Part shown: in pieces, positions 1 through 64,000 of the stretch
Position numbering within the stretch: the first letter of the stretch is position 1
Layout of the letters: each line of letters starts with the position of its first letter
NCBI RefSeq assembly: GCF_032854445.1
Contig: NC_088300.1
Location: forward strand, 65,632,984 to 65,696,983
Length of the DNA: 64,000 nucleotides
Direction of reading: 5' to 3'
Source of the DNA: Liolophura sinensis
Taxonomy: Eukaryota; Mollusca; Polyplacophora; Chitonida; Chitonidae
Translations under genes and position numbers: made by a program
Notes under the pieces: generated by a model
Told to the model about the DNA's origin: nothing
Database searches by the model: none
What the model saw: the letters and a program-made list of their open reading frames with translations, nothing else

Positions 1-174
1 CCATAAAGTTCACCTCCTCTTCGTTTCAGTTAAATATTTTTGAGTCATATGAAACCTCAGTCAAGTAATTAAATGAATAAATAAATTCAAGTCACATTTA
101 TTTTTTTAACATTTGTATCAATATCGAATTGGACTATTATCCAATACTTATAGTTCTAAACTATTGGTACCTAT

Positions 175-926
175 TGTTATGTGCACGACTGCCGTCAGTT
201 TCTAAATATAGCTTGTCACTGTTTACATATGCTAAGTTCAGGGAGTGCAGTCTGCCTCTACCTTAGAATATTCCAGAATGCGCTCAGTTCGGTTCCTGTT
301 TGTTTACATCAAGTGTTCAGGAATTTTCTTATCCTGGACAATTCCACCAGGCTATATAAGACGGGAGAGAACGGAGAGACGAAGAGAACGGAGAATTATA
401 GAGAGTTTTGGATGCTTTCGCTGTGTATTACTTTAGTAGGCCTTTTGTGCTGAATTTTGGTGTCTTTATAGCCTCTGGCTTTGTTATATCCTATCTCCAC
501 CGAGCACTTGTTCAGTCTGAACTTGTATGTTTAATTTGTGCTCCTGTATACACAGTGCTTATTAGTACACGGACCCTATCTGTGGAATTTTGTGTATATT
601 TCGTCATACACTCAGTTACACTGTGCATTTTCCCTCTTGTGAATTTGCCTCTGAGCATTTATGCCTGTGTGGTATATATTGTGGAATATATGCGTCCGTT
701 TGGACTTGACACCGTAAGTACTTTAGTATTTGTATAGATACTGCTATCCTTTCTTGTTAAACTTAAGTACTTTAGTATTTGTATAAGTCTTATTATCTGT
801 TCTTGTTAAGCTAATAAATTGTTGTAAAATAAAATCTGCTGGTTTTGGTTACTTTTTGTGCGGCTAAACTGTCCTGTATTTCGAACAAGCCATCTCTTTA
901 TAATACAGACAGTTTGGGTCGTAACA
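175..926 (+). mobile_element. Solo LTR of a retrotransposon, with 4-bp target-site duplication
   Basis: The 752-bp element starts TGTTAT and ends GTAACA (TG...CA termini, imperfect inverted ends). It is flanked on both sides by CTAT (171-174 and 927-930), a 4-bp target-site duplication. Inside are a TATA box (TATATAAG, 353-360) and polyadenylation signals AATAAA at 813-818 and 828-833, in the U3-R-U5 order expected of an LTR. A roughly 50-bp segment around 713-813 is tandemly duplicated and contains ctttagtatttgtata twice. No internal retroelement genes or second LTR are seen, so this is probably a solo LTR left by LTR-LTR recombination. Orientation follows TATA to poly(A). The superfamily (Ty3-like or BEL-like) cannot be set from the LTR alone. 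Confidence 0.72.
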
Positions 927-961
927 CTATCAATACACGACCTCTGAGCATACTGTGCATC

Positions 962-1066
962 ATTTTTGGCTTCCTCTCCGGCTGTACGTGGAAAGTTCTT
1001 CCAGCAACCTGCGGATGGTCGTCAGTTTCCCCCGGATTCCTCCCACCATGCTGCTGGCCGCCATCA
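962..1066 (+). repeat. SINE-A fragment (body only)
   Basis: This carries the body of the window's common SINE: a 'ttccagcaacctgcggatgg' block, then 'cctcccaccatgctgctggc'. The tRNA-like head and AT-rich tail are missing. It lies 35 bp right of the solo LTR. Confidence 0.6.
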
Positions 1067-1813
1067 TCCAGTGCTTACTAAATCAGAGTAATGGCCTTAG
1101 AGATTAGCATCACCGGTATCCATTGAAAAAGAAATGCTTGCGTGTCCACACAAGCCCATCGGCAGAGTGGAGTCACACGTATTGAAAGGGGCAATCGTGC
1201 TTGGTTTTGGTAGACTACCGATACTGAGTGGGGCGTTCAGTGCTTAACTGCTCTCTTTGGCATGGTATTGCAGAGAAGCAACAAAATAAATAAGTTGGAA
1301 ATAAGATCGGTCAGGTTCACCCAGAGGCAAGAATGAATAATACGCATGACCGAAATAATCTCATAAGCGATGTGAAAACAAAAGCCAACAAATCTCCGGG
1401 AAACAGGCTCCATACCGTCACTGCTAGGCACAATTTGAGGTATCGGGTATATGCTCAAATATTAGTCAGTTTTAATATTTATTTGTTGTTCTTTAACGCC
1501 TAACTGAATAATTTTTCTCTCATAACTGTAGAGGTGACGAAACACCGACGGCTACCTTTGGCGATTTGCTGGCTAACAAGGCCAAAAGCACATGCGACGA
1601 ATATGTCAAAATGGTGGAAGTAAAGTGGTCTTATACATGAGCACACCGCCGGCTGCTTATTCCATTTTCACCCACGCCAAGAGTACAACGAATTAGGAAA
1701 TCAGAAAATTGCATGTCCAAAAATGGGACTGAACCTTCGTAGGCCTCGTGTGATCTTTCGATTGGAAGGTATGCACCTTCACCACAGGATCTCTGAATTA
1801 ATCCATGAACCCA

Positions 1814-1905
1814 AATCTGATTAAAATCAGATCGTATGTATATCGCTTCGCTAAAAACACCTTGCTATCGAAACGATCTACATACGATCTGACTTTAATC
1901 AGATT
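1814..1905. repeat. Inverted repeat with 32-nt arms
   Basis: The left arm (1814-1845) and the reverse complement of the right arm (1874-1905) agree at 30 of 32 positions. Both begin AATCTGATTAAA and run through CAGATCGTATGTA. The spacer is 28 nt. The transcript of either strand would form a long hairpin. A small MITE-like element or palindromic repeat is likely; no flanking duplication was recognised. Confidence 0.75.
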
Positions 1906-2758
1906 GTCCCTGAGCCAGAACTCTACAATGTATGCACTACACGCGTTAGGTATCTAATGGAGATTGCGGTATTCACATTCACTACGTATTTTCACAACTT
2001 TCGAACTTTCCAACGAGTAACATGTTAAATTAGGGGAAAACAGACTGTCTTCAGTGAACTGCATATAAGACTACACAAAACGCCGTCGCCTTCTTCTTGT
2101 CATAAATCAGGGGAATCTTGAGGGGAGTTCCTACTTCGAGAATGGGACTGCACCAATATGTCGGCTGTTCAGGCATTCACTAAACAAAACTTTTCTTTAT
2201 ATTTTCAAGGCAAAACTCATTTTCAACATACTAACTAATTTTGATCGCAATTCCTTTGAAAATACTAATATTGCTGAATTCCCAAATCACACAAAAACAT
2301 CAATGTGCCATGTAACTCAGATAAGAAACGATCAAGTCTGTCTCCTCAGTGGGACTTGTTAGCTGCTGATCATTGCCCTACACTCTAACACTCTAAATTT
2401 ATTTTAACTTGGTCTTTCACGTCGTTAACAAAGAATATTTGAATTGCCCTATTTGGCTCAAAATTTTACATGCAAAAAACCTTTTTAGATGAAAAGATAA
2501 ATTATAATTTTGCCATAGGGTATATTCCTACCTTCAAAATGACCCTCAAAAAAGTTCTGACATGAATAGAACTCCTGGATTCGGGCAAATATTTTGGACG
2601 ACATTTAATGTCGAATACAGCATAAGCTGTCAGGGTGTAGGAAACTGGAGTGCCCTGATTCTCAAGGTACCCGAAAAAACACTTAACAGCTCAGAGTATT
2701 TTACTGTGTTGATGCCCAGAACAAATTTTGTATCCCATGTACATGTAGCACATACAAC

Positions 2759-3028
2759 TGTATTTATTTATTTATTTATTTGATTGGTGTTTTACGTCCA
2801 ACTCAAGAATATATCACTTATATGAAGGCAGCCAGCATTTTGGTGGAAGGAAACCGGGCAGAGCCCAGGGGAAACCGACAACCATCCACAGGCTGATGGC
2901 AGACCTTCACACTTACGGCCGGAGTGGAGGCCAGCATGAGCTGGACTTGAACTTACAGCGACTGCATTAGTGAGAGGCTCATGGGTCATTACAATGTGTT
3001 AGCACACTAACCAGCTGAGCCACGGCAT
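2759..3028 (-). mobile_element. SINE-A, near full length, tRNA-derived
   Basis: Read on the minus strand, the head has a pol III A-box-like TGGCTCAGCTGGTTAG and, about 55 nt on, a B-box-like GTTCAAGTCC, as in tRNA genes. A roughly 170-nt body follows (GGTTTCC and CCACCAAAATGCTGGCTGCC blocks), then an AAATA-type tail, seen on the plus strand as tatttatttattt. Many truncated relatives occur in this window in both orientations. It is a non-autonomous element and encodes no protein. Confidence 0.75.
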
Positions 3029-3482
3029 ACAAGCGTTAGTATCTAGGTAATATCCATGTGTGTTGTTGTTTTAGTTGAGTTCAGTAAATCAGCTAGAATT
3101 TCTAAGAATTTTTCAACAAATGCTAAAAGAACTGTGTCCAGTTTCACAAAGATGTCGTACATGTACGATAATCGCACATACAGAATATGGGTAGGGTAAC
3201 AGTGACGTACAAAATACTGTACAACAAATGTACGATAAAAAAATGTTGTATCTTGCTTTGTTAAACTCAGCCCTGTAGAATAGGAGGGTGATTAGTAGGT
3301 GAAAAATAACACGAAAATATACATGATTTACTGTATATCCCATATTATTTATGCTTTTTCGCCAACCTAGTACAACATGGTGATCAGTAGGTGAATAATT
3401 CCATGAAGTCCAGAGGAGTTACTGTACATCCACGTATTGTGTATATATTTGGTATCAAACAGATATCTACAGGATTGTTTTG

Positions 3483-3793
3483 GTGGCCTAATGGTTAGAG
3501 CCTCCCCTCAAAGTCAGAAGACCCAGAAATCAAACTCGGGGCGGGTCAGTGGGTCATACTAAAGACTTTAAAAATGGTGCTTGCTGCTGCCTTGCTTGGC
3601 TGAGGGGTTAGAGCAAGGAACATGACCAGTGTAAGAATATTGTGACTGGGTGGGGCATCATCTCTGGTGTCTTCGGCATGATATTTCAGTTGTGGCATGG
3701 ACTCACCCTGCCACAAGAAGACACAGATGCATCTAATGACTCCTCGTCGTCATATAACTGAAAAATTCATAAGTACAACATTTCAACCCCAAG
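3483..3793 (+). mobile_element. SINE-B, tRNA-like head and conserved tail
   Basis: It starts with an A-box-like tggcctaatggttagagc. It ends with a block 'gtcatataactgaaaaattc' followed by 'caaccccaagcat', and the same end block recurs at 5570-5640. Its middle part (tgtgactgggtggggcatc and ggtgtcttcggcatgat) reappears in reverse complement at 47140-47365. This supports a second SINE family distinct from SINE-A. Confidence 0.6.
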
Positions 3794-3997
3794 CATACAT
3801 GCATGCGCATTCATAGATATCTACATGTATTTGCATGCATATCCCACATGTCTGGCAATACTAAATGTAACTCACTTCTAAAATCACATAAAAGCAACAC
3901 TTATAATAATCACAGACTAAACACACATTGAAGACAATGTTATAGGTGTAAATTTCCTGTACATCTGAAAAAGGTCCACACCTAGGAAGGCTTCCTG

Positions 3998-6900
3998 TCA
4001 CGTCCCAACGATAAACGGTGTAACTTCATAACTCTCATAAGCAAACTCTTCATTGTCATTTTCATCAAACATCAGTCCAACATAATCTATTTCTAGCTGA
4101 AACGGTCCGTCATTTCCATCGGCTTGCGTTAATCCAAAATATGAGACTTTGTTCAGTCGAATTTGCTCCTGTTTATCCTGTATTCGTCCTTTAGATGCCA
4201 TGAAGAACTTCGAAAAAGGAATCTGCAAGTACACAATAACAACACAAACAGAACTAAGGTATTTTCTCTCTATTTATTTCATTTGTTTGTTTTGTATGAT
4301 TATTGTCTTAATGTCACACTCAAGAATTTCCCACTTATACAATGGCAGTCAATTTTATGGTAAGAAAACTGGAACGCTAAGGGTAAACCCCAGACCTCTG
4401 GGAAGTATATACTGACAACCATTACCACATGACATACAGGTATGCACACGTATCTATGGAAGACAAGTTATCTTCAATGAACCCCAGTGTGATGATTCTA
4501 TCTGTTGTTAAGAGCAATGATTAGTTTTGATAATCCTGGGAGTCCTTTTGCAGTATATGTTTGATGTCCCGGATGTATAACAGTGGATGCGCTAAATACA
4601 AACTGATATGTATATTAGTCTGTAGAAAACGCCCATTTAAAGTAGACAAAAAACATGTAGTCTAATGTAAAAAAAAAAACACAGGGAAAACTAATGCATT
4701 TAATTAATTTTTTAACTTCAACAGAATGATTTTATGATCATAATATGGATATTCTGTACGTTCACTGTTTACCTTGGAGGTTTGCCAATAAGGTCCACCT
4801 CTGGTGTACAAGGTGAAGTTTATACTGGTCATGCCAGGTGACATCATAGTAAGTGCTGATGCCAATGGTGAACAGGTAAGGACGTCCATCTCCCCGTACC
4901 CTCAAAACAAGGTGGGTGTACCTCGTCCAGTCATACGGCTCTTCTCGTTGGAAAGATTTCTGTACGCAAAAACAAAAATTGCAGATTAAAAAGTATGTCT
5001 ATTTACCGAAACACATGCATTGATTTAGCTTTGGGTTTGAATTAGAAACACATTTCAGCACACTGTCTCCTTGTAGCAGGTCAATTTAAAGACCAACACA
5101 TCTATGGTGTTGCTTCACTCAAATGCATGCTGAAGACACCAGACGTGTCACACAGTCACAGTATACTAACATGGGCCTAGCCTCTTCCAACATGTCTAAT
5201 GAGTCCCAAATATTAAAGTATCAATATTAAATTTTATAATTATGGACCTGAGTCTACCTGGTCTACCAGTGGTAATTTCAAGAGAACACTTAATCTAAAA
5301 TTTGGATTCTGGACCGGTAGATCCAGGATCAATCCCTGATCGAGTCACACCTAATACTTTAAAAGAGGAAGTTGTAACTTCCTTGCTTGGCATTCAGCAT
5401 GAAGGGGATAGTGCAACGAATGGTTGACCCGTATCAGTATAATGGCTCGGGCGGGGTGGCTTACTTGCCTTCGGTAAGTCATCTCAGTGAAGCAGCACTA
5501 AATAAAAGAGCGGTGGAAATCCGTCCTGCAACAAGGAGGCACATTACACGTACATGCACCCTAAGGATTCCTTTGTCGTCATATGACTGAAAAATTGTTG
5601 AGTATGACGTTAAACCCCAAACACTCACTCACTCACTCTAAAATTTGGAGGGTAAATCATATGCTAAAGCATGTGTCATGTATTTAAACAACAAACATCT
5701 TCTTGCCATGATAATATGCTGCATTATTGCAGAAGTTGCAAAACTTCCAACCTGTGGCAAGTTACTGACTAGCTTTTCCACTAGTGGCATGTAGATATGC
5801 AAAACATATAGGTGGAAGACAAGTTGTCTTCAATGAACGTCAGATTGTACAAACTGCTGCACATGTGTGGTTGGTTGCTTTATGTCACCACAAGCTGTGA
5901 CAGTGGAGGAAGCAGAGTCTACAAATTCCCTGCCCAACGCCGGTGAAGAAACCCCTAACTCATCTGAACCAGTGATTATTTATCTGATTGTGTTTTATGC
6001 CGTACTCAAGAGTATTTCACTTATACAACTGCGGCCAGCATTATTGTGGGAGGAAACCCTGGACACAGTAATTGAAAGGCAAGCATCTTACCAACCAAAC
6101 CATGACCATTTCAAAAACATGATACTCTGATTTTTGAGTCACAATGCGATACATGACTGAATGTGTAATAGCCAATTCTGCTCAGTCAGAAAAGTTGTAG
6201 TTTAGTGTAGTACCTTGCCTGAAATGAGCTCTGCTCTTGCTGTGCAGAGGAGACGGGGATGAAAAAGAAAATAGTGTAAAGACTTTCAGAAAATGGAGAA
6301 AACGTGAGTTTATTGGTGGAATTTGTCTATAGGGTATGAAGTGTTTTGAATATAATGTTGAGTACAAGTGACAGTTGTAGATGTAGGCATGGGTTTATTT
6401 TCTTCGACAACTATGACAAGTCATTAAAAAGCATGTCATACTCTAACTCTCTTGGCTATGCCACTCGAATCTGTGTTACATATTTGCAACTATTTGCAAA
6501 CCATGATGGCCCTTTCCCATCAAAACTCATCACAGTCATATTCAGAGCTCAAATTTACCAAACACCACTCTACTCTATATACCTAACACTTACCATATTT
6601 TTGGGTGACCTCAGGTGGCAATATCCAGCTTTGTTTACAATGCCGTCCTTGGGTACTTCAGTGCAAATGTTACCCGAGAACAAGGCGTGATTGTGTCTGC
6701 TGAGTGACAAGTTAACAGAACTCTTTCCTTCCAGCAGATCCTGGTCACTCGTCACAACCCAAGAATCTAAAGCCTCTTGGGAGTTAAACCTTTCAAAATA
6801 CTCAAAGTCTTGGTGATAACGAGAGTAAAATCCATCACATCGCAACTTGATCACTATCTCCTCCTTAAATTTATTAAACTCCGGTTTCAGAATTTTGAAT

Positions 6901-7076
6901 CCCTCTTTTAGCATATCCGTCAGTTTCATGGGTTCTTTAGTGTTGTAGCCACCTTTCTTGTCTTGTTCAAAGAATGTGGCTCCGCAGCATGGGATGACAG
7001 TTACTCTGTGTTTGACGCAGCATAATGTATTTCTTGCTGCCGACACTCCACGCAGTGACTTGTACATTGCTGCCAT
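3998..7076 (-). CDS. NDUFAF1: Complex I intermediate-associated protein 30 (CIA30)
   Basis: This is a mitochondrial assembly factor for the membrane arm of respiratory complex I. The coding exons, in transcript order, are 7076-6594, 4959-4773 and 4222-3998, all with GT-AG borders and phase-0 junctions. The product is about 297 aa (human about 327) once one extra base is allowed for. The N-terminus ([18 protein letters not shown]) is basic, without acidic residues, and suits a mitochondrial presequence. CIA30-family blocks visible are [46 protein letters not shown] and [11 protein letters not shown]. The middle exon is 187 nt between two phase-0 junctions. Its first half reads in one frame and its second half in another, so it has a 1-nt insertion near 4809-4816. 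This is a real frameshift or an assembly error. A 5' UTR acceptor may lie at 7111-7112. Confidence 0.9.
4271..4500 (-). repeat. SINE-like repeat in NDUFAF1 intron 2
   Basis: This contains 'actcaagaatttcccactta', a diverged SINE-A body, and then 'ggaagacaagttatcttcaa', which is shared with 5810-5835 and related to 48218-48235. It is probably an old copy of a related SINE subfamily. Confidence 0.45.
4803..4818 (-). other. NDUFAF1: Apparent +1 frameshift inside NDUFAF1 exon 2
   Basis: Upstream of this point the exon reads [12 protein letters not shown]...HDQYKLHL. Downstream the conserved [12 protein letters not shown] is in the next frame. Removing one base here restores both the frame and the expected family spacing. 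The exon length (187 nt, where 186 is expected) agrees. A single-base assembly error is the simplest reading; an allele-specific or fixed disruption is the alternative. Confidence 0.8.
5250..5640 (+). mobile_element. SINE-B-type element with (ACTC)n tail
   Basis: It ends 'gtcatatgactgaaaaattg', then 'gttaaaccccaaacactc' and a short (actc) tail, matching the end of the element at 3483-3793. A B-box-like 'ggatcaatccctgatcgag' lies near 5327. It sits in the long intron between NDUFAF1 coding exons 1 and 2. The head differs from the 3483 copy, so it may be a composite or a sister family. Confidence 0.55.
5971..6075 (-). repeat. SINE-A fragment in NDUFAF1 intron
   Basis: The minus-strand SINE-A 3' part is visible as tatttatctgattgtgtttt, actcaagagtatttcactta and cggccagcattattgtggga on the plus strand. 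The tRNA-like head is absent. Confidence 0.6.
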
Positions 7077-8716
7077 GATGGAACAGCTGATCTCCTATTT
7101 CAAATGCACCTGTGTGAAGTAAGGAAATAAAACATAATTTTACTTGCAAATTAATAAATATATAATAACGCTCATTGGCCTAATGCAGTGCTTCTTTTAA
7201 GATTTTTGGACCAAATGTAAAGTACATGACTGGATTTCTTCTTTTATTTGACTGTTGTTAAAAGCCATAATAAGAATATTTATATTTACCATGGTGGTGA
7301 TTTTTATGGTTGCGGATATCAATAAGTTCGCTTTCGACCATATCTTGGCTTATACTAAACATAGCCAAATAATGAAAGACTCAAATACACATATATAAAT
7401 TAAAACCACCAGAAATTAACATTAATCTAATTATGTTCAAACACAATGGCATGGGCTAAAACATGCACATCTCTTTGTATTTCTCCTATACATGATTGTC
7501 TGTTGTAACGCAACACTCATGTTTTAATGCAGGGCACCACATTTGAGATTTCTGAAAAAAAAATTATAGTTACTATCATATTAAACAGGTAAAGAAATGT
7601 AACCATACACCTTAAACTTTGGATGATTAATTTGAAACTCTTGTTGTCAGAAATTCCCAAAAATGTGGGTAGGGCACCTTAAAAGAATGCACAAGGTTTG
7701 TTTTGCGTCATGGTAAGAACGTTCTGCATGTTCATGTCCATGCCATTGTCTTACAAGATAATGCTATATCATTAGAATGAATTTAATTAGCGTAGTCTTG
7801 ATATGGTCTGTATAAGGCCTATACTGTGTGCTACTGAGGAGTATTTTGATGGGCTTGTTGTGCTGTGTAGAGTAGAGACAAATGAGCAGTCAAAAATATA
7901 TATTCACATTTTCTGACGAATGTCACATCTCACACTTAAATGTACTACCAGTCTACGTCCATATTTTGTATTTCTGACATTCATTCGGTCGGTAGACCGA
8001 CAAGGTAAATGTCAGAATGTTAAGTAAACAGAGAGATCATTTGGGTCGCTGAATTAGGAATAACTAGTGCGCCTGGTGTAAACCATCGACTTTTGGCATG
8101 TCACGAACAAACTTTCCCATGTGTGACATACAGATATGCACACATAGGCCTATCTTTAACGCACGTTATAAAAGCAGATTTCCTCTGCATATTAGTTGAC
8201 TCTAAATGTACTGCACGCTTACCAAGTTAACTCACCAAAGCATGAGCTTCCTTTTTCGTAACATGTGAGAGAATATGCATTGGTCGCGTGAAAATCTGAA
8301 CTATACGTTTTATTCGGACGTCAGCGTCACGTATGAACTCGCGAACAATAAATTAGTAAACGCTTCAACAAAAAAGTTATTGGGCAAAAAATAATTTAGT
8401 CTAATAAATGGTGTAAACTACTGTAGACTTTCGCACGCCCCATAAATGTTTATTTTATTTGTTGTTGTTTTTTTTTTTTCAGAATAAATTTAAATGTGAC
8501 TTTTAGAGTCTAGAGATCGATCTGGGCCGCTAGAAGGCGCTAGGTGATGACAGTTCCGTCTGCAACCGGACAAGAAAGAGGAAGTGTCTAACACATTCTC
8601 TCCCCCGTCCTTCTATTTTACAGGTTAGTGTAAAGGTTTTGTGGCGACCGTAAGGGATTGACATCATTTACTGACAAATTAAGGAGATATTTGGAGCCAA
8701 CTTAATTAGTTTTAAA
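7077..8716. promoter_or_regulatory. Head-to-head spacer between NDUFAF1 and CHP1
   Basis: The two start codons diverge from this 1.64-kb interval. A minus-strand splice acceptor (ttcacacag at 7111-7119) implies at least one 5' UTR exon for NDUFAF1 further right. The CHP1 5' UTR probably covers about 8560-8716. A pyrimidine tract followed by acag at 8617-8624 could be a 5' UTR acceptor. No TATA box is obvious. A shared promoter is inferred from orientation only. Confidence 0.45.
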
Positions 8717-11700
8717 ATGGGTAATCGGGCCGGATCAATTCAACTCCAAGAGGACGAAATCCGGGAAATTCAAGAAGAAACAGGATGTAAGTACTCACCC
8801 TTTGTCAGTTTATGTTTTGTAATAAAGTGTTGTGGTCAGTTATGGATATAAAATGCCAATTATTATGTTATGTATGAGGTTGTAAGCTCAGGCACAAGAG
8901 AGTTGGTATCTAAAAAATTAAAAGAACTTAATATTTCATTTATGTTACATTAACAGTGGACTTTCAGCTGCTTGACTGCACCGAGTTCACAATGATGTAT
9001 TCTGTTATTTCAAAAAATTGTTCTGTAAACTGAAAATGAGATACACCCCACACATATGAGTAATATTTGCAGTTCAAAAGAACCTCTGGTGACAAGACAG
9101 CGTTTGAGCTCATTATAAAAAAAAATATGGGAAAACTAGCTGAAAATCCTTCATTACTCAAAATTCTACAATGATTACTACATTGTCGAGGTGTGTGAGG
9201 ATTCCCAGATTTCTGGTACTTTTGGACATCCTGACAGATATTGGATGCAGAGAAGATGGGGACACATGCATGTACTTTCACAACAGTTGTGAAAAGTCAT
9301 ACAAAAGAAACTATTTAAAGTTATATGAAGTTTTGGAGAAACCCCTTCATATTTGGAAACATCAGATTGCTAGAAGTCACTGTCATTAATAATAACCGAA
9401 GAAGTATTTACAACAATATTACCTGAAGTACATGCATGTGTAAGTAATCAAACACACATGGGCTAACCTACCAACAACCTGATGGGAAGTTTTTGTTCCT
9501 GCAAATCCTACAACAATGAACATAAACCAAGTTACAGAAGAAAACAAACTGAACATATTTCTGGGCATAATCCACACATATTGGGAAAAGGCCAGTGGGC
9601 TGACCGTTGGGGAAATTTTAATTTAAACTGCACATTTGGAGGAAAATTGTAGCAGGGATCTGAGTATTTTATGCACTTTACAGTTGACTTGTTGACTTTC
9701 CTACATCACATACCTTAAAGGAGAAGAAAACTTAAAAACATGACACTATAGACTGAAAAGAGCACATTTTTTTCTATCTGGTGGTGCCTGCTGCATAATT
9801 TTGCGATTTTTCTGATTTTTCCTCGCCATACACGTAAAGCCTGAAAACTTCAAAGCTGGCGTAAATCACTGAGCCCATCGTGTCTTCCATCTTTAAAACC
9901 CTGTAATTTATGCTGGGGGTGTGTTTCGTCTCAGTCAATGAGAGTCCTTAAAACTGCCGGCTTGGTTTTGTAAACTCGAAACCTACGTCCAACATTCCGG
10001 TTTCCCAATCGTCAAGCGGAAAACAAACTGTACTGTTCGCTACCTTAGGGGAAGAAGAGTTCTACGGGAAATGTATGAACTGCACTTCTCCTCCTAACAC
10101 AGAAAACTTCAGGACTAGTTCTTAGGCAAAATGGAGTCGCCCACAGCAGATTTTGACGCTGACCTTATTTATAATTTATCAACTTGAGGTACATATTAGA
10201 ATTATTTTATGGCATACACCTGCATGCATACTTTTTTCAGTGGTATTTGATTCATATTTAAATTTTCTTCCCCTTTAAATAAAAACTTGTGAATGCATAG
10301 CTAATTTAACCAAAATCAAGTTCTCAAACCTCTAATTCTCATGTTACACATGCATCTGTCACCGATTGTCCAAACAAGGAAAATGTGTGAATATCTGAAA
10401 AGTGTATGTTTTGGGAATCGGAAACCAGTCCACAGTTGTGATATTTGTGGTTGCAAATTGGGATAAAGAATACTGTAGCAGAAGTAGATTATGCCCTGAA
10501 TACAAATATTATACATGTATATTATTGGTGTGGGTAATATCAGTATGTACTGGTACAGATTTGAACCGTGCATTTGCATGTATATATTTCAGTTGAATTG
10601 TAGTCTTCCTTCATTTTCAGTTTCACACAATCAGATTGTACGACTGTACAGTAGATTTACAAGCTTGGATAAGGAAAACAATGGATCACTGAGGTGAGAG
10701 TTTTCTTTTCACTTTTATGATGATGGTCACTTACAGGCTGGAGAGCCTGATCTATACAATTTTGAACCTGTCCAAAGGGTTTGGGTGTCAGAAAAATTTT
10801 CATATCTTTGAGTGATTTGCATATGCATGTACATGTATAAAAATGGCAAAACAGTTAACTTACGGCTTTATGAATGACAGTGGTGCCCAAACTATTTAAC
10901 TAGATCAATTCCCGGCCATGGAGATCTCTCCCACTACTAGTGATGTATATCATACTTGTGAAATGCCAGTTGTCTGTACTGAGTCTCATTTAGAATTATG
11001 CAGGAATGCATCGATGCCCCAAGAACAGTGAAAGCTGGAGAAATGGGGAATGAACAAAATTCTTAATTCTAGACTAAATTTGATGTTCATCTATAATGTT
11101 AATTGTGGAATGGAAAATCCGTGTACAACCCATGCATTGAAATTGTAGGTATATACAATGTATGAAGAAACACACAGAAGCAAAACCTTGATTTCTGGCA
11201 AATTCAATAAAATAAATTTGTATATTTGGGTTTTCTGCATCTTCTGTATTTTCGTAATTAAGTTTAGTGAAGAAGTGAAGATGTGTTGATTTAAACCCAG
11301 CCTTTTACAGGGAATTGTCACCATTCGTAGGGGCCTCAATGTTGACAATAAGAGATTAATAGTGTGTGTAGAGTTGTTTGTTCAGTCTTACATTCAGCTT
11401 CTTTTAACTTCCTTTAATATGGCAGTAAATTTCTTCAGTAAGCTAAAGGTCATTGATTTTCTACAGGCACTGTTCAGCCATTTGAACTAAGAAGAAAAAT
11501 AAAATTCTGGAGTAAGGCATTGAAAAGCTGTCAGTCAGTGAATGAAGAAATGAATTCTAACTGGTAAATTAAATTGTGCTTAGTGTCAGGCTTTGTAGGT
11601 TTATCATGAGCTGGCGAGTTAAACTATCTGTTTTATGCGGAGAATATTATACGTCTCCTTGCCTGGGCCATAACTCACACAGGTTGAAAGATACATTTTA

Positions 11701-14671
11701 AATTTAGATGAATACATATGTGTGTAAGTACAACAGTTATATTGGTGGGGGGGGGGGGGGACAGTGATGATGAAATTGGTTTTTCATTTTCTATGTTTTT
11801 GAAAACTGCATAGTTGTTATTGACATATTCATGTATATAGGTAACTTCTGTAAATTGTTACATTTCCTGGTGTGTCACTCATCAAGACCTATTGTAAATA
11901 CTAACATTCATTAACTGTGGTTTGTTTCAGTCGTGAGGACTTCCTGCGCATACCTGAGCTAGCCATTAATCCACTTGGGGACAGAATTGTACACGCCTTT
12001 TTCAATGAGGGGTAAGAGCTAGAGTGTTACTGTAATCAGCTTTTCAGGCAGTCCTGTACATGTAACAGTTGTGAGGCTAAAACAACATTGGCTCAAGATC
12101 CAGGTCGGGCTCCTAACTCAATATTTACTCAGCATAACCCTGCTTTCCTGGCTAAGTCACATCCTGGCCTGATAACTGATTATTGTACCTCACACAGTAT
12201 ACATGTATTCAAAAACATGTACATACAGGAAACTTCCTCACATGCAGGATCTAACTCTAAGTATATTTAAACATTGGCATGCTATAAATTGCCACATAAT
12301 AGACTGTGACTTTGTGTATTGCAGTGCAGGTTTTAAATGCTGCAGAAAATCTGTAGAAGAATGTAACTTAATTTGTGATGTTTTCCTTCGAAACACAACT
12401 GCTTGACAGTCCGTATGTCATGTCCACCCTGGGATTAACATAAAGTTTTTTGTGTATGTGCAGGAGAGTTTAAAAAGTGGGTTGCGCTCTGTTACAACTT
12501 TGATCTTTGCCTGTGAATGATGTGTTGTAAAGACTGAACTAAATCCTGCATGAGAGAAGCTTCTTCAAAATTATAACATGACAACTTTTTCATAAACAAC
12601 TAACAAAGTGGTATCAGCTAATGAATAAAAGCTTGACTTACAATTTGTATAAGTATAATCTTGTTATAAAGCAAAATTTCCTTGTTTCGTCTGTCTGTAC
12701 GTAGATAAAAATGTATGTTATTGACATTAAAATTTGGATTTTAACAGTAGATGAAATGACGTGAGGACATTTGAGTAATCAGCCTGGTTGATAGTAACAT
12801 ATATGTGGTGGGTCACATCACAGAGCATGATGGAAAAGTACATGTGGCTGAGATATTTGGTTTCTTATAGTTGTGTGAATGTCTGAAGAAAAATCTATGT
12901 ATATAATAATATCCACAGGCTTGATCATAGTTTAGAAAGTTAGTCAATATTACCACGGTATTCACCATTCAGTACTTTTATCATAATCTGATTCTTTCAG
13001 GAATATCTTGTGAGTACACTTGTTCATTGCAGTATATCGTTTCTTTCCTAGAACGGATGATTCTGTGAATTTCCGCCAGTTTTTGAGAGTCTTAGGAAGG
13101 TTTCGACCTCTGAAAGCTGCACAGGAAAAGAACAAACTGAACACAAGAGAAGAGAAACTGAAGTGTAAGACATTTTTATTTTTTGCAAAATATTTATTAC
13201 ACAAAAGCATCCAGGAAGACGAACTTTCAGTGTATTTCTAGATATTTTCATGCCTTAATGTTAACTTTGCATACAATACTAACTTTTGATCCAAATTATA
13301 CATTTTCATAATGTGTTTCTTCATGTTTTGGTGGAACACTGTCTGTGGCTAATTCATTTTTAAGTAAATGTCCTAGACATATCCTTATTATTCAGCACAA
13401 GACCTAATATGACTTCTTTAAGAAACATTCAGACATTGATGTAAGATGACTTCCAGATTTTCATGTATAAGATTAGACGCTTTCTGACATTTAACAAGCA
13501 AGTCTTTGATAGTGTTGCCAACTAGAAAGTCAGATGCTATCCATACATGTACATGTACAGGCCCTGTGATGGGACACCTAATATGGCAAGTGAAATGTAA
13601 CACATGTATCATGTATATAGGTCAATATTCTTTCCAGTTGCCTTTAAGATGTATGACTTGGATGGTGATGATAAGATCTCACGTGATGAGCTACTGGCTG
13701 TGCTGCACATGATGGTAGGAGCAAACATCTCAGAGGAACAGTTAGGGAGTATCGCTGACAGAACCATCACTGAGGCAGACAAAGATGGAGATCAGCACAT
13801 CTCATTTGAAGAGTTTGTGTCGGTAGGTTGATATTCTCCATGCTAAGTGTACTAAATCAACGCTCCTCTTTCAATTTTTACAATTGCATGCCCTCAGAAT
13901 AAAAAATCATAAATTTTAATTTAGTCTAATTGACGCAAACGTCCCATTTTTTTTTTTATACGAAGATCATGCATATGTTTTAACTGAGTGATTCATTATG
14001 ACATGTAGTAAATAACAAGACCTGGCTCCAGTTTCATGAAGCCCACTTAGCTAAGTAAGCCCTTAATTACCATGACAGTGCATTCGACTATTAAAGGGCT
14101 ACTTAGCACTAAGTAGGCTTGTATGAAACTGATGCCAGAACTATGTTGGCAAGTACGTTGTACATATATCTGTTCCATCCGGTATATCTAAACTTTCACA
14201 GGAATGGCATTGTATATACTTATTGTATTTGGCCTATATTTTGACATGAAATGTACTGTACATGAAATTCACCCATGTTTAAGTTACTCCTTTTGATTGA
14301 TTCTGAGAGTTCTGTTCATGTGAAAAAGGCATTTTGAGGTGTGTTTGGATGGCAGAATGATATCCTACCAGAGAAATGTAGGTCTAAGAGTGTGAAGTAA
14401 TGAAATTTATTTCCTTCAAAAATGTACTATTTTGAGCAAATGTTTAGGTCAAATACAGTAATTTCACTTGTAAGTTGCTTTTGTCCTGATATAGTTGTTT
14501 TGTGTTGTTGAAATTATCCGTTGTTAAACTTGTTTTGAGGTACCTTTGTCATTTTGTGACATTTGTGATTTTTGTACATTTGAATGTAAATACGCCCCGT
14601 TGTATATCTATTTGCAGGCCATGGAACGTGTTGATGTTGAACAGAAAATGAGCATCCGATTCCTCCACTAG
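8717..14671 (+). CDS. CHP1: Calcineurin B homologous protein 1, EF-hand
   Basis: The six coding exons are 8717-8786, 10621-10693, 11931-12011, 13052-13164, 13638-13822 and 14618-14671. They total 576 nt and give 191 aa (human CHP1 195). The protein starts MGNRAGS, with Gly2 as an N-myristoylation site. The first two EF-hands are degenerate. EF3 ([12 protein letters not shown]) and EF4 ([12 protein letters not shown]) keep calcium-binding residues. The C-terminus ([13 protein letters not shown]) is that of the family. CHP1 is known to bind plasma-membrane Na+/H+ exchangers and to act in vesicle traffic; this is family knowledge. All junction phases agree, with no frameshift. It is divergent from NDUFAF1 and convergent with SEC23. 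Confidence 0.96.
11747..11760 (+). repeat. Poly-G run (14 G) in CHP1 intron 2
   Basis: An uninterrupted G homopolymer lies in the intron between coding exons 2 and 3. It is length-unstable and prone to sequencing error. Confidence 0.8.
14029..14131. repeat. Palindromic MITE-like repeat in CHP1 intron 5
   Basis: The left end reads CAGTTTCATGAAGCCCACTT and the right end is its near reverse complement (AAGTAGGCTTGTATGAAACTG). Inner parts also pair (AAGCCCTTAAT with ATTAAAGGGCT). The 103 bp would fold into one imperfect hairpin. Similar CAGTTTCACA...TGTGAAACTG ends occur at 48858-48936, so it is probably a dispersed family. Confidence 0.65.
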
Positions 14672-17020
14672 CTTGACAGCCACAGGATTTTCAAATACTT
14701 TTACTTGGAAAATGTACATGACAATTCTAGATCTACTCATCTATATCATTACTTGACCTAGCACAGACAGGTCTTATAAAGTGTTAAAGTTTAGTGATAA
14801 AGAATATTGCTCAGAGATTATATGCTTACCTTGGCCACACACTATCACTTTTCTCTCGCTCTTTCCTTCTTCTTTAGAATCCTCTGAACCATAAAATACT
14901 TAGCCTTGTGAATTGAGAGATTACAGAGTAAAACCCGAGAATTATATGATTTGGTGGCTGTTTCATGTGAAACTAAACAGACACGCATAGAATGTGCTGT
15001 GCATAGGACTTTATATACCAACCTCATAAGGAATTCTAAGACTGTTATACCACCTGGACATTCATTAATAATGTAATGGAGCACTGGCAGTTGTGCTTCT
15101 CTCAGCAGATGCACGAAATAAGGATTTTATTATGAAACATGTTGCATAGATGATGGATATCGTCAACTCTCTGTAACAGACATCCTGTCAAAGCTGCAAT
15201 GGGATATTCAGTATCAGTAAAAAGACTTAAAATGTACCATTTGGACTTCTACCGGTATCCCATTGGTTTGCTTAAACATATTAATCATAGGGTACCACAG
15301 TTTAGGGACACGTATATAAGAAATTTACATACTTGTATGCATTTGGTAACCTGGATTCCATAAATCAGTTACTTGGGAACAGTTAAAGGTAGTGGTACAT
15401 TTGCATTTACTCACCAAACAATGCTAAATGGCATATGACTTTGGCTGTTATAACATATGTATAGTGTAAAGTTCATGTTTGTAATGGCTTCTTGAGGACT
15501 TCTTTAGCCTTGGCAATGTTCTTCCACTGCATGTCAGAATTGTAAATGCAGGTTTAGAATATTCTGAAAAGTATTGCAGAAATTTGATGGTTTAAATCTG
15601 CTGTTTAGATCATGTGGGTGGAGGAAACCCTACGACAAAGCGAGTTACACAGTGCTTGCGTGTGAAAGGAATTTACATGTACCAAGCTTTTGTATACACA
15701 ATTTATCTTATGTGATTGAATATTTTGGTCATATTGAGGATCTGTATTGTTAAAACTGTGCGCAGGTGGGTGTGTGTGTGTGTAGCAAAACTTGTGTTTT
15801 ACTTTATAGATGTATATTTACAGAAAAACCTATACAGTCTTTGTTGTTAATTAAAAGAATGTCCAGACAATGTGACTCATAAATGCACATGTTAAGTAAC
15901 CCGATATTACAGACCTAACAATGTTTCACTACCCTAATCCAATAATTTAAGCAAAATTGTCTTAAGTGTTAATATTATCGTCTTTCACAGATATCACTTT
16001 GCAATGAAAACTTGTTTCTGATTATCTGATTATCATCTGTCTAAAATACTTCAGCATTGGATTCTTGAGATTGAATCACTTGCATATAAATGTATGTAGT
16101 ACTAAATGTACGTTACCTGTAATGATAATTACTCCAGCGTATATAAGGTATATCATTACGGTGATATGTAACAGCACATGCACTCTCTTTATATTTGCCT
16201 TCAATGTAAACCATAAAAAATAACAAAAACCTGTGAAACGATAATTTGCAGGTACAATTATGTCAGAACTTCATACAGTGTAGATGATCATACAATATAG
16301 TGTAGATCTTCATAAGTTAATGCATACACATATATCCTGTTACAACAAGTTTTATCAACAGGAACCAGAAGGCACAGTCTTGAGCAAATGTAAAAATCAA
16401 CCATTTGGGGGGTGGGGGGGGGGGGGTGTAGTGAATCCATATCCACATTAACTTAGCAAAGTATTATCTTGTTTAAATCGTGTGAGGCAAAAAAAATGTA
16501 CAAAGGTTGTGAAAAGGAAGTGTATGGGAATGTTTTAGTGGTTTCCAATTGCTCTGTGATATGTGTTGGATGGGTCAAAAATAACTGAGATTGTTGGCTA
16601 TGTTTGTGTCTATGATGTTTACATAAATCATTATAATGGGTATTTTCTATATATAAAGGTAAGGTTATTTGAAGTAGATTAACTTTAAATGTTTAAACAT
16701 ATTCACTTATCCCTGAACTGTTTTCTTTATGAATAACTACATGAATAATGATGGAATTAATGTTTTCCATCCTACCACCAACACCAGGATGAATCTTTTT
16801 CTTGTATGTAAAATTATAGATCAGAAATCAATGTCTGACACAAACTTTTTTATCTTGTTAGCTTGAGCGTGATTTCTGATATTCAGTCCAAAGTCACTTG
16901 GTAGATATAGTTGCATGTACTACATGTGATTTGGTGCTACATGTACTGCACAGTTTTGCCATATTATTTTTGTCACTTTACATTCAAGGAGAACATTAAT
17001 AAAGAACTAGTGTATTGTTA
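14672..17020 (+). other. CHP1: CHP1 3' UTR and its poly(A) signal
   Basis: No ORF follows the stop. The stretch is AT-rich and contains a G6-T-G13 run near 16407-16426. AATAAA at 16998-17003 is the first well-placed signal I favour, giving a 3' UTR of about 2.35 kb. An earlier site cannot be excluded. Confidence 0.5.
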
Positions 17021-18263
17021 AAATTTCCTTGTTTTTATTTTCTATTGTGGAGTGACACCATTCTGAATTGACATGACTTGAAGCTGTAGCTGTGGCTTCT
17101 TTATCAAATATGAGGGACATTGCAAAGTTCAGCACCCAGTGAAAATGGATATAAAATATTTTCTAATCAGCTTGTCAATGGCTGGTCAACTAAGCCAGGA
17201 TGTAGTTAATGTAATGGGAAATCACGCTTCTCAACGGGAATTTTATTCAGAATGGGAACACGAGCCTATGCGATAACATGCAAATCTAAAACGTGATTTG
17301 GCTTTTAATGACTGATACGTCACTAAGTCAGCCTAGATCTGTATTTATTTGGTTGGTGTTGAACACTGCTGAAGAATTTTTAACTTGTGTGATGGCAGTC
17401 AAGTTTATGGATGGAGAAAACCAAACCACCACTTTCACTATGTACTTCCTGACTAAAAAGTGCTCAAGTAGTTCAGTGCTGGATGAAGTCATCCGTCAGG
17501 GGCGGACCGGCAGCAGTGAGAGGAACACTTTGGCTAAAATGAGTCGGTTTAATACGTGTGTACATAGAATCATTTCTACAATGCCAAGCACTTCATATTT
17601 TTATTGCCAAAAGTTTATCATATACTTGAAAACATGCCTTTTGGTTTAAAAATTAAAACCTATAATGCAGCCTGTAAACGGTTTTGCACCACTTGACTCG
17701 ATTTCCAAGGCTTTTATGGAGTTTTCAGAGCAGTGCAGTGATGTGATGACGTGAACAAATCTTAATAAAGTAAAAAAATTGAAACAACGCAATGGTATAA
17801 CATGGTATAAATAATGTTTTATGTTTCCAGCAAATGAATTATAACAATGGAGATGATACACTCTATTGAACATTGGCAACCTAGATTTATAACTTTTTTT
17901 TATTTCAACACAAGAATGAACTTACTTCAGACATGTAGTGTGACAGCTGAGAAAATCAGGAGTGTATTGAACAATAACAGATCAGCACACTAGAGCCTAA
18001 CAGAGAATGAAGCATGTAGAGATTTTAGCAATAGCAGTCACACAATACATGTAAATAAAACATAACAAAGCATCTGCATGAACTCCTTAAACACACACAT
18101 TGACAAATACAACAATATACATGTAACAATAGGTAACTTTCATATTTTAGAAGGTTGGGCCATTTTAGAAGGTAAATGAAGCGTTTAAATACATTATGTG
18201 GGGATGGGTGGTAAAGTACCACACATGTGAGCAGGATGGAGAGTTAATACATTTAATACTCTG

Positions 18264-18518
18264 TTCTGTGATGGGTCAGTTGGACTTGAATCAGGGGAGA
18301 AGAAAAGTGGCTTTTTTTAAGACACAACCAAGCCAGACATGTTACAGGTTCTGTGATGGGTCAGTTGGACTTGAATCAGGGGAGAAGAAAACTGGCTTTT
18401 TTTAAGACACAACCAAACCAGACATGTTACAGGTTCTGTGATGGGTCAGTTGGACTTGAATCAGGGGAGAAGAAAACTGGCTTTTTTTAAGACACAACCA
18501 AACCAGACATGCTACAGG
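18264..18518. repeat. 85-bp tandem repeat, 3 copies
   Basis: The copies start at 18264, 18349 and 18434, each with ttctgtgatgggtcagttgg, and end with (t/c)tacagg at 18348, 18433 and 18518. They differ at only a few positions: aagtgg versus aactgg, agccag versus aaccag, and gttac versus gctac. Near-identity implies recent duplication. It lies in the presumed SEC23 3' UTR or just beyond it. Confidence 0.9.
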
Positions 18519-19208
18519 TTCCTAGTTACAAGTGAGACTTACATATGCATCTGGTAACAAGATATTCTCTCAGCAGAATTTCATAATCTGAAATACCTCT
18601 ACTTATATTTTTTTTTTCACTGAAGTCATAACATGAAGTCAAATATTTAAATTCTGAGACGAACTTCCTACAGCACATTGGTAATGTATGTTGCCAATAA
18701 CTTTCTGTAAACTTTTCTATTCAGGTATGAATAAATTTCTTGTGAACTTTATTCATGTGCACATGTGCTTGAAAAAGCGAATATGAGGTAATTAATATGG
18801 TCCATAAAGCTCACCGTAAAATCACTTGACAGCATTTAATTCAGTGAAAACAATAAAATCTAAAAGAAAATAGTTATTTTCAGATACAGTTTTCAATTGT
18901 CTTTGTACAGGTGTCTACTGCACCCTCTATTTCCCTCTTAATGTTATGAAGGCTGCAATTAATAAGTAAGGAAGTAACCAACTTAACAACTCATATGCAC
19001 AGGCCATTATTAAGTAAGCGTTAATAACTGCGTCTTATAATAGGTCAGTTTGACCATAGTGAAGGGAAGAAAAGTGGATCCAAGAATGACCAGAACTTAC
19101 ACAGAAAATCTGTATGTTAGTGGGAAACTGTTTTGTTGGTAGGAAGGCTGCAAACAATAGGTAAGGTCCACAAAACTTAGCTACATGTAGCATCCCAGAT
19201 GCGCTTAT

Positions 19209-19357
19209 CATTTATTTATTCGACTGGTGTTTTACACCATACTCAAGAATATTTCACTTATAGGACAGCGGCCAGCATTATGGTGGGTGGAAACCGGAGT
19301 CTGAGGGGAAACCCATGACCATCCACAGGTTGCTGACAGACCTTCCCACGTACAGAT
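19209..19357 (-). repeat. SINE-A fragment
   Basis: The AAATA tail side and body are present on the minus strand: tttatttattcgactggtgt, actcaagaatatttcactta and gaccatccacaggttgctga on the plus strand. The tRNA-like head is truncated. Confidence 0.65.
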
Positions 19358-20222
19358 GTGCTTATTCACATACTTCAGAAATAATCAGGGAGTGGGTGCA
19401 TAAACATATTCCTTTGTGACATAATACCCTCATAAATAAAATACACATATATATATCAGCGGAAATTCTCTATTTACAAGTATAGTGGACATTTGACAGT
19501 TGATCAAGGTTTTGATTACAATTGATAGATGTACTGTGTATTCATTGGTGCAATATGAACCTGCTACAACGTACGTCACTGTTATAGTCAGCTTCTAAGG
19601 ATTTATCTGGTACATAGTAAGCTCCTTTATCAGGGATAAATAAAAAAGATCATTCGTCAAAAGAACGTCACATCTTAATAGCATAGTTGTCAAAATAAGT
19701 ATCTGATCTAGAGCACACCAGTATATACTACAGAAGATTTGTATTGCTGACTGGCCTACACATACAGAGCAAGCCTTCCCACTTTATTACACTGCGGAAC
19801 AGAAGACAAAATCTACACACAAATACCTGGCCATAGCTGTGATCTGAGGATTAAAACTGGTTCAGGTAATGATCATAATAATAACATACCCTGAAACACA
19901 TGACACATAAGACTAATATATAAATACAAATAAGAAAGTATATCATTAAAACCAAAGTCCTGAAATCTTTGGAGGAATATACTATAAATGATAGTTGATA
20001 AATTAACAACTTGACATTAGCACAATGTTTTGTAGTTGATGTTAAGACTGACGATTTTGGTGTGAGCTATATAAGTGTTATGCTTTGCTCATGAGAAGTG
20101 ATGTCTGGGCTGGAGGATGTGTTAACGGTTAGACTTGGAGGACCCGTGACAAGGCCTTCTGTCGCAGTGTCCGTCTGCCTGTTTGTATTGATCATGTGGG
20201 TGGGAAGGCTTGGTGATGGTCG

Positions 20223-36144
<15,922 letters not shown>

Positions 36145-36966
36145 TGACTTTATTGACGGCGAATAGCCTGGCGTGGAAAAAGACACAGTCAACAAAATGA
36201 CACGCTACACGACGACGTAAAATTACACCGGCTTCTTGCCACGTATGACGACTTCCGGTTCTCAAGCTCCGACGATCCTAAAATATACAACTAAGACAAG
36301 TAACGAAAAATGACCCAGTGTTTCAAATATTTTTTTCTTGACAATCTCCTAACTTACGCTTCCTTAACAAGCATTCATAAATTCGATTTACTATGATTTG
36401 TTGTTGTAAAATTAAATGGTGATTTAAAGAAAAAGTATTTATCAACTTAGACTCTTTAGTTTATACATTCTAATTTCGGATATTTTAACAACCCACAAAC
36501 AGCTGGTGGAAGAAAATGTGGAGCAGAACTGTCAAAATGAATCTGGTTAAATTGAATGGTTATCACAACGCATGTTGACCAATAGTCAATGACATCCCTG
36601 GAGAGCTGATTTATACCTTTGACCCTAAAACGTTATTTATTATATCACGTGCTGCGCATGTGTTGTCTGCCTTAATTTGTAAGTGCCGTGAGATTCACTG
36701 CGCCATGGCATGGCCTAAATGTTGGCCTACATAGCCACTTGCAGTTTGAAGTTTATTTGTAAGTTTCATGAGAGGATGATTGATTAACCAGTGCCAAAGT
36801 TACCCCAGCAACCAAGACATTGTAAGGTATTAAGGAATGAATAGACTATTTTCCAGTGTGTTCAAGATCAGTTTTCATAGTTGCGGAATGTAACTGTCTG
36901 TATCGACCAACACAAAGTGTTTGGAGAGTTGCGGGCAATAGCTGCTTCTACTGTGTCGGATCGACG
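36145..36966. promoter_or_regulatory. Bidirectional promoter region, SEC23 / SELENOL
   Basis: It separates two divergent genes. At its left is the putative SEC23 first exon. At its right a plus-strand donor (ACG followed by gtaagcc) ends at 36966 and would close a non-coding SELENOL exon. No ORF or canonical TATA box was noted. Confidence 0.4.
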
Positions 36967-37560
36967 GTAAGCCACATTTACCGTATATTCACACATGCAT
37001 TAAATCTGCCCTAGTGTAGATTGATGTCATCTGAGTGGTTCCCATGGTGTTCTGAGTCTCGCCAAACCCGAAACGATCCATGACAACCACACAAATTCAC
37101 AAAATAAATACATTTTCAGACACTACACCCCAGTAATGGTAATTTATATAGCCTACCACTACAGCTAGGTAAGTGCATGTATGTAGCCATCTTAAGTACT
37201 TTGTGCTTTAGAAATGATGTCAAAATCAAACATGTTCTATGATAAAAAAAAGTTTATATGTTAAAATTATTTTACACATATGAAAGTGTAACAATATTAT
37301 ACCGTTGCTTCATCCCGCAATAGACAAGTAATTGGTTCGTTAATACCATAGAGGTCAAATATTGAAGAGTAGGCTATCGCAGTATAAACACCAGGGCCCG
37401 GTTGTTCAAAGCTATAATTAAGTTTCAGTTCATAATCTTGCAGTGTTAAGTAAAGAAGTGTGTAGAAAACTCATAGTAAAGAACCATTTGTACATGTATA
37501 CACTACAGGTTATTTAGAGATTATAGTCTTGCAGTTTTTTTAATTTTTGTTCTTCTCAGG

Positions 37561-37632
37561 ATGCTGATGACAGATGAATTGATAGACTTGAAATTGTTCT
37601 TGGAGCGCAATGGACATATCCAGCACAGCTGA
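37561..37632 (+). other. Upstream ORF overlapping the SELENOL start
   Basis: The exon that carries the SELENOL start opens with ATG at 37561, just after its acceptor. This ATG heads a 23-codon ORF in another frame that runs past the main ATG (37610) and stops at TGA 37630-37632. An in-frame TGA at 37589-37591 rules out N-terminal extension of the main frame. If this exon is used as drawn, the uORF may lower initiation at the main start. Confidence 0.55.
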
Positions 37633-40600
37633 AAGCCTCAACAAGCTAACTAATTGTATTGATAGCCTGTTACACCAGGCAAGAAGAGATTTGCAAGGTA
37701 ATTAATGAATTGTCCAGAGAATTGAATTATAATTAACGAGATGTAATATAAATTTATGTCAGAGATATGACTTAACAATTATTAGTTTGCCTCTGATATC
37801 TCATGCATTAGATTGTGGTAAATATCATATCTAAACTTTACTTGACCAGTTTTGTAGCTTACATAGATATCTTCTGCAAGCATTTCCGTTGAAACAGAAA
37901 GTTCTTATGTACACTTTTATGTTTGAAAAATGATATTTACACTTTTATGTATGTTGCACAGTTTGTGAAGTGTACCGATGCCATTTATTATGTACCTGTT
38001 TTTCAGCGTAGCATTGGATGCTAAACTGAACTATCAGTTTTGTACTTTCATCCTTTTAGATGTGTCAACAGAAGATTTTGTAGAAAAGAAGATTTCCAGA
38101 CTCTTTGGAGTGGTTAAAGCATATAGCACATGCTTCGAAAGGTTTCGTCTGTTTTGTATTTAATTTTGAGTACTGGTGATGGAAAAGCTGTGGAGCCTGA
38201 TGTTCAGTAACATATAAACATAGATAATGTCAAAATTTACACATTCAGTCACTGGCTGAAATCACTGAAAAAGCTTATTTTTCTTGAACATAATTCCATT
38301 AAATGATCCAGTGTCTGATAACCGCCATCCTCTTTCGACTGGTGGCTGAAGTCACATGCTCAGTGGTGTGCTGTTTTGTCGTTTATGTATAATTGTGCTA
38401 AAAAATACATATACGTGTAGTTTAGTTCACATGCACTATTGTATAACATATGTTATATATGTTATATTTTTTTCCGATTTGGTAAAGTTGCAATATATAA
38501 ACCAGTAATTTGTACTCTGTTGAATTTCAGTCTTAATGTGACAACACGGTCGGCAATGGACAGAAGTCTACAGAGGCAGTTCAGGTATATGAATAAATAC
38601 TCTACTTATAGCAGAGTGTTCACCCCTTCTATCAGATACTAGTACTAACCATTAACCCATTAATGGGCTTGGTGGGAAATTACAACTCACAGACAGAAAG
38701 TGTTCCCATTCACAGAGTTGCCCTTGGTGAATTTGAACATTGTGGAGAAACGCATTGTATTTACATGTAGATAGATATGGCTGTTAAGCAGTTACCTTAA
38801 AATGACCTAAATACCACACACAGGAAGTAAGCAGCATGATTTCCCACCCAGGGTAAATTATGTTACTGTTAAACAATTCTCACTCAAACAAAAGCTATAT
38901 ACTGTAAATCTTCAACTTTTTTGACTTCTAAAGCATTTTTTTCTGTGAAATTTATGCATACAGTTATTAAGAAAATCACATCAGAAATGATTTTTTTTGT
39001 GTCACACAAGATGAAGCGTTCATAAAATTGTGCAAATTACTTCCGTACACCCCTTACTTCACTCAGAATGTTTCAAAATATTGGTGGCAGTGGTGGTTGA
39101 AAGGGGTTGAGGAATTAAGGTACCACAATTTATCACCCCCAAAAATGCTATGTGAAGTGATTTATCAACCAGAAAAGTACCCTGTATGCCATGAATTCTC
39201 ACACGGGAAAAACTTGTTCTGTGATTTACTACTTAAATGCTGCACATGTAAATATGAATTTATGACCCCAAAAGTGGTAACTTGGTAACTCCATCAATGA
39301 ATTTTTAATCTGGAATGCTTACAAGGCCATTGGATATGCGATATTTCAGTAACAGGAAACACTGTGTTGAATCACTAGTACCCCACACTCGTTCAACCTG
39401 AATGGCACAAAGGCATAACAGGGATTGGTGACCTCACTGTGGAAACAGATGCCTCCTCAGGCTATAGAAAAAACTCACTCTTGATTGGTTAAAAGTGATA
39501 ACATGACAGTGTTTTTGATTTTATTGATGTGTGTAAATTTGCTTACTTTGAACTGTAATATCTCAGGTTATAAGTCACAAAAAGAAGTTCGCTTTTTAAA
39601 CTTTGAGTGGGATACTATTTCAATACATTTGCCGTTTGTGGGAAGGTCTGTCAGCAACCTGCGGCTGGTTGTGGGTCCCCCCAGGGTTTACCCGGTTTGC
39701 TCCCACCATAATGCTGACCGCTGTCATAGAAGTGAAATATTCTTTAGTATGATGCAAAACATCAATCAAAAAAATAAATAAATAAATTTCAGTACATTTG
39801 ATTTAGTGTAGTCTTTTCCTTGTACACATATATATGGTATACTTATGCAACTCTTTAGGACTTATGTAGATGAACTGACTCAGGGGACTGCTTCATTTAA
39901 TAGTGAGGAGGATGGTTCTTGTGTTAAGGGAAATGTTAATCCTGCTTGTTTCTGAGAACTGGATATTTGTATGTAAATGCAAATGTGCTTCCAAGTTAAT
40001 GAGATTACTTCACACTAGAGCCTTTAGTCCTTACCTGATAAAGGTGCAACTTATGATTATAGACATCAGGAGATTCAAGAGAGAGTGCAGCACTTGGAAG
40101 AAATAGAGGTATGTAAAATACATGTACATGTAGATTAAACTGTTATCTTTGTGGTGTTTTTAATTCATTTCATTAATTGTTATCTTTGCTAATTGTCTGG
40201 TATTTCAACATAGTCCAACATGGTGGAATTTTTTCTTTCTAGTAGTAATGGCATTTTCTGGGAGTAAATAGCAAAGTGCTGAAGTACATGTACATAGGGG
40301 TGCTCAGTTTTGGGTGAAGGGAAAGGAAGATTTGTTTTAACTGTACCAGAATATTCAGCCACTCAATACAGGAAATTGCTGACTAGGACTATTTTAGAAA
40401 GCTTAATGTAAAATTAGCAAAAAGTAGTTGTCTGCATTTGGACAGTTACATGTTGTTTGATTTCCAGCATTCACAAGTCATACTGTACAATATACCTGTT
40501 TGTACATGCATAGCATGAAAAGCTTAAATTTCTTTACATATAATTGAATACATTATTTTCATTTATAATATTGCCTATCCCAGAAGATGCATCAAGACCA

Positions 40601-43600
40601 AAATTATTCATTTGCAATAATGCTTCCTGTATGTTAAAGTAGCTTTAAAGCAACTGCATACATTTGTAATAGGTTACAGGTAATCTAATTTTGTAATAGG
40701 TGACAGAAAATCTAATTTTGATTTTAAGCGAGACTGGGACACTTTCTTGAAAGACATAGACTCAAGTTTATATCGGGATGAAAAGGCAGCAGTGACATCT
40801 GGTGAACCAGGTCCCATCTCCCTCTCCCTGGAGAATGCTAGATCAGGGGAGAAAACCTCACTAGCAGACTACCTTGGGTCATCTGCTTTGATACTGATAC
40901 TGCTGCGTCATTTTGCCTGACTACCGTGACGAAACCATGTGGCACAGGTCCAACAGAATGAGGTAAATAGTTAATAGGTATATTCTCTGAGTCTGATACA
41001 GTGCCGAATTCAAGAGAGGTATGTGGCAAGAGTAGGGGTCTGCAGATATTTAATATACTGGTGAATTGTTTGTCCTTATGACCTCTTCCCATTAAATTTA
41101 TCATGAAAAAATCGTGAACATTAGTTTTAAGTACCTGACAGTGAGATAAAAGTGACCACATTGCTGGTGATGCTTTTATTAAATGTTTGAGGGCTTGTAT
41201 CGTGAAAAAAAGTTCTTCTTTAGTATATGTACAAACAGTACACAATTTACCACAATTTGGCTGGAATATTGCCGAAGTGGCGATAAGTTGTAATCATTCA
41301 TTTATTCTTCTGAGATAAATGCAAATTATAATATGGTATCCTGCCAGCCTTCTGCTAATCACCACGTGAAATGTATAAATGTATTTATTATGACGGGTAT
41401 TAATGTGGAGTTGAGCTTACATATGTATACTCTGTGTCTGCTGTATTGATGTGGAGTTGAGCTTACATATATGTACTCTGTGTCTGCTGTATTGATGTGG
41501 AATTGAGCTTACATATATGTACTCTGTGTCTGCTGTATTAATGTGGAATTGAGCTTACATATATGTACTCTGTGTCTGCCGTATTGATGTGTAGTAGAGC
41601 TTACATATATGTACTCTGTGTCTGCTATATTGATGTTGAGTTGAGCTTACATATATGTACTCTGTGTCTGCTGTAATGATGTGGAGTTGAGCTTACATAT
41701 ATGTACTCTGTGTCTGCTGTATTGATGTGGAGTTGAGCTTACATATATGTACTCTGTGTCTGCTGTATTGATGTGGAGTTGAGCTTACATATATGTACTC
41801 TGTGTCTGCTATATTGATGTGGAGTTGCGCTTACATATATGTACTCTGTGTCTGTTGTATTGATGTGGAATTGAGCTTACATATATGTACTCTGTGTCTG
41901 CTGTATTGATGTGGAGTTGAGCTTACATATGTATACTCTGTGTCTGCTGTATTGATGTGGAATTGAGCTTACATATATGTACTTTGTGTCTGCTGTATTG
42001 ATGTGGAGTTGAGCTTACATATATGTACTCTGTGTCTGCTGTATTGATGTGGAATTGAGCTTACATATATGTACTCTGTGTCTGCTGTATTAATGTGGAG
42101 TTGAGCTTACATATATGTACTCTGTGTCTGCTATATTGATGTGTAGTAGAGCTAACATATATGTACTCTGTGTCTGCTATATTGATGTGGAGTTGAGCTT
42201 ACATATATGTACTCTGTGTCTGCTATATTGATGTGGAGTTGAGCTTACATATATGTACTCTGTGTCTGCTGTATTGATGTGGAGTTGAGCTTACATATAT
42301 GTACTCTGTGTCTGCTGTATTGGTGTGGAGTTGAGCTTACATATATGTACTCTGTGTCTGCTGTATTGATGTGGAGTTGAGCTTACATATATGTACTCTG
42401 TGTCTGCTATATTGATGTGGAGTTGCGCTTACATATATGTACTCTGTGTCTGTTGTATTGATGTGGAATTGAGCTTACATATATGTACTCTGTGTCTGCT
42501 GTATTGATGTGGAGTTGAGCTTACATATGTATACTCTGTGTCTGCTGTATTGATGTGGAATTGAGCTTACATATATGTACTTTGTGTCTGCTGTATTGAT
42601 GTGGAGTTGAGCTTACATATATGTACTCTGTGTCTGCTGTATTGATGTAGAATTGAGCTTACATATATGTACTCTGTGTCTGCTGTATTAATGTGGAGTT
42701 GAGCTTACATATATGTACTCTGTGTCTGCCGTATTGATGTGTAGTAGAGCTTACATATATGTACTTTGTGTCTGCTATATTGATGTGGAATTGAGCTTAC
42801 ATATATGTACTCTGTGTCTGCTGTATTGATGTGGAATTGAGCTTACATATATGTACTCTGTGTCTGCTGTATTAATGTGGAGTTGAGCTTACATATATGT
42901 ACTCTGTGTCTGCCGTATTGATGTGTAGTAGAGCTTACATATATGTACTCTGTGTCTGCTATATTGATGTGGAGTTGAGCTTACATATATGTACTCTGTG
43001 TCTGCTATATTGATGTGGAGTTGAGCTTACATATGTGTACTCTGTGTCTGCTGTATTGATGTGGAGTTGAGCTTACATATATGTACTCTGTGTCTGCTGT
43101 ATTGATGTGGAGTTGAGCTTACATATATGTACTCTGTGTCTGCTATATTGATGTGGGATTGAGCTTACATATATGTACTCTGTGTCTGCTGTATTGATGT
43201 GGAGTTGAGCTTACATATATGTACTCTGTGTCTGCTGTATTGATGTGGAGTAGAGCTTACATATATGTACTCTGTGTCTGCTGTATTGATGTGGAGTTGA
43301 GCTAACATATATGTACTCTGTGTCTGCTGTATTGTAGCACCTCCTGGAGGAGGCTGGTGGACGTGTGCTCGTGGTGTCATTTGGCTCTCAGACTGGGGCT
43401 AAACATTGGCTGGAGGATACAGGCTGTCCCTTTGACATGCTGCTGGATCAGAACCGAGAGGTGAGGCAACTAGTGTCAAATTTTTTTTTTTTATCACAGT
43501 ATGCGGAAAATGTAACAGATATTTGGGTCGGCCGGTTCGTCTTTGTCATGCTTTGGTTTCCAGGCTGTAATTTTCTCCAACATTGTCATATTTTCATAAA

Positions 43601-45596
43601 ATTTTTTGTGCAGTTTCGTTTTTTCTTTCTGTGCATAAATTTGTATTTTTAACAATACCCTTAAATTAACAATAATTGCATGAAATTTTGCCTGATTTTG
43701 ATAAAAAGTGGTGGCTACCCAGATCAAGTTTGATAACCAGCTACAACGTAGACCCATGCATAGTTTTGGTGTATATTTATAAACATGGAATATTAATTTA
43801 TAACTTTTCTTTTCATAGTTGAGAAATTTGTGATATCATAAGCTGTAAAGAAGGCAAACACACCAGTAACTGTAACAATTTTATATTTGTTGTTACAAAG
43901 TTGTAATGAATGTTTGAACTCTTCAAACTTTTTTTTCATGAATTTGTGCAAGTCAAGGCTAAGGGAGTTATGGCCCTTGATGCACCTTCTTTCTCATATA
44001 CACTTATACTGATGTGTATATAAATTGTCACTTCAGGTTTATAAATCATTTGGATTGAGAAGATCTATCTTCAAGGTAAATATTTAGACAAAAACGTGTA
44101 TTTATGAAAAATAAATAATTTTTCAGAAAATTTTAGTCCTGAAACTCTCTAGTAGTTGAAATAAAAGAAAAATGCTGAAATATGCCAGAATTGAATTTCT
44201 TACATATACTTGTAATAGCAATATAAATAAAAGTGAATTATATTTATTAAAATCAGTATTTGCAAACAAATTAATCCTTGTCCTCCAACCATTGGTATCT
44301 CAATGACAGATTTAAAAGTAAAAACTGACTCATAACTGGGAGGGGTAGGGTTAATTCACATTCTAGCCACAACCGGCATGTCTTGCATTGAACACAGGTA
44401 TGGTGTATCTCCGCGCTGGTGTACTACGCCGAGCAGATGGCTGCTGGGAAGCCTCCCATCAAGCCATACGAGGATGTGGAAGACGACCCTCACCAGATGG
44501 GAGGAGACTTCATCCTAGACAAGGACGGCATGGTCAGACTTCTGTACTGCTCTAAAAACAGCTCTGACAGACCCTCTGTAGAAACTCTCCTCGATGTCCT
44601 TAAGGTGAGCAATAACATCCAGCTGTGAGGACCTGATAGTTAGTGAAAATAGGGAGATAATAATTGTTCTTCACCTAAAGTTTGAACTGTAAACATGCAC
44701 TTTCAAAACACATAAAGGCCTTTAAATAATAATCTTAATGCCAATACTCATCAAGAGGCCCTAAAGGTGTATGAGTAAGTCAGAATAAGGTAAAATGAGT
44801 CATATGTGAAAAAGACTGAACTTTAGATGTCTATTAATTTGTCCTGTAATCTGATTATCTTTTGGGCCTTAAAAATTTAATCCAAACTTTTCATCAATCA
44901 AATCACATCATTGTGAGCCATAATAAGCTGGTTGTTATGGGATGACATTTGCACATCTACAGCAAAGAATTCACATACTGATACACTATTTATCAAATGA
45001 TTTGTGAGATGTCTCGAGGCCCTGCTGACCTTCACCATGTCATCAGTTCTCCAATGAGGTTGCCCAGTTTCCTCCCACCATAATGCAAGTCGCAGTTGTA
45101 TAAATGAAATATTCAGGAGTACAGTGTAAAACACCAAATAAACATCAAAAAACAACAAATATCAAATAAATAAATTCAGTGAGGTTGTGGGTAATCATTC
45201 TGCTCCCTCTTGATTAGTTTCTGTTCATGTCAGGAGATTTATCAGATGACATGTGGCACTGGTTTTCTCTAGTCTTCCTCATCTCCTCAAAATATGTGTG
45301 AAAATTTTCTTGTGCTTGGCATCAAATAGCAATCAGATAAAGAAAAAAATAAACAAAAGATTGAAACCAGGTCATTTAGGTCACATTGGAGCAGACTTGC
45401 AAGAAATACATGTAATGTAAGCCGGCAATAGTTTTTCTAAACATATCTATAAATTGTGAAGCGTGAATGCATGTATAAGGTATCTCTTTCATTCATATTC
45501 TTTATAAAGTATAGCTATGAATTGAAGAAACTTGATTATGTTTTACAGGATTGCCATGGAAAGTCCAACACCGCAGAGCCACCCAAGACAGAATAA
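37610..45596 (+). CDS. SELENOL: Selenoprotein L: peroxiredoxin-like, Sec-x-x-Sec
   Basis: Coding exons are 37610-37697, 38060-38141, 38531-38584, 39859-39922, 40028-40108, 40729-40962, 43338-43460, 44037-44075, 44398-44604 and 45549-45596. They total 1020 nt and give 339 aa, with phases consistent throughout. Exon 6 stays in frame only if two TGA codons (40918-40920, 40927-40929) are read as selenocysteine, giving LLRHFA-U-LP-U-RNHVAQ (residues 187 and 190). This is the UxxU diselenide motif of the SelL family, placed after a hydrophobic strand as in peroxiredoxins. Later exons carry AhpC/TSA-like blocks: VLVVSFGSQTGAKHWLEDTG, VYKSFGLRRS, YEDVEDDPHQMGGDFILDKDG and DRPSVETLLDVLK. The N-terminal 120 residues look helical/coiled-coil. 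A SECIS lies 32 nt past the stop. Exons 4 and 5 borders are less certain; exon 4 could end at 39934. Confidence 0.92.
38895..39125. repeat. Dispersed repeat D, copy 1
   Basis: About 230 bp shared with 54628-54835. Common words include cttcaac.tttttgac, cttttttcagtgaaatt-like, attgtgc(a/g)(a/g)attac and gtggtggttgaaaggggttg / gtggtggctgaaaaggttg. It is intronic in SELENOL. Family unknown. Confidence 0.5.
39640..39786 (+). repeat. SINE-A fragment just upstream of SELENOL exon 4
   Basis: Plus-strand body and tail: ggaaggtctgtcagcaacct, gctcccaccataatgctgac and an (aaat)n end at 39772-39786. It ends 73 bp before the exon 4 start. Confidence 0.7.
40918..40929 (+). other. SELENOL: Two in-frame UGA (selenocysteine) codons
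   Basis: TGA-CTA-CCG-TGA encodes U-L-P-U in exon 6. Upstream the exon is open from its first base in the same frame (RDWDTFLKDIDSSL...). Downstream it continues RNHVAQVQQNE and splices in phase to HLLEEAGGRV. The two Sec sit where thiol peroxidases and thioredoxin-fold oxidoreductases carry CxxC. The codons lie 42 and 33 nt upstream of the exon 6 end, with four introns further on, so failed recoding would expose the mRNA to nonsense-mediated decay. Confidence 0.93.
41399..43334. repeat. 46-bp minisatellite, about 42 copies, in SELENOL intron 6
   Basis: The unit is attgatgtggagttgagctt plus acatatatgtactctgtgtc plus tgctgt, 46 bp. Units vary at a few sites: ggagt/ggaat/gtagta, atatgt/gtatac, ctct/cttt, gctgt/gctat/gccgt and gagctt/gcgctt. 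Variant patterns repeat at 598 bp (13 units): gttgcgc at 41825 and 42423, tactttgtg near 41980 and 42578, and gtagtaga near 42143 and 42741. This shows block duplication. The array ends only 3 bp before SELENOL exon 7. Because 46 is not a multiple of 3, open frames across it on the minus strand are incidental. Confidence 0.97.
45045..45170 (+). repeat. SINE-A fragment in SELENOL last intron
   Basis: Plus-strand words cagtttcctcccaccataat, gtataaatgaaatattc and acaccaaataaac, followed by an (aaat)n-like tail. The tRNA-like head is weak or absent. Confidence 0.6.
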
Positions 45597-46530
45597 TAAT
45601 GGACATGGTCATCTTGTGTTTTGATCACAGTGAACTTCAATCAGAATTAATGAATGCTGATGAGGAAACTTTTCTAGACTGTCAGCTGGATGCTTTCTTG
45701 GTTAAGTTCACTAGTGCATGTCAACAGCTAAGAAGTGGCTTGTTCAAATGTTGTTGGTAAAACAGCTTTTGAATCTTTTATCTTCCCATGTATCCTAGAC
45801 AGCTTTTCAGGCAGATTCTGTACATGTGTAATTAAAACCATAGAAAATTTGTAAGGGGTAAAAAATGTCATTAGATTTGTAAAATGTGTAATTACCAGGT
45901 GAACTGAAACACACCTCTAGTGCAGGTAGGGTAATTAATATATGTAGGATGGGAAAGAAAGACAGACAAAATTTATAAATAAATAAAAGTAATGATATTG
46001 CGCATGGTCCTAAACTCCCAGTACATGTGCCACAAATAAACCTAGGTAACACTTGCTGTGAAATCAGAATTTTACGAAAGCGATAGCTGAGCAAATGTTA
46101 AATTATTTTGTTGTACAATCCTGACACTCAGCTTGCATATTCTGCTGGGAGTGTGAAATAGAATGACCCATGATATGATTAAATTTATCTATGTGGCAGC
46201 GAATAAAACTTGCATGAAGCATACTATCGTCTACCTGAAAGTCCATGGTACATTTGGTTAATATTAAAGAAACAGGTATCATTGATAACACTGCTGATTT
46301 AGAACATGTTTGTCCTATTTTGAAAGTTATTAACTTTTGGCTGATAAGTCAGATCAAGTTAATTTGCATTGGAAAGGAATGTATAATATGTAAATATCCA
46401 CCGATGAATGTATCATTTGTTGTGTGTGTAGTATAGGTTGTACATGATAATATACAAGAGGATCAGTCAGAGTAATGAAATGTTGATATTTTTATATAAT
46501 GCCATTCATGAATAAATTGAATTCCCAATT
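45597..46530 (+). other. SELENOL: SELENOL 3' UTR with candidate poly(A) signals
   Basis: The UTR contains the SECIS. AATAAA occurs around 45977-45986 and at 46510-46515. Either site would keep the SECIS in the mRNA. No further coding exon was seen. Confidence 0.55.
45629..45712 (+). promoter_or_regulatory. SELENOL: SECIS element of SELENOL
   Basis: This 3' UTR hairpin directs selenocysteine insertion at UGA. The lower stem AGTGAACTT (45629-45637) pairs perfectly with AAGTTCACT (45704-45712). After a small loop, CAGAA (45642-45646) pairs with TTCTTG (95-100 of 45600s) with one bulge. An internal loop TTA/GCT follows. The non-Watson-Crick core is ATGA (45650-45653) opposite GGAT (45688-45691). 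The upper stem includes GCTGATG (45656-45662) with TGTCAGC (45680-45686). The apical loop has AAA (45666-45668), 12 nt after ATGA, the spacing known for animal SECIS elements. A bulged T next to the core is a weakness. The fold was made by eye. Confidence 0.8.
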
Positions 46531-47139
46531 CATCTGTGAAGTCAAGTCTTGTGATTCATGCCAGTAATTTACTCCATTTGGCTAGCATAGCATTCCAGTT
46601 AGGCAGCACTATATGTAGGCCTGCCGTCTATCAACAGTGAGGCCTGTCTGCTTCATGGAGACACCACGAGTGTTGAAATAAGTCAGTAAATCCCCAAGCA
46701 AACAAAAAGTTCAGGTAACTGATAAGAAAATTGTTCATAGATTAACAAAATGCTGATTTACACCATTTGTGAACAGATTGATTTCCCAAGGCACCTTACA
46801 AGTCAATGTTGTGCCACTCTTTTTACCATACTTGATTGGCCTTTAAAGCTGTGCTCAAGAATTTTTCACTTCCATGTAACCTCTGGCAAGAAGCCAGTGT
46901 GCCCAGAATAAACCATTGCCCTTCACCAGGAACTTAACAAACCTCCAGTTGCAGAAAAAGTAGTGAGAGGTGGATTTGAACACCTGACCACATTGTAGAC
47001 ATTATAAGTGCTGAAAAGAGACTGATTAATTGGTGTTTAATTATTGCAGTACCCAAGAATTTTTCACCTGTATTATCCATACATATGATTTGTGTGCTTT
47101 GGTGTTATGTCAAACTTAGCAATTTTTTAGTATTATGAC

Positions 47140-47365
47140 AATGAAGGGTCATTAGGTGTGCAAACATACTGCATCCTCTCCTGGCAGGACATGTCCATGC
47201 CGCCAAAGTGATTCTACCACGGAAGTATCATACCAAAGACACCAGACAGGACACCCCACCCAGTCACAGTATACTGACACCAGGCCAATTAGTCCTGCTT
47301 CCTTGCTCTAAACTCTCAGTGGGGCAGCAACAAGTGCCATTTTATCTTTGATATGACCTGACCTG
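47140..47365 (-). repeat. SINE-B copy, minus strand
   Basis: Its reverse complement reads agagcaaggaagcaggacta, tgtgactgggtggggtgtcc and ggtgtctttggtatgatac, matching 3590-3690 closely. A shorter related piece lies at about 5113-5185. Confidence 0.6.
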
Positions 47366-47530
47366 GGTCTCTGAATTATTACTTGATGCAGTCATGGCAG
47401 TCTTGTTTTGGAGTAGATGGATGTTCTAGGCAAAGATTGTCATGATAGTTGGATAAAATGATTCCTGTCCAAGACTCTACTCAGTGGAAGTCAACACCTA
47501 CTGAGCCAGCAAAAGCCATTAAAGCATCCC

Positions 47531-47790
47531 CATATTTATTTATTTCATTAGTGTTTAACGCCGTAATCGAGAATATTTCACCTAATATACAACAGCAGCC
47601 ATCATTATAGTGGAAGCAGGCCTGGCAGATACTGGGGGAAACCATGTCCATCCAGAGGTTGCTGGCAGACCTTCCCACTCACAATGAAGAGAAAGCCAGC
47701 ATGAGATGGACTTGAACTCATAGTGACGACATTCATGAGAGGTTCCTGGGTCACTGCGCCATGCTGGCACACTAAGCATCTCGGCCATGA
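47531..47790 (-). mobile_element. SINE-A, near full length
   Basis: The plus strand shows the tail (atttatttatttcattagtg), body (cagaggttgctggcagacct) and tRNA-like head. The B-box on the minus strand reads GAGTTCAAGTCC, and the head ends near gatgcttagtgtgcc. It aligns over its whole length with 2759-3028. Confidence 0.7.
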
Positions 47791-48047
47791 AGCACCCAAA
47801 CATCATGTTGAAAGTTGTAATAATGCCAATGTAGCGTAAAGCTATAATCAGCAATTTCAGTTCAAAAATACAGGATATACATATATTTATTTGGGCTTTG
47901 ATAACACATTCATTTAATCTGTACAACAGCTGTAAGATTACTGGGTGTGTGAACTTGGTTTCTCATGAGGATATTACTGCTTTCTGCCAAACTTTGGTCG
48001 AGGTGTGATCAGCAACAGTGAGAATGTTACTTCAGTAGTATTTGCTA

Positions 48048-48330
48048 TTTGACCGGAGCATTGTTTAATGCCATACTCAAGAATTTTCACTCATATGGTG
48101 GCCGGCAGTTTTTTAGTTGAAGAATGCCGGAGTGCCTGGGATAAACCACCGACATTTGACAAGATACTGACAGATTTTCCCTTTGGGGACATCTGCACAT
48201 GTACACCACACTGATGGACGAAAAGTTATCTTGGAAGCATTTTGGCCACTTACTGTCACCAAAACCCCATGATCAGTAGGACTGGAGGAATCTACGAAAT
48301 TCCCTGTCCAAGATAGGGTTTAAACTCACA
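48048..48330 (-). repeat. SINE-like element, related subfamily
   Basis: Plus-strand words are aatgccatactcaagaattt, gtggccggcagttt, agtgcctgggataaaccacc and gatagggtttaaactcac (a weak B-box on the minus strand). Shorter relatives lie at 4271-4500, about 5720-5960 and 33965-34085. Confidence 0.45.
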
Positions 48331-48857
48331 AAATGCGAACTGGTCTGGAACTCAGTAACCGGGGAGGAAAAACTGGCAAAAACCTCCAATGCCAATTTGA
48401 AAGCATACCTATTTCATAAAAACAGATTCACCTAAAAGGTACAAGCAATTTAACAAATGCTAAACTTTAAGTCTGTCAAGGGTTGTGGGATGATTACTGA
48501 CCTATTAGATACACGTGTACATGCAGCTAATCAACAAATGAAGTATCATTAACATATACAGAACTACTAGTGCTCTGAAACAGCTTACGAGGATCGTCTG
48601 GGTTAATCTATAAACAAATATAATTTTTATCCCGTTTACAAAGTAGGCTTTGACCATTAGACATGAGTGGAAAGAGAGAGTGAAAATGTACCCTGAAGTA
48701 AATGCTTCATGCCATGCCCTAAAAAAAGTTAAGGTACACAACATGCCCAGTGATTAAGTGGACAATTCCAAATGGTTATAGATGAGTACAAAGTCACAGC
48801 TTAAAGTGTGAAAAACCCCAAACCAAATTCTTGTTGCTTAAGTTACTGTACTGAAAC

Positions 48858-48936
48858 CAGTTTCACAAGGTAAATGTAGCTATATGTACTACTTTATAGT
48901 AGTACCATCTCAAGTGGATACTACAAGAACTGTGAA
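48858..48936. repeat. Short palindromic repeat
   Basis: The left end cagtttcaca pairs with the right end tgtgaaactg. Inner tactact and agtagta words also pair. The ends resemble those of the 14029-14131 palindrome. Confidence 0.5.
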
Positions 48937-49519
48937 ACTGTTTCCTGGTGTACCCTATGTTTTTCTTATAGTCATAGTTGTATAATCCAGATTATTTTTT
49001 TTGCAGGCACTATGACGGATGTTCAACTTATAACTTCTCATTTATAAAATACATACAGGAAATTACTGTTTTCTGTGAACAGTTTTTACAACATAAAAAC
49101 AACTATTACAATATGGTGGATTACATTCCTTTGCCTAAACATTAAATTGTTTTTAACATAAATACAAGTACCATTCTTATCCAAGAGATAGAGCTTTGCT
49201 TAAAATAGTATAATAGTAACAGAAACAAATATCAACATCAGACAAACACAAGCAGAAGAGTACTACTTTTGAAGAGTACTTCAAAAATACAACCAATCAT
49301 CATGATATGAACCCAGCCCTTTCTGTAGCCCAGTTTGTAAGAGTTTCACACTTCCTGCTGCCTGTCTGATTGTGGGCCTGTAACCCAATGGGGAGTTTTG
49401 GGGAGAGACCATCAAAGATGTTAACAAAATAAATAGACTAAAACATCTTTCTCTTAAATTAATCGTAGGTATATCTTTCCAGGTTTGTTTCACATTCAGG
49501 ATACATTACACTGACGTTA

Positions 49520-52500
49520 TCATCTCAAAGGACATCCATTTGCCCAGTGGCCTAGGCTACCTGTAACAAACAAAAATGGTAGCCATGTAAATACATTTTT
49601 TCCTTTCTTAGTATTAAACAGTTTGAATCTAAATTCAACGCCTGTCCTAAATATTATCCTTAAAAATGCTTTGTAAGGAGTAACCAAATTCTCTCTGTAT
49701 CAGTATAAAGAGGATAAGTCTCTAGCAAATTTTTTTTTTAATTCTGACCTACTGAAAAAGATAGAGATTTTACAAAAATTAACACTGCAGAAAATACAAA
49801 TCAAGAAATTCTATCAAATGCCCAATAAAAACTTTAAGAGCATGGTTCTTTTCTAGAGGGTTTGTTGGGTTACCCTAACGAACATATATGTATTTATAAA
49901 CATGGTCAAAACATCAGCTGGCACATAAACAGGAAGCTGGACAGCATCACACAAACATTGACATTTGCCAATACATTTTAAGGCCAACTCTGACTCTCTG
50001 ACACTTACCACAAATAAAACATCTGCCGTATCCTCCATAGTATGCGTCGGGGTCCCCTTCAATGTCAGAATCTGGGCTTGTAAAGCCACCATCAACGCTA
50101 TCCTCATCAGTGTCCTGACTAATCTCACTGTCGCTACTGAGAACTATTGGTGCCATAGATCGTGTGCGAGTCTGAGTTGCTCCCCTTGCAGCTCCCGTGG
50201 CTGTACTAGAAGACCCTCGTCCACGCCGTCTGCCACGCCCCCTTCTGCTGCCTGCCCTTCCACGGCCAGATGTGGACGACGATGACTGATTGTTCTCCTC
50301 ATCAAACTTTTTCTGCTCAGCTATGAATGGATACAGAAGAAGTGAGAAAGTTATTGTGTGTCATCTGTATAGTGGACACGACTGTGCAATTTAACAGTTA
50401 TGGTTTACTGTAAGGTATCAAACACTGACTTAAAGGAAATGTTAACCTTGTCACGACCTTTATGTGTGAAATCCACGCAGAATCATGAGATCACAGGTTT
50501 ATGGGTGGAAGAAACCAGGCAGAGTCTGAAGATGACAGGTTTATGCGTGGAACACAGGCAGGATCTGGAGATCACATGTTTATGGGTGGAGGAAACCAGG
50601 CATGGTCTGAAGATGACAAATTTATGGGTGATGGAAAATAGGCCATAGAGTCTGGAGAAGACCACTAACCACGCCTCCAGCCACAGCAGAATAACAGAGA
50701 GTTACTTTTTCCTTAACAGTACTATAAAATGTTTACCCTCTCTAGATTTGGTCATTTCTTTCCTCCTCTCTTTTAGCTCTTCACTCAGCTGATCTACCAT
50801 CTTCTCTATGTAACTGTCCAGAACAATTGACCGAGTGAAAGACGTGAATGGGGCACGGCAGATTGGGCATTCCTTCTTCCTCTTCATCCATTGACTAATA
50901 CACAGCTGACAGAATGAGTGGGAGCAGTTTAAAGAAGCGGCCTAAAATGTTTAAAAGTTTAAATGTTAGAACATTTGTGCATGAACATAATATGTATACA
51001 TAACACACCCTAGTATATAACTACATGTTGCCCTATAAAAACATTCTTAAAGTCATAATCACTTTGTATAAATGGGCCAAAAAATGTCTCAAAATCTGAG
51101 TTTGATATGAAATTATGAACTGATTTTGTGGACTGACATAGATACATGTATTTACATTCAAGATCCAAATTAAAGATCATTTCATTTTGTTCTCAAGAAA
51201 ACAAAAAAAAAGAAGTCTCACATATACGTATTTTCAACTTTATTACATTATATTTAGTGAATTAGGTTTAGCTAGACCTATTCATGTTTCTACCTTTATA
51301 AACAATTCACTGCAGATACTACACTGCAGTTCTGTCTCCATCAGGTCTGTAAAATTGGCCAGGACATCTTCTCTAGCTCTTAGTGCAGCCTCTTTTTGCT
51401 TAGCATTCTCTGACTGAGTATCCTTTAACTGACTTTCTAGAACTTTCTGTTCTAATTCTTTATTAGCTATAACTTTAGTCAGATTCTCCCTCTGGCTCAC
51501 AAGCTCCTTTTCTAGCTGTTTATCTTTCTCCTCCAGAGCACGGTCCATTTCTTCCTGTAACTTATGCTCCACTTTCACTTTCTCTGCGATTAATGCTTCC
51601 CGCTGTGCAGTAAGTTGCCTCAAAAGCGCAGCCTCCTTTTCTTTCAGCTTTGCCTCTAGCGCCGCTTGGAATTCTTGTACTTTTCTACTGATCTTCTCTT
51701 TCTCATCTTCAAACTTTCTCTGGAAATTGAAGACATTGCATACATTATGAGGTTTAGTACAAACATAAACTATCAAACCACCTATACAGGAAACAATAAT
51801 CAGGACAAAGAAAATAAAACTACACTGTGGCCATCACATAAACTCATATTTCACTTATTAGCTACAGCAAGCAGCTCTATTCATCACTCTGTATGTCTGT
51901 CTGGCAGTCAGTCAATCTGTAGGTCAGTAAAATTTTTGACATATGTCTTTTAACAAAGACATAATTTTTGCAGCATGTTGCAGCTATTGTGAATTTGCAC
52001 CCCTATCAAGCTTGATCGTTTTTTCTCTCACCCACTCACAGTATATTTTAACCCCTGCATCCAAACTGCTTTTTTTACCAGAAATTGTCCCAAAAGGTGT
52101 CTTTATCATGATAAAAGGAAAACTAAAAATTGTTGCCCTATCCACACCAATTTTCTAAAATATTCAGCCCTTTCTCTGTCCGCCATATATAGCATGTATT
52201 TGTATATTTCTATCGGGACAGATCAAGCTCCTTGGAGCTTTACTCCCGCCATATGTCTTTTTAATCTTGTATTAGCCTTATCGCATTCTAATATTCGTGT
52301 GTCCCGAGTAATATTTATAGCATGGTTCTGTGAGTGTCTGTTCGGGTGATCCCCGTGCTTTGATAAGAAAATTACAGAGCAGACACGAACAGACGAAATT
52401 GTGTTTCCTTTTTTTCTTCACATACATCTAATATATCCTGTATATTTGTAGTTACTATAAGCTAAAGCGATAAGGCAAGATTTATGTATATGTATATATA

Positions 52501-55500
52501 GATATGGTGAATAAAGAAATCTGAAATCTGAATCTGAAATCTAAACAATGACTCAGAAATGTCAGAAGACTTACAAGAAAAAAAAACAACAAATAATATA
52601 ACTTTTGCTATTTCAGAAGCGGTGCTTGGTCACTCAATAAATCAACTCTTAATCAGGAATTCTAATGAGACTGTGAGAAACGCCATGTTAGGCAGACCAA
52701 AAAAAAAATGTTGCTTCACTCGTACTTTATGTGTATCTGACTAAAATGCAAAAGAGAGTTAGGCTGATGTCAGTTTTGAGTAACAGAAATAACTAGGGCC
52801 TGGTTGGTTAAAATTGATAACATGGTGGCACTTTCATTTTTTTCAATGTGCATGATATTGCTTATCTCAGTAATGCAACATTGCCAAAAAATAAAAAAAT
52901 GAAAAACAAGCATGCATGTTTGTACATTAGGTCTAGCGTTAAACATTTGCTCCAAGCAGTGTTATGAATATATCTCTTTTTTGAACAGACAACAGCAAGA
53001 AACGGTGCTATGAATGGTCATGTACTTTAATCGACACAAAAAAGCAGCGGAAAGTCACTCACTGACTCACTCGGTGATAGCATAAGAGGTAGTGTAATCT
53101 ATGTTGTTGTTGTTTCGCCACTAATTTCTAGCCACAAAATGACAGTTCCTCTGATAGTCCTTAACAAGTCGATGCGCAGGGAGTTATTTTTTTTTTGCTG
53201 GCACTTTTTCTGCTTTTTTCACTACTGTGAAATAAATTTATTCCACCTACATCTCATAGTTATCAATACAGCCACTTTCCAATGACATGTTTTGAACTCC
53301 TGTCAGTATAAGTAACTAAGATACCTGGTTGAGCTGTCAATCATGCATATTTATAAAGGAAAGTTTAAGACTTTGAAAATTTAAACTTAATGACTCGGTA
53401 AATCAAGGTAAATGCTGGACATCGCTAGCTTGATTAAATGAAGATGACTAAATGGTGACAACAAAAACTTCCTGAATACCTTCATAAAAAAAAAAAATCA
53501 TACCTCTTTTTCCTCCATTTCAGATTTCATTTCTTCCTCTTTTTGAAGCAGCTCTTCCACAATCTTCTCCTGTTCTTCAGCTTTGTTCTTTTCTTCCTCT
53601 AGCTCCTGTTTTATAACTGCCTCAGCAGCTTCCTTCTCCTTAAGGAGCCTCTGCATCTCGGCTAACTTCTCCTCATATTCCTTTAGCTTCTGCTTGGCAA
53701 GTTTGTCCTGTTCACTAAGCTGCTCTTTATACTCTCGAAACGGGGACCAGTTCTGCTTTATTCCACTTCTGCCCGCTGCATTAATATCCTGCGAGCTTGA
53801 TACATTATCATCCTGATCCGTTAAACTCTGGCTGTCAATGGAGCTTTTAGAGCACCCAGCAAGGCGAGACTTTTTCAGATGAGAACTACCTGTGGTAGAG
53901 TCCACTTTGTCTGATGATCGCTTTACTGGTCGTTTGATACGGGCAGCAGGGAAGTATTTGTACACGAACTCTGAAGGCATGTCTGAACTTGGATTGATTC
54001 CAAACTGAACGAGATCCCCCTCTCGCAGAGGTACACCCACATTGGCCTGCAGTCTTTCTCCATTGACAGCTACTCCATTCAAACTCTGAAAAACCATAAA
54101 TGAAGATCACACCAAAAGCTGGAATAATAAGGGCAGCAGGCACCTTTTGAGGCAAAGCAACTGAATATTCAGTGGTTAAATGGTTATCTGACACTACAAA
54201 TATTGGTTTATGATACAATGTCAACTGATCACCATAACCCATTCCCTTTCTTCCCCTTTCACAGGATCTATAATAAATTCATTTATTTATTTGAGTTGTG
54301 TTTTACACGAAATATTTCATTTATACAATGGTGGCCAGCATTAAGGTGGGAGAGAACCGAGCAGAGCCCGTCGGAAACCAACGACCACCATTATGGTGGA
54401 AGGATGCCTAGCAGAGCTGGGGCAAACCCACGACAGTAATAAATGAACCATCTCTAGCACATGCACAGCAGATGAGTATAAAATTGACTTGCCACATTTA
54501 AAACTGAACAAGGTTGAACAGTTAGTTTAGAAATACTCTAACCTCTTGTCATAAATAACTACCTGCAGATCTACAGTGATCGGTTTAAATGAAATTGCAT
54601 AAATCTTCAGATATTGTTGATCTTCTGTAAACCTTCAACCTTTTTGACCTCCAAAGCACTTTTTTCAGTGAAATTGATGCATATAATAATTTTGCCAATG
54701 TTAAAAAAACAAAATGTTAGTTTGCGTCAATAAAAATGCAACCTTCATTAAACTGTGCGGATTATTTCTCTACACTCCACAGTTCTCTCAGAACAGTGGT
54801 GGCTGAAAAGGTTGAAAAATTAGAGTAAACACACAACCACTGTATCAAAACAACTGGAATATTTCTCTGAATAAAGGCCAGTAAGACTTGTGGGCTGGCT
54901 AGCCTGGTGAAAGAAACTTTTTCCTATGACAGAAAGGCCTGTGTGTGAAAACCACATACAACCACATTGTGCCCATGATTAAGCTCAAGTCCCGCTTGTA
55001 TGAAGCCTTCTTAACGTTATAAGCACATACTGACCATGGCAACCAGCTATGTAGGCATTACGTCGGCATGGCTGTTACATGCTCGTAACATTAAGTCGGC
55101 CTTGTACAAGTTCTTGCCGGATTTTGAGAGCTGTATTACTCTTACCACAGTGTTTGAAGGTGTATTACTGACGGTTGTTTGGAAAGTAGAATGACATCCT
55201 AATGAAAAAAAAGTTTCAGCACCTGAAGTTATATTTCATGACCTTTACTAATTTGCCTCTAAAAGTGCTGTACTGGGGGAAAAATCAATATTTCTGAAGA
55301 ACTTCTTGCCCACCTTGTTGTCTTGTATGAACCAATTTCCATCTTCTTTCCTCTGGAGAATGGCATGACATCTTGATATCATGTTGCTCAAAAGGCAAAC
55401 TGTGACATCTGCTGATCGTCCGATCGTAATCTGCAACATAAAAATTGTGACATCACACAGTCACTTGTGATTTCTTTTTATCTAGTGTTATTAAATTGTG

Positions 55501-56329
55501 TAGCCTCAATGTACATGGGCCACATCTCCTTTAATCATTCCCCATCCTATTCCTACATCAATCAGAGGTTTCTTCACACACACTTTTCAGAGTAGAATAT
55601 TGGTAGACCCAGTGTGTTGTCAGAATCTAAATATCTATGAGTAATTTTGTATATAGAAGTTTCACAAGGCTGTACACACATTAATTTCGTTATGAATACA
55701 ATAACCATTACCATTTGTGCTTACACAATTCAGATAATTTGGTTGGCTATTTCTCACATAATTTTAGTAGGTACATGTATATGCTGCTGGCATCTCTATT
55801 AATCTTTTTTACACAATTCTACTTTCTGCCTATTTTTCAGGCAAAAATTAGGCCCAAGCTTACCAACCAAAACAGCAGCTGAATAGTATTGAGTCTTGGA
55901 ATATTAGTTTTTGACACTAGGCTCTAGATTACTAATAATAAATGACAATGGCAGTGACTGGTTCGCAGTTAGAACTTGGAAGGACATTTACCAGCAACTA
56001 ATGCCAAGAATAGAGTATTCAGCGATGTTGAATATCAAACGGAAACAATAAACCGTGTTTCTTTAAATTTTAATCTAAGACTAGCAAGAGAACCTGACAG
56101 CGCCAAGCACTGAGTCAGTGAGTGAGTGGAAGACTGCTCTTGTTGATGAGCGTTTAATAGCTGTGGCAATCAAACCTTCGTCGAGAGCGCAGAACAGGCA
56201 AATTCGACAGATCTGTATATACATTATACACACGATGCCCACCTTTCCCTCTCCATCTAATGGGATAAACCGAGGCTTTTTGTGATTTTCTCCCACTCGA
56301 ATGAGACAAGGTATAACTTTAGTTTCCAT
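49520..56329 (-). CDS. RNF8: RNF8-like FHA/RING E3 ubiquitin ligase with zinc knuckle
   Basis: RNF8 is known to read phosphorylated MDC1 at DNA breaks through its FHA domain and to start histone ubiquitination. Exons in transcript order are 56329-56243, 55430-55314, 54085-53504, 51719-51294, 50941-50737, 50320-50009 and 49560-49520, giving 589 aa (human RNF8 485). The FHA domain spans roughly residues 5-110, with GRS, SRCH and DNKSLNG motifs. A basic/serine linker follows, then a long coiled coil (about 175-385). The C3HC4 RING has Cys395, 398, 410, His412, Cys415, 418, 429 and 432. Beyond it are an RG-rich tract, PIVLSSDSE (530-538, like a SUMO-interaction motif) and a terminal knuckle CFICGSLGHWANGC (573-586). 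The last three features are not in human RNF8 as I know it. The last exon is 41 nt and completes the knuckle in phase. Confidence 0.92.
50485..50660. repeat. 45-bp-type minisatellite, about 4 diverged copies, RNF8 intron
   Basis: Units contain agatcacaggtttatgggtg, gaaaccaggcagagtctgaa or close variants (agatgacaggtttatgcgtg, agatcacatgtttatgggtg, agatgacaaatttatgggtg). It lies between the RING exon and the RG/SIM exon. ORFs across it on both strands are incidental. Confidence 0.75.
54278..54432 (-). repeat. SINE-A fragment in RNF8 intron 2
   Basis: Plus-strand words are tttatttatttgagttgtgt, gtggccagcattaaggtggg and gaaccgagcagagcccg. Part of the body (ccattatggtggaaggatgc) is repeated once more, so the copy is internally rearranged. 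Confidence 0.65.
54628..54835. repeat. Dispersed repeat D, copy 2
   Basis: This is the partner of 38895-39125. It is intronic in RNF8, with cttcaacctttttgacctcc at the left and agtggtggctgaaaaggttg at the right. Confidence 0.5.
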
Positions 56330-56667
56330 TTTGACGTTACTAAATTCGATGATACTGTTAAAAGTCACGTCTGATCCTAAAACCCGAACAAGGATTTCAA
56401 TTAAATTATAAAATCTCAATATTCTGGCATATAATACAAACGTAAAGAACTTAAAAACTGAATAAAAGATTTTTCACATCAGGCAATTGCAATTCTGATC
56501 CTTATGTAAGCAAATAGAACTGCCTGAAATACAGTTAAAGTCGGAAAATACTTAAGAGCGATATTTAAAAGAACCCAATCTGTTGAAATCATGTGACCTC
56601 CAGCTATTTCTTGACTTCGCAGGCATTTGACGTTTGGTAGGATAAAATTTACAAAAACTAGTGTAAA
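56330..56667. promoter_or_regulatory. Bidirectional promoter, RNF8 / ATP6V1D
   Basis: Only 338 bp separate the two start codons, so both 5' UTRs and core promoters must fit here unless distant non-coding exons exist. No TATA box is clear for either gene. The CCTCCAGC and TGACGTTTGG words are visible but not diagnostic. Confidence 0.65.
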
Positions 56668-59600
56668 ATGTCTGGTAAAGAAAGGATAAACGTGTTCCCT
56701 TCACGAATGTAAGTATGATTATTTTTCCTGCCATTTAAATTTGACGTAATCATGGTATTTTGCTCTACAACTGTTTGATTTGTCTGACTGGCAGTGTGAC
56801 ACTGACACTATCTGATCGACACTAACAGTACTACAGTAACAAGTACCACAACAGAAAAATATTATAAATCAGAAAAATGAAATTAAAAAAAAAATGAATG
56901 TGTCAGATATTACCAGACTGTCATCTCTTCGGTTTATTGACGGTGTGTGATTTTATTGAAGAACTTCAGGTTGTGTGCACTTGCATGTGTTGTATCTTAA
57001 TTATGACACATATATTTCAGCTACACTTACTACTGTGAACGTAATAATAATTTAATTGTTCAGACCATTTAAGTGAAAAGTGAAATGAATATTATCGATA
57101 TGAATGCATACGCCAGTTTGTAATCATGAGCACCTTCTGTGATTTAATGTAACTTGGAAGAGAAAAGGAGGTATTTCATAGCAGTCAGTAGGCCCTGATT
57201 ATTACATTGTATCAACGCTTAATGTTTTAGTATCCAGAACTTTTGACAGATGGAGGATTATGTCATGTTTTAAGCTGCTACTTGAAGCTCTATAAGTTGC
57301 CCTGTCTGTGAGTCAATCAGTTTTTGACATCCAGTCTTTAAACACCTGCCATTTACACACATGTAAATCTACAGTGCCTGTATAGAGGTATTGAGTGGAA
57401 GACAACATCAGCTCATGCCAATTTTGTTTCTCATTAGTTATATGAATTTTTACAACTGCTCATCAAAGGAAGCTGGATTAACACATTAATTTAGGCCAAA
57501 TTAAGCAGATGCACATGTAAGTCACTAGCAAAGGTGATACATATGCGGGTGGTCTGTCCAACATATACATGTAGAGTCAGTTTTTAATTACAGTTTCAAG
57601 TTTACCTTTCAACCATTTCTTATGGGCAGGTGGCAGGGATTTCTAATTTCAGCAAAAACCCACATTAGCACTGTGAGGTCACATGTTTGACACCAGTGAT
57701 CCGTTGATTTTAAATCAGGAGAAATGTCAGATACACGTACCTGGCAAGATTTTCTAATCTTCGGCTCTGTTTCACAAACAAATCTGATATTAAGTTGTAT
57801 TTTTCAGAATTCTGTATTTTTGATTTGAAAATGTGCGCTGGCTGATAACTAATGTCGTTATTCTTGATGCAGGGCTATGGCCATCATGAAGGCAAGACTG
57901 AAGGGGGCTCAGAAAGGTCATAGCCTGTTGAAGAAGAAAGCAGATGCCTTGACCATGCGTTTTCGACAAATTCTCAAAAAGATCATTGAGGTAACCACAG
58001 ACAATAAAAGTAACATGTAGATGATTTAAAGCCAAGCAAACTGTTCCTGTAACAGGAAAGATTGCTGGAAAGAGAGAGGAGAGTGAGCTCTGTGTTGTCT
58101 TACATAAGGCCTTGTAGCAGCTGTTCTAAGTACAACTATTAAACTGGATTCTTATGAGTAGAATCTCATATTACAAAGTTGACCTGCCACCGTCTGAGAC
58201 ATCTGATTGCCTCAAATTGTTATATATTTATATATAGGCTGAGGTATACAATAATTGCAAGGTTGTATACAGGGTCTCATTGTGTTGTTCAAGGATTCTT
58301 CTAAAAAATAAATAATAACCAGATGGGAACTTTTTTAGGAACTTTTTCACATATATACATGCATGAATTTGACATGTTTTCTTGTTTGGTTGCATAGTAC
58401 ATAATTTCCCAAAAAATCATGTAAGAATATGGTATGGTAGCTCTTTGTCAATGCCTTTTTAATTTAGCAACATTAAAGGACAGCAAATTCATTATTTGGT
58501 GTAAATGCCATATTGCTTTTCAGACAAAAGTGATGATGGGTGATGTGATGAAAGAGGCATCATTTTCATTGGCCGAGGCAAAGTTCACAACTGGAGACTT
58601 CAATCATATGGTTCTGCAAAATGTAGCCAGAGCTCAGATAAAAATCAGATCTAAGAAGGACAATGTTGCAGGTACAGAGTATATACATTACCCTATTTCA
58701 TCTAATTTTTTTGGACACCTGGTATGCACATTTCAACCAATATACATGTATATGTAATTGTAGTAGGAATTTTGACTTTCTTTTTTCTCACATGGTTAGA
58801 CCATGTAATGAACAACCTGCTCATATCTTTACTGTTCCAAAAGGAGGGTAAAGAAACTTAATATTGTACTTTCCACACAACTAATATCTGTCCGCAAAAT
58901 TGGGATAATTAGGGTAACCTACCATCCGTATACGGTAGACATTGTAAATGTACTTTGTCACATGGACACACCATAAGATGAAATTGCATGAAAAGTATAA
59001 TTTTTCAAATGCATGCTATAATGCACTGATAATCACCTAAATTATTGACCTGTTTAGGCCTCTAATCTGATGCTTCAGAATAAAGTTTGTTTAAGCGCAG
59101 TTTTACAATGTTCAGATCTATCAGATACAGATAATTTCAGCGGCTGGGAAATTCAGTGGAGATAACCTGTGTTTGCCTTAAAATAATCCTGTATAACTAA
59201 GCTACTCATTTTACCTGATTCTAAAAGTTCAGACTGTTCTGTTAATCTTATTCACATATAGGAAAAATTTTCAACGTCAAAAGAAACACTTTATGATGTT
59301 TATTTGCCTTTTAAATAAACATGGAATTTTTAGATTCCTCCTAGAAATATCTCCTCTCTTATGCTCTAGTAGACTTTGTGGCAATAAGCGACTGACAGCC
59401 ACAAATATGGCATACAAGGCTGTACATCATGTGAGAAAGTTTGTTAGTAACTGTGGTTTCCTCCACCCATTGCTAGGATATGGTTGCAATATTGCTGACA
59501 TGGCATTTAGCTATACCCATTCATTCACAAGTAAAACTGACAGCTATAGTACATGTGAAACTGTTTGAGTATGGCGAGCAGTGTCATTCAGATGTGCTCA

Positions 59601-62600
59601 TCGGAAGTAGACATGACAGATACCTTTTTTTTTTTTAAATGGCTAATTTTAAAGATAGGGATTTAAAAAAATTAACCTTTCGAAAACAATTTTTTCAAAA
59701 TTCCATTAAAAATTAAAGTGGGTCCCTTTTGTGGAGGGTTTGTCAGGTTGCAAGAGCATATTTTTACTGATATCCCAGTCCCGCTGCATGTACATGTGAT
59801 TGGAAAATCTCTGTTGAATGTTTAACTGATGAGAAACTCATCTAATTTACAAATAGATGCTTTTTCTTTGTTTTAGGTGTGACCTTACCAGTATTTGAAC
59901 ACTATATGGATGGATCTGACAGTAAGTGCACCAATATATGCTTTTCAGGAGCCACTTTAACAACTTTTCCTACTCATATTTTCATGTATAAATAATATCA
60001 TAGATGTCTTATGGCATTGTTTTATCTATGCAGTTGCGTCTTATGAAGTTTCCTGACCTACATGTATACATCACTATAACATTGCATGTATCAGACTAGT
60101 ACTTTTTCTGTAGTTAAATTTTAAGGCTTTTCATACCTTATACTGATAATCATAGATACATCATATATTATTATGCAGTACCTATGACTTCCTCTTCAGT
60201 CGTATGTGGAAGGTCTGCCAGCAACCTGTGGACTGTTGTGAGTTTCCCCCATGTCTGCTCGGTTTCCTCCCACCATAATGCTGGCCACCATTGTATAAGT
60301 GAAATATTCTTGAGTACGGTGGAAAACACCAGTCAAACAAATAAATAAATAAACAGTACCTATGAATTTTAAATTATTATTATTATTATTCTCTGCCTTA
60401 ATATATTTATAATCATCCTACCCATGTACTGTGTTACAGGCTATGAGCTGACAGGCTTATCCAGGGGTGGTCAACAGATTGACAAACTAAAGAAGAATTA
60501 TCAAAAAGCGGTCCAACTGCTAGTAGAACTTGCTTCCTTACAGACGTCTTTTGTAACTCTTGATGAGGTCATCAAAATCACCAACCGCAGAGTTAATGCC
60601 ATAGAACACGGTATGTTCTAATGATTTTTTTGTCGATAAGACCAAACCCAATTTAAATTATTGTTTTACAGGAAAAATAAATCTTTATTAAGAGGACGGT
60701 GTAAAAATAAGACTTGAAAATCATCTAATTTGTGAGAATTGTGGACTATCCCAGCAATGTGTCTTGTGGTGGACATATTTACGTGAAAAACCTGAAAAAT
60801 TGGAAAATATTAAAAATACCAAGATCAGACAAATTGAAAAGACAGATTTTCAGTTTATTTTTATTTTAGTTTTGGGTTTTTTAGTGTCATCTGCCCTGTA
60901 AAACACAAAATACTGAAAGTTAATGTTGCCTAAGTACATACATGTATACACATGTAGCTGTAAATTATATCTACTTACAGAAGAAAACACACCGGTACTT
61001 GTACATATAACTGCGAGTGTAATGAATGGCTGATTATAGCTTTGTCATAATCAGACTATACTGTGAACATTATTACCAAGGAACTGTTTTAAAATACATG
61101 TCACTTCAAGAGTATCATGTTTTCGTAAACTTTTTGAAAGCCGCGACAATAAACTTCTGAAGAAGTCGGCGTGGAAGCCATGGAAGGCAAATGGGGTAAT
61201 CCTGTTCGCGTATGACTCACTACGGGCACTCCAGGAGGTCTGTGACATGTGTAAACTTTCGTTTGCATAGACTGTGTACAACAACAACAATACTGTCTGT
61301 CAGCCAGAATAGCCGTGTATGCTTCACCATGCCTGTATGTTTGTAGAGGACAAGTTCTGAATAATATTTATCAGAAATATTAAGTCCAAACCATTAAAGA
61401 CAACAGGTGCGTGCCATGTGCAGGACTGTATTTGTATTCTCGCGAGAGCATTTATATACTGTATATGTGTACTTTCTCTATGACTGGGAATTTGATCAGG
61501 GCAGTGTTCCACAGATAGCAACTGAGCTTAATTTGTTTTGATCATATAGTTAATATATATATATCTTAATATGCTTAGACACCTTTAGTAGCTCTTCCCT
61601 TCTGCAGGTGGCACGGTCATGGCAATGCGAGATGTTTGTCTTAATTTGAATTCTTTGACACACAAGGGGTTGATTCAATCCTAGTCTCAGACAGAATTGT
61701 TTAGATTCCCCATCCAATAAGTGATGAACAGAGGATTTGGTTGAAATACTTGTTAGCAGTGAACAGCGCCAATATTGCCTTTTGAGTGTCTTCCTTGGCT
61801 GAGGTGGGTAGCATGCTAGAAGGTCGCAATGATGCTGGAGCCTCTCACTGATGCAGTGACTGTGAGGTCAAGTCCAGCTCATTCTGGCTTCCTCTCTGGC
61901 CATGATGGGAGGTCTTGCAGCAACCTGCGGATGGTTATGGGTTTCTTAATAGGGAAATATTCTTGAGTACCATGTGAAACACCAATCAAAAAATAAGAAA
62001 AAGAAATAAGATCCAGTTTCCACCACCACTGGCAGATTTCTTGTGAATGAAATATTGTTGAGTAAGGCTTTGAGCATGAATCAGTGAATCAGTCAATGAG
62101 TAAATCCTTTTCTGCCGTTCTCTGCAACTTCATTGACTTGCGCTTCTGTTTCAGTGATCATTCCCAGGATTGAGCGTACCTTGTCGTACATCACAACAGA
62201 GTTGGATGAGAGGGAGAGAGAAGAGTTTTATAGGTAATCGCTTTCAGCTCATTCAGGAACATTTTACTTCACGTAATTTTATTTAATTGACACACATGTA
62301 ATGTATTCATGGCGATTTCTCTCTGGAGATTGGCTAAACATGCATCGTTCACAGGTTTCCAAAACTTATTCTTTGGTGCAGAGGCCCAGACTGGCTCAGA
62401 CAGATAAAGGGCTGCAACTGTCAGGCTCATGACTTTTAAGGTTGCATGTTCTAATGCAGGCTTTGCTTTTTCGAGTGGAACTTAAGGTTCAAGTACCTGA
62501 CAAATATTGGTGATTTACTTAAGGCACTCAAGTTTCCTTTGCCCATAAACCTTATAGCGTTCATATAAGGGCAAAATTCTTGAGCTTGTCATTAAACACC

Positions 62601-63049
62601 AAGTGAACCTGTGGATTGTTGTGGGTTCCTCTAAGCTCTGCCCGGTTTCGACCCAACATAACGCTAGCTACCATCATATAAGCGAAATATTCTTAAATGT
62701 AAAACACCAGTCAAATAAATAAATCAAATAAACACCAAATGAATCAGTAATTTTTTTTTTTTGGTGAATAATGATGACAATACTTTAAAAAAAAAGATAG
62801 AAGTTGGTTTGGCACATCATGTGAAAAGTTTTATAGAAGTGGAACGAGACAGAATTTTGCTGTGACTATTAAGGGTTACAACGTGTGCTGTTCGTCCTTA
62901 GGTTAAAGAAAGTTCAGGAGAAGAAAAAGAAGGTGAGAAAGGAGAAGGAAGCTGCAGCTTTGGAATTAAAGATGCAGGGGATACAGATGGAGGAAGCTGC
63001 CAACTTGTTAGAAGATGACAAAGATGAAGACTTACTTTTTAATGATTGA
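56668..63049 (+). CDS. ATP6V1D: V-type proton ATPase subunit D
   Basis: Subunit D is the central rotor shaft of the V1 sector. It couples ATP hydrolysis to proton pumping in endosomes, lysosomes and plasma membranes. The seven coding exons are 56668-56708, 57873-57990, 58524-58671, 59877-59921, 60440-60610, 62155-62233 and 62902-63049. They total 750 nt and give 249 aa (human 247), with phases consistent. The N-terminus is [14 protein letters not shown]. Conserved blocks are [72 protein letters not shown] and [17 protein letters not shown] charged helical C-terminus ([18 protein letters not shown]) ends [15 protein letters not shown]. The protein is soluble, mostly paired long helices. It is divergent from RNF8. 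Confidence 0.97.
60203..60352 (+). repeat. SINE-A fragment in ATP6V1D intron
   Basis: Plus-strand words ggaaggtctgccagcaacct, ggtttcctcccaccataatg and aacaccagtcaaacaaataa. The tail is (aaat)n. The tRNA-like head is missing. Confidence 0.7.
60703..60900. repeat. Dispersed repeat E, copy 2
   Basis: This is the partner of 25701-25890, with tgtggactatcccagcaatg as the shared core. It is intronic in ATP6V1D. Confidence 0.55.
61794..62010 (+). mobile_element. SINE-A with head and tail, internally deleted
   Basis: On the plus strand the head (ttggctgaggtgggtagc), a B-box-like gaggtcaagtcc, the body (cagcaacctgcggatggtta) and the tail (acaccaatcaaaaaataa) are all present. About 50-60 bp of the middle body, seen in other copies as the cctcccaccataatgctggc block, is missing. 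Confidence 0.65.
62607..62731 (+). repeat. SINE-A fragment in last ATP6V1D intron
   Basis: Plus-strand words aacctgtggattgttgtggg, acataacgctagctaccatc and aacaccagtcaaataaataa. It lies about 170 bp before the last coding exon. Confidence 0.65.
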
Positions 63050-64000
63050 TAACATATATCAGTTATTTAGCACACTTACATGTGAAGTTCACACCAGACC
63101 TGTAATACTGAGTATTGCTGTCATAATGCACTGATGTAGTATCTGCTGTAAACAATACTAGTATGTCTAATCAAAGGAAGTAGGTTTTTATGTATACTAT
63201 GGGTGATGTAGTCCAAGGACGAGAGTTGATAGAAAACAGTAACTGAATTAGAAATACCCAAGATATAACACATATAATATCAGTTGAAAGACATTTTAGT
63301 GTCTGACAGTAAGATCTCTGGTTGAAAGATGTATATTTAATGTAAATGGGAGCGTTTTTGCGATGTCATGATACCACATGATATTCACAGGAAGAAATTA
63401 GCCCCCTAAGTTATGCTGATATATACTATAATGTAAAAGTTAAGCTGTACATTTTTTCTCCTACATTTTCAGTGTTACATTATAATCATTGCACTTTTCC
63501 AATTCCATACAAAATATGTTGTATGACGTATTTAAAGATCAATTGATTCTAGTCATAATTAATCCATGTCATTTGTACTGGTAGGTTCCACAGCAATTTG
63601 AACACTGTGCTATGAGCTAATGGTGAAGCAAGAATTTAGTAGTCTTGAACACCTTGGCATTAGACTTACATGTATGCAATGTTGAATGCTGGCTATGCAA
63701 CAAAGCGTTATGGCAAAGGTGAGGATGAACAATATACTACACAGCTTGGGACCGAAATAACTTGAGGGCTATAAGGTTCTCTATTGCAATGAAGTGAGGA
63801 TGTCACAATGCCAGCAGTAATCTTCTCTAGCAAATTAAGTCACATATTCTGATGTCATATCGCAGTGGTTTGCTTAATCCTGTCTGTGAATGCTTCTCTA
63901 GGCTAAGAGTCACAGTGTTAGCTGTAAGTTCTTGCTGTAAAACATTTTACCATCAAAAATTATTTAATTAAATGAAGGTGCCATTTCATGAACCACAAGT
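63050..64000 (+). other. ATP6V1D: ATP6V1D 3' UTR and downstream sequence
   Basis: This AT-rich sequence without a recognisable coding exon follows the stop. I saw no canonical AATAAA. The window may end inside the UTR, or a variant signal is used. Confidence 0.45.

Follow-up and report, generated by a model that had tools for sequence, protein, structure and literature searches.

A chiton gene that very probably encodes selenoprotein L, with two in-frame TGA codons at its redox motif

Selenoprotein L (SelL) with two selenocysteines (Sec, U), a diselenide, and one SECIS element is described for fish, invertebrates, and marine bacteria (PMC2397514, PMC3316567, PMC3473315, and PMC12822975). A survey lists it in five of the six invertebrate selenoproteomes covered (PMC3473315), and a natural diselenide is reported for few proteins, SelL among them. 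SelL genes are poorly annotated: in Ensembl vertebrates, SELENOL belongs to the families in which <1% of the genes have a good annotation (PMC12822975). The SelL gene described here is ordinary but easily missed, as both active-site residues are encoded by TGA and would be taken as stops by standard annotation. We analyzed a 64-kb stretch of DNA from the chiton Liolophura sinensis (here called the window), and we are highly confident that it contains an animal SELENOL gene in which both UGAs would be recoded to selenocysteine. The full gene model, together with a SECIS candidate, makes correct annotation of the chiton SelL copy possible, and the SelL biology at this locus matches what is already published.

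The gene lies on the + strand at 37610-45596 and is single copy in a search of the 609-Mb genome. Within one of its exons the reading frame meets TGA twice, at 40918-40920 and at 40927-40929, and is open on either side. Coding exon 1 (37610-37697, +) starts with an ATG that has a G at both -3 and +4, encodes part of an N-terminal helical region, and ends at the donor AAG/GTAATT; an in-frame TGA lies upstream of the ATG at 37589-37591. Exons 2 (38060-38141, +) and 3 (38531-38584, +) also belong to the N-terminal region and are open and in phase, the former with a weak donor, AAG/GTTTCG. A possible upstream open reading frame of 23 codons (ATG at 37561; 37561-37632, +) overlaps the SelL start codon in a different frame, and a good-looking acceptor ending at 37559 stands before it.

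Two gene models differ in what precedes the exon carrying the TGAs (Sec exon). The ten-exon translation given in an earlier note on this DNA, made from the sequence alone, was reproduced exactly (339 amino acids, U187/U190), with exon 4 at 39859-39922 (+) and exon 5 at 40028-40108, both open and in phase. However, exon 4 occurs in this model only and is doubtful: an approximate weight matrix puts its donor, TGT/GTTAAG, at the 17th percentile of the GTs found across the window, while all remaining donors of the gene are NAG/GT. Leaving out exon 4 and starting exon 5 at 40063 (40063-40108, +) gives a nine-exon model of 306 amino acids with U154/U157, again open and in phase. Because the ten-exon model requires this very weak donor, we prefer the nine-exon model, which is simpler and fits better.

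The choice of model also sets the length of the helical region ahead of the redoxin domain, which is an open frame in both. The earlier note had proposed an extra N-terminal region of about 120 residues; its presence, open and in phase, holds up, but its length hangs on the uncertain exon 4 and is about 114 residues with nine exons or 147 with ten. This region matched no Pfam or NCBIfam family above cut-off, and a search of the genome found no paralogue of it. One tentative and rather unlikely idea is a two-domain SelL, in which the usual UxxU redoxin domain is preceded by an additional helical (coiled-coil-like) domain, possibly lineage specific, that would oligomerize or dock the enzyme.

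The Sec exon (40729-40962, +) is 234 nucleotides long, runs from phase 0 to phase 0, and holds the start of the redoxin domain (..LLRHFAULPURNHVAQ..). It bears out what the earlier note had seen there, namely an open exon with two in-frame TGAs that splices in phase: 63 codons are followed by TGA, L-P, TGA, and RNHVAQVQQNE, open to the donor GAG/GTAAAT. The codons GCC TGA CTA CCG TGA CGA would read A-U-L-P-U-R, placing UxxU at the redox-motif position, aligned to an invariant CxxC. The exon joins in phase 0 to 43338-43460 (+; HLLEEAGGRVLVV..), which, like the following exon at 44037-44075 (+), encodes part of the AhpC-TSA_2 domain. The exon at 44398-44604 (+) encodes the C-terminal part of the SelL-related domain and by itself scores 46.4 bits to the family profile NF040769. 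The last coding exon (45549-45596, +) ends with the stop codon TAA at 45594-45596.

Repeats flank the Sec exon on both sides. A 27-bp unit is duplicated at 40663-40720, directly upstream, and holds a second possible acceptor, AATAG/GTGACAG, at 40700. Most of the downstream intron is occupied by a 46-bp tandem repeat of about 42 copies (41397-43334) that reaches the next exon, and the acceptor before 43338 (..CTGTATTGTAG/CAC) is made from the final repeat unit.

We next consider family membership. The spliced protein matched NCBIfam NF040769 (SelL_rel_redox, "SelL-related redox protein") with 149.4 bits over profile positions 11-172 of 173; the cut-off is 120 bits, and the model is used for prokaryotic proteins. 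Pfam AhpC-TSA_2 (PF13911) and AhpC-TSA matched at 5.9e-14 and 6.5e-14. Conservation does not stop at the first TGA, as the segment 3' of the second TGA alone gave 104 bits (5.6e-30) to NF040769. The domain score to this profile rose from 134.2 bits with X at both TGAs to 149.4 with Cys at both (+15 bits); thus, the family expects Cys exactly at the two TGA sites. In an alignment of three plasmid-borne AhpC/TSA proteins and PDB structure 9us9, both TGA columns were invariant Cys; the plasmid matches are generic AhpC/TSA proteins and served only to fix the CxxC columns. The two-TGA arrangement is more than chance, because both TGAs coincide with two invariant Cys columns and there is a family match on each side. 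A search of the genome with the NF040769 profile likewise recovered the Sec exon, with two TGAs inside the match. Queries with the protein and with its alignment with 9us9 returned no prokaryotic SelL relatives in genome contigs. No SelL relatives were found in viral contigs, and a phage search gave no match.

The machinery for Sec decoding, on whose presence the earlier note had made its SelL reading depend, is present in the genome. Two loci matched tRNA-Sec with a TCA anticodon strongly, and a third, weaker locus was likewise called tRNA-Sec. We found exons of SepSecS, exons of selenophosphate synthetase at two neighboring places, and an exon of eEFSec (1e-31 to the solved eEFSec). Seven glutathione peroxidase (GPx) exon matches contained one in-frame TGA apiece. 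Four first-exon matches with one in-frame TGA each form a tandem GPx array at C1:34845391-34865606 (L034, L035, L037, and L033). With this gene content, the genome can decode UGA as Sec.

The 3' untranslated region (UTR) contains a SECIS candidate at 45632-45709 (+), a cis-element absent from the earlier account. It starts 36 bases past the stop codon. Its quartet consists of AUGA (45650-45653) and GGAU (45688-45691), its apical loop holds AAA, and its helix I has 14 pairs in the scan. A first scan without helix I and with too short an arm spacing gave matches at chance level only; the candidate comes from a scan for AUGA, apical AA, NGAN, and helices I and II with wider arm spacing. Three SECIS-like structures of similar energy occur on both strands of the window, and only that at 45632-45709 has a helix I of at least 12 pairs. 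The remaining two, with AUGA, AA, and NGAN (3622-3682 and 15435-15496, +), have no known selenoprotein nearby and are probably due to chance. Among 300 shuffled 3' UTRs, 8 matched the candidate, and its fold has a z of -2.3, so that by itself it is only moderately significant.

We compared this element with those behind GPx genes of the same genome. The same scan detected, behind a GPx gene on C6 (L046), a SECIS candidate that equals the SelL one in length and in its quartets (AUGA..GAAAC..CUGGAUG), and it found canonical candidates behind three further GPx genes. Ungapped identity between the SelL and C6 elements is 33 of 78, which is not outstanding given values of up to 37 elsewhere in the window; their likeness resides in core and geometry. 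Rfam gave no SECIS match in the 3' region or the whole window, and this silence is uninformative because Rfam also misses the GPx candidates.

The identification as SelL, which the earlier note had proposed, is thus supported by the profile score, by conservation beyond the TGAs, by the Sec machinery, and by the SECIS candidate. What the analysis itself supplies is the reading frame, the splice phases, profile membership, the TGA/Cys coincidence, the Sec machinery, and a SECIS-like structure; from these we infer Sec insertion, diselenide formation, and a redox role. In translation, tRNA-Sec and eEFSec, with the single 3' UTR SECIS, would recode both UGA codons. The product would be a redoxin/peroxiredoxin-like protein with U-L-P-U at the CxxC site of a thioredoxin fold. 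It is very likely that the two selenocysteines alternate between the diselenol and diselenide states and that the protein carries out thiol/selenol oxidoreductase chemistry. Several exon junctions lie 3' of the TGAs, and the mRNA should therefore be susceptible to nonsense-mediated decay under selenium shortage.

Other readings of the TGAs have to be weighed against selenocysteine. The symmetry of the Sec exon (234 nucleotides, phase 0 to 0) means that skipping it would preserve the frame, and the main product could then lack the active site. Such skipping would cost the protein the beginning of its redoxin domain along with the active site, both conserved in the family, and may exist as a minor isoform only; as the main outcome, it is very unlikely. 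A decaying pseudogene is even harder to credit. TGT and TGC are each one base away from TGA, so two catalytic Cys codons could have mutated to stops. Yet the 921 to 1,020 coding bases contain no further stop or frameshift, the splice sites are intact, and this single-copy gene matches its family strongly. Two independent Cys-to-TGA changes solely at catalytic sites, in a Sec-using genome and with a SECIS candidate, are far less likely than Sec.

The least probable reading, to which we give almost no weight, is that a changed code or leaky readthrough inserts some residue other than selenocysteine; nothing in its favor turned up. The genome holds tRNA-Sec(TCA), SepSecS, and eEFSec, the residues aligned to the TGAs are Cys, and the SECIS candidate stands behind the stop codon. 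Moreover, the further in-frame TGAs seen are in GPx, a standard selenoprotein family. Recoding of both UGAs to selenocysteine remains our preferred reading.

Neighboring genes were also identified. The first coding exon of SEC23 (35433-35744, -; 3.5e-40 to Sec23A) and the SelL gene are arranged head to head. Open frames at 49950-54106 (-) converge on SelL; one piece of them resembles FHA (53501-54106), other stretches are coiled-coil or basic, and together they are possibly an RNF8-like gene. Farther away, an exon at 6573-7094 (-) matched CIA30 (complex I assembly, NDUFAF1 type) at 1.5e-8.

Among known systems, prostamide/prostaglandin F synthase (PDB structure 9us9) shares a redoxin-type domain with CxxC at the equivalent place, but it has Cys rather than Sec and is only about 26% identical (1.6e-7). 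The NF040769 profile favors Cys at both positions, where the chiton gene has TGA. SelL of fish, invertebrates, and marine bacteria has the same Prx-like domain with UxxU at the CxxC site and likewise a single SECIS for two Sec, the element here being a candidate (PMC3316567 and PMC2397514).
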